Shown in pieces: positions 1-64,000 of a stretch of 64,000 nucleotides of DNA (within the stretch, counting starts at the first letter, position 1; each line of letters begins with the position of its first letter). Location: contig NZ_CP139957.1 in assembly GCF_034343125.1 (NCBI RefSeq), positions 1,325,001 through 1,389,000 on the forward strand, in the 5' to 3' direction. The notes under the pieces are model-generated. The model worked only from the letters and a program-made list of their open reading frames with translations. It searched no databases and was not told the DNA's origin. Position numbers and translations under genes: made by a program. The DNA is from Caldicellulosiruptor danielii. Lineage in GTDB: Bacteria; Bacillota; Thermoanaerobacteria; Caldicellulosiruptorales; Caldicellulosiruptoraceae.

Positions 1-2
1 AT

Positions 3-797
3 TTGGTTGAGTTAAAAAAAGAAAATGACAGGCTTTTAAAAGAGATTGATGAGTACAAATCACAGATAAATCAACTGGAAAAAATAAATGATACTCTTGT
101 AAATGCATACCTAAAAACATGTAAAAGTAATGCAGTTGTAAGTCTTATTGTGACCTCAACAGATTATTCATACAACGATTTAATGGATTTTTTGAGAAAA
201 AAACAAATAAGGTTAGCAAGAATTGTAAAAGTAAAAAGAACGTTTGTAGATGTTTTGAATAACAAGATAAACGAATTTCCAGAATATAAAATTCCAGAAG
301 ACATAATAAATGCTTTAGCGTTGTACGCGGTATTTGACATGAATAGCAAGCTCTTGACGAAATTAACAGAAAAAAGATATATAGAAATAAATGGACTATC
401 AGGAGAAATTGCCGATACAATTTTAATAGCAGGTGGCAATACTCTTCAAAACGATACTTTTAACGCAGTTGATAGAAGATTTATTGAAAAATTGAAAAAT
501 ATAAACGATCTCAATATTGTTGGAGTTGAGCAATCGTACAGTGAACTAAACTATTGTGAAAAGTACAAAAGCATGGGCTTAGATACTGTTGATAACGTCG
601 ATGAACTGACTGGAAAAATTTCACTTATAGAACTTATAAGAGGCGGAAATGGCAATTTTGGGACTAAAAAAGAGGCAAACCTCTTGATGCCTAATACCTT
701 TACAAGCATTGAGGTTTCTGAAAATTTATTGAAAAAGAGAAGAGAAAGTTTGCTTGAGCAATATCAAAATATACAATATACAAACGTTATGCCATAA
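3..797 (+). CDS. SteB/MctB-like (copper transporter family) protein, 5' partial
   Basis: The frame is open to the left edge, and the first possible start (TTG at 3) lies in a coiled coil, so the true N-terminus is outside the window. The 264 visible residues begin with a charged heptad-like stretch (about 1-30) followed by a globular domain ending in a GNGNFGTKKEANLLMP-like tail, which resembles the C-terminal end of the MctB/SteB family. That family is anchored by one N-terminal membrane segment and works with SteA in actinobacterial envelope biology; the copper role is debated. The two glycan-type transferases downstream fit an envelope role better than copper transport. The family call rests on remembered motif similarity. 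Confidence 0.6.
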   Translation: MVELKKENDRLLKEIDEYKSQINQLEKINDTLVNAYLKTCKSNAVVSLIVTSTDYSYNDLMDFLRKKQIRLARIVKVKRTFVDVLNNKINEFPEYKIPEDIINALALYAVFDMNSKLLTKLTEKRYIEINGLSGEIADTILIAGGNTLQNDTFNAVDRRFIEKLKNINDLNIVGVEQSYSELNYCEKYKSMGLDTVDNVDELTGKISLIELIRGGNGNFGTKKEANLLMPNTFTSIEVSENLLKKRRESLLEQYQNIQYTNVMP

Positions 798-838
798 AGG
801 TTTGGTTTTACAAACTTTTTATGAGAGGAAGAAAACAA

Positions 839-1507
839 TTGAATATTGTTGTGGTAATTCCTGTATACAATCCTCCACAATCTTTTGAAAAGCTTCTTCT
901 GGACTTATCTAACATAGAGTTTATAAAAAATATACTTGTTATTGATGATGGTTCTAAGAAAAAGATTTTACTTAAGTGTGTTAAGTGCACCATACTAAGA
1001 CATGATAAAAACAAAGGCAAGGGCGCGGCTCTAAAAACAGCATTTGAATATCTCAAAGAAATGTTATTTGACAGGATAATACTTCTGGATGGTGACTTAA
1101 AGGTAGAAAAAGAAGAGCTGCAAGCATTTTGCGAGAAAGCTTTTATTCTAAACGATAAACAAGTGGTAATTGGTTATCCTATAAAAGTGAGAAAAAAGGG
1201 TTTTGGAGTTGTGAAAAAGTTTGCTAAATTTGTGGTGAAAATTTATACCAGAAAAGAGGTTGAGCATTGTCTCAGCGGTCAGAGGATAGTTCCATTTTCT
1301 GTTTTAAAAAATATTAAGCACATTCCTGATAGATATGGGGTAGACATTTCAATGTTAATTGATTTTATTAAGATGGGTTGTGAAATAAAAGAGGTTGAGT
1401 TTGATTTTTCACACGACGAAAAGGGAAAGAGTTTGAAAGATATATTACATAAAATTCGACAGATGAAGGATATATTTTGTGTCTTTATTACCAAATGGAG
1501 GGCGTGA
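839..1507 (+). CDS. Family 2 glycosyltransferase
   Basis: A probable GT-A fold enzyme that moves a sugar from a nucleotide donor. The N-terminus VVVIPVYNP and the acidic motifs LVIDDGS and ILLDGDL are the usual nucleotide/metal-binding signatures; a later SGQRIVPF stretch is like that of polyprenyl-phosphate mannosyl/glucosyltransferases. I prefer TTG at 839 over ATG at 821, because GAGAGGAA (823-830) is well placed for TTG and the protein then begins MNIVVVIPVYNP as expected. No membrane segment is seen, so it acts at the cytosolic face. It overlaps the following MraY-like gene by about 30 nt, which suggests coupled translation. The acceptor is unknown. Confidence 0.75.
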   Translation: MNIVVVIPVYNPPQSFEKLLLDLSNIEFIKNILVIDDGSKKKILLKCVKCTILRHDKNKGKGAALKTAFEYLKEMLFDRIILLDGDLKVEKEELQAFCEKAFILNDKQVVIGYPIKVRKKGFGVVKKFAKFVVKIYTRKEVEHCLSGQRIVPFSVLKNIKHIPDRYGVDISMLIDFIKMGCEIKEVEFDFSHDEKGKSLKDILHKIRQMKDIFCVFITKWRA

Positions 1508-2325
1508 AAAATCTGATAAGAGAGTATTTAATTTCTTGTGGATTCGAAATAGGAGTGCTAATTCTTTCCACTTTTTATTTAAGAAAATACAATCTTTTGT
1601 TGAAAGAGAATTTTAGAGGTAAAAAAATTCCGTGTTGCATGGGGATTGTTTTGTCGCTGAGCTGGGTAATATACTTGTTGCAGATGTTTTTTCGTACTTC
1701 AAATGCAAAATGGTTAGTTGTGGCTATTTCGATGTGGTGCATATCCTTTATAGGTTTGTTGGACGACATTTTTGGTAACAATAAAAGCAAAGGTTTTAAA
1801 GGACATGTTATAAGATTTATAAAAAGCGGAGAATTTTCAACTGGACTGTTAAAGATGGTGTCAGTGCCAGCTGTGATTTTTATCTCAAGTATGATTTTGC
1901 ACAAAGAAGTAGCTCAGTCACTTTTTTATGCTATTTTGGGTTCGCTGTGTGTTAATCTCTTTAACCTATTTGACCTTCGACCTGGCAGATGCATAAAGGT
2001 GCTATGGATATTCGTTGTGGTACTTAGCTTTTTTGTACATTTTGACAGTTCAGCAGTTGCGCTTTTGACTTTAACCATTCCTATTTTTGTAGGTGATTTG
2101 AGAGAATTTTATATGCTTGGAGACGCTGGCTCTAACGTGATTGGGTATCTGTTCTTTCTCATTTTGATAAATAACTATTCTGCAAGTTACAATTCGTTTT
2201 TGATATGGGCTGTGTTTTTAGTGGTTTTTGTACTGAATGTTTTATCTGAACACATCTCGTTTTCAAAGGTTATTGAAAGAAATAAGTTTTTAAATTTTAT
2301 AGACATGTTGGGACGAAAAAATTAA
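1477..2325 (+). CDS. MraY/WecA-like glycosyl-1-phosphate transferase family membrane protein
   Basis: A polytopic membrane protein of about 282 residues with many hydrophobic helices. Two motifs are typical of the polyprenyl-phosphate N-acetylhexosamine-1-phosphate transferase superfamily: GLLDDIFG (about residue 90) and MLGDAGSNVIGYL (about 213-226). It is shorter than MraY or TagO (about 320 or more residues) and lacks an obvious C-terminal HHHFE-type loop, so it may be a divergent or accessory member. The start is uncertain: TTG 1477 has AAGGA 6 nt upstream, while ATG 1495 and GTG 1504 lie next to a GGAGGG. It forms a unit with the preceding glycosyltransferase and SteB-like genes. Confidence 0.6.
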   Translation: MCLYYQMEGVKNLIREYLISCGFEIGVLILSTFYLRKYNLLLKENFRGKKIPCCMGIVLSLSWVIYLLQMFFRTSNAKWLVVAISMWCISFIGLLDDIFGNNKSKGFKGHVIRFIKSGEFSTGLLKMVSVPAVIFISSMILHKEVAQSLFYAILGSLCVNLFNLFDLRPGRCIKVLWIFVVVLSFFVHFDSSAVALLTLTIPIFVGDLREFYMLGDAGSNVIGYLFFLILINNYSASYNSFLIWAVFLVVFVLNVLSEHISFSKVIERNKFLNFIDMLGRKN

Positions 2326-2329
2326 TAAC

Positions 2330-2358
2330 TTGAATTTATTTGTCGGATATTGTAATAT
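2330..2358 (+). promoter_or_regulatory. Likely sigmaA promoter for speE-speB
   Basis: TTGAAT (2330-2335) and TAATAT (2353-2358) are separated by 17 nt, a good vegetative promoter, and lie 44 nt upstream of the speE start. It begins a new transcription unit after the transferase genes. Confidence 0.55.
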
Positions 2359-2401
2359 ATTCACTGTTGTTTAAAGTTTTCAGCAAGGAGGTAAATAGAA
2401 A

Positions 2402-3238
2402 TTGGCTGAGATGGAACTTTGGTTTACCGAGCAACAGACTCCTGACCTGGGATTTACATGCAAGATAACAAAGACCATTTATACGGCAAAAACTCAATAT
2501 CAAGACTTAGCAATACTTGAAACCAAACAGTTTGGTAGGATGCTTGTACTGGACGGCGCTGTTCAAACAACAATTGCTGATGAGTTTTGTTACCATGAGT
2601 TAATTTCTCATGTTCCTTTGTTCACCCATCCAAATCCAAAAAAGGTTGCTGTCATAGGTGGTGGAGACGGAGGAGTTATTAGAGAAATTCTCAAACATGA
2701 CGAGGTTGAAAAGGCATATTTAATCGAGATTGATAAAGAAGTTATAGAGGCAAGCAAGAAATACCTTCCGGAGATAAGTTGTGCACTTGATGACAAAAGA
2801 GCAGAGGTCATTATAACTGATGGGATAAAATTTGTATCTGAGAACAAAAACATGTTTGATGTTATAATTGTGGATTCAACAGACCCTGTTGGACCAGCAG
2901 TGGGGCTTTTTCAAGATAGTTTTTATAAGGCGGTATTTGAATGCTTGAAAGAGGATGGACTTTTTGTTGCACAGACTGAGTCACCTTTTTATGACCAGGA
3001 CTTGATAAAGAATGTATTTCATGCGGTGAAGTCTATTTTCCCAATAACAAGGCTTTATCTTGGATTTATTCCAACATATCCAAGCGGTCTTTGGAGTTTT
3101 ACTCTTGGCTCTAAAAAATATGACCCGCTTGAGGTGGATATTTCAAGGATAAAAAGAATTGATACAAGATATTACAATCCAGAGTTGCACAAAGCTTTAT
3201 TTGCACTGCCAACTTTTGTCCAAGAAATTATAAAGTAA
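2402..3238 (+). CDS. speE: Spermidine synthase (polyamine aminopropyltransferase)
   Basis: Transfers the aminopropyl group of decarboxylated S-adenosylmethionine to putrescine, giving spermidine and methylthioadenosine. The 278-residue protein aligns along its length with the family: [13 protein letters not shown] at the N-terminus, the Rossmann loop [14 protein letters not shown] near residues 83-96, the catalytic Asp motif [10 protein letters not shown] near 157, and PTYPSGLW near 223. TTG 2402 is chosen because AAGGAGGT (2385-2392) lies 9 nt before it; ATG 2411 would be too far. The next gene, agmatinase, makes putrescine, so the pair completes agmatine-to-spermidine synthesis. The methylthioadenosine by-product would be handled by mtnP and mtnA at 49-50.8 kb. 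Confidence 0.95.
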
Positions 3239-3255
3239 AAAAGGAGTAAAAATAA

Positions 3256-4113
3256 ATGAGCTTTAATCTCTACAAACTTTTTTTTCCATGTGCAACAGAA
3301 AATTATCAAACAAGTACCATAGTTTTAGCAGGAATTCCAATGGATTTCACAGTGAGCTTTAAACCTGGCTCACGTTTTGCTCCTGCAAAAATAAGAGAAG
3401 TCTCTATAGAGCTGGAGGAGTATTCTATCTATCAGGACAAAAGCCTTTATGACAAGACTTTTTGTGATATGGGTGATCTGGAACTTCCTTTTGGAAATAT
3501 TGAAAGAAGTATTGAAACAATATACCAATTTGCATGTAAGCTATTTGAAGAGAAAAAAGTCCCTATTTTCTTAGGTGGTGAACATCTGATCAGCTATCCT
3601 CTAATAAAAGCGGCTGCAAACTCAAATGATGGGGAATTTTATGTACTTCACTTTGATGCTCATGCTGATATGAGAGACGAGTATCTTGGTGAAAAGTTTT
3701 CACATGCCACTGTCATGAGAAGAGTGGGTGAGGTAATAGGTTTTAAGAATATATACCAATTCGGTATAAGGTCTGGGTCTAAAGAAGAAATTGAATTTGC
3801 GAAAAAGAATAGTAATTTTTATTTTATTGACAAGTGGGATGAAATTAATAATGTTATAAAAGATTTAAAAGGCAAGAGGGTATATCTGTCGATAGATATA
3901 GATGTTTTTGACCCGGCTTTTGCCCCTGGTACAGGAACACCTGAACCAGGTGGAATTCTATCTTCGGACTTTTTTGACATTTTACTTAAATTAAAAGACC
4001 TTGACATAATAGGGGCAGACATAGTGGAAGTTGCTCCATATTATGATATTTCTGACAGAACAGCACTACTTGCTGCAAAGATAGTAAGAGAACTTATATT
4101 GATGATGGGGTAA
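3256..4113 (+). CDS. speB: Agmatinase (ureohydrolase family)
   Basis: Hydrolyses agmatine to putrescine and urea with a binuclear manganese centre in the cytosol. The 285-residue length is typical. Metal-ligand motifs are all present: GGEHLISYP (about residue 109), HFDAHADMRDE (about 132-142) and LSIDIDVFDPAFAPGTG (about 211-227). Eighteen nt separate it from speE, with the ribosome site AAAAAGGAG before ATG 3256. Arginase is a possible alternative in this superfamily, but linkage to speE favours agmatinase. A hairpin terminator follows. Confidence 0.93.
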   Translation: MSFNLYKLFFPCATENYQTSTIVLAGIPMDFTVSFKPGSRFAPAKIREVSIELEEYSIYQDKSLYDKTFCDMGDLELPFGNIERSIETIYQFACKLFEEKKVPIFLGGEHLISYPLIKAAANSNDGEFYVLHFDAHADMRDEYLGEKFSHATVMRRVGEVIGFKNIYQFGIRSGSKEEIEFAKKNSNFYFIDKWDEINNVIKDLKGKRVYLSIDIDVFDPAFAPGTGTPEPGGILSSDFFDILLKLKDLDIIGADIVEVAPYYDISDRTALLAAKIVRELILMMG

Positions 4114-4143
4114 AAAAATTCTATAAAGTATTTTTAAAATAGC

Positions 4144-4203
4144 AGGGTGTGGGCCACTTACAAAATAGTACCTTTTCAAAGTCCACACCCTAATTTTATT
4201 TTT
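4144..4203 (+). terminator. Rho-independent terminator with a long loop, after speB
   Basis: AGGGTGTGG (4144-4152) pairs perfectly with CCACACCCT (4183-4191) across a 30-nt loop, followed by a T-rich run. It ends the polyamine operon. The remaining stretch to 4314 holds no gene I can see. Confidence 0.6.
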
Positions 4204-4314
4204 TCAATTTTTTCTTGCTAAAAATATTTGGATGTTATAAAATAGAAACTAGCATAATATATTAATACCAGATATTAATACTACATGATAAATCACCTTT
4301 GAGGAGGATTTTTA

Positions 4315-5859
4315 ATGACAGACAAGCTCAAAGAGCTCAAGCAAAAGAGAGAAAGAATACTAAAGCTTGGTGGAGAAGATAAAGTAAAAAAACAGCATGA
4401 TAGCAAAAAACTTACTTGTAGAGAGAGGATAGAATATTTACTTGACCCTGGAAGCTTCAATGAAATAGACATGTTTGTTGAGCACAGATGTCAAGAATTT
4501 GATATGAAAGATACATTTGTTCCTTGTGATGGTGTTGTAACAGGTTATGGAACAATCAACGGCAGAAAAGTATTTGTTTATGCCCAAGATTTTACATCCA
4601 TAGGTGGTTCACTTGGAGAGATGCATGCAAAGAAGATTTGTAAAGTTTTGGACTTAGCGTTAAAATATGGTTGTCCAGTGATAGGTATAAATGATTCTGG
4701 TGGTGCAAGAATTCAAGAAGGTGTTGATGCATTAGCGGGGTATGGTGAAATCTTCTATAGAAATACCATGGCATCAGGTGTAATTCCACAAATTGCAGCT
4801 ATCATGGGACCTTGTGCAGGTGGAGCTGTATACTCTCCTGCGATTATGGATTTTATTTTTATGGTGGATAAAACCAGCCAAATGTTTGTTACAGGACCTC
4901 AGGTTATAAAAGCTGTCACTGGGGAGGAAATATCATTTGAAGAGCTTGGAGGTGCTTACACCCACAGTTCAAAAAGCGGAGTTGCTCATTTTATTGCAGA
5001 GGATGAGTATCACCTGCTTGACATGATAAAGTATTTATTGTCATTTATACCCTCGAACAACATGGAAGACCCACCTTTTATAATGTCATCTGATTCAGAA
5101 AAAAGACTTATACCGGAGCTTGAAAGTATAATTCCGTCAGAGCCAAACAAAGCTTATGATGTAAAAGAAATAATTTATAAAGTAGTAGACAACCAAGAAT
5201 TTTTAGAGGTACAACCTTATTTTGCTCAAAATGTTGTTGTAGGATTTGGTAGAATAGGGGGGTTTAGTATAGGGATTGTAGCAAATCAGCCTAAAGTGAA
5301 CGCTGGAGTGCTTGATTATGATTCATCTGACAAGATAGCGCGATTTGTAAGATTTTGCGATTCTTTCAATATTCCTATAATAACATTTACAGACGTGCCT
5401 GGATTTTTGCCAGGTGTTAACCAAGAGCACAATGGAATAATTCGTCATGGAGCTAAGGTTTTGTATGCTTACTCGGAGGCGACAGTTCCCAAAATAAATG
5501 TAATTTTGAGAAAAGCATATGGTGGTGCTTACATTGCAATGAGCAGCAAACACATTGGTGCAGACTTTGTGTTTGCATGGCCAACTGCCGAGATAGCTGT
5601 TATGGGACCAGATGGTGCTGCAAATATTATATTTAGAAAAGAGATACAAAGTGCTCAAAATCCTGAAGAGGAAAGAAAAAGAAGGATAGAAGAGTATACT
5701 CAAAAGTTTGCAAATCCATACGTTGCAGCTGCCCGTGGGTATGTTGATGATGTAATTGAGCCACAGCTTACCCGTAACAAAATTATTGAAGCGCTCAAAA
5801 TTTCCATTACAAAAAGAGAGCAAAGGCCACCAAAAAAGCATGGTAATATCCCATTATAA
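4315..5859 (+). CDS. Acyl-CoA carboxyltransferase subunit (methylmalonyl-CoA carboxyltransferase 12S / MmdA-like)
   Basis: Carboxyltransferase of the PccB/MmdA family, exchanging a carboxyl group between biotin and an acyl-CoA, probably propionyl-/methylmalonyl-CoA. At 514 residues it is full length, with both crotonase-fold halves: INDSGGARIQEGVDALAGYG (about 126-145) and GPCAGGAVYSPAI (about 164-176) in the N-half; TFTDVPGFLPGVNQEHNGII and KAYGGAYIAM in the C-half. ATG 4315 follows a strong TGAGGAGGA site. It leads a four-gene operon with a small protein, a biotin carrier and a 5S-like carboxyltransferase. No biotin carboxylase and no OadB-type sodium pump lie nearby, which favours a soluble transcarboxylase over a decarboxylase pump. 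The substrate is inferred. Confidence 0.88.
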   Translation: MTDKLKELKQKRERILKLGGEDKVKKQHDSKKLTCRERIEYLLDPGSFNEIDMFVEHRCQEFDMKDTFVPCDGVVTGYGTINGRKVFVYAQDFTSIGGSLGEMHAKKICKVLDLALKYGCPVIGINDSGGARIQEGVDALAGYGEIFYRNTMASGVIPQIAAIMGPCAGGAVYSPAIMDFIFMVDKTSQMFVTGPQVIKAVTGEEISFEELGGAYTHSSKSGVAHFIAEDEYHLLDMIKYLLSFIPSNNMEDPPFIMSSDSEKRLIPELESIIPSEPNKAYDVKEIIYKVVDNQEFLEVQPYFAQNVVVGFGRIGGFSIGIVANQPKVNAGVLDYDSSDKIARFVRFCDSFNIPIITFTDVPGFLPGVNQEHNGIIRHGAKVLYAYSEATVPKINVILRKAYGGAYIAMSSKHIGADFVFAWPTAEIAVMGPDGAANIIFRKEIQSAQNPEEERKRRIEEYTQKFANPYVAAARGYVDDVIEPQLTRNKIIEALKISITKREQRPPKKHGNIPL

Positions 5860-5894
5860 AATGTATTTTTGGAAAAAAGGAGAGTGTTTTAATA

Positions 5895-6086
5895 ATGTAT
5901 GCTCATGTCAGCACTATTTCAACCATTACAAAAGAAGAGCTTGCTTGTATTTGTGCATGTCTACACATTGTGATGGGTAAAAAGAATTATAAAATTACTA
6001 ACATAACAAAACAGCAAAACAAGTGGGTCAAAGGTGCAAGAGAAATGATACTCAATCAGTCACAGATGTTTTATAGATGGAGGTAA
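5895..6086 (+). CDS. Small accessory subunit of the carboxyltransferase cluster
   Basis: A 63-residue protein with no signal peptide or membrane segment. ATG 5895 follows AAAGGAGA at good distance, and the stop overlaps the ribosome site of the biotin-carrier gene, so it is very likely translated. The pattern EELACICACLHIVMGKK, then a basic stretch, then KWVKGAREMI resembles the short cytosolic tail of OadG-type gamma subunits (AI-rich helix, basic strand, W-x2-xGR). I infer that it is a free-standing version of that assembly or linker segment, without the gamma subunit's membrane anchor. It might help hold the 12S-like and biotin-carrier parts together. The function is not proven. Confidence 0.6.
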   Translation: MYAHVSTISTITKEELACICACLHIVMGKKNYKITNITKQQNKWVKGAREMILNQSQMFYRWR

Positions 6087-6094
6087 AGCGTGTG

Positions 6095-6478
6095 ATGAGA
6101 AAGTTCAAGGTGAAGATTAATGACCAAGAATTTGTTGTAGAAGTGGAAGAAATAGGAGTTGAAAATGCTACTCCTGTTGTGCCAAAACCTAAGATTGGCC
6201 ATTTTGAGCCGAGGCAGGAAAAGCATGAAGATAAAGCAAAACAAAGCTCTGTACCTTCCTCTGATAAAAATTCAGTTGTTGCCCAGCTTCCGGGTACTAT
6301 TGTAAAGCTGCTGAAAAGTGAAGGTGATGTTGTGGATGTAAATGAACTTGTTTTAATTCTTGAAGCCATGAAAATGGAAAATGAAATAACTGCACCTGTC
6401 AAAGGAAAAATTAAAAGGATACATGTAAAGGAAGGGCAGAAGGTAGCAAAAGGAGATTTGCTGTTTGAAATAGAGTAA
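6095..6478 (+). CDS. Biotin carboxyl carrier protein (1.3S-like subunit)
   Basis: Carries the carboxyl group on biotin between the two carboxyltransferase subunits. The 127-residue protein has a beta-rich N-terminal part, a charged flexible linker (about 35-65) and a C-terminal biotinyl domain with EAMKMENEI; the biotinylated lysine would be Lys93. The site GGAGG at 6079-6083 is well placed for GTG 6092 or ATG 6095, so the earlier ATG 6077, which contains that site, is unlikely to be the start. It sits between the small subunit and the 5S-like gene, in the order expected of a single complex. Confidence 0.9.
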   Translation: MRKFKVKINDQEFVVEVEEIGVENATPVVPKPKIGHFEPRQEKHEDKAKQSSVPSSDKNSVVAQLPGTIVKLLKSEGDVVDVNELVLILEAMKMENEITAPVKGKIKRIHVKEGQKVAKGDLLFEIE

Positions 6479-6506
6479 GAAAAATTTTCTGGAGGTTTTA
6501 AAAATA

Positions 6507-7898
6507 ATGGGGGTAAAAATAACAGAAACAATACTCAGAGATGCTCATCAGTCACTCATTGCGACGCGTATGACAACTGAACAGATGCTTGAGATTGCTC
6601 CTGTGCTTGACCAAGTTGGTTATTATTCGGTTGAGTGTTGGGGCGGTGCTACATTTGATGCGTGTTTGAGGTTTTTCAATGAAGACCCGTGGGAAAGATT
6701 AAAAAAGCTGAAAACTGCTTTTAAAAGGACAAAGCTCCAGATGCTTCTTCGAGGACAAAATCTTGTTGGTTACAGGCACTACGCTGACGATGTTGTTGAA
6801 GAGTTTGTAAAAAAGGCTATATACTATGGCATTGATATTATAAGAATATTTGATGCGCTCAATGACATTCGGAATATTGAAATGGCTCTAAAAGTAACAA
6901 AAAAAGAAAAAGGACATGCCCAGGTTGCTATATCATACACTGTCTCTCCTTATCATACTATTAAAAATTATGTAAATTTGGCAAAGCAAATAGAAGATCT
7001 TGGAGCAGATTCTATTTGTATAAAAGATATGGCTGGGCTTCTCTCTCCATTTGATGCTTATCAACTTATAAAAGCGTTAAAAGAACAGGTAAAGATCCCT
7101 ATTCATCTTCACACACATTACACCACAGGATTTGGTTCAATGACATATTTGAAAGCTATCGAAGCAGGTGTGGATGGTATTGACACTGCTTTATCTCCGC
7201 TTGCATTGGGCACTTCCCAGCCGCCAACCGAAACAATTGTATATGCACTTGAAAACACAGAATATGCTCCAAAACTTGATTTAGAAAAGATAAACGAAGT
7301 AAGCGAATATTTTAAAGTACTCAGAGAAGAGTATATAAAAAAAGGGCTTCTTGACCCGAAAGTTTTAAGTGTTGATATAAACGCTCTTCATTATCAGATA
7401 CCTGGCGGAATGCTGTCAAACCTTATTTCTCAATTAAAAGAACAAGGACAGGAAGACAAGTTAGATGAGGTTTTAAAAGAAGTTCCTGAGGTTCGAAAAG
7501 ATTTTGGATATCCGCCACTTGTAACTCCTACAAGTCAAATTGTTGGAACACAAGCTGTTTTGAATGTTGTAGCAGGAGAGAGATACAAGCTTGTCACAAA
7601 GGAGACAAAAGCGTATTTTAAAGGTGAGTACGGGAAACCTCCAGCTCCTGTAAATGAAGAAGTGAAAAGAAAAATCTTGAAAGACGAAAAAGAGATAACC
7701 TGCAGACCCGCAGATTTAATTTTGCCAGAGCTTGAAAATGCAAAAGAAAAGATTAATGAGTATATTGAAAATGATACTGATGTGGTAACTTACTGTTTAT
7801 TCCCTCAACTTGCAGAAAATTTTTTCAAGTTAAGGTTCGCAAAAAAATACAAGGTTGATGTTGACCTTGTTCAGGGTAACAAAGTGTATCCTGTGTAA
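6507..7898 (+). CDS. 5S-like carboxyltransferase (pyruvate carboxylase subunit B / oxaloacetate decarboxylase alpha-type)
   Basis: Carboxyltransferase of the OadA/PycB/transcarboxylase-5S family, acting between oxaloacetate/pyruvate and carboxybiotin. The TIM-barrel motifs are RDAHQSLIATRM (about 11-22), ECWGGATFDACLRF (about 43-56), CIKDMAG (Lys173, the probable carbamylated metal-ligand position) and HLHTHYTTG (200-208, metal-binding His). Length 463 matches the catalytic plus conserved carboxylase domains; the biotinyl domain is not fused here but is the separate upstream gene. A strong terminator follows. With the 12S-like gene it would interconvert methylmalonyl-CoA plus pyruvate and propionyl-CoA plus oxaloacetate. 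Oxaloacetate decarboxylase or a split pyruvate carboxylase remain alternatives. Confidence 0.88.
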   Translation: MGVKITETILRDAHQSLIATRMTTEQMLEIAPVLDQVGYYSVECWGGATFDACLRFFNEDPWERLKKLKTAFKRTKLQMLLRGQNLVGYRHYADDVVEEFVKKAIYYGIDIIRIFDALNDIRNIEMALKVTKKEKGHAQVAISYTVSPYHTIKNYVNLAKQIEDLGADSICIKDMAGLLSPFDAYQLIKALKEQVKIPIHLHTHYTTGFGSMTYLKAIEAGVDGIDTALSPLALGTSQPPTETIVYALENTEYAPKLDLEKINEVSEYFKVLREEYIKKGLLDPKVLSVDINALHYQIPGGMLSNLISQLKEQGQEDKLDEVLKEVPEVRKDFGYPPLVTPTSQIVGTQAVLNVVAGERYKLVTKETKAYFKGEYGKPPAPVNEEVKRKILKDEKEITCRPADLILPELENAKEKINEYIENDTDVVTYCLFPQLAENFFKLRFAKKYKVDVDLVQGNKVYPV

Positions 7899-7940
7899 AA
7901 AAGGAAGAACAAAAAATAGTGTTCTTCCTTTTTTTCTTTT
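7898..7940 (+). terminator. Rho-independent terminator after the carboxyltransferase operon
   Basis: AAGGAAGAAC (7901-7910) pairs with GTTCTTCCTT (7921-7930) over a 10-nt loop, followed by TTTTTCTTTT. It is a classic intrinsic terminator. Confidence 0.9.
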
Positions 7941-7950
7941 AAATATGCTC

Positions 7951-7979
7951 TTATAAGTACATAAGTATTGTGATATAAT
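7951..7979 (+). promoter_or_regulatory. Extended -10 promoter for ypmA-like gene and the RpiR operon
   Basis: A perfect TATAAT (7974-7979) is preceded by TGA, giving the extended -10 form TGN-TATAAT. The -35 at 7951 (TTATAA, 17-nt spacer) is weak, as is usual for this class. Confidence 0.55.
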
Positions 7980-8020
7980 TAATAAAGAATAATAAAAAGA
8001 ACAGGATGTGGGATTTAAAA

Positions 8021-8185
8021 ATGGAAAACGAAAAACTTGAACTTATCTCTTCAATGGAATTTGAAGAAAATGTTCCAATCTATAAGATAATAGATTTTCT
8101 CAACAAAAGCTTGAAAGACAAAAATATTATTGTGGGGCTTTCAAAAAGCCACAATAAGATTGTTATAAGTATATACCAAACATAA
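8021..8185 (+). CDS. ypmA: YpmA-like small protein (DUF4264)
   Basis: A 54-residue ORF. It begins MENEKLELISSMEFEE, contains KIIDFLNKSLKDKNIIVGLS and ends ISIYQT, which matches the layout of Bacillus YpmA (DUF4264): an acidic start, a VVDFLNKTLK-like helix, a (L/I)xxGLS strand and an IYRT-type end. Function is unknown in the family. An in-frame ATG at 8006 is an alternative start; neither has a strong ribosome site. It is followed 13 nt later by the RpiR-type regulator and shares its promoter. It is soluble, with no signal peptide. Confidence 0.7.
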   Translation: MENEKLELISSMEFEENVPIYKIIDFLNKSLKDKNIIVGLSKSHNKIVISIYQT

Positions 8186-8198
8186 GGAGAAATGTAGG

Positions 8199-9062
8199 AT
8201 GACCTACGATTTAGAAGCCAGGATAATTGAGCTTATGCCAGAGTTTAGTAAAGGGCAGAAGAAAATTGCCCAGTTCATTTTAGAACATGGAGAAAAAGCA
8301 GCATATATGACAGCACTTGCACTTGGCAATTCAGTTGGTGTGAGCGAATCTACAGTTGTAAGATTTGCTGAAAGACTTGGCTTTGAAGGTTACCCTGAAT
8401 TTCAACGGGCTTTGCAAGAACTCATGAAAAGCAAGCTTACATCAGTGCAAAGAGTAGAACTTTCTGCAAGTAGAATAAACGAAAAAGAAGTTTTAAAAAG
8501 TGTTCTCCTTTCTGATATGGACAAGATAAAGCAGACATTAGAGCAGATAGACGAAAATATTTTCAACCAAGTTGTGGATGAGATAGTAAATGCAAAAAGG
8601 ATATACATTATTGGAATCAGAAGTTCAGCAGCACTAGCTGATTTTTTGGGTTTTTATTTGAATATGATTTTGGACAATGTCAAGGTCATCACAACAAGTG
8701 GCATCAGTGATATTTTCGAACAGGTATTTAGAATTACAAGTGATGATTTAATAATTGGTATTAGCTTTCCGAGGTATTCAAAGCGCACTTTAAAGGTTTT
8801 GCAGTACGCCAAAAAACAATCTGCCAAAATAGTTTCACTAACAGACAGCAAAATTTCACCCTTGTGCAAGTACAGTGATTATGTTCTCATTTGCAGGAGT
8901 GATATGGTATCATTTGCTGATTCGCTGGTAGCACCGCTAAGTGTAATAAATGCATTAATTGTTGCGACAGGTCTTAGGAAAAAAGAAGAAGTTGCAAAAA
9001 CACTTGAAAAACTTGAAGAAATATGGGACGAGTTTCAGGTCTATGAAAAGGAAAATAGGTGA
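8199..9062 (+). CDS. MurR/RpiR family transcriptional regulator
   Basis: Predicted DNA-binding repressor or activator that senses a phosphosugar. An N-terminal HTH_6 domain (about 1-77, with GVSESTVVRFAERLGFEGYPEF as recognition region) is followed by a SIS domain (about 125-250), where IYIIGIRSSAAL and DDLIIGISFPRYSKRT form the sugar-phosphate loop. Length 287 is standard. ATG 8199 follows AAGGAGAAATG. No sugar-metabolism gene is adjacent, so the regulated pathway is unknown. The next gene, a histidine phosphatase, starts 6 nt after the stop, so the two are co-transcribed. Confidence 0.9.
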   Translation: MTYDLEARIIELMPEFSKGQKKIAQFILEHGEKAAYMTALALGNSVGVSESTVVRFAERLGFEGYPEFQRALQELMKSKLTSVQRVELSASRINEKEVLKSVLLSDMDKIKQTLEQIDENIFNQVVDEIVNAKRIYIIGIRSSAALADFLGFYLNMILDNVKVITTSGISDIFEQVFRITSDDLIIGISFPRYSKRTLKVLQYAKKQSAKIVSLTDSKISPLCKYSDYVLICRSDMVSFADSLVAPLSVINALIVATGLRKKEEVAKTLEKLEEIWDEFQVYEKENR

Positions 9063-9068
9063 TGCAGC

Positions 9069-9698
9069 TTGAAAAGAATTTATTTGGTAAGACATGGTGA
9101 GACCAACTGGAATAAGCTCAATCTTGTTCAGGGTTCAATCGATACAGAACTCAATTCATCTGGTATTGAACAAGCAAAAAAGATTGCTGAAAGGCTTAAA
9201 AATAAAAAGATTGATATAATATTTTCAAGTACATTAAAAAGGGCTTATACTACAGCAAGTTATATAAAATTTTATCATCCCCAGACTTTATTTGAAACTT
9301 CTGAAAAACTCAATGAGATAAATTTTGGCGAGTGGGAAGGTTTGAGCTTTGAGGAGCTTGAAAAGAAATACTCTCAGACGTACTTGATGTGGAAAGACAA
9401 TCCCGATAAGGCCATATTCCCAGGTGAAGGCAATCTCCACGTTGTTATGAAAAGAGTTAAAAGTTTTTATGATGAGGTTTTGCAGAGAGATTATGGTAAT
9501 ATTGTAGTTGTTACTCACGGTGGGATAGTAAAACTTTCAATCATATATCTTTTGAACCTTCCGCTTGATTTTTACAAAAAGTGCTGGATTGGGAATGCAA
9601 GTTTGAGTATTGTTGATATAAAAGGAGAAAGGACAATGCTCAGTCTTTTGAATGATATGTCTCATTTAACATCAGAAGAAGTTCGCCCAATAATTTAA
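9069..9698 (+). CDS. Histidine phosphatase family protein (phosphoglycerate mutase/CobC-like)
   Basis: Uses a phosphohistidine intermediate to dephosphorylate small molecules or exchange phosphate. The catalytic RHGETNWN motif is at residues 8-15, and the second histidine is in VVTHGGIVKL (about 154-163). The TTG start at 9069 is supported by AGGTGATG just before it and gives the usual MKRIYLVRHGE beginning. With 209 residues it is shorter than the dPGM type, so a broad-specificity phosphatase is more likely than glycolytic mutase. It lies between an RpiR regulator and a HutP-like gene. A second member of this family begins at 63571. Confidence 0.85.
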   Translation: MKRIYLVRHGETNWNKLNLVQGSIDTELNSSGIEQAKKIAERLKNKKIDIIFSSTLKRAYTTASYIKFYHPQTLFETSEKLNEINFGEWEGLSFEELEKKYSQTYLMWKDNPDKAIFPGEGNLHVVMKRVKSFYDEVLQRDYGNIVVVTHGGIVKLSIIYLLNLPLDFYKKCWIGNASLSIVDIKGERTMLSLLNDMSHLTSEEVRPII

Positions 9699-9719
9699 AT
9701 GAAAAGTGGGGTAAATAAA

Positions 9720-10142
9720 ATGGTGGAGAAAAAGGAGTTTGGGAGTAAGGATGTCTCAAGAGCAGCTATTTTGATAGCCTTGAGCCAGAACAGACAAGAA
9801 GAAAAAAAGATTCAAGAAGATTTTTTTAAAATAGGAATCAGATGTGCAGCAGTAGATTTTGGTGGAGAGTTTATAACCTCTGTTATGAAAATTGTTGAAA
9901 GAGCAGTTGTTGCTGCCAAAAGAGAAGGTGTTATAAACGAGGTGCATCAAGAGGAAGGTGCTGTTGCAGGAGCAACAAGAGAAGCAATATCTCAAATTAT
10001 GCAAAAAGCGGTTGGTCTTAATGTAGGTGGGAAGATTGGCATTGCAAGATTTGAGGAGCATGTTGCAGTTGCCATATTTTTTGGGATAGGTCTTTTACAT
10101 TTAAATGAGGTGGCAATCGGACTTGGTCACAGGGTTATATGA
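9720..10142 (+). CDS. HutP family protein, divergent
   Basis: HutP proteins are RNA-binding antiterminators that respond to histidine and Mg2+ in Bacillus. This 140-residue protein shows the same layout: an AAILIAL helix, VDFGGEFITSVMKIVERAVVAAKREGVI, a QEEGAVAGATREAI helix and an end in VAIGLGHRVI like the HutP GLGINHI end. In the third segment the two metal-ligand histidines of HutP (in SHALYHAT) are replaced by glycines. ATG 9720 is used because GTGGGG lies 8 nt before it; ATG 9699 lacks a site. No hut genes are nearby; it sits between the phosphatase and aroH. Membership is moderately sure, activity is not. Confidence 0.6.
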   Translation: MVEKKEFGSKDVSRAAILIALSQNRQEEKKIQEDFFKIGIRCAAVDFGGEFITSVMKIVERAVVAAKREGVINEVHQEEGAVAGATREAISQIMQKAVGLNVGGKIGIARFEEHVAVAIFFGIGLLHLNEVAIGLGHRVI

Positions 10143-10186
10143 AAATTTTTGTACAAAAGGATGAAAAATTAGTAGGGGGAATGACC

Positions 10187-10561
10187 TTGGTTTTTGCAAT
10201 AAGAGGTGCTACAACTGTTGAGAAAGATTCTAAAGATGAGATTGTCAGATGTACTCAAGAACTTTTGAAAGAAATTATGCTTAGAAACAATCTTAAAAAA
10301 GAGGAAATTGTTTTTATTTTGTTTACAATGACCAAAGACCTTAAATCAGCTTTTCCGGCATATGCAGCAAGGCTTATGGGGTTTGTGGATATTCCTCTTA
10401 TATGTGCTCAAGAGCTTGACATTGAAGGAGCGCTTACTAAGTGTATTAGGCTTCTTATGGTTATTCAAAGAGATAATAACTTTACTCCTAAACATGTTTA
10501 TTTGAAAGAAGCAACAAAACTTAGGGAAGACTTAACTAATGAGAAAGGTGAAGATTTATGA
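10187..10561 (+). CDS. aroH: Chorismate mutase, AroH type
   Basis: Converts chorismate to prephenate for phenylalanine and tyrosine synthesis. Conserved AroH features: IRGATTVE at the N-terminus, FTMTKDLKSAFPAYAAR, IPLICAQELDIEGALTKCIRLL and KHVYLKEATKLRED. I chose TTG 10187 because AGGGGG (10174-10179) lies 7 nt upstream and the product (124 residues, MVFAIRGATTVE) then matches the Bacillus protein in length. ATG 10139, overlapping the previous stop, would add 16 residues not seen in the family; ATG 10181 is too close to the ribosome site. The stop overlaps the cmk start by 4 nt. Confidence 0.88.
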   Translation: MVFAIRGATTVEKDSKDEIVRCTQELLKEIMLRNNLKKEEIVFILFTMTKDLKSAFPAYAARLMGFVDIPLICAQELDIEGALTKCIRLLMVIQRDNNFTPKHVYLKEATKLREDLTNEKGEDL

Positions 10562-11238
10562 AGAAGATTAACATTGCAATTGATGGTCCTGCAGGGGCGG
10601 GGAAAAGTACAATTTCAAAACTTTTAGCAAGTCAGCTTGGATATATTCATATTGATACAGGTGCAATGTACAGAGCTGTTGGGCTCAAAGTGCTTAAGAA
10701 TAATATTTCCCCGCATGACAGTAGAAAGATTGTTGAGATTTTAAACTCAACTGACATACAAATAAAACTTGTGGATGGTAAACAGCTTGTTTTTTTAGAT
10801 GGTGAAGATGTCACAGAAAAAATTCGTCAGCCTGAGGTTTCGATGTATGCATCTGACGTGTCAAAGATCAGGGAAGTACGAGAAAGACTTGTAAAGATGC
10901 AGCAAGACTTAGCAAAACAAAAAGGGATTATAATGGACGGAAGAGATATAGGAACTCATGTTTTACCAGATGCTGAGTTAAAAGTCTTTTTGACAGCTAC
11001 AGCTGAGGAAAGAGCAAAGAGAAGATTTTTGGAACTAAAGCAAAAAGGTTATGAAGTAGATTACTATCAACTTTTAGATGAGATAAAGAAAAGAGACCTG
11101 AATGACATGACAAGAGAGTTTGCACCTTTGAGGGTAGCTGAGGATGCCATTGTCATAGATTCGACTTCTCTTTCAATAGAAGAGGTCTTGCAAAAGGTTT
11201 TAGAGCTTTTTTACAAGGTGGTCAAAGATGAAGTATAA
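10558..11238 (+). CDS. cmk: Cytidylate kinase
   Basis: Phosphorylates CMP and dCMP with ATP. The P-loop AIDGPAGAGKST is at residues 6-17, followed by YIHIDTGAMYRAV, the MDGRDIGTHV nucleotide-binding segment (about 125-134) and a lid region rich in Arg and Lys. The 226-residue length is standard. ATG 10558 overlaps the aroH stop (ATGA), which implies translational coupling. The cmk-plsC-ispH-rpsA order is typical of clostridia. Confidence 0.96.
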   Translation: MKKINIAIDGPAGAGKSTISKLLASQLGYIHIDTGAMYRAVGLKVLKNNISPHDSRKIVEILNSTDIQIKLVDGKQLVFLDGEDVTEKIRQPEVSMYASDVSKIREVRERLVKMQQDLAKQKGIIMDGRDIGTHVLPDAELKVFLTATAEERAKRRFLELKQKGYEVDYYQLLDEIKKRDLNDMTREFAPLRVAEDAIVIDSTSLSIEEVLQKVLELFYKVVKDEV

Positions 11239-11803
11239 TTTTTTTCTCAACCTTATTCGAAAAGTTGCCTTTATCGTTTTAAAATGTATTTATTTTATAA
11301 GAGTTGAAGGAAAAGAAAATATACCAGAAGGTCCTTTTATTATCTGCGCAAATCACAGAAGTTACCTGGACCCAGTTTTGATTATACTTATATTCGACAG
11401 GCGAGTACATTTTATGGCTAAAAGTGAGCTTTTTAGAATATGGTGGCTTGCACCAATAATTAAAGCGTTTGGTGCTTTCCCTGTCAGACGGGGCAAGAGC
11501 GATATTGGAGCGATTAAAAAAGCTATAGATGTCATAAAATCAGGGAACATTCTGGGTATTTTCCCGGAAGGAAAAAGAAACAGGACAAAAGAAATCATTT
11601 TAAAAGGTGAAAAAGGAGTTGCAACAATAATTAAAGCAACAGGTGCAAAGGTCTTACCAGTTGGTATTTCTGGAAAAGTTGTTCCTTTTGGTAGAATAAG
11701 GGTGAGAATCGGAAGGCCAATGGAATTTAGAGATAATAGTTTGGATAATCAAGATATTGTAGATATAATTATGAATGAAATTAAAGATCTTATTCTAAAG
11801 TAA
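11228..11803 (+). CDS. plsC: 1-acyl-sn-glycerol-3-phosphate acyltransferase
   Basis: Acylates lysophosphatidic acid to phosphatidic acid at the membrane during phospholipid synthesis. The acyltransferase block I, ANHRSYLDP (about 39-47), with catalytic His and Asp, and block III, FPEGKRNR (about 115-122), are intact. The N-terminal 20 residues are hydrophobic and basic, which suits peripheral or single-span attachment. The start lies inside the last codons of cmk (11-nt overlap). Length 191 is typical of short bacterial PlsC. Confidence 0.92.
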   Translation: MKYNFFLNLIRKVAFIVLKCIYFIRVEGKENIPEGPFIICANHRSYLDPVLIILIFDRRVHFMAKSELFRIWWLAPIIKAFGAFPVRRGKSDIGAIKKAIDVIKSGNILGIFPEGKRNRTKEIILKGEKGVATIIKATGAKVLPVGISGKVVPFGRIRVRIGRPMEFRDNSLDNQDIVDIIMNEIKDLILK

Positions 11804-11825
11804 AAGAAGAAGGGATGTAAAAAGG

Positions 11826-13818
11826 ATGATTATTAAAGTTGCACAAAGTGCTGGATTTTGCTTTGGTGTTCAAAGGGCAGTTGAAGGCGTTTTGGCATGG
11901 GCAAAAGCAAATAAGGGAAAATCTGTAAAGATATATGGAATGTTGATACATAACAGTTATGTAATAGACAAATTGAAAGAATTAGGAATAGAAGTTGTGG
12001 AAGATATTGAACAAATTGCAAAAGAAGATATAATTTTTATTCGTTCTCACGGTGTTTCAATGGATGAGTATGCCGAGATTGAAAAAAGGGCAGAAAAGGT
12101 TTATGACTTTACATGCCCATATGTCAAAAAGATTCACGAGATTGTAAAGGAACATTCAGAAAACGGGTATGATATAATTGTTGTTGGAGATATGAACCAT
12201 CCTGAAGTAAAGGGAATTGTCGGCCATGTTAGCAATAATAGAAAATGTTTTGTTATAGATAGTATTGAAAAAGTAAAAGAAGCGACTAATCAAATTGAAG
12301 GCAAAGCTGTAGTTGTATGTCAGACTACATTTGACAATAAAAAATGGAGCGATATAAGAGAATTTTTAGAGTCTCATACCAATTATAAAGTATTTGACAC
12401 AATTTGCAAGGCAACAATAAACAGGCAAAAGGAGGCAGCAGAACTTGCAAAGCGTGTAGACATAATGTTGGTGGTCGGTGATAAAAAAAGTTCTAATACC
12501 AACAAATTGTATCAACTTCTGAATGAAACAAAACCTACATTTTTTATTGAAAAGGTTGAAGATTTAGATTCAATAAAATTAGATAGCAGTGCAAAGAGTA
12601 TCGGGGTAACAGCAGGAGCTTCCACTTCTCCTGAGCAGATTGAAGAGGTGGTAAAATATCTGGAAGAAAAGTTTAATGAGATGAATCTGAAAGATTTTGA
12701 GAGACTTATTGATAGAAGCTTTTCGACAGTGCAAAGAGGTGAAGTTGTAAAAGGCAGGATAATAAAAGTTGAGGAAGATTATGTACTTGTTGATATTGGT
12801 TACAAGGCAGAGGGTATAATTTACAAAAATGAGGTTATCAAGAATGGAAATGTAAATTTGAAGGACATATTTAAGATAGGCGAAACAATTGAAGCTGTTG
12901 TAATAAAAGAGTCAGATGAAGAAGGAAATGTGGTTTTATCAAAACATCGGGCAGATGTACTTCACGGGTTTGGAGAACTGCTTTCGAGATATGAAAATAA
13001 AGAGCCTGTAAGAGCAGTTGTAAAGTCAATTAAAGAAAAAAGCATTGTTTGTGATTTTAGAGGTACAAATGTGTATGTACCAATTTCTCAGTGGGGTGAA
13101 GACGTTCAAACTTCGGATATAGGGAAGATATTTGAAATAGAAATTACAGATGTCAACAAAGAAAAAAAGATAGCTTTTGGAAGTCGAAAACCTTTGCTAA
13201 AGCGAAGAGAGGAGGAGAGATTTATTAAACAGATAGAATCTTTAGATTTTTCCAGAGAATATGATGGCATTGTTGTTGAGATAAAAGAAAAAGGTATTAT
13301 GGTAAATTTTGAGAACCTGCGAGGTTTTGTGCCTGCAAGTGAAGTTGGACATTTGAAAAGAGGTACAGACCTTAAAAAATTATTTGAAATTGGGCGAAAA
13401 AGTCAAGGTTAAGATTCTTGATATAGACAAGAGTAAAAAACAGATTTATCTTAGCATAAAAAAGACTCAAGAAGACGAGTGGATAAAAAAGATTAAAAAC
13501 TTGTATTTGGGAATGCTTGTTGACTGTGAAGTGACAAAGGTGTTACCTTTTGGACTTGTTGTGTGGATTACAGATCATGGGATTGATGGTTTTGTTCACA
13601 TTTCAAATATTCCACTTGGATACAACCAAAGACCACATAACGTATATAAAGTTGGTGACAAACTCAAAGCAAAAGTTATAGAGATTGATGAAGAAAAGCG
13701 AAGGATTGCATTGTCTTTAAAAGATTTACATGAAGAAGAAAATATAGATACTGAGCATAACGAAAATTTTGTGATAACACTTGCTGATTTTGTGAAGAAT
13801 ATAGAGTTAGAACAATAA
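11826..13818 (+). CDS. ispH-rpsA: IspH - ribosomal protein S1 fusion, interrupted by a frameshift
   Basis: The first part (about residues 1-283) is 4-hydroxy-3-methylbut-2-enyl diphosphate reductase, the last step of the MEP isoprenoid pathway. It has Fe-S cysteines at AGFCFGVQRAV, DFTCPYV and CKATINRQ. The rest is a chain of S1 RNA-binding domains as in ribosomal protein S1; such fusions are known in clostridia. The frame entered at 11826 stops at 13412 after FEIGRKSQG. The next S1 repeat continues in another frame to 13818. Removing one G from GGG at 13392-13394 restores FEIGEKVKVKILD and one ORF of about 663 residues. IspH and three S1 repeats are intact before the break, so the essential part could still be made. 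Confidence 0.88.
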
Positions 13819-13823
13819 ATTTA

Positions 13824-14285
13824 ATGTTTTTTAAGTCTATGAAGATTTTATTTTCTGTCTTGAAAAACAAGCCTGTCCTTAATTTAGACAATAAAGTAAC
13901 AGGAAAAGTTGAAGACATGTTAATCACAGATGATAAAGTAATTGGATTTAAGGTGCGGGTTAAAAACTTATTTGGAATACCATCGTGCGTATATGTGCTG
14001 GCAGAGGACATTGAGTCTGTAAACAATCAACTTTTAATTGTTCGCAGCATCCATACTTCCGTTGCCAGCTTGCCATTTTTAAGAGCACAAGAAATTTTTT
14101 TGAAAGAAGTGATAGATGAAAATGGGTTTTTAATTGGGATTGTAATTGACATAGTATTTGATTCTGAAAACTTTAAAATAACAGAATATCAGGTTGCAGA
14201 GAGTATTTGGAGCTATATAAAAAATAAAAAAATAATATTGAGCCCTGAGGAAATAATATTAAAAGAAAATAAAATATTAAGCTGA
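13824..14285 (+). CDS. PRC-barrel domain protein
   Basis: A 153-residue protein with two PRC-barrel-like repeats. The first (about 15-75) contains NLDNKVTGKVEDMLITDDKVIGFKV, split here as a KVxGKVxDxLITDD pattern; the second (about 90-150) contains KEVIDENGFLIGIVIDIVFD. PRC-barrels mediate protein or RNA contacts and occur in RimM-like and sporulation-linked proteins; the specific role is unknown. The start is ATG 13824 or ATG 13839; neither has a clear ribosome site. It follows ispH-rpsA by 5 nt and precedes a small membrane-type peptide. Confidence 0.65.
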   Translation: MFFKSMKILFSVLKNKPVLNLDNKVTGKVEDMLITDDKVIGFKVRVKNLFGIPSCVYVLAEDIESVNNQLLIVRSIHTSVASLPFLRAQEIFLKEVIDENGFLIGIVIDIVFDSENFKITEYQVAESIWSYIKNKKIILSPEEIILKENKILS

Positions 14286-14296
14286 GGTGTCATACT

Positions 14297-14458
14297 TTGA
14301 AAAGAATTTCTGCAAAACATGTATTGATAGGAAGCATAGTAGGCGGGATTATATCTGCTATGTTATCCCAAGCATATCCAAGGAGCATGAAAAATAGGCT
14401 TTTAAAAAGAATGATTGCTAAAAAGCTGATGACTATGGTAAATAAGTTTTTGCGGTAG
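14297..14458 (+). CDS. Small putative membrane-associated protein, 53 aa
   Basis: TTG 14297 is preceded by GAGGTG at good distance. The product begins MKRISAKHVLIGSIVGGIIS, a glycine-rich hydrophobic segment, and continues as a basic amphipathic tail ending KKLMTMVNKFLR. This looks like a YtxH-type or other single-segment peripheral membrane peptide, but I do not recognise the family. It is the last gene before a terminator and shares the PRC-barrel transcript. Confidence 0.55.
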   Translation: MKRISAKHVLIGSIVGGIISAMLSQAYPRSMKNRLLKRMIAKKLMTMVNKFLR

Positions 14459-14482
14459 GGAAGATTTTCTTCCCTCTTTTTT
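14458..14482 (+). terminator. Rho-independent terminator
   Basis: GGGAAGA (14458-14464) pairs with TCTTCCC (14468-14474) over a TTT loop, followed by TCTTTTTT. It overlaps the last base of the preceding stop codon. Confidence 0.88.
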
Positions 14483-14529
14483 AATATCTTATCAAGATCT
14501 TAAATAATTTTTAATTTGAGGTGTTAAAA

Positions 14530-15585
14530 GTGCACATAATAAATTTGGTGAAAAGATATTTTACAGACATATTGTTCATAGCTTTAACTGCAATTATTAT
14601 CTATTTTTTTGCGAATATTAAGGCATTTTGGCCTATTTTGATTCCATTTTTGATTGCCTTATTTTTATCATATCTCTTGAAACCATGCGTAGATTTTTTA
14701 GAAAAAAAGGTTCGGTCAAGAGATATTTCAATCCTGATTTCTTTTACAATAATCTTTGGTATTACTATTATGGTCTTTGTATATTTTATTCCTTTATTTA
14801 TCAGCGAAACTAAGCAGCTTATTCAAAGCGTTCCTGAATATATAGCACTTATTCAAAAGTGGTTTTTTGAGATTGATTCTAAACTTTTGAATAAGTTAAA
14901 CATTGATATTAAAGAAATACTAAACGCTAATTCCATCAATATCGAAGAAATTTCCAAACAAACATTATCAATATTTTTGAACATTGTAAAGAGTATTTCT
15001 TCTAACATTTTGTACTATCTTCTTATTCCTATTATATCCTTTTATATCCTGAGAGATTGGAAAAAGTTAGTCATGTGGATAAAATGGTTATTACCTGAGA
15101 AATATAGAAAGGAAGGACTTTATATATTTGCTGATATAAATAGGGTTCTTCATCAGTATATTCGAGGACAGCTTCTTGACGCTTTTATAGTTGGAATACT
15201 TAGCTTTTTAGGATTTTCACTGCTTTCTGTAAGATATGCAGCTCTTTTGGGTGTGATAACCGGTATTGGCAATTTGATTCCCTATTTTGGACCAATATTT
15301 AGCAGTATTCCAGCAGTGATAATAGCTCTTTCTGATTCCTACATAAAAGCTATACTGGTTGTGATTTTTTTAGTCTTGCTTCAGCAAGTTGATAGTTTTA
15401 TTATATCTCCGAGAGTTATTGGTTCAAAAGTGGGGCTTCATCCTCTTACCATAATTATAGTTATAATCTTAGCAAACAAAATATTCGGGTTTGTTGCAAT
15501 GTTCTTTGCAATTCCTATTGCTGCAGTAGTAAAAATTATATTTATTAACATCATGAAAAGGATAAAATCTGAAAAGATTGAGTGA
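14530..15585 (+). CDS. AI-2E family (PerM/YtvI-like) membrane transporter
   Basis: A polytopic membrane protein of about 351 residues with paired N-terminal helices (about 10-60), a helix near 70-90, a central soluble stretch, and a cluster of C-terminal helices containing GIGNLIPYFGPIFSSIPA and IGSKVGLHPLTIIIVIILA, hallmark segments of the AI-2E/UPF0118 family. Members include permeases of unproven substrate, Na+/H+ antiporters and sporulation protein YtvI. GTG 14530 is chosen because GAGGTG lies 7 nt upstream; GTG 14521 would be inside that site. It stands alone between a terminator and the alaS promoter. Confidence 0.85.
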   Translation: MHIINLVKRYFTDILFIALTAIIIYFFANIKAFWPILIPFLIALFLSYLLKPCVDFLEKKVRSRDISILISFTIIFGITIMVFVYFIPLFISETKQLIQSVPEYIALIQKWFFEIDSKLLNKLNIDIKEILNANSINIEEISKQTLSIFLNIVKSISSNILYYLLIPIISFYILRDWKKLVMWIKWLLPEKYRKEGLYIFADINRVLHQYIRGQLLDAFIVGILSFLGFSLLSVRYAALLGVITGIGNLIPYFGPIFSSIPAVIIALSDSYIKAILVVIFLVLLQQVDSFIISPRVIGSKVGLHPLTIIIVIILANKIFGFVAMFFAIPIAAVVKIIFINIMKRIKSEKIE

Positions 15586-15591
15586 ATATTG

Positions 15592-15620
15592 TTGACTTTG
15601 TATTTTAGCTTTAATAAAAT
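15592..15620 (+). promoter_or_regulatory. sigmaA promoter for alaS
   Basis: TTGACT (15592-15597), a 17-nt spacer and TAAAAT (15615-15620) form a near-consensus promoter. Only about 65 nt of leader follow, too short for a T-box, so this alaS does not appear to be tRNA-regulated. Confidence 0.7.
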
Positions 15621-15688
15621 TTTGATTGTATTGAAAAATTATAAAAACTACCTTTCAAAAAATACCATAAGGAAAGGCTGATTGAAAG

Positions 15689-18340
15689 ATGTACATGTCT
15701 ACAGACGAGATAAGAGAAAAGTTTCTCCAGTTTTTTGAATCAAAAGGTCATTTGAGGCTGCCAAGTTTTTCACTTATTCCTAAAAATGATAAAAGTCTTC
15801 TTCTGATAAATGCTGGTATGGCACCACTAAAGCCATATTTTTTGGGAATTGAAGAACCTCCTCGCCGAAGGATTACTACATGCCAGAAATGCATAAGAAC
15901 GCCAGATATTGACAGAGTTGGAAAAACAGCGCGACATGCAACCTTTTTTGAGATGCTGGGCAATTTTTCGTTTGGTGATTATTTCAAAAAAGAAGCTATT
16001 ATCTGGGCATGGGAATTTGTTACAGAGGTTTTAAAACTTCCAAGAGAGAGGTTATGGGTTACTATATACGAAGAAGACGACGAGGCGTTTGAAATTTGGC
16101 ACAAGGAGGTAGGCTTAGAGCCAGAAAGAATCAAAAGGATGGGCAAAGAGGATAACTTCTGGGAAATAGGAACAGGACCATGCGGACCATGTTCTGAGAT
16201 ATACTTTGATAGAGGCGAGGAAAAGGGTTGTGGCAAGTCTACTTGTGGTATCGGATGTGATTGTGACAGATTTGTTGAGTTCTGGAATCTTGTTTTCACT
16301 CAGTTTGACAAGGATGAAAATGGTGTATACCACAGGTTGAAAAATCCAAATATTGACACAGGTATGGGGCTTGAGAGAATTGCAGCAATTATGCAAGGGG
16401 TTGACTCTCTTTTTGATATTGATATAGTGAAGGCTATTCGTGACAAAGTATGTGAAGTTACAAACTACCAGTACGGGAAAGATGCAGAAAAAGATGTGTC
16501 GGTTCGTGTTATCACAGACCATATTCGTGGTACAGTGTTCATGATAAGTGATGGTATTTTGCCTTCAAACGAAGGAAGAGGGTATGTTTTGAGAAGGCTT
16601 ATCAGAAGAGCTGCACGATATGGCAGGATGCTTGGTAAAAAAGAAACTTTCTTGCACCTTATTGTGGACACAGTTGTAAAATCTTACAAAAATCCATATC
16701 CAGAACTTGTTCAAAAAGCTGAGTATATAAAGAAAGTGCTCTATAACGAGGAGAGCAGGTTCAATCAGACAATTGATGTTGGGCTTGAGATGCTTGAAAG
16801 TGAGATTGAGAAGCTTAAAAAGAACAAAGAAACCATTTTAAATGGTGAAATTGCATTTAAGATGTACGACACTTATGGATTTCCTCTTGACCTCACAAAA
16901 GAGATAGCTGCAGAAAAGGGGATTATTGTTGACCAAGAGAGATTTGATAAGCTTATGCAGCAGCAAAAGGAAAGGGCAAGAGCTGCCCAAAAAGAACTTG
17001 AAAATGCTGGATGGAAGGATATAAACATTGTCATTGATGAGGACATTGAAACAATTTTTGTTGGTTATGATACCTTAAAACAAGAAGCGAAAATACTTAA
17101 GATTTTTCTGGACAATGAAGAGACTGCATATGCAAAAGAGGAAGATGTTTGTTTTGTTATCTTAGACAAAACTCCTTTTTATGCAGAAAGTGGTGGACAA
17201 GTTGCAGATAAGGGCATTTTAGAAGGTGAAGGAGTTTTAGCAGAAGTATTAGATGTCAAGAAAGGACCAAAAGGAATAATTCTTCATAAGGTAAAAGTTT
17301 TAAAAGGTGAGATCTCTGTTTTGTCAAATGTAGTTGCTAAAGTAGATGAAGAGTTGAGACTTGCAACAATGAAGAATCATACAGCAACTCATCTTTTACA
17401 CAGTGCACTAAGGAAAATATTGGGACAACATGCACAACAAAGCGGTTCACAGGTTAGCCCTGACAGACTCAGATTTGATTTTGCTCATTTTGAACCGCTG
17501 TCCGAGGACCAGATAATTGAAATTGAAAAAATGGTAAATAGCATTATTCAACAAGCTATTCCCGTTGAAAAGATTGTAACAGATTTTGACAAAGCTTTGA
17601 AGATGGGTGCAACTGCTCTGTTTGACGAGAAGTACTCAAATGTAGTAAGGGTTATAAAAATAAGGGATTTTAGTATGGAGCTGTGTGGTGGGACACACGT
17701 GGATAACACGGGCCAGATAGGAATGTTTAAGATAATATCCGAGTCAAGTGTAGCTGCAGGTGTCAGAAGAATTGAAGCAATTACAGGAAACAAGGTTTAC
17801 GAGTTTATTCTAAATTCCCAGCAGACGTTAAAACAGTTAAGAGGCAAAGTTAAAGCCAGCACTGATTCTGAGATAATATCCAAGATTGAACAGCTTGAAA
17901 ATACGATAAAAGCTCTTGAAAACGAAGTAGAGAAGTATAAACTTTTGGTTGTCGAAAATGAACTTTCATCGCTTTTTGGTAAAGCAGTTGATTATGGCGA
18001 GTTCAAGCTGATTGTGAGCAGAAAAGAGACAGATGATATGGACTATGTAAAACTTCTTACTGACAAGATTAAAGAAAGAGATTCAAAAGCAATTGTGCTA
18101 AATCTCATACAGCAGGGTAGCAAGGTTACTATACTCATGTCATGTTCAAAAGAGGCAGTTAAAAAGGGAGTTGATTGTGGAAAAGTGGTAAAAGAAGTAT
18201 GCTCAATACTTGGTGGAAAAGGCGGTGGAAGACCAGACTTTGCCCAAGGCGGTGGATGTGATATATTGAAGATAGATATGGCATTGCAGGCAGCTGAAAA
18301 TATTTTGAAAGATGTATTAAAGGGGAGTGCTCAAAAATGA
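15689..18340 (+). CDS. alaS: Alanyl-tRNA synthetase
   Basis: Charges tRNA-Ala and edits mischarged Ser/Gly. The 883-residue protein has the class II catalytic core at the N-terminus (motif 2 near RITTCQKCIRTPDIDRVGKT, motif 3 near GRGYVLRRLIRRAARYGR). The editing domain zinc motifs are HTATHLLH (about 563-570) and CGGTH (about 665). A coiled coil and a C-Ala domain ending GGRPDFAQGGG complete it. ATG 15689 follows AAGGAAAGG; ATG 15695 is possible. The stop overlaps the HIT gene by 4 nt. Confidence 0.97.
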   Translation: MYMSTDEIREKFLQFFESKGHLRLPSFSLIPKNDKSLLLINAGMAPLKPYFLGIEEPPRRRITTCQKCIRTPDIDRVGKTARHATFFEMLGNFSFGDYFKKEAIIWAWEFVTEVLKLPRERLWVTIYEEDDEAFEIWHKEVGLEPERIKRMGKEDNFWEIGTGPCGPCSEIYFDRGEEKGCGKSTCGIGCDCDRFVEFWNLVFTQFDKDENGVYHRLKNPNIDTGMGLERIAAIMQGVDSLFDIDIVKAIRDKVCEVTNYQYGKDAEKDVSVRVITDHIRGTVFMISDGILPSNEGRGYVLRRLIRRAARYGRMLGKKETFLHLIVDTVVKSYKNPYPELVQKAEYIKKVLYNEESRFNQTIDVGLEMLESEIEKLKKNKETILNGEIAFKMYDTYGFPLDLTKEIAAEKGIIVDQERFDKLMQQQKERARAAQKELENAGWKDINIVIDEDIETIFVGYDTLKQEAKILKIFLDNEETAYAKEEDVCFVILDKTPFYAESGGQVADKGILEGEGVLAEVLDVKKGPKGIILHKVKVLKGEISVLSNVVAKVDEELRLATMKNHTATHLLHSALRKILGQHAQQSGSQVSPDRLRFDFAHFEPLSEDQIIEIEKMVNSIIQQAIPVEKIVTDFDKALKMGATALFDEKYSNVVRVIKIRDFSMELCGGTHVDNTGQIGMFKIISESSVAAGVRRIEAITGNKVYEFILNSQQTLKQLRGKVKASTDSEIISKIEQLENTIKALENEVEKYKLLVVENELSSLFGKAVDYGEFKLIVSRKETDDMDYVKLLTDKIKERDSKAIVLNLIQQGSKVTILMSCSKEAVKKGVDCGKVVKEVCSILGGKGGGRPDFAQGGGCDILKIDMALQAAENILKDVLKGSAQK

Positions 18341-18681
18341 GTGATTGTATCTTCTGCAAAATCTTAAATAAAGAGGTCCAATCTGAGATTGTGTATGAAG
18401 ACGAGCTTGTTTGTGCTTTTAAAGACATAAATCCTACCGCACCCGTTCACATTCTTATAGTCCCTAAGACACATATAGAAAATTTAAATGCTTTAAAGCA
18501 GCACCACAAAGAACTCATAGGTCATGTATTTGTTGTAGCAAAAGAAATGGCTCAAAAGTTTGGAATTGACGAAAAAGGGTATAGAATTGTTGTGAATTGT
18601 GGGGCTGATGGAGGGCAGACTGTTAATCATTTGCATTTTCACTTACTCGGTGGCAGAAAATTTTCATGGCCAGCTGGTTAG
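18337..18681 (+). CDS. HIT family protein (HinT-like purine nucleoside phosphoramidase)
   Basis: A 114-residue histidine-triad protein. The N-terminal CIFCKILNKEVQSEIVYEDE and the triad HLHFHLLGG (His98, His100, His102) are typical of HinT, which hydrolyses AMP-lysine and other nucleoside phosphoramidates, including adenylates released by tRNA synthetases. Overlap with alaS (ATGA) makes co-translation likely and fits such a clean-up role, though that is inference. Confidence 0.93.
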   Translation: MSDCIFCKILNKEVQSEIVYEDELVCAFKDINPTAPVHILIVPKTHIENLNALKQHHKELIGHVFVVAKEMAQKFGIDEKGYRIVVNCGADGGQTVNHLHFHLLGGRKFSWPAG

Positions 18682-18727
18682 AGTAAACAATTTGTCTTGG
18701 CAATAATAAAGGAGTATGGTTTTACAA

Positions 18728-19513
18728 ATGGAAGTTGGAATTTTTGTAAATTTTCAGAAAGAACACAGCAACGAAATCTTAGAAAATATTGTATCAATTT
18801 TTAACCACAACAGAGTTAATTGGTTATTGGTAAATGAAGAGAACAAAAAAGTTAAAAAGTTTGACCTTCTTATCACAATAGGAGGAGATGGCACACTTTT
18901 GAATGTGGTTGAAAAGGCTTCTATAGAGGCCACACCAGTCCTTGCCATAAATTGCGGAAGGCTGGGGTATCTTACCGAAGAGATAAAAGAGGATATTGAA
19001 AAAGTAATTTTTAAGCTGTTAAAAAAAGAGTTTTTCATTGAAGAGAGGCACATTGTTGAAGCTGGGGTAAAGCAGAAGGTTTTCTTTGCACTGAATGATG
19101 TTTGTGTTGTCAGAAATACTTTTAACATAGTTGACCTGTGTCTTTACATTGATGGTGTGTTTGCTCAGGAGTATAGAAGCGACGGTATTATAGTTGCAAC
19201 AGCTACTGGTTCGACTGCATATTCACTTTCGGCAGGTGGACCTATAGTGGAGCCCCAGCTGGGGGTGATTTTAGTCACCCCTATCTGTCCTCATTCTTTA
19301 AGTTCAAGAAGTCTTGTTCTTGGCAGCACAAGAACAATAAAAGTGAAAAATTCATCTTCTGAAAATGTTCAGGTAGTAGTAGATGGTAGATTTGTAGATA
19401 GGCTTGCGCCAGAAGAATTTGTTGAATGTAAGATTTCTCAACACAAGTTAAAACTTATAAGACTTAAGCAAAGGAACTTTTATGAAATTTTAAGAGAAAA
19501 AATAAAAGAGTAA
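18728..19513 (+). CDS. nadK: NAD kinase
   Basis: Phosphorylates NAD to NADP with ATP or polyphosphate. GGDGT in LLITIGGDGTLLNV (about 47-60), NCGRLGYLTE and the signature ATATGSTAYSLSAGGPIV are all present. From ATG 18728 the protein has the expected MEVGIFVNFQKE start; ATG 18716 is only 1 nt from the GGAG site, so the later codon is preferred despite a longer spacing. It precedes argR by 28 nt, in the usual nadK-argR-recN order. Confidence 0.95.
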   Translation: MEVGIFVNFQKEHSNEILENIVSIFNHNRVNWLLVNEENKKVKKFDLLITIGGDGTLLNVVEKASIEATPVLAINCGRLGYLTEEIKEDIEKVIFKLLKKEFFIEERHIVEAGVKQKVFFALNDVCVVRNTFNIVDLCLYIDGVFAQEYRSDGIIVATATGSTAYSLSAGGPIVEPQLGVILVTPICPHSLSSRSLVLGSTRTIKVKNSSSENVQVVVDGRFVDRLAPEEFVECKISQHKLKLIRLKQRNFYEILREKIKE

Positions 19514-19541
19514 TAGCAAAGGATAGAGGTGAAATTTTGCT

Positions 19542-20000
19542 ATGAAATCCGAAAGACAACAAAAGATTTTAGAAATAATTCAAAACGAAGATATAGAAAC
19601 ACAAGAAGAGCTTGTAGAGAGGCTAAAAGAGCTTGGGTATGATGTAACACAGGCTACAGTTTCAAGGGACATAAAAGAGCTAAGACTTACCAAGGTTTTA
19701 ACTGAAACAGGGAAGTACAAATATGCAGTTTTATCAGGGCCAGAAGCAAATATTACTGAAAAGCTTATCAAGGTCTTCTCTGAGTCGATAGTCAAATACG
19801 ACACTGCTGACAATTTGGTTATTATAAAGACAATTACAGGTGCTGCACAGGGTGCTGCTGCTGCCATTGATTCACTGAGCTGGCCCGAGGTTGTGGGAAC
19901 AATTGCAGGTGATGATACCATATTCATAGCAACTAAAGGCAGTGCAGCAGCTGATAAGATAGTTGAAAGAATAAAAGCTATTATAAGCCAAGGTGAGTAA
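19542..20000 (+). CDS. argR: Arginine repressor ArgR/AhrC
   Basis: Hexameric regulator of arginine metabolism. The winged-helix DNA-binding domain (about 1-70) holds ELGYDVTQATVSRDIKELRL, and the C-terminal arginine-binding and oligomerisation domain holds GAAQGAAAAIDSL and GTIAGDDTIFI. Length 152 is standard and GAGGTGA precedes ATG 19542. It directly precedes recN, the normal arrangement in Firmicutes. No arg genes are in this window. Confidence 0.95.
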   Translation: MKSERQQKILEIIQNEDIETQEELVERLKELGYDVTQATVSRDIKELRLTKVLTETGKYKYAVLSGPEANITEKLIKVFSESIVKYDTADNLVIIKTITGAAQGAAAAIDSLSWPEVVGTIAGDDTIFIATKGSAAADKIVERIKAIISQGE

Positions 20001-20005
20001 ATATC

Positions 20006-21660
20006 ATGTTAAAAAGGTTATTAATTGAAAACATTGCTATAATTGATAGACTTGATATTGAATTTGACAAAGGTCTGTCTATACTGACGGGTGAAACAGG
20101 GGCCGGCAAGTCTATTATCATTGATTCATTATCCTTGCTTTTGGGCACAAAATTTAAAAAAGAAATTATAAGAACAGGATGTTCAAAGGCCTGCGTGTCT
20201 GCAGTCTTTGAAATTGAAAAAAAGAGTACTCTTGATGCGCTGGCTCAGATGGGAATTTCTGTTGAAGACAATTTTCTGATTGTTGCCCGGGAAGTGTACA
20301 GTAGTGGCAAAAACATCTGTAGGGTCAACAATCAGTTTGTCTTACTATCAACTTTAAGAGAAATAACCAAGCACATCTTTGAAATTCATGGGCAAAACGA
20401 GACTCATCTTCTAAATGATAAAAGAATTCAACTTTTGTACATAGATAGGTTCTGTGGAAAGGAACTTGAAGAGTTAAAAGGTGAATATAAAGATTTGTAC
20501 CGTGATTATCAGGAGAAAAAAAGTTTTATGAACAGATAATAACAAAAGAAGAAGAGCGGGAAAGACAACTTGATTTACTGATCTATCAAATAAATGAGAT
20601 TGAAAGTATAAAACCCCAAATAGGTGAGGATAAAGATCTTGAAAAAAGAAAAGAGATTATCCAAAACAGTTGGAAACTTAAGCACAATAGCGAAAAGATG
20701 CTTGATACAATTAACAACACAATCATAGACTCTCTTGAGATGTGTATCAGACTTGCAAACGAAAATTCAAGGTTTGACAAGGAATTTGAGGCAATATCTG
20801 AAAGACTGAACAACGTGTATTATGAAATAGAAGACATCTCATTTTCTATATCCAAAAAAAGTCAGAGCTATGAAGTGAATAAAGATGAGATAGAACAAAT
20901 AGTGGACAGACTTGATAAAATAAACAGATTAAAGAAAAAATATGGCAATACAATTGAAAAGATACTGGAGTACAGAAAAAAATTGTTAGAAGAGAGGGAA
21001 AAAATTAAGAATAGTAGCGAACAAGCTCTTGAACTAAAAGAGTATTTGAGCAAAACTAAAGAAAGACTTGAGGAAATTTCTAAAAAAATGTCGCATATCA
21101 GACGGAGAAAATCTGAGGAGTTTGAAAAAAAGGTATTAGAGATACTTTCCCAGCTTGAAATGAAAAATGTAAGTTTTTATGTTAATTTTCTGGAAAAGGA
21201 TCTTTACGAAGAGGGAATTGACGAAGTAGAATTTTTGATATCAACAAATGTTGGTCAGCAGCCGAAGCCACTTTCTGCAATTGCTTCAGGTGGGGAACTT
21301 TCGAGGATAATGCTTGCAATAAAATCTATTGTGGCAGAGAAAGACGATGTGGAGCTGATTATCTTTGATGAGATAGACAGCGGACTGAGTGGAGTTGTTG
21401 CCAACAGTCTTGCAAAACTTTTAAAAGAACTTTCCAAAAAACACCAAATTATATGTATTACACATTTGCCGCAGGTTGCTGCTGCCGCAGATACTCATTA
21501 TTATGTATATAAAGAGGTTAAAGAAAACTCAACCATTTCCAATGTCAAAAGACTTGAGGGAAATGAATCGCTTATGGAGATTGCCAGAATGTTCTCAGGA
21601 GAAAATGTTACAGAAAGTTCTCTTCTCCATGCAAAACAGCTTAAGTCTCAGTTTGTTTGA
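20006..21660 (+). pseudogene. recN: DNA repair protein RecN, frameshifted
   Basis: SMC-like ATPase for double-strand break repair. The N-terminal piece (20006-20539) has Walker A LTGETGAGKSIIIDS and ends prematurely after YQEKKSFMNR. The coding sense continues in another frame: FYEQIITKEEERE and QLDLLIYQINEIES after the break, a long coiled coil, the signature SGGELSRIMLAIKS, Walker B LIIFDEIDSGLSG and ICITHLPQVAA. Adding one A to the seven-A run at 20516-20522 joins both parts into about 551 residues, the normal RecN length. It is either a sequence error or a recent null or slippage allele; both halves are otherwise undamaged. Confidence 0.88.
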
Positions 21661-21736
21661 AGTGTTCAAGAATATTTTAAGAAAGTAGTGGAGAGGATAA
21701 CTTATTAGAAATTTTAAATTGACAGGTGTTAATCAG

Positions 21737-22978
21737 GTGAAAAAACTGGCAGGTGCACTTTTTCTTTTTTATATTCTAATTACCACCTTTTTTGTCATCT
21801 ATCTTTATATAACTCCTGATTGTCTTACTTGTTACACCTCAGACAAAGCTATTACCATCAAAACTCCTGTTTTTGTTAATGTTAGTTTAACTCCTTCGAA
21901 TGTTCAAAACAACACGCAAATAAAATTTCTTTACAGAACAAACAAGATTTATATTCCAAAGAAAGTTTCTTCAATTTTATGCGAGCTAAAAATTGGTTCA
22001 ATACTACTCAAGAAGGTTAAAATTTCAATTTTTGAATCAAACAAGGTGTGGGTTTCTGGAAAATTTGTAGGAATCAAGCTTATGACAGACGGAATACTTG
22101 TTATAGGGTATTCTTACGTAAATAATGGTTGTAATTCAGCTCCACGAGTTCCTGCAAAAGAAGCAGGTATTCAAATAGGTGATAAGATTGTATTCGTAGA
22201 TGGACAAAAGGTAAAAGACTGCAGTCAGCTTTTTGAAATTATAAACTCATCAGGTGGCAAGTCCTTAGTTTTTGTAATTAAAAGAGGGCAAACCTATAAA
22301 CAATTCAAAATAAAACCACTTCTGAGTAGTGAAGGTGTGTACAAAATAGGGCTGTGGGTCCGTGATGGCACAAGTGGCATTGGAACAGTCACATTTGTAG
22401 ATGCCAATAGAAAGGTATTTGGTGCTCTTGGCCATGGGATATCAGACATAGATACAGGTATTCTCCTGGATGTGAAAGAGGGACAAATTTATTCAGCCGA
22501 AATAGTTGATATAAGAAAAAACGATAAAAGTGAGATTGGCGAAGTTGTAGGAAAAATCAATGAAAACTGCGCAATTGGAGATGTGTTTATTAATACTCCA
22601 TTCGGGATTTATGGTAAAATAATTCAAAGCAGTTTTTGGAATAGCCTTCAAAGCGTAGAGATTACTCGACTTCAGGATATTCACGCAGGTAGTGCATATA
22701 TTTTAAGCGAGGTTTCAGGAAATGTTGAAAAGTTTGAAATAAAAATAGAAAGAATTCTGCCTCTTTACAGAAATTCGACAAAAGCATTTGTTATAAGGAT
22801 TACTGATAAAAGACTTCTTCAACTCACATCTGGAATTGTTCAAGGAATGAGTGGTTCTCCAATTATCCAGGATAACAAACTTGTAGGAGCTGTTACTCAT
22901 GTATTTTTGAAGGAACCAGAAAAAGGATATGGTGTTTTTATTGATAATATGCTAAACATTACAAAACATATTAAATAA
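21737..22978 (+). CDS. spoIVB: SpoIVB peptidase (S55 family)
   Basis: Serine peptidase secreted into the intermembrane space of the forespore, where it triggers pro-sigmaK processing. It has an N-terminal membrane anchor (LAGALFLFYILITTFFVIYLY), a PDZ domain (about 110-200, with AGIQIGDKIVFVDGQKV) and the S55 catalytic domain with ALGHGISD (His233) and GMSGSPII (about 371-378). GTG 21737 is chosen for the AGGTG 8 nt upstream; TTG 21719 would add six residues. The recN-spoIVB-spo0A order is conserved in spore formers. Confidence 0.94.
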   Translation: MKKLAGALFLFYILITTFFVIYLYITPDCLTCYTSDKAITIKTPVFVNVSLTPSNVQNNTQIKFLYRTNKIYIPKKVSSILCELKIGSILLKKVKISIFESNKVWVSGKFVGIKLMTDGILVIGYSYVNNGCNSAPRVPAKEAGIQIGDKIVFVDGQKVKDCSQLFEIINSSGGKSLVFVIKRGQTYKQFKIKPLLSSEGVYKIGLWVRDGTSGIGTVTFVDANRKVFGALGHGISDIDTGILLDVKEGQIYSAEIVDIRKNDKSEIGEVVGKINENCAIGDVFINTPFGIYGKIIQSSFWNSLQSVEITRLQDIHAGSAYILSEVSGNVEKFEIKIERILPLYRNSTKAFVIRITDKRLLQLTSGIVQGMSGSPIIQDNKLVGAVTHVFLKEPEKGYGVFIDNMLNITKHIK

Positions 22979-22996
22979 ATTTATTAAAAAATACTA

Positions 22997-23023
22997 AAAG
23001 GAAGTTTCGGTTAGCTGTTGAAT
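22997..23023 (+). promoter_or_regulatory. Candidate sigmaH promoter of spo0A
   Basis: AAAGGAAGT (22997-23005) fits the sigmaH -35 (RNAGGAWWW) with one mismatch. After 11 nt, GTTGAAT (23017-23023) fits the -10 (RNNGAAT) exactly. It lies 36 nt before the spo0A start. In Bacillus, spo0A is driven by a sigmaH promoter, so the match is functionally plausible. Confidence 0.6.
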
Positions 23024-23059
23024 TTTTAAGTATATAACACATGAAAAAGAGGGAGATAT

Positions 23060-23863
23060 ATGGAAAAATTAAAGGTAGTGATTGCTGATGATAACAGGCA
23101 ATTTAACATGCTTTTAACAGAAGTTTTCAATTCCCAACCAGATTTTTTGGTGGTTGGCAATTCGTATGACGGTATTGAAACTTTGAAAGTTGTTGAAGAA
23201 AAGAAACCAGACCTTTTGATGCTGGATATCATAATGCCATACCTTGATGGAATTGGTGTAATAGAAAATCTCTCAAGTGTAGAAAAACGTCCAAACATAA
23301 TTATCATTTCTGCAGTTGGTCAGGAAAATATATCTCAAAAAGCAGTTAATATGGGAGCATTATACTACTTTGTCAAACCTTTTGATCTAAATATTATGAT
23401 AGAAAGGGTGAGACAGCTTTTATTCACTTCATCTTCAAAGTCAGAAACTGTAGATGTAAATTACTCAAAATCTGTTGAGAAAAAAACTTTGAGTGAAGTG
23501 GATTTAGAAGCTGAGGTTACAGAAATTCTTAAAGAGGTTGGAATCCCTGCGCATGTAAGAGGGTATCAGTTTTTAAGAGATGCAATTGTTGCAACGACTA
23601 TAGATGCAGACCTCTTAAATGGTATCACAAAGGTTTTGTATCCTATGATTGCAGAGAAGTACAACACAACACCAACCAGAGTGGAAAGAGCAATAAGACA
23701 TGCAATAGAGATTTCATCAACAAGGGGCAAGGCAGACACACTTTATAAATATTTCGGGTATTCCACGTCACAGGATAAAGGAAAGCCTACTAACGCTGAA
23801 TTTATAGCCATGATAAGCGACAAGTTAAGACTCAAGATAAAGAAGTCTTCCCAAGCAAAATAA
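23060..23863 (+). CDS. spo0A: Stage 0 sporulation response regulator Spo0A
   Basis: Master regulator of sporulation and stationary phase. The receiver domain (about 1-120) has the acidic pair in IADDNRQ, the phosphorylated Asp56 in LLMLDIIMPYLDG and the switch Lys in FVKPFDL. The Spo0A_C domain (about 160-267) contains IPAHVRGYQFLRDAI and TPTRVERAIRHAIE, the helix that reads 0A boxes. GAGGGAGA precedes ATG 23060. It is preceded by spoIVB and a likely sigmaH promoter. No phosphorelay partner is in the window. Confidence 0.97.
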   Translation: MEKLKVVIADDNRQFNMLLTEVFNSQPDFLVVGNSYDGIETLKVVEEKKPDLLMLDIIMPYLDGIGVIENLSSVEKRPNIIIISAVGQENISQKAVNMGALYYFVKPFDLNIMIERVRQLLFTSSSKSETVDVNYSKSVEKKTLSEVDLEAEVTEILKEVGIPAHVRGYQFLRDAIVATTIDADLLNGITKVLYPMIAEKYNTTPTRVERAIRHAIEISSTRGKADTLYKYFGYSTSQDKGKPTNAEFIAMISDKLRLKIKKSSQAK

Positions 23864-23938
23864 ACGTGGATTTAAAACAGAATTAATTTACATACACTTT
23901 TAATATGGAGCAACAATTTGATATGAAAGCTTAATTTT

Positions 23939-25483
23939 ATGAAAAAAGGATTAATATATTCAGCAATCATTCTGACAGTGGGATCACTTTTTGCAAAGTT
24001 TGTTGGTGTATTCTTAAAACTTCCCCTTATAAATATTGTTGGCGATTATGGGATAGGGTTGTATCAGCTACCTTATCCCATTTATACTACTGTTTTGACT
24101 TTCACAATGACTGGTTTTTCACTCGCAGTTTCAAAACAGATTTCCTCCTCTCATGCAGAAAAAGATTACAGGGCTTGTAAAATCACATTTTACACAAGTT
24201 TGGTTGTTATAACAGCTATTTCTTTTATATTTTCGCTTGCATACGTGCTTTTATCTAAAAAGATTATAGAAATCTTCAAGTGGCCACAAGAGGCTTATAT
24301 TCCCTACTTGTCTTTAGCTCCTGCGCTTTTTCTTGTCTCTGTGCAAGCGTCGTATAGAGGTTATTTTAACGGTGTCAAAAAGATGGCTATTGTATCAATT
24401 TCGCAAATAATAGAATCGATAGGACGGGTTTGTTTTGGACTTTTGTTATGCACTTTACTCTTAAAAAAAGGGGTTCATTTTTCGATTGCAGGGGCACTTG
24501 CAGGAAGTAGCTTAGGAGCTTTATTTTCTTTAATCTATCTTGTTTTTGCTTTGCAAAAAGATGAGATTATAAATAATACCAAAAATAATAGCAAAAATAA
24601 AGAAGTATACTGTGATATAATCTTAGAATCTAAGAATATTCTTTTGCTTACTATTTATTTTTCAATGTCGTCACTTTTGATGTCAGTAGTATCAATTGTT
24701 GACTCTTTGCTTTTTCCATATTTCATGCATATGAGAGGGTATCATGATAGAATAATCTCACAGCTGTTTGGAATATTTTCAGGCAAGGCAATGACTCTTA
24801 TACATGTTCCACTTACATTCAGTGTGTCAATGGCTGTGAGTATAGTTTCATATGTTGTGGCTGCAAAACAGCAAAAAGAAAAAAGAGAGCTCATTTGTAC
24901 TGCTTTTGAGTACATTATTCTTGTCACATTACCTTGTTGTGCAGCTTTTTATTTTTTCTCTGATACCATATTCAAAATTGTATTTTTCAATGCTACTACA
25001 GGAGATAGTGTGCTAAAAATCTCTGCTTTTCTTTCCATCTTAATTTCTCTTGTTCAATTTACAACGTCGGTACTGCAAGCAACTGGACATTTTACAGCAC
25101 CTGTAAAAAGTATCTTAACAGGTGTGATTATAAAGATTACATGCATGTTTGTGTTTATCGTGATATACAATTTAAACATATCAGGGCTTATCTTAGCTAA
25201 TATCGTGTGCTACTTTGTGGTGTTTGTGATAAACTTAGATAATTTAAAATCATTTGGTTTTGCACATTTTAATACATGGAATATGTTTTATATTGCCCTT
25301 TCAAGTGTTATAATGGTTATTGTAGGCAAAATAGCACTTCACATTTTCAAAACCTCTGTCTTTATCGAAGGTGTAGTTATGATAACTTGCTGTGCATGTG
25401 TATATTTTATGTGTGTCTTTATGTTCGGTATATTGAAAGTTTCAACAATAAAAGAATTTATCTTTGAGGTGAAAAGAAAATGA
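23939..25483 (+). CDS. spoVB: Stage V sporulation protein B-like polysaccharide flippase (MOP superfamily)
   Basis: A 514-residue protein with about 14 predicted membrane helices, of the MurJ/SpoVB/PST type that flips lipid-linked sugars. The N-terminal helices carry the family pattern GSLFAKFVGVFLKLPLI and GDYGIGLYQLPYPIY. In Bacillus, SpoVB is needed for spore cortex peptidoglycan. The ribosome site before ATG 23939 is poor. The stop overlaps proC by 4 nt, so the two are coupled. A vegetative lipid II flippase role cannot be excluded. Confidence 0.85.
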   Translation: MKKGLIYSAIILTVGSLFAKFVGVFLKLPLINIVGDYGIGLYQLPYPIYTTVLTFTMTGFSLAVSKQISSSHAEKDYRACKITFYTSLVVITAISFIFSLAYVLLSKKIIEIFKWPQEAYIPYLSLAPALFLVSVQASYRGYFNGVKKMAIVSISQIIESIGRVCFGLLLCTLLLKKGVHFSIAGALAGSSLGALFSLIYLVFALQKDEIINNTKNNSKNKEVYCDIILESKNILLLTIYFSMSSLLMSVVSIVDSLLFPYFMHMRGYHDRIISQLFGIFSGKAMTLIHVPLTFSVSMAVSIVSYVVAAKQQKEKRELICTAFEYIILVTLPCCAAFYFFSDTIFKIVFFNATTGDSVLKISAFLSILISLVQFTTSVLQATGHFTAPVKSILTGVIIKITCMFVFIVIYNLNISGLILANIVCYFVVFVINLDNLKSFGFAHFNTWNMFYIALSSVIMVIVGKIALHIFKTSVFIEGVVMITCCACVYFMCVFMFGILKVSTIKEFIFEVKRK

Positions 25484-26262
25484 AAATAGGAATAATTGGT
25501 TGTGGAAACATGGCAAGTTCAATCGCACATTCAATAAATCAGTTTATTGAAGCTCGACTTTTTTGTTATGACATAGACATTGACAAGGCTAATAGGTTTT
25601 CACAAGTTTATGGTGCTATCAGGGTCAATAGTGAAATTGAGACTGTAGAAAGCAGCAGCATAATCATAATTGCTGTAAAGCCAAAAGACATCTTTGATGT
25701 GCTTGAGAAAATAAAAGGTGGCATTTCTGAAAAGATAATAGTTTCTATTGCAGCGGGGATTTCGATTTCAAAAATTAAAGAGGTTGTAGGAGACAAAAAG
25801 ATAGTTCGGGTAATGCCGAATATAAATATAAGCGTGCAAAAAGGCGTCATTGGAATATGCTTTTCTGAAATGGTATCAGTTGATGAGAAAGAGAAGATAC
25901 TCAACCTTTTCAAAAGTATGGGTGAAGTTATAGCTACTGATGAAAAATATATGGATGGAATAACAGCTTTGTTTGGAAGTGGTCCAGCATTTGTTGCCCA
26001 TTTTATTGAAAGCTGCGTAGATGCAGCAGTCAAACTCGGATTTTCAAAACAAGAAAGTATAAACTTGGTCTTGGCATTGTTTGAAGGTACCGTAGTTAAC
26101 ATGAAAAATAATATGTTAACCACACAACATATAAAGGATATGGTAACATCTCCTGGAGGCACAACAATTGAAGGGCTTGTGGAGCTGGAAAGAAGAGCGG
26201 TAAAAGGGGCAATAATAGATGGAATACTCAAGGCGTATGAAAGAGCCAAAAATATATTGTAG
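25480..26262 (+). CDS. proC: Pyrroline-5-carboxylate reductase
   Basis: Last step of proline synthesis: NAD(P)H-dependent reduction of pyrroline-5-carboxylate. The N-terminal Rossmann loop IGIIGCGNMASSI (3-15), VKPKDI, IVRVMPNI and the C-terminal dimer-domain signature GSGPAFVAHFIE and MVTSPGGTTIEGL are present. Length 260 is typical. Overlaps spoVB by 4 nt and is followed by rnhA after 10 nt. Confidence 0.95.
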   Translation: MKIGIIGCGNMASSIAHSINQFIEARLFCYDIDIDKANRFSQVYGAIRVNSEIETVESSSIIIIAVKPKDIFDVLEKIKGGISEKIIVSIAAGISISKIKEVVGDKKIVRVMPNINISVQKGVIGICFSEMVSVDEKEKILNLFKSMGEVIATDEKYMDGITALFGSGPAFVAHFIESCVDAAVKLGFSKQESINLVLALFEGTVVNMKNNMLTTQHIKDMVTSPGGTTIEGLVELERRAVKGAIIDGILKAYERAKNIL

Positions 26263-26272
26263 GTGTTAAAAA

Positions 26273-26713
26273 GTGATGAAAGAAGTGACAATTTACACCG
26301 ACGGTGCTTGTAGCGGAAATCCTGGACCAGGTGGATGGTGTGCTATACTCATATACAAAGGAATCAAGAAGGTTTTAAAAGGTTTTGAAAGGTATACAAC
26401 CAATAACAGAATGGAGCTCAAAGCGGTTGTAGAAGCTCTAAAGGCGTTGAAAGAACCTTGCAAAGTAGTAATCTATTCAGACTCTGCATATATTGTAAAT
26501 GCTGTCAATCAAAATTGGATAGAAAAATGGCAGAAAAATGGATGGAAGACATCTGAAAAGGAAGAGGTCAAAAACATTGATTTGTGGAATGAACTTATAG
26601 AACTTCTGAAAATTCACAAAGTAACTTTTGAGAAAGTTAAGGGTCATGCTGACAATGAACTTAACAATCTTTGTGATAGAATTGCAAGAAGTATGATAAA
26701 AGGGGAGCAATAA
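26273..26713 (+). CDS. rnhA: Ribonuclease HI
   Basis: Degrades the RNA strand of RNA-DNA hybrids. The signature IYTDGACSGNPGPGGW near the N-terminus, NRMELKAVVEAL, YSDSAYIVNAV and VKGHADNELNNLCDRIA supply the DEDD metal ligands. The start is GTG 26273 or the adjacent ATG 26276, both served by AGGTG. It lies between proC and the DUF3866 gene in one transcript. Confidence 0.96.
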   Translation: MMKEVTIYTDGACSGNPGPGGWCAILIYKGIKKVLKGFERYTTNNRMELKAVVEALKALKEPCKVVIYSDSAYIVNAVNQNWIEKWQKNGWKTSEKEEVKNIDLWNELIELLKIHKVTFEKVKGHADNELNNLCDRIARSMIKGEQ

Positions 26714-26719
26714 GACAAA

Positions 26720-27772
26720 GTGTTTGAAATAAAAAAAGGGATTGTGACAAGAAAGATAAATACCACGGGATTTTGCCAGTATGTTGAAGTAAAATATCAA
26801 GATAGTGATGTAGGTATAGCTATAAACTTTTTAGATATAAATCACGAGGTAAAAGAGGGGCAAGAAGTCTTGGTGAACACGACAGCAAGAGTGCTTCAGC
26901 TTGGAACGGGTGGGTATGATTACATTTTACCTTTTGAGGCTTTTAAAAATTTGTCAAAAGGTCATATAATGAAGCTCAGATACACACCGCTGCAATTTTC
27001 TGTGTTGACAGAAGAAGAAAAAAATCCTGACCTTTTTGATAAAGTCCCAAATTTTAATGATATAATTGTTATTGTATGTGAGCTTCATAGCATGCTTTTG
27101 CCTTTATGTATTTACCTCAAAGAAAAAGTAAAAGGAATAAAGATTTCTGTCATATTAAACGACTGGGGAATGTTAAATGCAAAGCTTTCGCACAACTTAG
27201 AGTTTTTAAGGGAAAACAAATTTGTGGACTACATAATAACTTGTCAAGAAGCGTTCAATGGTGATTTTGAATGTATAAACGAAATAAATTCTCTTACTTT
27301 TTCTCAAAGCTTGGGATGTGATGTTGCTATAATTTCTCCCCTGCCCGGAATCGTGGGGACAGGAACAAAGTTTGGATTTACAAGTTACAAGGCTGTACAT
27401 GTTATTGAGGACGTAGTTAGGTTTGGCGGTAGAGTAGTGTTTCCTGTGAGAGTATCGAAAAATGAAAAAAGACAGCGGCACAGATTCATAAGTCATCATT
27501 CTCTTACAATATTAAATTATGTGAACTGTTCTGTAGAAATTCCGATTTTTGATTTTGAGGATAAAATATTTTTTGCAAAAATATATAAGACATTAAACAA
27601 TTACCGTGCAAAACATACTGTAGCTGTGGTAAACGAAATAGATAAGATGATAGTTGAAAAATATAAATCAATCATGAGCACTATGGGAAGAAGTTATGAG
27701 CAAGATTGTGAATACTTTTTAGAACTTTTTGCTACAGCTGAATATGTCTCGACAAAACTTAAAAGGAGATGA
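26720..27772 (+). CDS. DUF3866 family protein
   Basis: A 350-residue protein matching the DUF3866 family of Firmicutes, whose function is unknown. Notable stretches are VLVNTTARVLQLGTGGYDYI, ITCQEAFNGDFE, IISPLPGIVGTGTKFGF and RHRFISHHSLTIL. No membrane segment or signal peptide is seen. The GTG start at 26720 comes 7 nt after rnhA. It is followed by nudF, as in other clostridial genomes I recall, so a nucleotide-related role is possible but unproven. Confidence 0.75.
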   Translation: MFEIKKGIVTRKINTTGFCQYVEVKYQDSDVGIAINFLDINHEVKEGQEVLVNTTARVLQLGTGGYDYILPFEAFKNLSKGHIMKLRYTPLQFSVLTEEEKNPDLFDKVPNFNDIIVIVCELHSMLLPLCIYLKEKVKGIKISVILNDWGMLNAKLSHNLEFLRENKFVDYIITCQEAFNGDFECINEINSLTFSQSLGCDVAIISPLPGIVGTGTKFGFTSYKAVHVIEDVVRFGGRVVFPVRVSKNEKRQRHRFISHHSLTILNYVNCSVEIPIFDFEDKIFFAKIYKTLNNYRAKHTVAVVNEIDKMIVEKYKSIMSTMGRSYEQDCEYFLELFATAEYVSTKLKRR

Positions 27773-27781
27773 AGATTAAAG

Positions 27782-28333
27782 ATGGATTTTTATGAAAAGA
27801 CCATAGATTCTACATTGATATATGATGGTTCATTTATATCACTAAAAGTGGATAAGGTTTTACTTCCAAACGGCAATATCTCTCAGCGTGCTATTGTGCT
27901 TCACTCGGGTGCAGCTGTAGTTGTTCCTGTCGATGATGAGAACAACGTCATCTTTGTAAAACAGTTTCGAAAACCTATTGAAAAGGTGATAATAGAACTT
28001 CCTGCAGGCAAACTTGACAAAGATGAAAATCCACTTGAATGTGCCATAAGAGAGCTTGAAGAAGAAACTGGTTATAAAGCAAGAGAATTAATAAAACTTA
28101 CCGAGATTTTCACGACGCCTGGATTTTCAAACGAAGTGATACATGTTTACCTTGCAACAGGCCTTTATAAAGGAGAAGCTCATACAGATGCTGATGAGTT
28201 TGTTGAAGTACTAAAAATTAAGATGGCTGATGCTATTTTGATGGTCAAAAAAGGCGAAATTAGGGATGCAAAGACAATAATAGGGCTTCTTCTTGCAAAT
28301 ATGTATTTGCAGGAGCAAGGCTTGAAGAAATGA
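27782..28333 (+). CDS. nudF: ADP-ribose pyrophosphatase (Nudix hydrolase)
   Basis: Hydrolyses ADP-ribose to AMP and ribose-5-phosphate. The Nudix box G-x5-E-x7-REUxEExGU is complete as GKLDKDENPLECAIRELEEETGY (about 80-102, catalytic REEL-type residues present), preceded by ELPA, the family marker for ADP-ribose hydrolases. Length 183 is standard. Its ATG lies inside an AAGGAGATG context at the end of DUF3866, and its stop overlaps the next start by 4 nt. Confidence 0.92.
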   Translation: MDFYEKTIDSTLIYDGSFISLKVDKVLLPNGNISQRAIVLHSGAAVVVPVDDENNVIFVKQFRKPIEKVIIELPAGKLDKDENPLECAIRELEEETGYKARELIKLTEIFTTPGFSNEVIHVYLATGLYKGEAHTDADEFVEVLKIKMADAILMVKKGEIRDAKTIIGLLLANMYLQEQGLKK

Positions 28334-29475
28334 GGGTATATGCTGATTTACATGTCCACATTGGATTTTCTAATGGAAGGTATATAAAGATACCTTCTTC
28401 AAAAACCCTTACACTTGAGAATATTATAAAAACAGCAAAAGATGAAAAAGGACTTAATGTGATTGGTATTGTCGATTTTTTATGCAAGGATGTAATTAAA
28501 GAAACTGATAAGCTATTAGATAAAGGAAAGCTTGAATTGAAAGATGGAAGTTTGTATTATGAAGGGCTTTTGATAATACCTGCGTCCGAGATTGAATTGA
28601 GGTTTTGTTCAAATGATTTTCACTGTCTTGTCTTTTTCGAAGATTATAAAAAATTAAAAGATTTCAGAAAAGAAATTAAGGTCTACTTTAATCAGATTGA
28701 TTTTAGCTGCCCGGTTTTCAGAGGCCAGATTAACGAATTTGAAAGGATTGTATCATCTTTTGGGCTTTTAGCTGTCCCTGCACATGCTTTTACTCCTTAT
28801 AAAGGTTTTTATTCAGCAGCGCAAAAAATTGAAGAGGTCTTCAAAATTACAGAGGTTTTTGCAATAGAGCTTGGTCTTTCTGCTGATTCTTACATGGTAA
28901 ATGCACTTTACGATGTTCAAAAAAGAAGTCTGCTTTCTAATTCAGACGCTCATTCTCTAAAAAATATTGCAAGAGAGTTTAATGAAATTGAGGTTGAAAA
29001 TGTTTCTGCAAAGGATGTTATAAAAAGTATAAAGGAAAACAGAATAGTGGCAAACTATGGCATAAACCCAAAACTCGGAAAATATCATAAATCGTATTGC
29101 AATAAATGTAATAGTTCCTTTAATTTAAAAAGCCAAGATTTAATATTATGTCCATTTTGCAAAAGCAATGATATTGTAGTTGGTGTTGAGGATAGGATTT
29201 CGTGGCTTTGCAATATAGAAAATCCAGTTGAAAAACCGCCTTATTTTTACACTTTCCCTTTTGAACTTGTACAGGGATTTGGACAAAAAACAATCAAAAA
29301 AATAATTGACGTTTTTGAAAATGAAATAAACTTTATTAAATCTCTAAATAATGACACTTTTAAGAATTATAACATTGATGAAAATATTGCTCAAAAACTT
29401 GTAAGATTTATGAATCAAGACTACACCGTTAAATTTGGTGCTGGAGGACATTTCGGAAGAATTATATTTGAATAA
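28330..29475 (+). CDS. EndoQ-like PHP-domain endonuclease
   Basis: PHP-family protein of the TIGR00375/EndoQ type; EndoQ nicks DNA 5' of deaminated bases (uracil, hypoxanthine). Visible are the metal site motifs ADLHVHIGFS (5-14) and LLSNSDAHSL (about 198-207), ASEIELRF, and VPAHAFTPY. A zinc finger follows (SYCNKCNSSF then LCPFCKS, about 255-280), then a C-terminal helical part with KFGAGGHFGRI. Domain order PHP, zinc finger, tail matches archaeal and Bacillus EndoQ. Its start overlaps nudF by 4 nt. The family call is good; substrate specificity is inferred. Confidence 0.78.
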   Translation: MRVYADLHVHIGFSNGRYIKIPSSKTLTLENIIKTAKDEKGLNVIGIVDFLCKDVIKETDKLLDKGKLELKDGSLYYEGLLIIPASEIELRFCSNDFHCLVFFEDYKKLKDFRKEIKVYFNQIDFSCPVFRGQINEFERIVSSFGLLAVPAHAFTPYKGFYSAAQKIEEVFKITEVFAIELGLSADSYMVNALYDVQKRSLLSNSDAHSLKNIAREFNEIEVENVSAKDVIKSIKENRIVANYGINPKLGKYHKSYCNKCNSSFNLKSQDLILCPFCKSNDIVVGVEDRISWLCNIENPVEKPPYFYTFPFELVQGFGQKTIKKIIDVFENEINFIKSLNNDTFKNYNIDENIAQKLVRFMNQDYTVKFGAGGHFGRIIFE

Positions 29476-29490
29476 ACTGGGTGATGACTT

Positions 29491-30192
29491 ATGGTTGACA
29501 AAGAGACACTTAAAAAAAATATTGAAGATGTAATGGAAAGAATCGAAAGAGCTTGCATCAGAGCTGGTAGAAAGCCAGGTGAGGTAAGCCTGCTTGGTGC
29601 AACCAAAGGGGTAGATGTCGAGACTATAAAGCTTGCAAACCAGTTTGGTCTGAAGATTTTTGGTGAGAACAGGGTACAAGAATTTTTGCCAAAGTTTCAA
29701 GAACTTCCTTATCTTGATTGGCATTTTATAGGAAGGCTTCAAACAAACAAGATTAAATACATTTACGATAAAGTAAGTCTCATTCATTCAATTGATAGTC
29801 CTCAGCAAATTGATGAACTTGAAAAAAGATGCACAAAAGTTGGAAAAACGTGCAGTGTACTTATAGAAATAAACATAGGTGGTGAAGAGTCAAAGGGTGG
29901 AATAAATTTAGAAAAAGTAGACTATTTGATTGAAAAAATAAGAAATTGTCCACATATTATTCTCAAGGGTTTTATGACAATACCTCCAATCGAAGAGGAT
30001 GAGACGAAATTAAGAGGGTATTTTAGAAAGATGAAAGAAATCTTTGAAAAATATAAGAAATTAAATTATAATAATGTTAACATTGAAGTGCTGTCGATGG
30101 GTATGAGTGGTGACTTTGAGGTGGCAGTAGAAGAAGGTGCCACTTTGGTTAGAATAGGAACTAAAATCTTTGGGGAAAGATCAAAAAAATAA
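29491..30192 (+). CDS. yggS: YggS family pyridoxal-phosphate homeostasis protein
   Basis: A PLP-binding alanine-racemase-fold protein (PLPBP/YlmE) that buffers cellular PLP and is not a racemase. Conserved stretches are LLGATKGVDVETIKL with the PLP lysine, IFGENRVQEF, WHFIGRLQTNK and LSMGMSGDFEVAVEEGAT. Length 233 is typical. It opens the ylm cluster (yggS, sepF, yggT, ylmH, divIVA) that lies next to division genes in many Gram-positives. Confidence 0.94.
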   Translation: MVDKETLKKNIEDVMERIERACIRAGRKPGEVSLLGATKGVDVETIKLANQFGLKIFGENRVQEFLPKFQELPYLDWHFIGRLQTNKIKYIYDKVSLIHSIDSPQQIDELEKRCTKVGKTCSVLIEINIGGEESKGGINLEKVDYLIEKIRNCPHIILKGFMTIPPIEEDETKLRGYFRKMKEIFEKYKKLNYNNVNIEVLSMGMSGDFEVAVEEGATLVRIGTKIFGERSKK

Positions 30193-30209
30193 TAAGGGAG
30201 GTTTTTGTC

Positions 30210-30647
30210 ATGTTTGATAACCTTCAAAGAAAATTTTTAAACCTTATTGGCATTGAGATTGAAGAGGAGGACAAGCCTCAGGACATCTCAAAAACAAAAG
30301 ATGAAAATGCAAAACCAAAGCATGAAACACCAAAGGTAGTGACAATCGGAAAAGCAAACCAAACAGAGGTTACAGTGTACAATCTCAAACTCTTTGATGA
30401 GGTTGTTAAAGTTTGTGATGCTTTGAGAGAAAACAAGATAGTTGTTTTCAATTTAGAACAAGTAGCAGAGGAACATATACAAAGAATAATTGATTTTGTG
30501 AGCGGGGCTGTTTATGTTCTGGATGCCAAGATTCATAAAGTGAGCAAAAAAATATTTGTTGTTGTTCCAAGAAGTATTGATTTAGAGGTTGATGAACAAC
30601 TCAAAGAAGAGTTCAGGTCAAAAGGTGTATTTGCCTGGTTGAAATAA
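30210..30647 (+). CDS. sepF: Cell division protein SepF
   Basis: FtsZ-binding protein that bundles FtsZ and tethers it to the membrane. The 145-residue protein has the short N-terminal amphipathic helix, an acidic linker (about 18-50) and the C-terminal SepF domain with NLEQVAEEHIQRIIDFVSGA and LDAKIHKVSKKIFVVVPRS. A strong AAGGGAGG precedes ATG 30210. Confidence 0.95.
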   Translation: MFDNLQRKFLNLIGIEIEEEDKPQDISKTKDENAKPKHETPKVVTIGKANQTEVTVYNLKLFDEVVKVCDALRENKIVVFNLEQVAEEHIQRIIDFVSGAVYVLDAKIHKVSKKIFVVVPRSIDLEVDEQLKEEFRSKGVFAWLK

Positions 30648-30674
30648 TCAAGACAAAATTTTTGGGGGAGTTTT

Positions 30675-30950
30675 ATGATAAGATTTTTATTTGGACTTGT
30701 GGACAAGGCAATTTCGTTTGTTGAATTTTGTATAATAGTTGATGCAATCTTATCGTGGGTGATAGTTGACCCATACAACAAATACAGGAGGATATTAGGT
30801 ACTATTGTAAATCCTATCCTTGACCCTGTGAGGAGGGTAGCTTCGCGATACATTCGGATAGGTTTTATTGACTTTTCTCCTATGATTGCTATAATTCTTT
30901 TAGAAGTTTTAAGATGGCTTTTGCGACTACTTCTCATAATATTGATATAA
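30675..30950 (+). CDS. yggT: YggT family membrane protein (YlmG)
   Basis: A 91-residue membrane protein with two hydrophobic segments (about 8-30 and 64-88) and the family motif VDPYNKYRRILGTIVNPILD-PVRR between them. Its exact function is unsettled; it is linked to division and nucleoid or membrane organisation by its position beside sepF and divIVA. GGGGGAG precedes ATG 30675. Confidence 0.9.
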   Translation: MIRFLFGLVDKAISFVEFCIIVDAILSWVIVDPYNKYRRILGTIVNPILDPVRRVASRYIRIGFIDFSPMIAIILLEVLRWLLRLLLIILI

Positions 30951-30967
30951 AAATGGGGCAGCAGGTA

Positions 30968-31735
30968 ATGTACTATATTCCCGAAGAGAACAAACATGAA
31001 GTGCTGAAACTCAAAAACTTGATAAAAAAACTTAGCTGGGGAATTGAATATTCTGACTTTCTTTCTCCGTTTGCAATAAAGTATGCAGTCGAGGTACTAT
31101 TAAAAAATCAAAATCATATTCTACACAGAAGTTGGGGTGGGTATGAAGGCAGCGAAAGAAATATATTGGCTCTTTTTAGCAGTGATTTTGAGGAATATAC
31201 AGAAAATCTCACATATCCAATACAAACAATTTTAATTGAAGCTAAGAATAATCTTTCTCACAGACAAATTTTGGGTAGCCTTATTGGAAACGGACTTAAA
31301 AGAGACAAAATAGGTGACATTCTGGTAAAAGAAAATAGTGCGCTTGTGTTTGTAAAAGATGAAATTGCAACATATATTACAACAAATATAGACAAAATTG
31401 GTAGAGAGAAAGTAAAATGCAGTCTTGTTGAAAACAATCAAGTAGACATAAAGTGGTTTATCAGCGACACTGGTAAAAGAGTTGTTTATACAGTTGCATC
31501 GCTCAGAGCTGACAGTGTAATAAGCCACGGTTTTGGAATTTCAAGAGAAGAAGCAGCAGAATTAATCAGACAGATGAAAGTAGCAGTCAACTGGGTATAT
31601 ATTGATAAACCTTCGTATTATGTTAAGGAAGGGGATTTAATTTCGGTGCGTCATCATGGACGCCTCAAAATCGAAAAGGTATTGTCTACCACGAAAAAGG
31701 GAAGAATTAGTATAGAAGTCTTGAGATTTTCATAA
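30968..31735 (+). CDS. ylmH: YlmH-type S4-domain RNA-binding protein
   Basis: A probable RNA-binding protein of the ylm cluster; in Bacillus it is linked to ribosome rescue and division. The C-terminal S4 domain (about 175-240) contains RADSVISHGFGISREEAAELI and PSYYVKEGDLISVRHHGRLKI, here given in pieces of the usual S4 pattern. ATG 30968 gives 255 residues, matching the Bacillus protein; in-frame ATG codons at 30953 and 30914 would extend it into yggT. The choice is uncertain. Confidence 0.85.
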   Translation: MYYIPEENKHEVLKLKNLIKKLSWGIEYSDFLSPFAIKYAVEVLLKNQNHILHRSWGGYEGSERNILALFSSDFEEYTENLTYPIQTILIEAKNNLSHRQILGSLIGNGLKRDKIGDILVKENSALVFVKDEIATYITTNIDKIGREKVKCSLVENNQVDIKWFISDTGKRVVYTVASLRADSVISHGFGISREEAAELIRQMKVAVNWVYIDKPSYYVKEGDLISVRHHGRLKIEKVLSTTKKGRISIEVLRFS

Positions 31736-31759
31736 TTTTTATACGGAGGTAAAATATTG

Positions 31760-32221
31760 ATGTTAACCCCTCAAGATATTGAATCTAAGACCTTTAAAAG
31801 GGTGTATATAGGTGGTTATAGTGTTGAAGAAGTAGAAGAGTTTTTGGACCAAGTTTTAAAAGATTATGAGACTTTGTACAAGGAAAACTTAGAGCTTAAA
31901 GACAAGATTGCGCTTTTGAATGAAAACATTCAAAACTATAAGACAATTGAAGAGACGCTCCAAAACACGTTGATTGTTGCACAGTCAACTGCTGAGGAGA
32001 TTAAAAAGGTCGCATATCAAAAGGCTGAGACAATAATCAAAGAAGCCGAGATGAAAGCTTCAAAGATAATAGAAGAAGCAAATAGCAAGGTTTTGCAAAT
32101 AACATATGAATATAGTGAGCTTAAAAAGAGATATCAACTTTTTCTTAACAAGTTTAGGAATTTGCTACAAACTGAACTTAGTACACTTGAAATTGTAGAC
32201 AAAGAACTACAAAACGACTAA
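31760..32221 (+). CDS. divIVA: DivIVA family protein
   Basis: Membrane-curvature-sensing scaffold placed at poles and septa. It starts with the conserved MLTPQDIESKTFKRV and GGYSVEEVEEFLDQVLKDYE, followed by coiled coils (about 35-75 and 85-130). ATG 31760 follows ACGGAGGT and gives the canonical N-terminus; the TTG one codon earlier is less likely. It closes the ylm cluster, with ileS next. Confidence 0.95.
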   Translation: MLTPQDIESKTFKRVYIGGYSVEEVEEFLDQVLKDYETLYKENLELKDKIALLNENIQNYKTIEETLQNTLIVAQSTAEEIKKVAYQKAETIIKEAEMKASKIIEEANSKVLQITYEYSELKKRYQLFLNKFRNLLQTELSTLEIVDKELQND

Positions 32222-32249
32222 TATTTTTAGCAGGGGGATGAAACACAAG

Positions 32250-35012
32250 ATGGACTGGAGTCAAACTTTGAACTTACCAAAAACCGATTTTCCAATGAGA
32301 GCAAACTTGGCACAAAGAGAACCTCAATTTTTGAAATACTGGCAAGAAAATGATATTTTCAAAAAGATGCTTGAAAAAAACAAAAATAATAAAAAGTTTA
32401 TTCTTCATGATGGACCACCTTATGCAAATGGCGATATTCATTTAGGACATGCTTTGAACAAAGTTTTAAAAGACATAGTAAATAAATACAAATCATTGCA
32501 GGGCTATTACACACCTTATATTCCTGGATGGGACACCCACGGTCTTCCAATTGAGCAGCAGGTTATCAAAAAGTTTGGTGTAAACAGACATGAAGTTGAT
32601 CCGGTAGAGTTTAGGAAAAAGTGTAAAGAGTTTGCCCTCAGCTATATTGACATTCAAAGACAACAGTTCAAAAGACTTGGCGTGTTTGGTGAATGGGAAA
32701 ATCCTTATATGACTTTAGATCCAAAATTTGAGGCAAGGCAGATTCGCGTATTTGGAGAAATGGCTAAAAAAGGTTATATCTACAAAGGCCTAAAACCTGT
32801 TTACTGGTGTCCATCTTGCGAAACTGCACTGGCGGAAGCAGAGATTGAGTATCAAGAGGATAAGACATACTCTATTTATGTTAAGTTTGAAGTGATCGAT
32901 GATAAAGGGTTGTTTTCAAATTTGCCCATAGGAAATAAAAAGGTATACATTGTAATTTGGACAACCACAACATGGACACTTCCCGGCAACCTTGCAATTG
33001 CTTTGAATGCTGATTTTGACTATAGTTTGGTTGATATTGGAAATGAGATATTAGTTGTAGCAACTGAACTTGTAGAAAGAGTAATGAAGACAAATAAAAT
33101 TGAGCAGTACCATGAGATTGCAAGGTTTAAAGGCAAAGATTTAGAATATGTAAAATGCAAACATCCTTTTTTGGATAGAATTTCTTTAGTAATTTTAGGT
33201 GAGCATGTAACTTTAGAAGCAGGAACTGGCTGTGTTCACACAGCACCGGGTCACGGTGAAGAGGACTTTGAGGTCTGCCAGAGATATAATATACCTGTAA
33301 TTGTTCCAGTTGACAATAAAGGATATCTGACCCAAGAAGCTGGCAAGTTTGCAGGACTGTTTTATGAAGACTCAAACAAAGAAATAGCAAAAGAGCTGGA
33401 AGGCTCAGGACATCTTTTAGGTGTTGAGAAAATAACTCACCAATATCCACACTGCTGGAGATGCAAAAATCCAGTAATATTTAGAGCAACCGAACAGTGG
33501 TTTGCATCTGTAAAAGGATTTAGAGAAGAGGCACTAAAGGCTGTAGATAGTGTCAAATGGGTGCCTGAGTGGGGAAGAGATAGAATTTACAATATGATTG
33601 CAGACAGGCAAGACTGGTGTATCTCAAGACAGAGAATCTGGGGTGTGCCAATTCCAATCTTCTATTGCAAAAATTGCAGGAAAGAGCTAATAACAGATGA
33701 GACAATTGATTATATCGCAAAGATATTTGAAAAAGAAGGCTCTGATGCGTGGTTTTCTAAGGATGTAAAAGAGCTTTTGCCAGAAGGTACAAAGTGCCCT
33801 GTTTGTGGATGTAGCGAGTTTGAGAAAGAAACCGACATTATGGATGTATGGTTTGACTCAGGCTCTTCTCATGCTTATGTCTTAGAGAGCAGAGAAGATC
33901 TACAGTGGCCATGTGATATGTACTTAGAAGGAAACGACCAGTACAGAGGATGGTTCCAATCATCGCTTTTGACAGCTGTTGCAACAAAAGGAAGAGCTCC
34001 ATATAGAATTGTTCTGACTCATGGATTTGTTGTTGACGGCGAAGGGAAGAAAATGTCAAAGTCTGAAGGCAATGTAATATCACCTTTTGATATCATAAAT
34101 GAGTTTGGGGCAGATATTTTAAGGCTTTGGTGTGTATCAGCTGACTACACAACTGATATGAGAATTTCAAAGGATATTATAAAACAGCTAACAGAAATTT
34201 ATAGAAAAATAAGAAATACAGCAAGATTCTTGCTTGGCAATCTTTATGACTTCGATCCGAAAACAGATAAGGTAGGATATGAAAACCTTAAAGAAATTGA
34301 CAAGTGGGCATTACAAAGGCTGTATAAGTTGATTGAAAAAGTTACAAAAGCTTACGAAGAGTACGATTATAATCAGGTATATCATCTTATTCATAACTTC
34401 TGTGTAATTGACATGAGTAATTTGTATCTTGACATAAACAAAGATAGACTCTATGCATCAAAAAGTGAAAGCCTTGACAGAAGATCTGCACAGACTGTTA
34501 TGTACGAAATACTTGTTGCGCTCACAATACTTATTGCACCAATTTTGTCTTTTACAGCAGAGGAAATTTGGCAGAATATTGCTTTCAAAGAAGAAGATGC
34601 TGAATCAGTGTTTTTGACAAGCTGGCCAAAGGTTGACGAAAGCATATTAAAAGATGAGACCTTGAAAGAAAAATGGGATAGAATAATTGAAATAAAAGAC
34701 ATTGTTGCGAAACAGCTTGAGATTGCAAGAAATGAAAAGCTTATTGGAAGTTCCTTAGACAGCAAAGTAAAGATTTTTGCAAAAGGTGATGTAAAGAAAT
34801 TTATAGAAGAAAACAAAGACATCATTCAAGAAGTGTTAATTGTTTCTCAGCTTGAGGTTGTAGAAGGCACTGGCGAACAAATAAAAGTAGAAGTTTACAA
34901 GGCTGATGGCTTAAAGTGTGAACGATGTTGGAAATTCGATACAATGGTTGGAAAGAATGAAGAAAGTTTAAATGTATGTCCAAGGTGCTATGAGGTTGTA
35001 AAAGGTAAATAA
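32250..35012 (+). CDS. ileS: Isoleucyl-tRNA synthetase
   Basis: Class I synthetase charging tRNA-Ile. The HIGH motif lies in GDIHLGHALNK, KMSKS in GEGKKMSKSEGNV, and CP1 editing elements in WTTTTWTLPGN and GCVHTAPGHGEEDF. A C-terminal zinc finger (CERCWKF then CPRC) marks the bacterial type. ATG 32250 gives the family start MDWSQTLNLPKTDFPMRANL; ATG 32238 is directly against the GGGGG site. No T-box leader exists; only 28 nt separate it from divIVA. Followed by a terminator. Confidence 0.97.
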   Translation: MDWSQTLNLPKTDFPMRANLAQREPQFLKYWQENDIFKKMLEKNKNNKKFILHDGPPYANGDIHLGHALNKVLKDIVNKYKSLQGYYTPYIPGWDTHGLPIEQQVIKKFGVNRHEVDPVEFRKKCKEFALSYIDIQRQQFKRLGVFGEWENPYMTLDPKFEARQIRVFGEMAKKGYIYKGLKPVYWCPSCETALAEAEIEYQEDKTYSIYVKFEVIDDKGLFSNLPIGNKKVYIVIWTTTTWTLPGNLAIALNADFDYSLVDIGNEILVVATELVERVMKTNKIEQYHEIARFKGKDLEYVKCKHPFLDRISLVILGEHVTLEAGTGCVHTAPGHGEEDFEVCQRYNIPVIVPVDNKGYLTQEAGKFAGLFYEDSNKEIAKELEGSGHLLGVEKITHQYPHCWRCKNPVIFRATEQWFASVKGFREEALKAVDSVKWVPEWGRDRIYNMIADRQDWCISRQRIWGVPIPIFYCKNCRKELITDETIDYIAKIFEKEGSDAWFSKDVKELLPEGTKCPVCGCSEFEKETDIMDVWFDSGSSHAYVLESREDLQWPCDMYLEGNDQYRGWFQSSLLTAVATKGRAPYRIVLTHGFVVDGEGKKMSKSEGNVISPFDIINEFGADILRLWCVSADYTTDMRISKDIIKQLTEIYRKIRNTARFLLGNLYDFDPKTDKVGYENLKEIDKWALQRLYKLIEKVTKAYEEYDYNQVYHLIHNFCVIDMSNLYLDINKDRLYASKSESLDRRSAQTVMYEILVALTILIAPILSFTAEEIWQNIAFKEEDAESVFLTSWPKVDESILKDETLKEKWDRIIEIKDIVAKQLEIARNEKLIGSSLDSKVKIFAKGDVKKFIEENKDIIQEVLIVSQLEVVEGTGEQIKVEVYKADGLKCERCWKFDTMVGKNEESLNVCPRCYEVVKGK

Positions 35013-35025
35013 TGTAAAGAAAGAT

Positions 35026-35058
35026 GAGCCGGTGAATAGAATACCGGCTTGTCTTTTA
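35026..35058 (+). terminator. Rho-independent terminator after ileS
   Basis: AGCCGGT (35027-35033) pairs with ACCGGCT (35043-35049) over a 9-nt loop, followed by TGTCTTTTATTTT. Confidence 0.85.
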
Positions 35059-35082
35059 TTTTAATAAAATCTGCTAAAAAGG

Positions 35083-36177
35083 ATGGGTAGGATGGAAGAT
35101 AGGATTTATTTAAATTTAAAAAGGGAAGAAAAGAATATTCCAATTGTCTTTATTGAGAGAATAGAAGAAATTAGAGAACATCTTGCATCTTTTAACTACA
35201 CAGATCTTGTTATATTTTCAGACAAGTTGGTCTACAGACTCTACAAAGATTTTATTGAGAGCCTTAAGCCTACTTACCTTTACCTTTTTGATGAAGGTGA
35301 AGAATCAAAGTCAATAGAGTCTTATCTAAAAGCCATTGATTATCTTTTAGAGAAAAATATAGACAGGAAAGCATTGTTTGTTGCAATTGGTGGTGGTGTT
35401 GTTGGTGATGTAGTTGGATTTGTTGCCTCTACATACAAGCGTGGTGTAAGGCTCATACACATTCCAACAACTCTTCTTTCAATGGTTGACAGTAGTATTG
35501 GTGGAAAAACAGGAATTAATTATAAATCCTATAAGAACCAAATCGGGACGTTTTACCAGCCTGAAATGATAATAATTTGTCCTAAGTTTTTAGAAACATT
35601 ACCGAAAAGCGAGATTTTATCTGGTTTAGGCGAGATAATAAAATATGGATTTACCTTAGACAGAAGTATATTGGGTATGAAAGAAAGATTTGAAAAAGAT
35701 GTTTTTGACATATTTCACGATAGAATGCTTGCTATGCAATTGATAAAGAAATCTATTAACTGTAAAGTCAAAATTGTTGAAAAGGACGAAAAGGAATCAC
35801 TCTTGCGAGAGGTTTTGAATTTTGGCCACACAGTAGGTCATGCATTAGAGACCTATTACAATTACTACTTTTCTCATGGCATATTTATTATTTTGGGAAT
35901 GATTGCTGAGATGATACTTTCAAATATGATATTTAATTTTGATTTGTCAAACGTAGATTTTTTAATAAGAATTTTGGAGAAAAATAATATAAAACTTCCT
36001 CAAAAGTTTGATAAGAACCAGATTATCTCTATTATGAAACATGATAAGAAGAACATAAATGCTTCTATAAGGATGGTTTTATTAAAAGATGTGTGTGATT
36101 ATGTTTTAGGTTACGAAGTTAATGAAGATATTTTATATGAGGTACTTGGAAGGTTCGAAAAAATTGTTTTCTCTTAA
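35083..36177 (+). CDS. aroB: 3-Dehydroquinate synthase (AroB)
   Basis: Second step of the shikimate pathway, converting DAHP to 3-dehydroquinate with NAD+ and a divalent metal. GGGVVGDVVGFVAS (about 104-117), YKRGVRLIHIPTTLL, DSSIGGKTGIN and the metal-ligand region NFGHTVGHALE are present. Length 364 is normal. ATG 35083 lies right after AAAAAGG, and ATG 35092 after GGGTAGG; the spacing is poor for both. It stands alone between two terminators, away from aroH. Confidence 0.93.
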   Translation: MGRMEDRIYLNLKREEKNIPIVFIERIEEIREHLASFNYTDLVIFSDKLVYRLYKDFIESLKPTYLYLFDEGEESKSIESYLKAIDYLLEKNIDRKALFVAIGGGVVGDVVGFVASTYKRGVRLIHIPTTLLSMVDSSIGGKTGINYKSYKNQIGTFYQPEMIIICPKFLETLPKSEILSGLGEIIKYGFTLDRSILGMKERFEKDVFDIFHDRMLAMQLIKKSINCKVKIVEKDEKESLLREVLNFGHTVGHALETYYNYYFSHGIFIILGMIAEMILSNMIFNFDLSNVDFLIRILEKNNIKLPQKFDKNQIISIMKHDKKNINASIRMVLLKDVCDYVLGYEVNEDILYEVLGRFEKIVFS

Positions 36178-36206
36178 AATGCATCAGTCTGACAAAGTCA
36201 AGAAGC

Positions 36207-36276
36207 AGCTCCCTTGTCTTGGCTATATAGCTTACGAATTATAAAAACAAATGCCAAGAAAAAGGGAGCTTTTTTA
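36207..36276 (+). terminator. Large two-part hairpin terminator after aroB
   Basis: AGCTCCCTT (36207-36215) pairs with AAGGGAGCT (36262-36270), and inside it TCTTGGC (36217-36223) pairs with GCCAAGA (36253-36259). A TTTTT run follows. The right arm and the sequence after it recur in altered form near 39756. Confidence 0.75.
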
Positions 36277-36289
36277 TGTGTTAATTCTA
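36251..36289 (+). repeat. Copy 1 of a diverged repeat (partner at 39756-39789)
   Basis: ATGCCAAGAAAAAGGGAGC and the following T-run, ATGTGTTAATT, are nearly repeated at 39756 as ATGCCAGGAAAGGGGG, T-run, ATGTGTTAATT. At the second site the T-run and ATGTGTTAATT carry the stop codon and last residues (INT) of the - strand gene. Read on the - strand, the first copy also gives I-N-T-stop, so it may be the 3' remnant of a lost paralogue. Confidence 0.5.
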
Positions 36290-36381
36290 ACTAATTTCTG
36301 CATTGTTACAGATTGTAAAGTATGAATCATATTTCTCTTATAACTTTGCATCAAAAGTTTTAAAAAATTTTTAAAAACCTC

Positions 36382-36432
36382 TTTTCAAATTGGTTTTACT
36401 GTTGTAATATATAAACATAATCATAATTGTAT
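36382..36432 (+). promoter_or_regulatory. Orphan BlaI-type promoter/operator (copy E)
   Basis: TTTTCA (36382-36387), 17 nt, TAATAT (36405-36410), with a dyad TTTTAC-TGTT-GTAATA over the -10 and a second, weaker dyad CATAATTGTA 25 bp further on. No + strand gene follows; it points into the 3' end of the - strand gene 36485-37612. The downstream text AGAGGGTGT...GCAAAT resembles the leader at 40733-40748, so this looks like a stranded promoter copy. Confidence 0.55.
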
Positions 36433-36484
36433 AAGATTGTATAAGAGGGTGTCTATGCAAATTTTTAGCACCCCCTGTAACTTA

Positions 36485-37612
36485 TTACTCAGTGAGCAAA
36501 CTTAATGAAATTTTTTCTGGAACCACTTTGTGACTAACAAGTGCTATATTTTTACCATTCCATATAGGCTCAAATTTATACATTTTTTTGTCTTTAATAC
36601 TGTATACCACAACATTATACTTTACTTTATTATTTTTAACTTCCTTTTCGCTGAAAATAAGATAGTTATTGTTTAAAAATTTAACTGAATCGTATTGTAC
36701 CACACTATTTGTAGTAGGTATCTTAAATGTTTCAAATGAACTTTTACTTCTATTAAGTTTCATAACTCTTATTAAATTTTTTTCAGGATATGATGCCTCT
36801 TTTATGGATTGTATATCTGTTATAAAAGCAAATATTCCATTTGGTGCTATATCAAAATGTTGTCTTGGCGGATATGGTAAATTATTAATAGCAGGATAAG
36901 AAGTTGTATTTACTACTTTTAAATTATTTTTATCAAACCAAACAATTTTGTATGGATAGGTAGGGAGATAAATGACTTTTTCACTGTTTTTATTATATTC
37001 TTTGAATTTAATTTCCTGAATCCAGGTGATAAAAATAAGTTGATTGTTAATTTCAGATGGTGCAAATTGAATCGTGTTAATTTGTGAATTCTTAGGAGCA
37101 GCAATAAGACTATTAATAACAATTTCTTTTATTATTTTTTCGGTTTTAGTATTCCATATTTGGATACCAGGCTTACCGTTAGGGTTATGAGGAACATTAT
37201 AAGTTAATAAAAGTTCATTATTCAGCCAATGTATAAAAAATTGCTCACTAAAATCTTTGGTAAGCCAATGTTCTTTTTTTGTTTTGAGATCAACAATTAA
37301 AATATTCTGTGAATCTCTTTCTTTGTTCCAGGTTGAAATTGCTATATATTTACCATTGGGTGAAATAGCTGCTTCAGGATTAGGTCCTCTTCCACCTTTC
37401 CAAACAAGATACAAAGTAGGTCTTCTACCTTGTAATAGTTCTTGTATATCCCAAGCAAATATTGCATTTTGATTTACTCCAAAAGAAGATTTTAACCACG
37501 TGGAAGAAAGTATTAAATTTTTATTTCTGTTTGTGCAATTGACATGAATGTTGATGTTTGTGATAAAAAAATATACTAATACAATTAAGCTTACTATTAG
37601 TTTATTCTTCAT
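36485..37612 (-). CDS. Exported beta-propeller-like protein, unknown function
   Basis: A 375-residue protein with an N-terminal signal or anchor (MKNKLIVSLIVLVYFFITNI) and no lipobox. The rest is beta-rich with WD40/TolB-like strands such as AAISPNGKYIAISTWN, ILIVDLKTKKEHWLT and FDIAPNGIFAFITDI, which suggest a six- or seven-bladed propeller outside the membrane. AGAGGG precedes its ATG on the - strand, 22 nt after the RlpA-like reading frame, so both share promoter F. Similar proteins are encoded at 38377 and 42532 in the same island. No catalytic motif is seen. Confidence 0.65.
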   Translation of the reverse strand: MKNKLIVSLIVLVYFFITNINIHVNCTNRNKNLILSSTWLKSSFGVNQNAIFAWDIQELLQGRRPTLYLVWKGGRGPNPEAAISPNGKYIAISTWNKERDSQNILIVDLKTKKEHWLTKDFSEQFFIHWLNNELLLTYNVPHNPNGKPGIQIWNTKTEKIIKEIVINSLIAAPKNSQINTIQFAPSEINNQLIFITWIQEIKFKEYNKNSEKVIYLPTYPYKIVWFDKNNLKVVNTTSYPAINNLPYPPRQHFDIAPNGIFAFITDIQSIKEASYPEKNLIRVMKLNRSKSSFETFKIPTTNSVVQYDSVKFLNNNYLIFSEKEVKNNKVKYNVVVYSIKDKKMYKFEPIWNGKNIALVSHKVVPEKISLSLLTE

Positions 37613-37634
37613 TATTATCCCTCTGATTATTTAT

Positions 37635-38024
37635 TTAGTTAAAAAATTGCTTAACCTGAAGCCATGTCCGTCCATAAATCAAATTACTTTCTTGTCCACT
37701 TAACTCTTTCATGTAATTGTAGGATATATCCATTATACGATATACTAAATCTGTATTGGGTATTTGATTTGGTCCGAAATCATTTCTATATAACACTAAC
37801 TTTTTATTGTTTTGTAAATTGCGTACTTCCACTTTAGTATTATAAGGCACATCTTCCCAGCGATATGGTAATGCTACATTTTTGCTTGATGTTCCTTGAT
37901 AACTTGAAATCTCACCGTAAGTTAATAAATAATTGTCGTCATATTTTGTCCCTATTGCGTCACAAATCAACTCCTTTCTTAGATTAAGAAATTTGAAAAA
38001 TTATAATTGTCTACTCTTAAACAT
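37635..38024 (-). pseudogene. RlpA-like (double-psi beta-barrel) gene with a broken 5' end
   Basis: From 37970 down to 37635 an open frame of 111 residues contains VPYNTKVEVRNLQNNKKL, YRNDFGPNQIPN and YRIMDISYNYMKEL. This is the NDxGP and R-I-x-D-x-S pattern of RlpA/DPBB proteins, which act on peptidoglycan. The best start, ATG 38024-38022 behind GAGGTGA, is in frame but meets TAA after seven codons (MFKSRQL). The only later start, TTG 37970, touches its AAAGGAG site with no spacing. No signal peptide is found in either part. The gene is probably decayed, or the seven-codon ORF is a leader peptide. Confidence 0.55.
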
Positions 38025-38062
38025 TTTCGACTCACCTCTTGAATAGTTTTTTATTGATTATT

Positions 38063-38096
38063 ATTATACTACGCATGTAGTAACACTACAACTGTA
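38063..38096 (-). promoter_or_regulatory. BlaI-type promoter/operator (copy F) for the - strand pair
   Basis: On the - strand: TTGTAG (38091-38086), 17 nt, TATAAT (38068-38063). The inverted repeat TACTAC-GCAT-GTAGTA (38067-38082) covers the spacer and the edge of the -10. TACAACTGTA (38087-38096), an exact TACA-N2-TGTA dyad, covers the -35. Dyad centres are 17 bp apart, the same as in copy G. Confidence 0.7.
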
Positions 38097-38251
38097 AGAT
38101 TAGACAAAAAATAAGCACATTCTCTCAATTTTTTGGTAAAATATCATACTATAAGTTCTAATAACTAATTTTCGGCATAGATGAATAGAAAGACATCTTT
38201 AGGCTTGAATCTTTTTATATAAAAATCTCCAAAAAACTTTTTAAAAACATC

Positions 38252-38304
38252 TTTACAAACTAATTTTTACTATTGTAAAATATATTATGTAATTACATTG
38301 GTAA
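38252..38304 (+). promoter_or_regulatory. BlaI-type promoter/operator (copy B)
   Basis: TTTACA (38252-38257), 18 nt, TAAAAT (38276-38281). Dyad 1 TTTTAC-TATT-GTAAAA (38265-38280) is identical to that of the blaI promoter; dyad 2 TTAC-ATTG-GTAA (38293-38304) is imperfect. Drives the gene at 38377. Confidence 0.7.
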
Positions 38305-38322
38305 AAAGAGAATAATGTAGAA

Positions 38323-38370
38323 ATGAAAAAAGGATTTATTAAAGCCAACAGAAACAAAATTAGAGGAAAA
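38323..38370 (+). repeat. Remnant of the first codons of blaI carried with promoter B
   Basis: This stretch matches 43964-44010, the start of blaI, with one extra A near the start. Read one base on, it gives KDLLKPTETKLEEK against KDLLKPSEAELEVMK in BlaI. It is therefore copied blaI coding sequence, now serving as 5' leader of the next gene. Confidence 0.7.
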
Positions 38371-38376
38371 GGAAAA

Positions 38377-39597
38377 ATGTGTAATTTATTAAAAACGACA
38401 AAAAAGATATTTATCATTACTTGTGTTTTTGTTATGTCTTCTTTTCTTAGTCAATTGTTATTGCAAATAGTCTATACTAAAGACTTTTTTGAATATTTAC
38501 CCAAAAACGAAGTAAACTTTAATAGTATCCTTTTGAAAACATTTAAAAAGAATAAAGATGAAAATTTGATTATTGCCATTGACTCAAATAGATTTATTGG
38601 ACTTTCTAACAACGAAGATGCATATTTTATTAAAGACTTCAAGAAAAACTATAAAAAGTTGATATACAAAATTACTGAAAAAAACTTTCTGAGCATTGCT
38701 GAAAATTTTGATGGAAGATATTTTTATTGGATAGAAGGAGAAAGAAGAAAAGGGTATTTATATCAAAGTTGTAATTGGAAGTTATATGCATATGATATTA
38801 ATACAAATACTATCTACTTGATTGATAAATGTAATGAAACGAGTATTTCGGCCAATGACGATATGAAAGCCAAGGCAAGTGTTATGTGGAAAGATATATT
38901 TGCCTACAATGGCAAAGTTGTTTACTTAAACTATGAAAAGGATAAGAAAGGAATTATCTATTTAGTTGTAAAGTTATTTGATATGAAAACAAAAAAATAT
39001 TCCATTATCGAAAAAATACCTGAGAAAGAAAATAGGCTAATATATCCTCCATCTATTTATGGTGATAATATAGTTTGGTGTATATCCAATATTACCGAAA
39101 CTCATACAATGAGGACAGAAAGTGGAGAAATATATTTATATAATATCAAGAAAAAGTTAAAAACGAAAATCTCTCCTAATAACGAACTTGTAATGCCAAG
39201 AATTTATAAAAATTATATTATTGCTCTTCGCCATATAAATGGCATAAGTTCTCAAGATCAAATAGTTTTATGTGATATATCAAAAACACCAATTAGATGG
39301 AAAATAATAGTTTACCCTGAGTTGTATTCGGTGAAAAATTCAAATATGATTATGTTTGCAGATCCATATATTTCAGGAGGATATTTGTCTTGGTACGGTA
39401 ATTACTTGAAAGATAGTATTTATATATTTTCATTAAATGATTTAAAATATTACAAGATTCCATATTTAAAACCGCAAAAAGGATATTCAAATTATATCAT
39501 GCTTTACTCTGAAAATCCTTCTACCAATTTATTTATCAGAAGTTATTTTAAAGACAATACTAACGAAAAATATAGTGAGTATTTAATTTTGAAGTGA
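38377..39597 (+). CDS. Membrane-anchored beta-propeller-like protein, unknown function
   Basis: From ATG 38377 (AGAGGAAAAGGA just upstream) the product has 406 residues. A basic start (MCNLLKTTKKIF) is followed by one hydrophobic segment (about 11-33), then an extracellular beta-rich part with repeated YLY/YAYDI and IYLYNIKKKLKTKISPNN strands, as in TolB/DPP-like propellers. ATG 38323 would add 18 residues that are really a shifted blaI remnant, so it is rejected. It is under promoter B and ends at a strong terminator. No enzymatic motif is recognised. Confidence 0.65.
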   Translation: MCNLLKTTKKIFIITCVFVMSSFLSQLLLQIVYTKDFFEYLPKNEVNFNSILLKTFKKNKDENLIIAIDSNRFIGLSNNEDAYFIKDFKKNYKKLIYKITEKNFLSIAENFDGRYFYWIEGERRKGYLYQSCNWKLYAYDINTNTIYLIDKCNETSISANDDMKAKASVMWKDIFAYNGKVVYLNYEKDKKGIIYLVVKLFDMKTKKYSIIEKIPEKENRLIYPPSIYGDNIVWCISNITETHTMRTESGEIYLYNIKKKLKTKISPNNELVMPRIYKNYIIALRHINGISSQDQIVLCDISKTPIRWKIIVYPELYSVKNSNMIMFADPYISGGYLSWYGNYLKDSIYIFSLNDLKYYKIPYLKPQKGYSNYIMLYSENPSTNLFIRSYFKDNTNEKYSEYLILK

Positions 39598-39640
39598 ATA
39601 ACCAACAATTGTAAATTGATAATGTTATTTGATTGAGATA

Positions 39641-39680
39641 ACTGAGGCTGTAAAAAGAAACAGCCTCAGTTTTTTGTTTT
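39641..39680 (+). terminator. Rho-independent terminator
   Basis: ACTGAGGCTGT (39641-39651) pairs over 11 bp with ACAGCCTCAGT (39660-39670), followed by TTTTTGTTTTTTTTT. Confidence 0.9.
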
Positions 39681-39755
39681 TTTTTATAAAAAGAGTAAAT
39701 AAAAAGTATTTTAAAATCCTCATATTGGCTGTCTTTAAGTTACAAATAAAAGTTT

Positions 39756-39789
39756 ATGCCAGGAAAGGGGGTTTTTTTATGTGTTAATT
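39756..39789 (+). repeat. Copy 2 of the diverged repeat (partner at 36251-36289)
   Basis: Shares ATGCCA(A/G)GAAA, the G-rich block, the T-run and ATGTGTTAATT with the first copy. Here the left arm of the hairpin (AGCTCCCTT at 36207) is missing, so it cannot fold as the aroB terminator does. It overlaps the end of the - strand gene. Confidence 0.5.
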
Positions 39790-40346
39790 TTGAACATATA
39801 AAGTATTCCTTTTTCTGCATCGTATATTGCCAAAGAAAAATCATATGAGTAGAGGTTGTCAAGAGTTCTAATATCAAGGTTCTCATAATCTATAAGCTTT
39901 GCTGTTAAAACTGACCTGTCACCTACTGCTTTCCAAAATCCTTTAGAAATTTTAGGAAGATCAACTTTTTTTGCAAATCCTATTCTTTCTAAAGTATTGC
40001 CTGATGAATCTTGTACTTTTATGCCATACATAAGTATTTGATATGCCGGGCTCAAGGGTAGTTTTCTCCAATTTTTCTGTTTTGCGATATATGAAGCAAA
40101 ACTTTTCTTACCGTCAGAAGTAAAATGGAATTTATATAGCTTCATCCCATCATTGTGAAAACCACCATAGTCATCATACATTTTTTCTGACACTGTACCT
40201 TTGGGGAATCTTAAATTAAAAGTTTTTTCAAATTCTTTTACTCCACTGTCCTGTGAGGATAAAAGTTTAAATGAAAAAGCTGTGATTATAAAGATGGTGA
40301 GAAATAAAACTAAAATAATTGCTGAAAAGATAAAAAATTTTTTCAT
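39777..40346 (-). CDS. Membrane-anchored hypothetical protein
   Basis: A 189-residue protein with one N-terminal membrane segment (FIFSAIILVLFLTIFIITAF, about 4-23) and an extracytoplasmic part of mixed alpha/beta character with no recognised motif. The - strand ribosome site AGGTGA precedes its ATG. A BlaI-type promoter (copy G) lies about 230 nt upstream on the same strand. I do not recognise the family. Its last codons lie in a short repeat shared with 36270-36289. Confidence 0.6.
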   Translation of the reverse strand: MKKFFIFSAIILVLFLTIFIITAFSFKLLSSQDSGVKEFEKTFNLRFPKGTVSEKMYDDYGGFHNDGMKLYKFHFTSDGKKSFASYIAKQKNWRKLPLSPAYQILMYGIKVQDSSGNTLERIGFAKKVDLPKISKGFWKAVGDRSVLTAKLIDYENLDIRTLDNLYSYDFSLAIYDAEKGILYMFKINT

Positions 40347-40576
40347 TGTTTGTTCACCTACTATTTTTTATAAAATTTTTTTCCAATGCCCAGTTATTTA
40401 AAATCTGCGTTATAGCTTTTGTTAAATTATGATTGAATCTACTTTAATCTCAGACTTCAATTTTGAAAAATAATTTTTGTATACTGACTTTGTTCTAATT
40501 TTTTTATGAGTAAACCTTCCGCACAATTAAAAGTATGGAATATTTTTGCGCATCTTTAGCTATTTATTTTGTTGTT

Positions 40577-40611
40577 ATTATACTGCATATATAGGAGCAA
40601 TACAATTATAA
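40577..40611 (-). promoter_or_regulatory. BlaI-type promoter/operator (copy G)
   Basis: On the - strand: TTGTAT (40605-40600), 17 nt, TATAAT (40582-40577). Degenerate dyads TGCATATATA (40584-40593) and TACAATTATA (40601-40610) have centres 17 bp apart, as in copy F. The 230 nt between it and the gene start at 40346 are AT-rich with no ORF or hairpin that I can support, so this may be a long or partly decayed leader. Confidence 0.55.
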
Positions 40612-40648
40612 AATTAACATAGATAATCTGAAAATCTTTTAAAACTTA

Positions 40649-40701
40649 TTGACAAACAAATTTTACATATGTATAATATAGATGTAATTACAAATGTAAA
40701 A
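40649..40701 (+). promoter_or_regulatory. BlaI-type promoter/operator (copy C), consensus sigmaA
   Basis: A perfect TTGACA (40649-40654), 17 nt, TATAAT (40672-40677). Exact dyads TACATATGTA (40664-40673) and TACAAATGTA (40689-40698) have centres 25 bp apart. This is the strongest promoter of the set and would need tight repression. Confidence 0.75.
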
Positions 40702-40715
40702 TAACATGGGTTTTA

Positions 40716-40739
40716 ACCTTCTTGAGCGCTTAAGAAGGT
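40716..40739 (+). other. 5' leader hairpin before the NlpC/P60 gene
   Basis: ACCTTCTT (40716-40723) pairs with AAGAAGGT (40732-40739) over an 8-nt loop. No T-run follows, so it is not a terminator; it could protect the mRNA 5' end. The ribosome site AAAGGAGGG lies after it. Confidence 0.4.
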
Positions 40740-40770
40740 GTGCAAATAAAAATAAAGGAGGGCATTTGTT

Positions 40771-42495
40771 ATGAAAAATTTCAAAAAAGTAATAACTTAT
40801 TTGATAGTTTGTAGCCTGGTTCTAATATCGATTTTATCCTTTTTAACTGTCAAAAGCAAAGCACTTGAAAGTAGAGAAGATGAAGAGAAACTTTGGCTTT
40901 CGCATTTTGAAGAAGTTATAACTATTCCTGTATCTGAAAAAGGGATTGAATATGTCTCAGATATGACCGGAACAGGAGGACCAGAGGCTTTCGATATTAA
41001 AGGTAATAAAGTGTATATTGTTGATAATGCGCATCACAGAATTTTAGTCTATAACAAGAGTTCTGGCGAATTTATTGAAGAAGTTAAATTTCCTGAAAAT
41101 ATAGTATGGGTGTCGGATATATCTGCCGATGGAAAAGGAAACTTATATTTATTGGGTGGAAATTATCATGGAGACTGTCTTGTAACAATAACAAATGACA
41201 AAATTAGAATTAATAGCTTGCCAGATAGGCAGCAAAAAGGTAATTGTATAACAATCTCAGGTTTTGGTTCTGATGAAAATGGACCATATGTTGTATATGC
41301 AGATTTGAAAGAAATAAGGACATTAAGATTTGGAAATACCACAGGCAAGACAAGTAACCTGGATGCAGATAAACCAGATAGTGCTACAGTTGTTGAAGAG
41401 AAAAAAGGCTGTTTAGCACGTGATAAAGCTATATGGAAACTCAATATTCAAGGCATAAAATGCATAAGTGGTCAGGTCATAACACCAGATGGAGATGTTG
41501 TGACTGTTACTTTTCCTTTGCAGTATCAATTAGGAACAAATAGTTATATAGGATCGATTGGCAAGACGATATTCTGGAAATTAGAAGATGGCAAAAGCTA
41601 TACTATTGCAGGGTATGATAAAAAAACTGGGGAGATAGATAAAGTCGTTAAAATACCTTTAAGTGTTTACAGTGTTATTCCTGAAAAAGGCTTTCTTGTA
41701 GAAGATAATGATGTTTATGTTTTGGTACCATCTCAGGAAAATGTCTATGTCCTTAAAGTGACTACTTGGCAATCTGCTGATGAGTTTATGAAAGAATTAG
41801 AAAAAAATGATAGCATTTCAGTAAATTCATCAGAAAAATTGAATGAACAAACAAAGAGTCAAGTTTCCAACAATAGAGATATAGTAGTAGCTACTTCTGT
41901 TGTAACAGTACCAAGGTCTCAAATAATTTCAACAGCGCAGAGTTATGAATGGCACCAGTGGTACTGTAGTAAAGTAAATTATGATGGTTCTAATTTGAGT
42001 GCAAGTAATCGACAATATTGGCAAAGACCTCGCTTTATAACTAATTATAATACAAATTATTACCAAGTTCCTTATTGCTGGGGTGGTTTTAGTTCATTAT
42101 CTGGTTTCGACAATGAAATTCAACAAGGATATGCAGCTGGTAATGTTAATACAAACGCACCTGGTTATATAGGTGGAACAACAGGTGTTGATTGTTCTGG
42201 ATTTGTAAGCAGATGTTGGGGGTTATCAAGGCATTATCATACTTCAGAATTCCCCAGCATTGCAATAAAGTTAAATAGTTATTATGAATTACAACAAGGT
42301 GATATTTTATTAAAAAACAGTAGTGGTTCTGGGCATGTTAGATTATTCTATACGTCAAATTCATCTGGTCAATTTGTAGTCTATGAAAGTACTACATCGA
42401 TAGTTAATGGCAGTTACACTGATAGAGTTATATCTATGGGATATACATTATATGAGTTAGTTAATGATGGTTATCAAGCGTATTCACCCTATTAA
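40771..42495 (+). CDS. Secreted propeller protein with C-terminal NlpC/P60-type domain
   Basis: A 574-residue protein with a signal peptide (basic MKNFKKV, then a hydrophobic core; cleavage likely after KSKA near 33). The N-terminal part (about 50-330) is beta-propeller/NHL-like, e.g. AFDIKGNKVYIVDNAHHRIL. A low-complexity linker (about 345-380) follows. The C-terminal part (about 395-574) has the NlpC/P60 motif GVDCSGFVSRCWG with candidate catalytic Cys475 and GHVRLF with His522. Such domains cut peptidoglycan stem peptides or related amides. It is under promoter C and in operon with the gene at 42532 (36 nt gap). A 96-nt piece of it recurs at 48185. Confidence 0.72.
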   Translation: MKNFKKVITYLIVCSLVLISILSFLTVKSKALESREDEEKLWLSHFEEVITIPVSEKGIEYVSDMTGTGGPEAFDIKGNKVYIVDNAHHRILVYNKSSGEFIEEVKFPENIVWVSDISADGKGNLYLLGGNYHGDCLVTITNDKIRINSLPDRQQKGNCITISGFGSDENGPYVVYADLKEIRTLRFGNTTGKTSNLDADKPDSATVVEEKKGCLARDKAIWKLNIQGIKCISGQVITPDGDVVTVTFPLQYQLGTNSYIGSIGKTIFWKLEDGKSYTIAGYDKKTGEIDKVVKIPLSVYSVIPEKGFLVEDNDVYVLVPSQENVYVLKVTTWQSADEFMKELEKNDSISVNSSEKLNEQTKSQVSNNRDIVVATSVVTVPRSQIISTAQSYEWHQWYCSKVNYDGSNLSASNRQYWQRPRFITNYNTNYYQVPYCWGGFSSLSGFDNEIQQGYAAGNVNTNAPGYIGGTTGVDCSGFVSRCWGLSRHYHTSEFPSIAIKLNSYYELQQGDILLKNSSGSGHVRLFYTSNSSGQFVVYESTTSIVNGSYTDRVISMGYTLYELVNDGYQAYSPY

Positions 42496-42531
42496 TTTAT
42501 AATTGATGAGAGTATTGTTGGAGGAATATTT

Positions 42532-43737
42532 ATGAAGATAAAATTAAGTATGTGGTTTAAAAAAAGAGGAAAGTTAAATGTTTTTGTATATGTTTTTATA
42601 TGCTTAATAATTATAGGTGTAACTTGTTTTGTTATAAATACTCTAATAAAAAATACTTCAGAACAGATAGGTTATATCGAAAGGTTTGATAAGACTGAAA
42701 ATGGAGATTATTTTGCATTATTTTATGGGAAATTATGGCATAGCAGTGGCAAAGAAGATTTGCTTTTCAAGGTCAAAATGAGCCGTAATAAAATAAAGGG
42801 TTTAGATTATTTTTCTGTACGCTTATTTGCATGGGGAAAAAATCAGGTAGCTTATTGTGGTAATGATTTAAAAGAGTTAATTTTAGTTGATTATAAAACA
42901 AAAAGAGAAGTTTATCGAAAACGAATGCCAGAAATGATAAGATATATCAGTGCTAATAAAAAGACAAATGAATTTGTTATTGCCACTGAAAAAAGATTGT
43001 ATCTTTTAAAATCAGAGTATATTTCAAAAAACAAAATGTATACTTTTTCACTGAAACAAATTACAAGAGGCTCATTTTGCTGGCCAGTTCTCTCACCAAA
43101 CGGAAAGTATATTGCCTGTGGTGAGATGGATAACAAAGAAAATGATGCTGCCACATCTCTGGTTGTGATTGACCTAAACAAAAACAGTAAAAAGAAGCTA
43201 CTTTCTGAAAGATTTGGGGATATGCCAATTAACAATGTTTACAGAATTATTTACTCTGTTGCATGGAGCAGGGATAGCAGATATGTTGCTATCAGTACTT
43301 CAACTCCTGCTGATCCAGCATATATTTGGGTTTCAGTTGCTGATGTGTTAACAGGGAATGTAACAGAGTTTACGAAAAATACAGGGCTATGTAATCCACC
43401 TGTTTGCTCTTTTTCAGAAGATAAATTTATTTTCTCACAGGGGAATCCGGGATACAAGCAATTTGGTGACTTTTCAAATATTAAGGACCCTTTTAGAACA
43501 AAATTGGTGCTATTAAATATCAAAAGTAAAAGGTTAGAATATATAAACCAAAATCCAGAAGATATAAATGTCTACTGGCCTGTTATTGGTTCAAATGGAA
43601 TATATTTTACTGATAAAAGTGGGTACTTTTCGGGTGAGGAAGGGTGTTCAATCTACAAGATAAAGAATAAAAGAGTAATTCTGTTACTTAAAGTTAAGGG
43701 GAGTTTGGTAAGCTATGATATCCTTAAAATATATTAG
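42532..43737 (+). CDS. Membrane-anchored TolB/WD40-like beta-propeller protein
   Basis: A 401-residue protein with a short basic cytosolic start, one membrane helix (about 17-40) and a long extracellular part with propeller strands such as PVLSPNGKYIACGEMD, SVAWSRDSRYVAISTS and YWPVIGSNGIYFTD. GGAGGAA precedes ATG 42532. It is co-transcribed with the NlpC/P60 gene and ends at a hairpin terminator. The last 165 or so residues are duplicated at 48348-48838. It may act as a partner or scaffold for the hydrolase; no catalytic motif is seen. Confidence 0.65.
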   Translation: MKIKLSMWFKKRGKLNVFVYVFICLIIIGVTCFVINTLIKNTSEQIGYIERFDKTENGDYFALFYGKLWHSSGKEDLLFKVKMSRNKIKGLDYFSVRLFAWGKNQVAYCGNDLKELILVDYKTKREVYRKRMPEMIRYISANKKTNEFVIATEKRLYLLKSEYISKNKMYTFSLKQITRGSFCWPVLSPNGKYIACGEMDNKENDAATSLVVIDLNKNSKKKLLSERFGDMPINNVYRIIYSVAWSRDSRYVAISTSTPADPAYIWVSVADVLTGNVTEFTKNTGLCNPPVCSFSEDKFIFSQGNPGYKQFGDFSNIKDPFRTKLVLLNIKSKRLEYINQNPEDINVYWPVIGSNGIYFTDKSGYFSGEEGCSIYKIKNKRVILLLKVKGSLVSYDILKIY

Positions 43738-43765
43738 AGATGGCTAATAAGTCATTCTTTTTTTC
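43738..43765 (+). terminator. Short hairpin terminator
   Basis: ATGGCT (43740-43745) pairs with AGTCAT (43750-43755), with one G-T pair, over an AATA loop; TCTTTTTTTCT follows. Confidence 0.6.
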
Positions 43766-43894
43766 TCCCTTGTTTTTCATAGGTATCAGCATTTCTTCTG
43801 AGAATTGATTTTATCGTGTTTTAGCTTATTTTGACCCAATATTTTCTGAACAAATAAAGCAAAAACGACTTTGAGAAAGTATTTCAAAATTCTC

Positions 43895-43945
43895 TTTACA
43901 AAGCATTTTTACTATTGTAAAATATATGTATAATTACAATTGTAA
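43895..43945 (+). promoter_or_regulatory. Autoregulated BlaI-type promoter/operator (copy A) of blaI-blaR1
   Basis: TTTACA (43895-43900), 17 nt, TAAAAT (43918-43923). Dyad 1 TTTTAC-TATT-GTAAAA (43907-43922) covers the -10. Dyad 2 TTACAATTGTAA (43934-43945), a perfect 12-bp palindrome with TACA-N2-TGTA core, lies over the expected transcription start. Centres are 25 bp apart, the layout also seen in copies C, D and E. Confidence 0.8.
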
Positions 43946-43963
43946 AAGGAGAGTGGTATAAAA

Positions 43964-44344
43964 ATGAACAAGGATTTATTGAAGCCATCAGAAGCAGAGT
44001 TGGAGGTTATGAAGGTTTTGTGGGAAGAAGGAAATCCCCTGAGTGCACCGGAGATAGTACAAAGATTAAAAGAGAAAAACATCAAATGGGAAAAATCAAC
44101 CATATACACCTTGATTGATAGACTTGCAAAGAAAAAGGCAATAAAGCAAGAGAAAAAAGATAAGCTTTACTACTACAGCCCATCAATTAGCAAAGAAGAA
44201 TATGCAAAAATAGAAACTGCAAGGATATTGAATAAGCTATTCAATGGTTCTGTAAAAAGTTTAATAGCAGCCTTAATTGAATGTGGGAACATAAAAAGAG
44301 AAGAGCTTGAGGAGATTAAAAAGTTATTAGAAAAAGAGGAGTAG
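43964..44344 (+). CDS. blaI: BlaI/MecI/CopY-type repressor
   Basis: A winged-helix repressor of 126 residues that binds dyad operators as a dimer and is inactivated by proteolysis when its partner sensor fires. The DNA-binding domain (about 1-75) contains PSEAELEVMKVLWEEGNPLS, NIKWEKSTIYTLIDRLAKK and YYYSP; the C-terminal helices with LFNGSVKSLIAAL form the dimer and cleavage region. It is followed 7 nt later by the BlaR1-like sensor. Its own promoter carries two operators, and the same dyads precede five or six other genes of the island, so it is likely the local master repressor. Antibiotic-related naming should not be taken literally. Confidence 0.92.
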   Translation: MNKDLLKPSEAELEVMKVLWEEGNPLSAPEIVQRLKEKNIKWEKSTIYTLIDRLAKKKAIKQEKKDKLYYYSPSISKEEYAKIETARILNKLFNGSVKSLIAALIECGNIKREELEEIKKLLEKEE

Positions 44345-44351
44345 AGATGAG

Positions 44352-45908
44352 ATGAATATAGAAGTTTTATTCAAGTGGGTTTTGGCAATGACAATAAGTG
44401 GTAGCGTAGCTGTTTTGGTATTTGCTATTTTAAGTAAAATCTTCAAAGAGCATTTAAGTGCAAGGGTAAGGTATTATATTTGGCTGATAGTGCTTTTTTG
44501 TTTTATGATTCCATGGGAAGTGTTATTTAACAGAAAATCATCACTTAGAGTACTAAATCAGAGTGTTATATTAGATAGCAGAAGTTATACAGTTTCAAAC
44601 TTCAGTCAAAGCAGTGTATTGAACTTGCAACCAAGAGGAAATTCATTACAAGGTGGGGCTTTAACAGCCCTGCCTTCTGAAAATGTTGGCTATTTTAATC
44701 CTGAGGTTTTACATGAAGTTATAGTTTATGTCTGGCTCATAGGTGCTGTTGTGTTTTTTGTATGGTTTTTGATAAGGTATATTTGGTTTAAGGTGATAGT
44801 AACAAGAAACTCAAGAGAATGTTCTGATGAATATTGCAAGAGGATAATTGAGAGATATTGTAGGTTAAAAAGAATTTCAAGGAAGATAAAGGTATTAGAA
44901 AGTGACATTATACCAACACCCATGCTTATAGGAACAATTAAGCCCATCTTGTTAATACCTGCAAAGAACATAGCAAGGGAAGACTTAAGACTGATCATAA
45001 GACATGAGCTTGTTCACTTCAGGAGAAAAGATGTATTAGTTAAGTGGTTTAGCAAACTGATAAATGCACTTCATTGGTTTAACCCCCTGTTATACTTTGC
45101 AGTTTTAAAGCTAAATAGAGAGTGTGAATATTCATGTGACGAAGAGGTGATAAGAAAGCTCAAGGAAGATGGCAAAAGAAGGTATGCGGAGGTACTTTAT
45201 AATACACTTTTGGTGAGTATAGGCAGTGGAGCAGGTGCGGCATTTGGTCTGGTAGGTAGAAAAGAAAGCATTGTTGAGAGATTTAGGTTTATTATGAGTT
45301 TGGAAGTAAAGAAAATGAGCAAAGGTGCTAAGGTATTTCTTGTGGTGGTAGTATCAACAACAATATTTTTAAGTGCATTTGTCCAAATTTGGGCAAAGGA
45401 TATTTTGAGTTTTGATAGAAGTGAGACAGAGGCAATCAAATCAACTATAGAAGGATTTTATGAAACGCAGTACAAAGCTTATCTTCAAATGGAGTATATA
45501 GATATAACACCGTACTTGGATATGTCAAAGATACAGAATCATAATAAGGTAATAGCTCTCAAAGAATTGGTATTCAGAAGAAAATATACAGACGAAAAAA
45601 AATATTGTTATGTTGAGAAGAGACATTTTCCATATGAACTTCATTATAAGAACATAGAGCTTGATGGCAATAAAGCCAAAGTAATTATTGACTTAGAGAT
45701 AAAACTGAAAGAAGCATATCCGTCATTTATTTCATATGGAGAAAATATTTTTGAATTAGAAAAGCTGGATGGAAAATGGAAAATAACAAAGCATATCTAT
45801 GACAAATGGGCCTTAATGCATTATGAATTCTATACTGACCAAAAGTTACCAGAACCCGATTATGAGCAAATAAAAAAGCAAATAGATAGAGATTTTGGAA
45901 TTAAGTAA
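44352..45908 (+). CDS. BlaR1/MecR1-like M56 membrane metalloprotease with a novel sensor domain
   Basis: A 518-residue sensor-protease. N-terminal membrane helices (about 8-28, 36-54, 118-140) surround the M56 protease, with zinc motif RHELVHFRRKD (His218, Glu219, His222) and the downstream glutamate region NRECEYSCDEEV. A last helix (about 327-347) exports the C-terminal domain (about 358-518). In BlaR1 and MecR1 that domain is a penicillin-binding transpeptidase with SxxK and KTG motifs; none is present. Instead it closely matches the N-terminal domain of the amidase at 46035 and looks like an NTF2-type ligand-binding fold. The signal is therefore probably not a beta-lactam. GAGGAGTAGAG precedes ATG 44352. 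Confidence 0.88.
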   Translation: MNIEVLFKWVLAMTISGSVAVLVFAILSKIFKEHLSARVRYYIWLIVLFCFMIPWEVLFNRKSSLRVLNQSVILDSRSYTVSNFSQSSVLNLQPRGNSLQGGALTALPSENVGYFNPEVLHEVIVYVWLIGAVVFFVWFLIRYIWFKVIVTRNSRECSDEYCKRIIERYCRLKRISRKIKVLESDIIPTPMLIGTIKPILLIPAKNIAREDLRLIIRHELVHFRRKDVLVKWFSKLINALHWFNPLLYFAVLKLNRECEYSCDEEVIRKLKEDGKRRYAEVLYNTLLVSIGSGAGAAFGLVGRKESIVERFRFIMSLEVKKMSKGAKVFLVVVVSTTIFLSAFVQIWAKDILSFDRSETEAIKSTIEGFYETQYKAYLQMEYIDITPYLDMSKIQNHNKVIALKELVFRRKYTDEKKYCYVEKRHFPYELHYKNIELDGNKAKVIIDLEIKLKEAYPSFISYGENIFELEKLDGKWKITKHIYDKWALMHYEFYTDQKLPEPDYEQIKKQIDRDFGIK

Positions 45909-45944
45909 TATTTGTATGATATTAAAAAATGGAGGCGAAAAGTT

Positions 45945-45977
45945 ATGTCGTACATTCTTATTTTCAATAGTTCCTGA
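45945..45977 (+). other. Ten-codon ORF behind a strong ribosome site
   Basis: GGAGGCG (45931-45937) is followed by ATG 45945, but the frame closes after MSYILIFNSS. The amidase that follows at 46035 has no comparable ribosome site. Either this is a short leader peptide or the original amidase 5' end was lost and this is what remains. Confidence 0.4.
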
Positions 45978-46034
45978 TTAAACAGAAGATAATAGTTTCG
46001 AATAATTTATTGTTTAATTTAAAGAAAAATTGTA

Positions 46035-47183
46035 TTGATTTTATTATGCTTCATTCTAATAATGTCAAATTCCATTGCCTATGCAGACTTATATTTTTTA
46101 AAAAACTCTGAAGAAGATAACATAAAAAACATTATCGAATCTTTTTACAATACTCAGTACGATGCATATTTACAAATGGAATATAAGGATATAACACCTT
46201 ACCTTGATATGACTAAAATACAAAATCAAAACAAAGTAATAGCTCTGAAAAATTTAACAGCAAGAAGAAAGTATATTTATCAAAAAGGTTATTGTTACAT
46301 CGAAAAGAGACGATTTCCATTAGAGTTCAATTACAAAGCTATTGATATAAACGGTAATCAAGCAAGCGTCATATTAGAAATAAAATTAGATGGACAGAAT
46401 GCTTATCCACCTTTTATTTGTGGTGGCGAAAATATATTTAAGTTAATAAAAATGGAAAATAACTGGAAAATTACAGGACATGATTACGAAGATCTAAGTT
46501 TCTACGAAATTTCAAAAGAAAAATTAATAAGAGAATTTCAACTAAAAGAATTAGCTGAAATGATTGATAAAGAATTTTCTCCTGATTTGAAAAAAGAATA
46601 TAGAAACTTCAGTGATGTTGAATTGAAAAGCAATGTTGGAATTCTCAGTTTGCCAGCGGTAAATCATTATTATAGTACATCAAGGGCTGTTGAATATGCA
46701 AACAAATACGTATTTAACCGTAATACCAAGTTTTATGATGCAACCTCTGGAGGAGGAGATTGTACAAATTTTGCCTCTCAAGTTTTGTGGTATGGATTTG
46801 GAGCAAATGATACTATGAACGATATATTAAACAAAGTGATGATGGTTCCTGGTTCATACGAAGAAGGGTGGTATGCCGGTCCTGGTGGAGGCTCACGAAA
46901 TTGGGAGAATGTTGAAGCTTTCTGGAGTTATATGACAAGCTATAAATCTATTGACACACCTGGTCCACGCGCTGTTGTAGTAGACAGTATAAATTCATTA
47001 GATAATGGTGGAATAATGCAAATTGATTTTTCTAATGACGGAAAATTTGAGCATGCAGTAATTCTTGTAGATAAAACTACCTTGAAATTTGCTCAGCATA
47101 CACCAAATACCTATCGTTATTATCAAGAATACACAGGCGCAAAAAGATTTTTCAACCCATATTATTTTAGAGAAATAGAATAA
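46035..47183 (+). CDS. Exported amidase (Amidase_6 type) sharing the BlaR1-like sensor domain
   Basis: A 382-residue protein with a hydrophobic signal (ILLCFILIMSNSIAYA, about 2-17). An N-terminal domain (about 25-185) nearly identical to the sensor domain of the preceding protein is followed by a C-terminal domain with TSGGGDCTNFASQVLWYG (candidate nucleophile Cys243) and KFEHAVIL (His340), as in the Amidase_6 group of putative cell-wall amidases. The translation start is weak: TTG 46035 or ATT 46029, with only TTTAAAGAAA upstream. It lies 126 nt after blaR1 with no terminator between, so it is probably read from promoter A. Substrate unknown; peptidoglycan-like peptide is the likely target. 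Confidence 0.72.
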   Translation: MILLCFILIMSNSIAYADLYFLKNSEEDNIKNIIESFYNTQYDAYLQMEYKDITPYLDMTKIQNQNKVIALKNLTARRKYIYQKGYCYIEKRRFPLEFNYKAIDINGNQASVILEIKLDGQNAYPPFICGGENIFKLIKMENNWKITGHDYEDLSFYEISKEKLIREFQLKELAEMIDKEFSPDLKKEYRNFSDVELKSNVGILSLPAVNHYYSTSRAVEYANKYVFNRNTKFYDATSGGGDCTNFASQVLWYGFGANDTMNDILNKVMMVPGSYEEGWYAGPGGGSRNWENVEAFWSYMTSYKSIDTPGPRAVVVDSINSLDNGGIMQIDFSNDGKFEHAVILVDKTTLKFAQHTPNTYRYYQEYTGAKRFFNPYYFREIE

Positions 47184-47290
47184 GAATACAACAAATACAA
47201 TATTATTTTCCACTATCTTCATAGATTGCACATCTTAAGAAATTGTGTTAATATAAATATTTTCTTAATATTCTTAATGTTTTTCTGAAG

Positions 47291-47968
47291 GTGTGCTTTT
47301 TATTAAAAAATTATAAAATGGGAGGCGGAATACATTTTGAAAATAAAAAAGTTATTCCATATTTTTTATTACTCGTACTAATTATACTGAATATAACCGG
47401 ATGTTCAAGAAATAATTTTCCGAAAAAAGAGGACAAATACACTAAAACACAAAAAATAGCTATTTCAGCGTTATCAGATACTTTTTCTATGTATAAAACA
47501 AAAAAGTTTAATTTGCTTAAATACAAAAAATATAATAATTGGCATTTATTTTTATATTATATGACTACCGATAATTCACCACAATATTTGTTATGCTTGG
47601 TTGAAAACAATAAAGCGTTATGGTATGCATCTGCTGGGTATCCAGCAATGAGTATGGGATTTGGAGTAAATCGGGTCAAATACAAAGGTAAAAGCATTTA
47701 TTTTTGCAACCTAAATACTTCCACTTGGATACCATCAACAGGAGCACGAAAGCCTACAAATTACACTAAAATGGTATTTGAATTTGAAAATGGAACAAAA
47801 CTAATAGAAAATGTAAAAGGTGATAAGGGATATATTGTTATTGTAGACGGTTATAAAAAGCTAAAAGACATAATCTTATATAACGCAAAAGGAGAAATAG
47901 TAAATAGATACGAAGATATAGGTTATGACTGTTATGAGTGTAAGATAGTTGGGTTTAAATCAAAATAA
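47291..47968 (+). CDS. Lipoprotein of unknown function, 5' end possibly frameshifted
   Basis: A hydrophobic segment VIPYFLLLVLIILNITGC ends in a lipobox (ITGC), so the mature part would be a lipid-anchored beta-rich protein of about 190 residues with no known motif. In the sequence as given the frame can only start at GTG 47291 or ATG 47318, neither well placed. The strong site GGGAGGCGG (47320-47328) serves TTG 47338, which is out of frame. One extra A in the six-A run at 47345-47350 would give MKIKKVIPYFLL, a textbook lipoprotein start. No BlaI-type dyad was seen directly upstream. Confidence 0.6.
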   Translation: MCFLLKNYKMGGGIHFENKKVIPYFLLLVLIILNITGCSRNNFPKKEDKYTKTQKIAISALSDTFSMYKTKKFNLLKYKKYNNWHLFLYYMTTDNSPQYLLCLVENNKALWYASAGYPAMSMGFGVNRVKYKGKSIYFCNLNTSTWIPSTGARKPTNYTKMVFEFENGTKLIENVKGDKGYIVIVDGYKKLKDIILYNAKGEIVNRYEDIGYDCYECKIVGFKSK

Positions 47969-48126
47969 CTCTTACTTTTTGATTAATTACCAAAGTATAA
48001 AGTATATTCAAGGATGCTTTTTAAAGTTTGTTTCATATTTAAAAAAATCAAACTAAAAGATTTATATATGAGGTTTTATATATACAGCTTTACAAATTAA
48101 ATGATCTGAAAATATTTTAAAACTTC

Positions 48127-48180
48127 TTTACAAGTCAATTTTACAAATGTATAATATAGGTGTAACTACAAATATAAAAT
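48127..48180 (+). promoter_or_regulatory. BlaI-type promoter/operator (copy D) before a gene remnant
   Basis: TTTACA (48127-48132), 17 nt, TATAAT (48150-48155). Dyad 1 TACAAATGTA (48142-48151) is exact; dyad 2 TACAAATATA (48167-48176) has decayed on one side; centres 25 bp apart. It is a sister of copy C and is followed by a remnant of the gene copy C controls. Confidence 0.65.
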
Positions 48181-48184
48181 AATA

Positions 48185-48838
48185 AATGATGTTTATGTTT
48201 TGGTACCATCTCAAGAAAATGTCTATGTCCTTAAAGTGGCTACTTGGCAGCCTGCTGATGAGTTTATGAAAGAATTAGAAGGTTTCTAACTTGGGTGAAA
48301 ACAATGACAACATTAGCTAAATAGCTTACTTTGCAACCAATTATAATACAGAATTATTTACTCTGTTGCATGGAGCAGGGATAGCAGATGTGTTGCTATC
48401 AGTACTTCAACTCCTGCTGATCCATCATATATTTGGGTTTCAGTTGCTGACGTGTTAACCGGGAATGTAACAGAGTTTACGAAAAATACAGGACTATGTA
48501 ATCCGCCTGTTTGCTCTTTTTCAGAAAATAAATTTATTTTCTCACAGGGAAGTCCTGGATATAAAGAATTTGGTGACTATTCAAATATTAAGGACCCTTT
48601 TAGAGCAAAATTGGTGCTATTAAGTATTAAAAATGGAAATTCAGAATATATCAACCGAATTCCAAAAAATATAAATGCCTACTGGCCTGTTATTGGTTTA
48701 GATGGAATATATTTTACTGATAGAGGTGGATACATTGCAAGTAAAGAAGAGTGTTCAATTTACAAGTTAAAAAACGAAAAGGTAGTTTATTTATTAAATA
48801 AAGGAAATTTAGTGAGTTATGATATTATCAAATATTAG
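48185..48838 (+). pseudogene. Collapsed duplicate of the NlpC/P60 - propeller operon
   Basis: Three pieces are joined. 48185-48280 matches 41707-41802 (inside the NlpC/P60 gene) at 92 of 96 positions by my count. 48329-48350 resembles 42033-42054. 48348-48838 matches 43241-43737, the end of the propeller gene. The first piece runs into a stop at 48287. An open frame from GTG 48452 to 48838 (128 residues) encodes only the last propeller blades, without membrane anchor or start signals. It is a deletion derivative of a duplicated operon and probably not functional, though its promoter (copy D) looks intact. Confidence 0.8.
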
Positions 48839-48955
48839 ATCAGGCAAGTAATTTTAAAAGCAAGTTTTTCAATTTTGTTATAAAGGTTATTCATCCAAAG
48901 TTGAGTTGTTTATATTTTTCTTTCAACAACAGGAATTAAAATAATAAAATACAAA

Positions 48956-48986
48956 ACGGGGAAACAATCTTAATTCCCCGTTTTTT
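48956..48986. terminator. Bidirectional terminator between the island and mtnA
   Basis: ACGGGGAA (48956-48963) pairs with TTCCCCGT (48974-48981), with TTTTT on the + strand side and AAAA before the stem, so it works in both directions. It ends mtnA on the - strand. Confidence 0.85.
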
Positions 48987-48992
48987 AATAGT

Positions 48993-50021
48993 CTACCATT
49001 CTTTGAGTTTTAAAATACCCTCCTCAAACGGTGGGAAAATAACACCTTTTTCTGTAATTATAGCAGTAATGTTTTCGGCCGGCGTCACATCAAATGCAGG
49101 ATTGAAAACCTTCGATTCATCCGGGACAATCTTTTTACCATTGAAAAATCTTATTTCATCTTCGCTTCTTTCTTCAATAGGAATTTCTGAGCCTGATTTT
49201 ATGTTAAAATCAATGGTTGATACTGGTGCTGCAATGTAAAAAGGAATGCCATGGTGTTTTGCCAAAACAGAAAGAGAGTAAGTTCCAATCTTGTTTGCCG
49301 TATCTCCATTTAAAGCAATTCTGTCTGCACCCACAATAACGCAATCAATTTTTCCAAGTTTCATAAGATAACCTGCCATATTATCACAAATAACTGTGTT
49401 AGGAATTCCATCCTCAGAAAGTTCAAATGCTGTGAGCCTTGCCCCTTGAAGATACGGTCTGGTCTCATCTACATAAACATGAATGTTCTTGCCGGTAAAG
49501 TGAGCTTCACGGATAACACCAAGTGCAGTTCCATACCCACCTGTTGCTAAAGCTCCTGCATTACAGTGAGTAAGAATATTTGCACCTTCTTTTATAAGTG
49601 TATTTCCATTCTCACCAATCTTTTTATTGATATTTTTATCTTCCTCTTCTATTTTCCTTGCCTCATCCAGCAGCAAACTATAAATTTGACTTTGAGAAAG
49701 ATTTCTTGCCTCTTTAAAAATCTTTTTCATTCTCTCAAGCGCCCAAAAAAGATTTACAGCAGTAGGTCTTGAGTTTGCAAGATAGTTTATGATCTCATAA
49801 ATTTTAGTTAAATCCATGTTCTTTTCAATTATCTCCTTAAAGCCTAAAACAACACCATATGCAGCAACAATTCCAATCAAAGGTGCTCCTCTTATAATCA
49901 TATCTTTTATCGCTATATATACATCTTGGTACGTACTGCAAACAAAATATTCTTTTTCAAAAGGCAACTTTCTTTGGTCGAGGACAATGAGCTTATCATT
50001 TTTAAACTCAAAGTGTTTCAT
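48993..50021 (-). CDS. mtnA: S-methyl-5-thioribose-1-phosphate isomerase
   Basis: Methionine salvage enzyme converting methylthioribose-1-phosphate to methylthioribulose-1-phosphate. IRGAPLIGIVAAYG (about 43-56), the ILTHCNAGALATGGYGTAL region with the catalytic Cys, and GADRIALNGDTANKIGTY with the catalytic Asp are intact. Length 342 is normal. An eIF2B-related ribose-1,5-bisphosphate isomerase is the alternative, but the neighbouring mtnP supports mtnA. It starts 8 nt after mtnP on the same strand. Confidence 0.94.
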   Translation of the reverse strand: MKHFEFKNDKLIVLDQRKLPFEKEYFVCSTYQDVYIAIKDMIIRGAPLIGIVAAYGVVLGFKEIIEKNMDLTKIYEIINYLANSRPTAVNLFWALERMKKIFKEARNLSQSQIYSLLLDEARKIEEEDKNINKKIGENGNTLIKEGANILTHCNAGALATGGYGTALGVIREAHFTGKNIHVYVDETRPYLQGARLTAFELSEDGIPNTVICDNMAGYLMKLGKIDCVIVGADRIALNGDTANKIGTYSLSVLAKHHGIPFYIAAPVSTIDFNIKSGSEIPIEERSEDEIRFFNGKKIVPDESKVFNPAFDVTPAENITAIITEKGVIFPPFEEGILKLKEW

Positions 50022-50029
50022 CTTCCTTC

Positions 50030-50803
50030 TTACTCCTCACATTCATAGTTTATATCAATCTTTTCGATCATCCTATATATAAGTTTTTTCACCTTATCGT
50101 TATTTTCTCTGAAGACTCTATAGACTTCTTCTTCTGTCACAGGCTTTATATCATCTCTTCCCTCAAGCCCAGCGTCATAGTCTGTAATAAGGGATATATT
50201 CACATAGCAGATTCCAAGCTCTTTTGCAAGAATTACTTCAGGATACTGGGTCATGTTTATAACATCCCAGCCCATGCTTGAGAACCATCTGCTCTCAGCT
50301 GTTGTTGAAAACCTCGGACCTTGAATTACAACAACTGTTCCCTTTTCATGCACAGTAATTCCGAGCTCTTTTGCAGACTCGATCGCAATCTTTCGCAGGT
50401 ATTCACAGTAAGGCTTTGCAGCAGATACATGTCTTACCTCAGGTCCTTCAAAAAAGGTGTCCTTTCTTCCCCATGTCCTGTCAACAAACTGGTCACACAC
50501 AACAAAGTCGCCAGGTTTTATCTCAGGCTTCAAGCTTCCTGAGGCTGTTGGTCCAATTATCTTTTTAACACCGAGCATCTTCATTGCGTATAAGTTTGCC
50601 CTGTAAGGAATTAAATGAGGAGGATATTGATGATTTTTACCATGGCGTGGTAGAAAAGCAACTTTCTTGCCTGCAATCTCTATCAGTGAAATCTTGTCAC
50701 TCGGCTTTCCATAAGGAGTTTCAAGTTCTATCTCCTCAACACCATCCTCAAGCGAGTAAAAACCTGAACCACCAAATACACCTATATCAGCTTTGTATTC
50801 CAT
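50030..50803 (-). CDS. mtnP: S-methyl-5'-thioadenosine phosphorylase
   Basis: Cleaves methylthioadenosine with phosphate to adenine and methylthioribose-1-phosphate. The PNP family II signatures are present: IGVFGGSGFYSLEDG (7-21), FLPRHGKNHQYPPHLIPYRA, and GPRFSTTAESRWFSSMGWDV with VINMTQYPEV. Length 257 is typical. The strong site GGAGGGAAG precedes its ATG on the - strand. Together with mtnA it recycles the by-product of spermidine synthase (speE at 2.4 kb). Confidence 0.94.
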   Translation of the reverse strand: MEYKADIGVFGGSGFYSLEDGVEEIELETPYGKPSDKISLIEIAGKKVAFLPRHGKNHQYPPHLIPYRANLYAMKMLGVKKIIGPTASGSLKPEIKPGDFVVCDQFVDRTWGRKDTFFEGPEVRHVSAAKPYCEYLRKIAIESAKELGITVHEKGTVVVIQGPRFSTTAESRWFSSMGWDVINMTQYPEVILAKELGICYVNISLITDYDAGLEGRDDIKPVTEEEVYRVFRENNDKVKKLIYRMIEKIDINYECEE

Positions 50804-50841
50804 TTTTCTTCCCTCCGGTATAATTTGTGCACTTCAAAAAA

Positions 50842-50870
50842 ATTATATAAATAAAACGGCATAAAATCAA
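50842..50870 (-). promoter_or_regulatory. sigmaA promoter for mtnP-mtnA
   Basis: On the - strand: TTGATT (50870-50865), 17 nt, TATAAT (50847-50842), about 39 nt before the mtnP start. No SAM riboswitch is visible in the short leader. Confidence 0.65.
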
Positions 50871-50900
50871 CAAAATAATCAGTAGAAGAAGGTGAAAGGA

Positions 50901-51179
50901 ATGCGTAAAGATGAACTTGAGAAAAAATTTCAAGACTTTATCTTGCAATTTGAGAGGATGAACTTCAGTTATTATGTAGAGTACCTGAAAAATCCAAAAA
51001 AAATTATATGGCAAAACTTTCTATCAGGTGTTGCAAGAGGGTTTGGTACAGCTTTCGGCTTTTCAATTTTAGGTGCACTACTTTTATATATTTTAAACTC
51101 TGTTGTAAAATACAACTTGCCAGTGATTGGTAGATATATTGCTGAGATTTTAAAATTTGTAAAGTTCTATATGAGATAA
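50901..51179 (+). CDS. DUF5665 family small membrane protein
   Basis: A 92-residue protein: a charged N-terminal helix (MRKDELEKKFQDFILQFERM), the stretch YYVEYLKNPKKIIWQNFLSG, then a hydrophobic segment (GFGTAFGFSILGALLLYIL, about 50-68) and a basic amphipathic end. The layout matches DUF5665, common in clostridia and of unknown function. ATG 50901 is preferred over GTG 50892, using GAAGG as ribosome site. It lies before the YteA-like gene by 32 nt. Confidence 0.7.
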   Translation: MRKDELEKKFQDFILQFERMNFSYYVEYLKNPKKIIWQNFLSGVARGFGTAFGFSILGALLLYILNSVVKYNLPVIGRYIAEILKFVKFYMR

Positions 51180-51211
51180 ACTCTTAGATAAATGGGAGGC
51201 GAGTTCACAAA

Positions 51212-51847
51212 ATGACTAATGAAGACCTTGAGAGATTTAAAAGGTTGCTTCTTCAAAAGAAAGCTGAATACGAGAGAATGCTAAAGATAAGTAAAGACAA
51301 CCAAGTTAGCAATTTTAGTTCTTTTTATTCAAACGAACTTTCAAACTATGATAACCATCCAGCTGACATGGCATCTGATTTGTATGAGGCAGAAAAGAAT
51401 TTGAGCATGGAGGCTTCTGCCAAGCGAAAACTCTATTTTATAAATAAAGCGCTTGAGAAGATTAAAAAGGGAATATATGGAATCTGCATTTCATGTAAAA
51501 GAGAAATTCCTTTAGAAAGACTTGAGGCAATTCCATATACAGAGTTTTGTATAGAGTGTGAAAAGGAGCTAGAGAAAACCGAAAACTACAAAACTGATGC
51601 AAGACCTATCGAAGAAAAGGCAATGGGAAAGCCATTTAATGATAAGTTTGCCAGCGCTAAAGAAGAAGAACATGAAGGGGTAGATATGTGGAGTATACTT
51701 GAAACCCATTCAAGTAGCAATGGTCCTCAGGATAATATGGAGACAAATTCAAAGAGTTATTATAAAAGGATAAATGAGATTGATGATATTGTAGAAGAAG
51801 TTGATAAACTTTCAAACCAAGACAACAAGAAAATGATTGGTAAATAG
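51212..51847 (+). CDS. YteA/TraR-DksA family C4 zinc-finger protein
   Basis: A 211-residue cytosolic protein. An N-terminal coiled coil (about 1-80, with HPADMASDLYEAEKNLSME) precedes the DksA-type zinc finger GICISCKREIPLERL, ending FCIECEKEL (four Cys, about 88-111). The length and acidic tail match the YteA sporulation-linked group more than DksA itself; classical DksA binds RNA polymerase with ppGpp. GGGAGGCGAG precedes ATG 51212. Its targets are unknown. Confidence 0.82.
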   Translation: MTNEDLERFKRLLLQKKAEYERMLKISKDNQVSNFSSFYSNELSNYDNHPADMASDLYEAEKNLSMEASAKRKLYFINKALEKIKKGIYGICISCKREIPLERLEAIPYTEFCIECEKELEKTENYKTDARPIEEKAMGKPFNDKFASAKEEEHEGVDMWSILETHSSSNGPQDNMETNSKSYYKRINEIDDIVEEVDKLSNQDNKKMIGK

Positions 51848-51934
51848 TAAAATTTTGTCTTCTTCTAAAGCTTACATTTTGCTATACTAAAGAAAGATGT
51901 TATTTGTGCTTTGAAGTAGAGGAGAGGTTTTTCT

Positions 51935-52393
51935 TTGGTTTACTGGATTATTATTATGTTAACTTTTTTAGCAGACCAATTCTCAAAATTTTTAATTGAA
52001 AAATACTTTCCATTAGGGTATTCTAAAGAGATGTTAAAACATTTATTGTGGCTGACGTATGTCCAAAATACTGGTGGAGCTTTTTCAATACTTGAAGGAA
52101 AACAATTTATCTTCATTTTAGTTTCAATTATTTTAATTATTGGCTTATTTTGGTTGCTTATTTTTAAAAAATTGTCTAACCAAACCAAATTAGCAATAGC
52201 GCTTATCTTAGGCGGCGCTTTGGGGAATTTCTTTGATAGAGTTTTCAGGGGGTATGTTGTGGACTTTATTGACATAAAAGTAATACCTGTGTTTAATATA
52301 GCCGACATGTGTATAACAGTTGGGGTTTTTCTTTTAGCATTAGAATTGCTGAGAGAAGGGAGAGGAGAATTATTGCAGAAGAAAGGTATCTGA
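51935..52393 (+). CDS. lspA: Lipoprotein signal peptidase
   Basis: Membrane aspartyl peptidase that removes signal peptides from prolipoproteins. Four membrane helices, the motif ADQFSKFLIEKYF (first region), NTGGAFS, and the catalytic aspartates in GGALGNFFDRVFRGYVVDFI and FNIADMCI are present. TTG 51935 follows GAGGAGAGG. It would process the lipoprotein encoded at 47.3 kb among others. Its 3' end overlaps the rluD reading frame. Confidence 0.95.
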   Translation: MVYWIIIMLTFLADQFSKFLIEKYFPLGYSKEMLKHLLWLTYVQNTGGAFSILEGKQFIFILVSIILIIGLFWLLIFKKLSNQTKLAIALILGGALGNFFDRVFRGYVVDFIDIKVIPVFNIADMCITVGVFLLALELLREGRGELLQKKGI

Positions 52394-53292
52394 CAGTTGA
52401 GGAGTTTGAAGGAAGAGTGGATGTATTTTTGGCAAAAGCACTTGATAAAACAAGAAGTTTTGTTCAAAAGATAATAGAAGATGGAAATGTATGGGTGAAC
52501 CAAAAACAGATTAAAAAGGCTTCTCATAAGGTCAAAAGCGGTGACTTAATAAAGGTAGTGATACCTGATCCAGTGCAAGTAAATTTGACTCCTCAAGATA
52601 TTGAGATTGATATAGTATACGAAGATGAACATTTAGCAGTCATAAACAAACCTCGAGGGATGGTCGTTCATCCTGGTGCTGGGAACTATGAGAACACACT
52701 TGTTAATGCACTTTTGTATAAGTTTGAAGGAAAACTGAGTAGCATAAATGGTGTTATAAGACCGGGTATTGTTCATAGGCTTGACAAGGATACCTCAGGT
52801 CTTTTGATTGTTGCAAAGACAAACGAGGCACATATAAAGCTTTCTGAAGCACTTAAAAATCACCAGATTAAAAGAGTTTACTTTGCAGTCTGTGAAGGTG
52901 TATTAAGAGAAGACAGCGGGATAATAAACGCACCGATTGGCAGACATCCTGTAAACAGATTAAAAATGGCAGTTGTACCAAATGGAAAAGAAGCAATAAC
53001 ATATTTTGAGGTTCTTGAGAGATTTGACAAATACACTTTTATAAAGCTACGGTTAAAAACAGGAAGAACGCACCAAATAAGAGTTCATATGGCCTATGTA
53101 GGTTACCCTGTTCTTGGAGATAGTCTTTACGGTAGAGCAAAGAATGAATTTGGAATAGAAGGTCAGCTACTGCATGCAGGTGAGATAGAATTTGTTCATC
53201 CAATTGAAAACAAACTTATGCACTTCAAAGCTGAACTTCCTGAATATTTTTCGAAGATTCTTGAGACATTGAGGCTTCGTACCCTAAAATAG
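52372..53292 (+). CDS. rluD: RluA/RluD family pseudouridine synthase
   Basis: Isomerises uridine to pseudouridine in 23S rRNA. An N-terminal S4 domain (about 10-70, with VDVFLAKALDKTRSFVQKII) precedes the catalytic domain with HRLDKDTSGLLIVAKT (catalytic Asp) and LKTGRTHQIRVHMAY. The start is unclear. No ATG, GTG or TTG lies at the expected N-terminus; ATT 52372 has GAGGAG 4 nt upstream and gives a protein of normal length (306 aa), whereas GTG 52309 has no ribosome site and sits inside lspA. The lspA-rluD order is typical. Confidence 0.9.
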   Translation: MAEERYLTVEEFEGRVDVFLAKALDKTRSFVQKIIEDGNVWVNQKQIKKASHKVKSGDLIKVVIPDPVQVNLTPQDIEIDIVYEDEHLAVINKPRGMVVHPGAGNYENTLVNALLYKFEGKLSSINGVIRPGIVHRLDKDTSGLLIVAKTNEAHIKLSEALKNHQIKRVYFAVCEGVLREDSGIINAPIGRHPVNRLKMAVVPNGKEAITYFEVLERFDKYTFIKLRLKTGRTHQIRVHMAYVGYPVLGDSLYGRAKNEFGIEGQLLHAGEIEFVHPIENKLMHFKAELPEYFSKILETLRLRTLK

Positions 53293-53314
53293 GTAATGAT
53301 GGAATATAAAAACA

Positions 53315-53344
53315 TAGACAAACTGTACATTTTGGTGTTATAAT
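53315..53344 (+). promoter_or_regulatory. sigmaA promoter of the pyr operon
   Basis: TAGACA (53315-53320), 18 nt and a perfect TATAAT (53339-53344), about 45 nt upstream of the PyrR-binding element. Confidence 0.6.
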
Positions 53345-53390
53345 ATGCTAAAATCAAAGACAAGAAAATTAAATATTGAGAAAAGTGCAA

Positions 53391-53428
53391 GACCTTTAAG
53401 CTGGCCCTGTGAGGCGGCAAGGTTGCAG
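53391..53428 (+). promoter_or_regulatory. PyrR-binding anti-antiterminator RNA element
   Basis: ACCTT (53392-53396) can pair with AAGGT (53419-53423), closing a hairpin whose loop side carries CCTGTGAGGC (53406-53415), a match to the PyrR-binding consensus CC-N-G-N-GAGG. With UMP bound, PyrR would stabilise this fold and let the terminator at 53455 form. Confidence 0.8.
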
Positions 53429-53454
53429 AAGAAAGTGGTATAAGTGTGTCAAAA

Positions 53455-53492
53455 AAGCTTCTTGCCAATTCACAGGCAGGAAGCTTTTTTTA
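53455..53492 (+). terminator. Attenuator terminator before pyrR
   Basis: AAGCTTCTTGCC (53455-53466) pairs over 12 bp (one G-T) with GGCAGGAAGCTT (53475-53486), loop of 8 nt, then TTTTT. It sits between the PyrR-binding element and pyrR. Confidence 0.9.
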
Positions 53493-53512
53493 TGAGTTTG
53501 GAGGTGAAATAA

Positions 53513-54061
53513 ATGGAAAAATTTAAAGAAATTATGGATTCTGCCCAGATGAATAGAGCTTTAATAAGAATTTCTCATGAGATACTTGAGAAAAATAAAG
53601 GTGTTGAGAATTTGTGCCTGGTTGGAATTCAAAGAAGAGGTGTGACCCTTGCAAAGAGGATAAGAGATAATATCGAGAAAATAGAAGGTGTTAGACTGCC
53701 TTTAGGTATTCTTGACATAACTTTTTACAGAGATGATTTGAGTCTTTTGAGTGAACATCCAACTGTTAACTCTACTCAAATTGATTTTGATATTAACAAC
53801 AAAAAGATTGTGCTGGTTGATGATGTTCTATTTACCGGAAGAACTGCAAGAGCTGCAATTGAAGCACTTATGGACATGGGAAGACCCAAAATGATACAGC
53901 TTGCAGTTTTAATTGACAGAGGACATAGAGAACTTCCAATCAGAGCTGACTATGTGGGGAAGAATGTGCCTACATCAAGGCGCGAAATAGTTCATGTTTT
54001 GGTTGATGAGTTTGACAATGATAATAGAGTAATAATTGAACAATTAGATAAAGAAATATAA
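53513..54061 (+). CDS. pyrR: Pyrimidine operon attenuation protein / uracil phosphoribosyltransferase
   Basis: Binds pyr leader RNA when UMP is high and causes termination; also has weak UPRTase activity. The PRPP loop [19 protein letters not shown] (about 100-118), [12 protein letters not shown] and the RNA-binding arginines near SRREIVHV are present. Length 182 is standard. First gene after the attenuator, so it is autoregulated. Confidence 0.96.
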
Positions 54062-54089
54062 AAACTTTCATTGGAAAGGAGAATTAAAG

Positions 54090-55475
54090 ATGCACAGGGT
54101 TGTTCAAGTGGAAGAGAAACTTCCTTTTTCAAAAACACTGCCACTTAGTCTTCAGCACCTTTTTGCAATGGTTGGTGCAACAATACTTGTACCGATATTA
54201 GTGGGTTTGAGCCCATCAGTTGCGCTATTCACAAGCGGTGTTGGGACAATCATCTATATACTTGTGACTAAAAACAAGGTTCCTGCTTACCTTGGTTCAT
54301 CTTTTGCATATATAAATCCAATTATCACAGTTTCTGCTTCGCTTGGCGGAAAAGAATATGCGCTTGCTGGCTGTATCGCCTCAGGTGTTGTCTATTTAAT
54401 TGTAGCTTTCTTAATATATCTGTTTGGTACAAAATGGATTGACAGAATTTTACCACCTGTTGTTGTAGGTCCGGTTGTTATGATAATTGGTCTTTCCTTA
54501 GCAAGAGCTGCTGCAGTCAAGTCCGCGGGACTTTTCAAAGAGGTCATCAAGGATGGACAAATCTTAGAGGTTGCTGTAAATGTCATAAAAAGCCCTGTTT
54601 GCTGGGTTTCAATATTTACATTGCTTGTTGCAGTGTTTGGTTCGGTTTACTTCAAAGGGTTTTTCAAGGTAATCCCTGTGTTGATTGGACTTGTAAGTGG
54701 ATACCTATTTGCATATATACTTGATCTGATTGGCATGAACACAGGACTTTTAAATTCCTTTTATCCAAACGGTAAATATGTACCGTTTTTAAATTATGAA
54801 GTGATTAGAAGCGCAAAATGGATAGGCATTCCTCAGTTCACCTTCCCAAAATTTTCACTACCTGCTATCTTAGCAATTGCACCAATTGCCATCGTCACAA
54901 TAACAGAGCACATTGGACATCTTCTTGTTACAAACAACGTTGTTGGAAGAGACTTTACAAAAGACCCGGGTCTTCACAGATCTTTAGCAGGTGATGGGCT
55001 TGCAACAATTGTAGCTGGCTTTTTTGGCGGTCCACCTAACACAACTTATGGAGAGAATATTGGTGTTATGGCAATAACAAAGGTGTATAGCACATGGGTA
55101 ATCCTGTGGGCAGCTATAATTGCTATTCTTCTTTCGTTTGTGCAGAAACTTGGTGCTCTGATACAGGTCATTCCTGCACCGGTTATTGGTGGAATTAGCA
55201 TTCTTCTCTTTGGAGTTATTGCTTCTTCTGGCTTGAGAATGATGATTGAGAATAAAGTGGACCTTTCTCAAACAAGAAATTTGGTCATTGCATCGGTTAT
55301 TCTCATAATTGGTGTTGGAGGCACAAAACTTAAGATTTTCAACATTGAGTTTGAAGGAATGGCTCTGGCAACATTCGTCGGGATTATATTAAACCTTCTT
55401 TTACCAGAAGCAAAGCCAGTTTCAAAAGACGAGATTATTTCAGAATCAGGTATTGTCAACAATGCAGAAATATAA
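54090..55475 (+). CDS. pyrP: Uracil permease (NCS2 family)
   Basis: Imports uracil with protons. It has about 14 membrane segments; the NCS2 signature QHLFAMVGATILVPILVG lies near the N-terminus, TEHIGHLLVTNNVV near 270-283, and GGPPNTTYGENIGVMAIT near 310-327. Length 461 fits UraA/PyrP. The ribosome site GGAAAGGAG precedes ATG 54090. A complete terminator follows before pyrB. Confidence 0.95.
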   Translation: MHRVVQVEEKLPFSKTLPLSLQHLFAMVGATILVPILVGLSPSVALFTSGVGTIIYILVTKNKVPAYLGSSFAYINPIITVSASLGGKEYALAGCIASGVVYLIVAFLIYLFGTKWIDRILPPVVVGPVVMIIGLSLARAAAVKSAGLFKEVIKDGQILEVAVNVIKSPVCWVSIFTLLVAVFGSVYFKGFFKVIPVLIGLVSGYLFAYILDLIGMNTGLLNSFYPNGKYVPFLNYEVIRSAKWIGIPQFTFPKFSLPAILAIAPIAIVTITEHIGHLLVTNNVVGRDFTKDPGLHRSLAGDGLATIVAGFFGGPPNTTYGENIGVMAITKVYSTWVILWAAIIAILLSFVQKLGALIQVIPAPVIGGISILLFGVIASSGLRMMIENKVDLSQTRNLVIASVILIIGVGGTKLKIFNIEFEGMALATFVGIILNLLLPEAKPVSKDEIISESGIVNNAEI

Positions 55476-55480
55476 GAATT

Positions 55481-55507
55481 GGTAGGGAATTATCCCTACC
55501 TTTTTTA
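55481..55507 (+). terminator. Internal terminator between pyrP and pyrB
   Basis: GGTAGGGA (55481-55488) pairs with TCCCTACC (55493-55500) over an ATTA loop, followed by TTTTTT. It lies inside the pyr operon with no PyrR element seen just upstream, so it may lower expression of the downstream genes. Confidence 0.85.
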
Positions 55508-55529
55508 TAAGCATTTGGAGGTGAATAAT

Positions 55530-56441
55530 TTGAAACATCTGCTTGGACTTAAAGACCTTTCAAAAGAGGAAATACTAAAGATTTTAAATCTCGCTAAGGA
55601 TATGAAATTAATTCTAAAAAGTGAGACGAAAAAGACACCTCATCTGCAAGGATATTCTGTTGTACTACTTTTTTATGAAAACAGTACACGTACGAGAACA
55701 TCTTTTGAGCTTGCAGCAAAGTTCATGGGCGCAAACACTACATCTATTTCTGTTGCAACAAGCAGCGTCCAAAAAGGCGAATCACTCCTTGACACAGTTA
55801 GAACCTTAGAAGCTTTAAAGACAGATGTTTTAATTGTACGTCACTCTTTCTCAGGTGCCCCTCATTTTATAGCCCAAAACTGTTCATTTTCAGTTATCAA
55901 TGCAGGAGATGGAATGAATGAACATCCAACCCAAGCCTTGCTTGACATGTTTACAATAAGAGAGAGGCTTGGCAAACTTGAAAATCTCAAGGTTGCTATA
56001 ATTGGCGATATTCTCCACAGCCGAGTTGCAAGAAGTAACATCTGGGGACTCAAAAAATTTGGAAATGAAATAACAGTATATGGTCCCCAGACGCTTTTAC
56101 CACCCTTCATAGACAAGTTTGCAAATGTTGCCTCATCCTTAGAAGAAGCAGTAACTAACAAGGATGTAGTAATTGACCTTAGAATTCAACTTGAGAGGCA
56201 AAAAAGAGGATTAATTTCTTCAAAATATGAATATTACAAGTTCTTTGGTCTGAATGAAGATATCTATAAGTTTATTTCCAAAGATACTCTCATTATGCAT
56301 CCTGGTCCTGTAAACAGGGGAGTTGAGATATCCTCTGACATTATGAACCTTCCGAACTGTACAATTGAGGAGCAAGTGACAAACGGAATTGCTGTGAGAA
56401 TGGCAGTTTTATATCTTTGCACACGAAAGGAGGCAAATTAG
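55530..56441 (+). CDS. pyrB: Aspartate carbamoyltransferase catalytic subunit
   Basis: Joins carbamoyl phosphate and aspartate. Carbamoyl-phosphate loop [14 protein letters not shown] (about 48-61), [26 protein letters not shown] and [12 protein letters not shown] are intact. TTG 55530 is chosen because GGAGGTGA (55517-55524) lies just upstream; 303 residues then match the family. An earlier in-frame TTG at 55479 lies before the terminator and is rejected. No pyrI regulatory subunit is present. Confidence 0.95.
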
Positions 56442-56444
56442 AAA

Positions 56445-57737
56445 GTGATATTAATCAAAAATGCAAATATAGTAAATGGTATTGATAAAACTGTGCAAAA
56501 AGCTGATATCCTAATTGTAGATGATAGAATAGAAAAGATTGCCCCAGCTATTAAGATAGAAAATCCAAAACTTGAGATTATTGATGCAAGCGAAAAATAT
56601 GTCTTTCCGAGCTTTACTGACATTCATTGTCATCTCAGAGAACCCGGTTTTGAATACAAAGAGGATATAAGAAGTGGAAGTTTAAGTGCTGTAGCAGGCG
56701 GGTTTACGACAATCTGTTGTATGCCAAACACAAACCCGCCGATTGATAACAGAGCGATGGTAGCATATGTGCGATACCGTGCAAAGGAAGTGTCACCTAT
56801 TGAGGTTTTGCCAATTGGTGCAATCACAAAAGGACTAAATGGAGAAGAGCTTTCTGAAATTGGTTTAATGAGAGAAGAAGGGATAGTAGCAATTTCAGAT
56901 GATGGCAAGTGTGTCATGAACGCAAATCTAATGAGAAATGCTCTTTTGTACGCAAAGGATTTCTCAATTCCTGTGATTTCCCACTGTGAGGATACAAATC
57001 TATCTGAAGGTGGACAAATGAACTTAGGATTTGTTTCAACCACACTTGGGCTTAGAGGAATTCCACGCGAAGCAGAGTCTGTTATTGTTGCAAGAGACCT
57101 CCTTCTTGCAAAAGAGACAAAAGCACATCTGCACATAACCCATGTGTCTACTAAAGAGTCGGTAGAGCTTATAAGAAGAGCAAAGGAATGGGGTGTAAAC
57201 GTAACTTGTGATACATGCCCTCATTATATTAGTCTTACCGAAGAAGAGGTTATAGGCTTTAATACAAATGCAAAGGTAAATCCTCCTTTGAGAACAAAAG
57301 AAGATGTTGAGGCATTGATTGAGGCTATAAAGGAGGGGGTTATTGACTGCATTGCAACCGACCATGCGCCTCATCACAAGGATGAAAAGAATGTAGAGTT
57401 TAACCTTGCACCAAGTGGAACAATTGGTTTTGAAACAGCTTTTGCAGTGCTCTACACTTATCTTATAAAAAACAGAGGATTTGAAATTTCAAAATTAGTG
57501 GAACTACTCAGTATAAATCCAAGAAAAATAATAAACCTAAAACCAAATATGATAAAAGAAAATCAAAAAGCAAACCTTGTGATAATTGACCCGAATAGAG
57601 AGTGGGAAGTTAAAGAGGAAGACATTATTTCGAAGTCAAAGAATAGTGTTTTTTTGGGTAAAAAACTTACCTCATATGTCGAAGCGGTAATATATGAAGG
57701 AAAGATATTAAAGAAGGACGGTGAAATTAAATGCTAA
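56445..57737 (+). CDS. pyrC: Dihydroorotase
   Basis: Cyclises carbamoyl aspartate to dihydroorotate with zinc. The class I signature [17 protein letters not shown] (about 58-74) holds the first two metal His; further His are in HCEDTNL and [10 protein letters not shown], and Asp in [10 protein letters not shown]. Length 430 is typical of the Gram-positive type. The GTG start at 56445 follows AAAGGAGG. The end overlaps pyrF by 7 nt. Confidence 0.95.
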
Positions 57738-58648
57738 ACTTCTCTGACAAGCTAATTGAAGCAATAAAGAAGAAAGACAGTGTACTTATAGCTGGGATTG
57801 ATACTACAGTGGAAAATATTCCAGATTATTTTATAAGAAAGTATTATGACGATGAAAAAAATGAGATAGAAAATCTAAAATATATACTCTATGAATACAA
57901 CAGAAGAATAATCGATGCAATTGAAGAAAATGTAATTGGTGTGAAATTCCAAGCAGCATTTTTTGAGCAGTACTCATACTATGGCATAGAGGTGCTTCAT
58001 AAACTCATCCAATATGCGCAAAGCAAAAAGTTAATTGTAATCTTTGATGGCAAAAGAAACGACATTTCAAGTTCGGCTAAAGGTTATTCTAATGCCTACA
58101 TTGGCGAAACAGCATTGTTTGACAAGAAAATAAAGTTCTTTGACTGTGACGCAATGACGGTAAACCCTTATCTTGGTGAGGATGGAATAAAGCCATTTGT
58201 AGAGGACTGTGAAAGGTTCAAAAAAGGGCTTTTTGTGCTTGTAAAAACTTCAAATCCTTCATCTAAGGACTTTCAAGATTTAATTGTAGATGGCAAGTAC
58301 CTTTTTGAAAAGGTAGCTGAAAAGGTACATGAATGGGGGGCAAGTTGCAAAGGTAAACATGGCTACTCGGATATCGGCGCGGTTGTTGGTGCAACACAAC
58401 CACAAGCAGCAAAAATGATTAGGTCAATTCTTCCAGACTCTTTTCTGCTCATTCCCGGAATTGGAGTGCAAGGCGGAAAAGTTGAAGATTTGAAATATTT
58501 CCTTGACAAAAACAAGATGGGCATAATAGTAAACTCTTCACGCGACATAATATACGCATATAAAAATCACATACATTCAGACTTTGAAAAAAGCAGCTTT
58601 ATCGCATCAAAGAATTTTAAGGAAAGTATAAATAGTGCAATTAACTGA
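57731..58648 (+). CDS. pyrF: Orotidine-5'-phosphate decarboxylase, type 2 (long form)
   Basis: Decarboxylates OMP to UMP. The 305-residue length and [16 protein letters not shown] (about 112-127), carrying the catalytic Lys-Asp set, place it in the mycobacterial-type long subfamily rather than the 230-240 residue Bacillus form. [10 protein letters not shown] and PGIGVQGGK form the phosphate-binding end. ATG 57731 overlaps pyrC. Confidence 0.93.
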
Positions 58649-58681
58649 TGCGAAATTTTTAAAAAGAGGTGAGAATATAAA

Positions 58682-61600
58682 GTGCCACTGAGAAAGGACA
58701 TAAAAAAGGTTTTGGTAATAGGTTCAGGGCCAATAATAATTGGTCAGGCTGCCGAATTTGACTATTCAGGAAGCCAAGCGTGTAAGGCTTTAAAAGAAGA
58801 AGGAATAGAAGTGGTCCTTATTAATTCAAATCCAGCAACAATTATGACAGACAAAACCATGGCAGACAGCATCTATATTGAACCAATAAACTGCGAAATA
58901 ATCGAAAAGATAATTCAAAAGGAAAAAGTTGACTCTATATTGCCAACCTTAGGTGGTCAGACAGGTCTTAACATTGCGGTTGAGCTTTACAAAAGCGGGA
59001 TTCTGGATAAGTACAACGTAAAGGTGATTGGCACAAACATTGAAGCAATAGAATTTGCTGAAGATAGGCAGCTTTTTAAAGAACTTATGATAAAGATTGG
59101 GGAACCTGTTGTGCCAAGTGAGGTTGTCACTTCTGTTGAGGATGGACTTAAATTTGTCGACAAGATTGGGTTTCCTGTTATTATAAGGCCTGCTTATACA
59201 CTTGGCGGGACAGGCGGTGGCATTGCAAACAACAAAGAAGAGTTTGTTGAAATTGCAAGAAGAGGGCTTGCTTACAGTCCAGTTTCACAGATATTGGTTG
59301 AAAAAAGCATAAAAGGCTGGAAAGAAATAGAGTATGAGGTTATGCGCGACTCAAACGGCTGTCTGATTACCGTGTGTAACATGGAAAATATTGACCCTGT
59401 TGGTATTCACACAGGTGACAGTATTGTTGTTGCACCATCGCAAACACTTTCTGATAAGGAGTATCAGATGCTACGCTCATCTGCCTTAAAGATTATTGAT
59501 GCACTCAAAATTGAAGGTGGTTGTAACGTCCAGTTTGCTCTCAATCCTGACAGCTTTGAATATGCAGTAATTGAAGTAAATCCAAGGGTGAGCAGGTCTT
59601 CTGCTCTTGCTTCTAAAGCAACAGGGTATCCTATTGCAAGAATTGCAGCAAAGATTGCGCTTGGTTTTACGCTTGATGAGATAGAAAATGCTATCACAAA
59701 GATGACTTATGCAAGCTTTGAACCAGCTCTTGACTATGTTGTGTTGAAGATTCCACGCTGGCCTTTTGACAAGTTCACATATGCAAACCGCAAACTTGGA
59801 ACACAGATGAAAGCAACAGGAGAAGTAATGTCAATTGGAAGAACATTCGAAGAAAGTCTTCTCAAGGGCATAAGGTCGCTTGACATTGGTGTTGACAGTT
59901 TGGATTTGCCTGAACTGAGGAATTTTAGCAATGATGAGCTGAAAGCATTAATAAAAGAAGCAGATGACAGGAGAATCTTTGCTTTGGCTGAAGCTTTGAG
60001 AAGAGAGTTTACTATTGATGAGATTTATGATCTTTGCAAAGTTGATAAGTTCTTTTTACACAAGATTAAAAACATCATTGATATGGAAAACAAGATTAAA
60101 AATGAAAACCTTGATGATAAGCTTTTAGCTGCTGCAAAAAAGATGGGGTTTAGTGACAAAACAATTGCAAGCTTGAGAGGTAGCACTGAAAGTGAAATAA
60201 GAACTCTTAGAAAAAAGTTTAACATAAAGCCCGTTTACAAGATGGTAGACACTTGTGCCGCCGAGTTTGAAGCAAAGACGCCTTACTACTACTCAACTTA
60301 TGAAAGAGAAAACGATATAATTCATGATCAAAAACTTGAATCTTCTAAAAAGATAGTTGTGCTTGGGTCAGGGCCAATTAGAATTGGCCAAGGCATTGAG
60401 TTTGACTATACCTCTGTCCACAGTATATACACTCTCTCAAAACTTGGAATAAAGTCTATAATAATAAACAACAATCCAGAAACCGTCAGCACCGACTTTG
60501 ACACATCAGATATGCTATTTTTTGAGCCTTTGACAAAAGAGGATGTTTTAAATGTAATTGAAGAGCTTTCTGCTGATGGTGTGATAGTGCAGTTCGGTGG
60601 ACAGACTGCAATAAAGCTTTCCCAAGACCTTGCAAAAGAAGGAGTTAGAATATTTGGAACAAGTGCAGAGGGAATAGACATTGCAGAGGATAGAGAGAGA
60701 TTTGATAAAATATTAAACAAGTTAAACATAAAACGTCCGCCTGGGTTTACTTGTTATAATGTGGATGAGGCTCTTGAGATAGCAAACAAATTAAAATATC
60801 CTGTCTTGGTAAGGCCTTCTTACGTCCTTGGCGGGCAGGGTATGAAGATTGCATTTGATGATGATGACATCATTGAGATGCTAAGCTATGCAAAAAATCT
60901 TAATGAACATCCTATTTTAATTGACAAATATATAGTAGGGAAAGAGATAGAGGTTGATGCGATATCTGACGGTGAGGATATTCTAATTCCGGGAATAATG
61001 GAGCATATTGAAAGAGCAGGTGTCCACTCAGGTGACAGTATCTCCTTGTACCCTGCAAGAAATATATCAAAGCATATAGAAAACTTGATTGTCAAATACA
61101 CTCAAGATATAGCAAGGGAGCTCAAATGCAAAGGGCTTATTAATGTCCAGTTCATAGTCCAAAACGAGGAACTTTATGTGATAGAGGTAAATCCAAGGGG
61201 AAGTAGGACGGTGCCGTTTTTAAGCAAAGTCACAGGTGTGCCAATGGTTGAACTTGCAACAAAGGTAAGTTTGGGCTATAAATTAAAAGATTTAGTAAAC
61301 ACAGTTGGTCTTTTGCCCAAAAAAGATTTTTATGCTTTCAAAGTACCTGTGTTCTCGTTTGAAAAACTCCCTGACGTTGAGGTATCATTGGGACCAGAGA
61401 TGAAATCAACAGGCGAGGTGATGGGAATATCAAAAGATTATCATATTGCCTTGTACAAAGGACTTATTGCAGCAGGGATAAAACTTCCTCTGACAGGTGG
61501 TGTTCTTTTCACAGTAGCCGACCCTGACAAGAATGAAATAATTCCTATTGCTGAGAAATTTGAAAAGCTTGGGTTTAAGATATATGCAACATCCAAAACA

Positions 61601-61909
61601 GCAAAACATCTTAATTACTATCAGGTTGCTGCAAACTATGTCAGAAAAGTTTCAGAAGGAAGCCCTAACATAATAGATTTGATAAGAAGTGGTAGAATAA
61701 ACATTGTCATAAATACTCCAACAAAGGGAAGACAGCCTCAAAGAGATGGGTTTTTAATCAGAAGGTTTGCAGTTGAAAATAAAGTTCCAATTTTCACATC
61801 TATTGATACGGCAAAGGCTGTTGTTGAAATAATCGAGTTTATAAAACAAAAGAAAGAACTTGACATCTTCAATATAGGAGAGATTGATAATGAAGCTATT
61901 AGACGTTGA
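58682..61909 (+). CDS. carB: Carbamoyl phosphate synthase large subunit
   Basis: Makes carbamoyl phosphate from ammonia, bicarbonate and two ATP. It has 1075 residues with the usual two homologous halves. Each starts with an ATP-grasp unit ([20 protein letters not shown] near 10 and [18 protein letters not shown] near 560), with [10 protein letters not shown] and GGQGMKIAF nucleotide loops. The C-terminal MGS-like allosteric domain (about 940-1075) follows. GTG 58682 follows GAGGTGA. The glutaminase subunit carA, normally just upstream, is not in this cluster. The 3' end overlaps pyrK by 20 nt. Confidence 0.96.
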
Positions 61910-62654
61910 AATAGCTGAAAATAAAATGATTGCAAATGGTATATACCTTCTTTCTTTTGAGTCAGATTATTTAGCAAAGACATTTAAACCAGGAAATTTT
62001 GTAAATATACTTGTTGAGAAAGATTCAATATATCCGCTTTTAAGACGTCCTTTTAGCATTTCATTTGTAAAAGAAAATAAAGTGTTTATTGGATACAAAG
62101 TAGTTGGTATTGGAACACAAATTCTTTCTCGGAAGAAAAAGGGTGATACTATAAATATCTTGGGACCTCTTGGAAATTCCTTTTTGATTGAAAGGTTTGA
62201 TGGCAAAGTAGCAGTGGTGGGGGGAGGAGTGGGAATTTTCCCTCTTCTTTCCCTGTGCCACGAGTTAAAAAAGGCCGGAAATGAAGTGGATGTTTTTCTT
62301 GGATTTAGAAGTAAAAGTGATTTGTTTTTTGTTGATGAGTTTGAAAAAGTTTCAGATAATCTTTTTATATCAACAGATGATGGTAGTATAGGTTTCAAAG
62401 GGAATACGGTTGAGTTTTTTAAAACAAAGATTGCAGAAGGAAATTACAAAGTAGCATTTTCATGTGGTCCTAAACCAATGCTATCTGCCATTAAATCTCT
62501 AAACTTGCCTTTTAAATGTTATGTATCGCTTGAAGAGAAAATGGCTTGTGGAATTGGCGCATGTCTTTGTTGTAGTATTAAAGGAAAAGAGGACAACATG
62601 CTGCATGTGTGTTCAGATGGTCCTGTTTTTGATATAATGGAGGTAGAGATATAA
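61890..62654 (+). CDS. pyrK: Dihydroorotate dehydrogenase electron transfer subunit
   Basis: FAD and 2Fe-2S subunit that passes electrons from PyrD to NAD+. The FAD-binding barrel has [10 protein letters not shown], the NAD-binding part has [12 protein letters not shown], and the C-terminal cysteine cluster [13 protein letters not shown] with a later HVCSDGPVF binds the 2Fe-2S centre. ATG 61890, 9 nt after AGGAG, is used rather than TTG 61884. It starts inside carB, implying coupling. Confidence 0.93.
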
Positions 62655-62655
62655 G

Positions 62656-63558
62656 ATGAATTTAGAAGTTGAGATAAGCGGTGTAAAATTCAAAAACCCT
62701 ATAATCGCTGCCTCAGGGACATTTGGGTTCGGTCGTGAATTTTCAAAACTGATTAACCTGGATTTGTTTGGAGGAATCTCAACAAAAGGGATAACTCTCA
62801 AAAAGCGTACCGGAAATCCTCAGCCAAGAATCTGTGAGGTCTACGGTGGGATAATAAATTCAGTTGGACTTGAAAACCCTGGAGTTGAGGCATTTGTAAA
62901 TGATGAGCTTCCTTTTTTAAGAAGATTTGATACAAAGATAATTGCTAATATTAACGGCTTTAGCAAAGAAGAATTTGTAGAACTTGCAAAGATAGTAAGT
63001 CCACTTGTAGATATGTTAGAAGTGAATTTGTCCTGTCCTAATGTAAAGGAAGGCGGTATGGCATTTGGAAAGGATCCTGATAAAGTTTATGAAATAACAA
63101 AAGAAGTAAAGAAGATATCTTCATGCCCTGTAATTGTGAAACTGACACCAAATGTCACAGATATCACAGAGCTTGCTAAAGCAGCAGAAAAAGCAGGAGC
63201 AGATGCAATTTCACTTATAAACACTGTATCTGCTATGGCAATTGACATTGAGACAAGAAGGCCTCTTATTAAGATGGTGACAGGTGGGCTTTCTGGTCCT
63301 GCAATAAAACCAATTGCTATAAGAATGGTGTATGAGTGTTTTCAAAAAGTCAAAATACCTATCATTGGAATGGGCGGAATCATGAATTATAAGGATGCAA
63401 TAGAGTTCTTTTTAGCTGGTGCTACTGCCATTCAGATTGGCACAGTGAATTTTGTAAATCCCAATGCTGTCTTAGAAATAAGGGAAGGAATTGAAAACTA
63501 TTTAAAAGCTCACGGGTTTAAATCAGTTAAAGACTTAGTTGGCAATATTATTATTTGA
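62656..63558 (+). CDS. pyrD: Dihydroorotate dehydrogenase, class 1B catalytic subunit
   Basis: Oxidises dihydroorotate to orotate with FMN. It has [32 protein letters not shown] and the active-site Cys in [11 protein letters not shown] that marks class 1, plus [12 protein letters not shown] for FMN phosphate. The 300-residue length and adjacent pyrK define the NAD-linked 1B type. GGAGGT precedes ATG 62656, 1 nt after the pyrK stop. Confidence 0.96.
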
Positions 63559-63570
63559 GGTGACCTGAAA

Positions 63571-64000
63571 ATGTCAAAGACTACTATTTACCTTATCCGT
63601 CATGCAGAGGCTGAAGGGAATTTCATTAGAAGGTTTCATGGCATAACAGATTCAGATGTGACTGAAAAAGGAAAGCTCCAAGCTCAAAAGCTTGCTGAGC
63701 GTCTGAAAAATGTCCATTTTGATGTTATATATTCAAGCCCTCTCAAAAGGGCATTTTATACTGCCCAGCAGATAGCAAAGGGAAGAGGTATTGAGATAAT
63801 AATAAGAGCAGACTTGGTTGAGATAAACGGAGGAGATTGGGAAGACAGGTGCTGGGATGAACTTCCTATTTTGTACCCAAAAGAATATGAACTGTGGGAA
63901 AAAAGACCGCATGAGCACTGCATGCCAAATGGAGAGAGCATGTATGAGCTTTATCTTCGTGCTGTTTCTGCTTTTGAGGATATTGTAAAGACAAATAGTG
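63571..64000 (+). CDS. Histidine phosphatase family protein, 3' partial
   Basis: The open frame from ATG 63571, behind TTGAGGTGA, runs off the window edge after 143 residues. The start MSKTTIYLIRHAEAEGNF carries the RHxE catalytic motif (here RHAE, as in many family members), followed by FDVIYSSPLKRAFYTAQQIA and the acid region EINGGDWE. The second catalytic His lies beyond the edge. It follows pyrD by 12 nt and may be co-transcribed with the pyr operon. It is a different subgroup from the phosphatase at 9069. Confidence 0.88.
   Translation, partial: MSKTTIYLIRHAEAEGNFIRRFHGITDSDVTEKGKLQAQKLAERLKNVHFDVIYSSPLKRAFYTAQQIAKGRGIEIIIRADLVEINGGDWEDRCWDELPILYPKEYELWEKRPHEHCMPNGESMYELYLRAVSAFEDIVKTNS

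What the first reader, a model, noticed from the sequence alone, without database searches (positions are those of the whole stretch)
38252..38379. Promoter capture: a gene preceded by a copy of the blaI promoter plus the first codons of blaI
38252-38370 aligns with 43895-44010. After the operators, the copy includes blaI coding sequence; one base off frame it still reads KDLLKPTETKLEEK against KDLLKPSEAELEVMK. The real gene then starts at ATG 38377 with its own ribosome site. This is direct evidence of how the regulon spread: a repressor promoter was duplicated with part of its gene and placed before a new gene.
Basis: seen in the sequence. Interest (0 to 1): 0.72.

Follow-up and report, generated by a model that had tools for sequence, protein, structure and literature searches.

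The report
Dead blaI remnant before a gene
The gene at 38377 sits directly behind the operator-promoter and first 14-15 codons of a decayed second copy of the blaI repressor gene, because a deletion removed the rest of that blaI copy and a peptidase gene; the case shows how a repressor-controlled operon shrinks, not how a promoter is copied onto a new gene.

Summary
Window 38234-38366 aligns with the blaI promoter and gene start (43876-44006), score 74; the stated interval scores 68, while 2000 shuffles reach at most 27. The blaI coding part alone scores 27 (shuffle mean 8, maximum 20). The match ends at GAGG, 38363-38366.

The reading [quoted passage not shown] is mostly wrong. In seven congeneric genomes the same promoter and blaI head stand 0.2-2.3 kb upstream of the homologous gene. 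In six, the head runs on into a blaI pseudogene keeping a later blaI segment (17-19 nt). A C39-type peptidase gene, whole or degraded, follows, then the 38377 homologue with its own ribosome site. The 211-bp flank left of the copy is 87-93% identical to DNA upstream of intact blaI (three genomes) or pseudo-blaI (two).

So the copy is the relic of a whole second blaI, joined by deletion, probably at a shared GAGG, to the downstream gene in this lineage and in G007. The gene was probably already in that operon. One extra A puts blaI's ATG (38323) in frame with the gene in both genomes, a possible 18-residue extension. Operon decay is ordinary; the intermediates are unusually complete.

The parts
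38019..38229 (.). left flank of the copy; in relatives it lies upstream of intact blaI (G001, G003, G005) or of pseudo-blaI (G009, G010)
   Evidence: 211-bp flank alone: 93% G010, 92% G005, 92% G003, 91% G009, 87% G001; not found before the window's own blaI
38252..38281 (+). promoter-like TTTACA-18-TAAAAT inherited from the second blaI copy
   Evidence: aligned with blaI promoter; same hexamers in G007 and in the pseudo-blaI heads
38267..38278 (+). operator 1, TTACTATTGTAA, identical to blaI operator 1 at 43909
   Evidence: also exact in G007
38293..38304 (+). operator 2, degraded: TTACATTGGTAA where blaI has TTACAATTGTAA (43934)
   Evidence: TTACATTTGTAG in G007
38323..38366 (+). remnant of the first 14-15 codons of the second blaI, shifted by one extra A; ends at GAGG
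38363..38366 (+). GAGG at the deletion junction, common to the blaI head and to the ribosome site of the downstream gene
   Evidence: junction sequences of nine genomes
38323..39597 (+). ORF that would start at blaI's old ATG, 424 aa; 18-residue extension possible
   Evidence: also open in G007
38377..39597 (+). downstream gene, 406 aa, hydrophobic N-terminus, no known family; under purifying selection
   Evidence: dN/dS 0.30 with G007 and 0.14-0.18 with five others
43876..44344 (+). intact blaI with its promoter and two operators, the only blaI of this kind in the genome
44352..45908 (+). BlaR-like M56 protease, presumed partner of BlaI
   Evidence: PF05569, 8.8e-57
36362..36436 (+). further promoter remnant just after aroB, where several relatives have the pseudo-blaI promoter; here followed by a minus-strand gene block

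Best explanation
38252-38366 is what is left of a second blaI gene. Shown by comparison: in seven relatives the same promoter and head stand upstream of the homologous gene; in six of them the head continues into a pseudo-blaI with an internal deletion; a C39-type peptidase gene, whole or in fragments, follows; the 38377 homologue comes last with its own ribosome site. Inferred: a duplication once gave two blaI genes; the second copy decayed while its promoter went on serving the downstream genes; in the lineage now seen in G000 and G007 one or more deletions ending at a shared GAGG removed the rest of pseudo-blaI and the peptidase gene, leaving the 38377 gene first behind the promoter. Inferred: the surviving BlaI represses this promoter mainly through the intact first operator, and the BlaR-like M56 protease relieves repression. 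One extra A opens a frame from blaI's old ATG into the gene, so an 18-residue extension may be made; this is undecided.
For: Head and gene start are 216-2335 bp apart in seven genomes and adjoin only in G000 and G007. In six genomes pseudo-blaI keeps a later blaI segment in the right order: 18-19 nt exact in four (E 3e-7 to 1e-6), 17 nt with one change in two (alignment). C39-type gene or fragments in all seven, none in G000 or G007. Left flank 87-93% identical to flanks of intact blaI or pseudo-blaI. GAGG on both sides of the junction. Peptidase to gene 49 bp in G005 with no terminator-like site. Operator pattern exact at four places in the genome, all in this cluster.
Against: No genome shows an intact blaI directly followed by the C39 gene and the 38377 homologue, so the duplication of the whole gene is inferred. 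The repeated promoters may have recombined, so flanks can have been reshuffled (G007 lacks most of the 211-bp flank). The 137-bp tree favours pseudo-blaI descent but does not reject a local copy (AU p 0.28). BlaI binding, regulation and co-transcription are untested.
Confidence: 0.85

Rival explanations
1. One reading: the blaI promoter with part of blaI was copied from the local blaI and placed before a new gene.
For: Promoter plus coding start are present and end abruptly; a local origin is not rejected by the short tree (AU p 0.28).
Against: Same head upstream of the same gene in seven relatives with a pseudo-blaI and a peptidase gene between; later blaI segment in the pseudogene; left flank not found before the local blaI but shared with blaI or pseudo-blaI of relatives; 77% to own blaI against 86% to pseudo-blaI of G009.
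Confidence: 0.06
2. The frame restoration matters: the gene is now translated from blaI's ATG (38323) with an 18-residue basic extension (MKKGFIKANRNKIRGKGK), blaI codons reused in another frame. This is an addition to the best explanation rather than an alternative to it.
For: The extension is open in both G000 and G007; in G007 the ribosome site before the upstream ATG is the stronger one (-10.0 against -5.3).
Against: In G000 it is the reverse (-2.9 against -6.5); the 18 codons differ at four nonsynonymous and two synonymous positions, too few to show selection; a 54-nt open frame is easily met by chance.
Confidence: 0.25
3. The retained promoter is a relic with little regulatory role; the 38377 gene is driven otherwise or constitutively.
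For: Operator 2 is degraded in G000 and G007, and no expression data are at hand.
Against: The promoter hexamers and operator 1 are kept in both lineages, the gene is under purifying selection, and no better promoter-like site stands before it.
Confidence: 0.15

Closest known systems
Promoter-capture deletions (PMC5526668)
   Same: A deletion removes DNA between an upstream promoter and a gene and leaves the gene next to that promoter.
   Different: There the gene gains a foreign promoter; here the gene was probably already in the operon of that promoter, and the deletion only removed the genes between.
Pseudogene decay after gene duplication
   Same: One blaI is intact; the other shows an internal deletion, a stop, and then loss.
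   Different: The promoter of the dead copy is kept and faces an intact gene.
Small autoregulated BlaI regulons (Clostridium thermocellum, PMC8457756)
   Same: blaI with a BlaR-type protease, paired operators, few targets, mostly the regulator's own neighbourhood.
   Different: Operator sequence here is TTACnnnTGTAA rather than the GTCTAT/GACTAT motifs reported there; binding not tested here.

Membership tests
blaI pseudogene (remnant of a whole duplicated blaI) | homology to blaI beyond the promoter | tested here: met
   38323-38366, score 27 against shuffle maximum 20
blaI pseudogene (remnant of a whole duplicated blaI) | orthologous copies keep later parts of blaI | tested here: met
   blaI nt 110-128 retained in six relatives
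blaI pseudogene (remnant of a whole duplicated blaI) | an intact blaI in the same flanking context elsewhere | tested here: met
   G001, G003, G005 share the left flank
promoter capture (gene gains a promoter it lacked) | gene was outside the promoter's operon before the event | tested here: inconclusive
   G005: same strand, 49 bp behind the peptidase gene, no terminator-like site; co-transcription not testable here
BlaI-controlled operon | BlaI-type operators at the promoter | tested here: met
   operator 1 exact, operator 2 degraded
BlaI-controlled operon | repressor binds and represses | not testable with these tools
   needs gel shift and expression data
BlaI family (Penicillinase_R) | PF03965 match of the 43964 protein | tested here: met
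   106 bits, cut-off 22.6
BlaR1 beta-lactam sensor (44352 protein) | M56 protease domain | tested here: met
   PF05569, 193 bits
BlaR1 beta-lactam sensor (44352 protein) | penicillin-binding sensor domain | tested here: not met
   no transpeptidase or penicillin-binding match in Pfam; NCBIfam blaR1_generic 140.7 bits against cut-off 400

The most novel reading that the evidence does not exclude
The blaI head has become a new N-terminus: one extra A lets the dead repressor's start codon and first codons, in another frame, code for an 18-residue basic extension of the downstream gene, kept in two lineages. In addition, GAGG at the blaI head may be a repeated deletion end because it resembles the ribosome sites downstream, so that operon shrinkage here tends to leave clean promoter-proximal genes.
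Probability: 0.15. Interest if true: 0.5.

Novelty: new member of a known kind. Interest (0 to 1): 0.32.

Why it matters
A sequence read alone suggested regulon growth by copying a promoter. The related genomes show another direction: an operon under a repressor-type promoter lost its first genes, and the remnant only looks like a copied promoter. The series intact blaI, pseudo-blaI with peptidase gene, pseudo-blaI with peptidase fragments, bare head, all in one genus, is a well-sampled example of how operon decay puts a downstream gene first behind a regulated promoter. It also warns that promoter-plus-codons copies should be checked in relatives before being called captures.

Tried and rejected
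Two scans of genome contigs for named relatives failed: the 38377 protein gave none, and aroB gave only distant bacteria, so the genus could not be named by tool; Caldicellulosiruptor is a guess from memory. A tree of the 137-bp heads favours pseudo-blaI descent but is too short to reject the rival by AU test; a first attempt failed on thread settings. Function of the 38377 protein: no match in Pfam, NCBIfam or PDB and no similarity to the 42532 protein. Structure prediction was not run: the relatives' proteins came from loci outside the tool's stated list, and a lone sequence gives a poor model. The first ileS comparison mixed strands and was redone; the comparison of the 18 codons had a wrong offset for G007 and was redone. 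Paper searches found no account of this cluster.

Full report
What was claimed. A gene at 38377 is preceded by a copy of the blaI promoter plus the first codons of blaI, taken as a promoter duplicated with part of its gene and placed before a new gene.

The observation. Local alignment finds window 38234-38366 against 43876-44006 with score 74. The stated interval (38252-38379 against 43895-44019) scores 68, while 2000 dinucleotide-preserving shuffles have mean 16.3 and maximum 27. The part inside blaI scores 27 (mean 8.2, maximum 20), and no other place in the window exceeds 18. The match ends at 38366 (GAGG). The frame slip is one extra A after the ATG.

Regulatory anatomy. The copy keeps TTTACA, 18 bases, TAAAAT. 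Operator 1 is TTACTATTGTAA, identical to that of blaI. Operator 2 is TTACATTGGTAA, where blaI has TTACAATTGTAA. TTACWNNTGTAA has seven exact hits in the window against 0.83 expected (two sites are counted on both strands). The longer operator/-10 pattern occurs exactly four times in the 2.82-Mb genome, all within this cluster (38267, 40663, 43909, 48141). The genome has one blaI of this kind. Its neighbour 44352-45908 is an M56 protease without a penicillin-binding domain match. TACANNTGTA is the site reported for the BlaI/MecI/CopY family (PMC7253601), and small autoregulated BlaI regulons are known in Clostridium thermocellum (PMC8457756). BlaI control of 38377 is inferred, not shown.

Related genomes. 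Eleven other genomes of the genus are held. The 38377 protein has a match in ten of them. It is unbroken beside the blaI cluster in G002, G004, G005, G007, G009 and G011, and broken by stops in G010, G006 and G003. G001 has a 68% homologue at another place without a blaI head. The DNA of the copy was then searched for. In G011, G010, G006, G002, G005, G004 and G009 the promoter and blaI head (window 38230-38366) match upstream of, and apart from, the gene-start block (window 38363-38400); 216, 356, 338, 1240, 1251, 1265 and 2335 bp lie between them. Only in G000 and G007 do they adjoin.

What lies between. In six of the seven (all but G011) the head runs on as MNKDLLKPSEAELEVRLKKDIKWE-stop or a degraded form of it: the first 15 codons of blaI joined to a segment from about codon 34. 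That later segment is an exact 18-19 nt match to blaI nt 110-128 in four genomes (E 3e-7 to 1e-6) and 17 nt with one change in two (E 0.001), in the right order. So the dead copy once held more of blaI than its start. A peptidase gene follows: 265 codons open in G005, Peptidase_C39_2 at 3e-7; broken in G002 and G004; fragments in G006, G009, G010 and G011; nothing in G000 or G007. The 38377 homologue follows the peptidase by 49 bp in G005 with its own ribosome site GAGGAGAAG. No terminator-like site was found across this stretch in G005, and promoter-like sites were at chance level. In G009 the longer gap holds an IS110-type transposase.

The junction. In relatives the head ends TTAGAGG and the gene's ribosome site begins GAGGAGAAG. 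G000 reads TTAGAGGAAAAGGAAAAATG, so GAGG is common to both sides. The simplest account is a deletion between two GAGG copies. G007 has the same spacing of 54 nt from head ATG to gene ATG, hence the same junction.

The left flank. The 211 bp left of the repeat (38019-38229) are 92% identical to the DNA upstream of intact blaI in G005 and G003, 87% in G001, and 91-93% to the DNA upstream of pseudo-blaI in G009 and G010; they are absent before the window's own blaI. The copy therefore stands where relatives have a blaI gene or its pseudogene. The copy is 86% identical to pseudo-blaI of G009 and 77% to the window's own blaI. The best tree groups it with pseudo-blaI heads (support 86), but with 137 bp a local origin is not rejected (AU p 0.28). 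The argument rests on gene order and the pseudogene, not on this tree.

Spread of the fused locus. In ileS, G007 is 81% identical to G000 and groups with G008. In aroB after its first 200 bases, in the 38377 gene and in blaI, G000 and G007 group together (support 1.0; 92-96%). The block has apparently been exchanged between lineages; the fusion is old enough for 6% divergence of the 38377 gene since. That gene is under purifying selection (dN/dS 0.30 between G000 and G007, 0.14-0.18 between G000 and five others), so it is in use.

The start codon. Ribosome-site pairing energies favour ATG 38377 in G000 (-6.5 against -2.9) and the upstream ATG in G007 (-10.0 against -5.3), with a background median of -2.3. 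The 18 extra codons differ between the two at four nonsynonymous and two synonymous positions. Whether the extension is made is open.

Verdict. The sequence similarity is confirmed. The mechanism proposed is mostly wrong: the copy is the relic of a whole duplicated blaI, trimmed by deletions that also removed a C39-type peptidase gene. The downstream gene was probably in the operon before the deletion, so its place behind a BlaI-type promoter is inherited rather than captured. This is ordinary operon decay, close to promoter-capture deletions (PMC5526668), with unusually complete intermediates.

Noticed in passing
48120-48840: Another deletion derivative in the same cluster: a BlaI-type promoter joined directly to codons 313-344 of a second copy of the NlpC/P60-type gene (40771), then to codons 237-399 of a second copy of the 42532 gene.
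   Followed up: partly
L076 (reverse strand), flipped coordinates 9555-10127: In G009 a BlaI-type promoter is joined to blaR from codon 379 onwards, a third kind of promoter-plus-remnant.
   Followed up: partly
36362-38018: A promoter remnant follows aroB and is joined to a minus-strand gene block (36485-37612 and neighbours); the same junction is seen in G003.
   Followed up: partly
35083-36177: Identity to G007 jumps from 78% in the first 200 bases of aroB to 92-96% after them, while ileS is 81%: a likely recombination breakpoint of a block exchanged between lineages.
   Followed up: partly
44352-45908 and 46035-47183: The BlaR-like protein has no penicillin-binding domain match; its C-terminal 165 residues are 52% identical to the N-terminal part of the amidase-like ORF beside it, perhaps a different sensor domain.
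   Followed up: no
L078 6219-6240: The distant 38377 homologue of G001 has a different dyad, GACTATACAAAAGTATAGTTG, upstream; GACTAT resembles a motif reported for a Clostridium thermocellum BlaI (PMC8457756).
   Followed up: no
L070 5446-5450 and L072-L076 heads: Left deletion ends in different genomes fall at or next to the same GAGG of the blaI head.
   Followed up: partly
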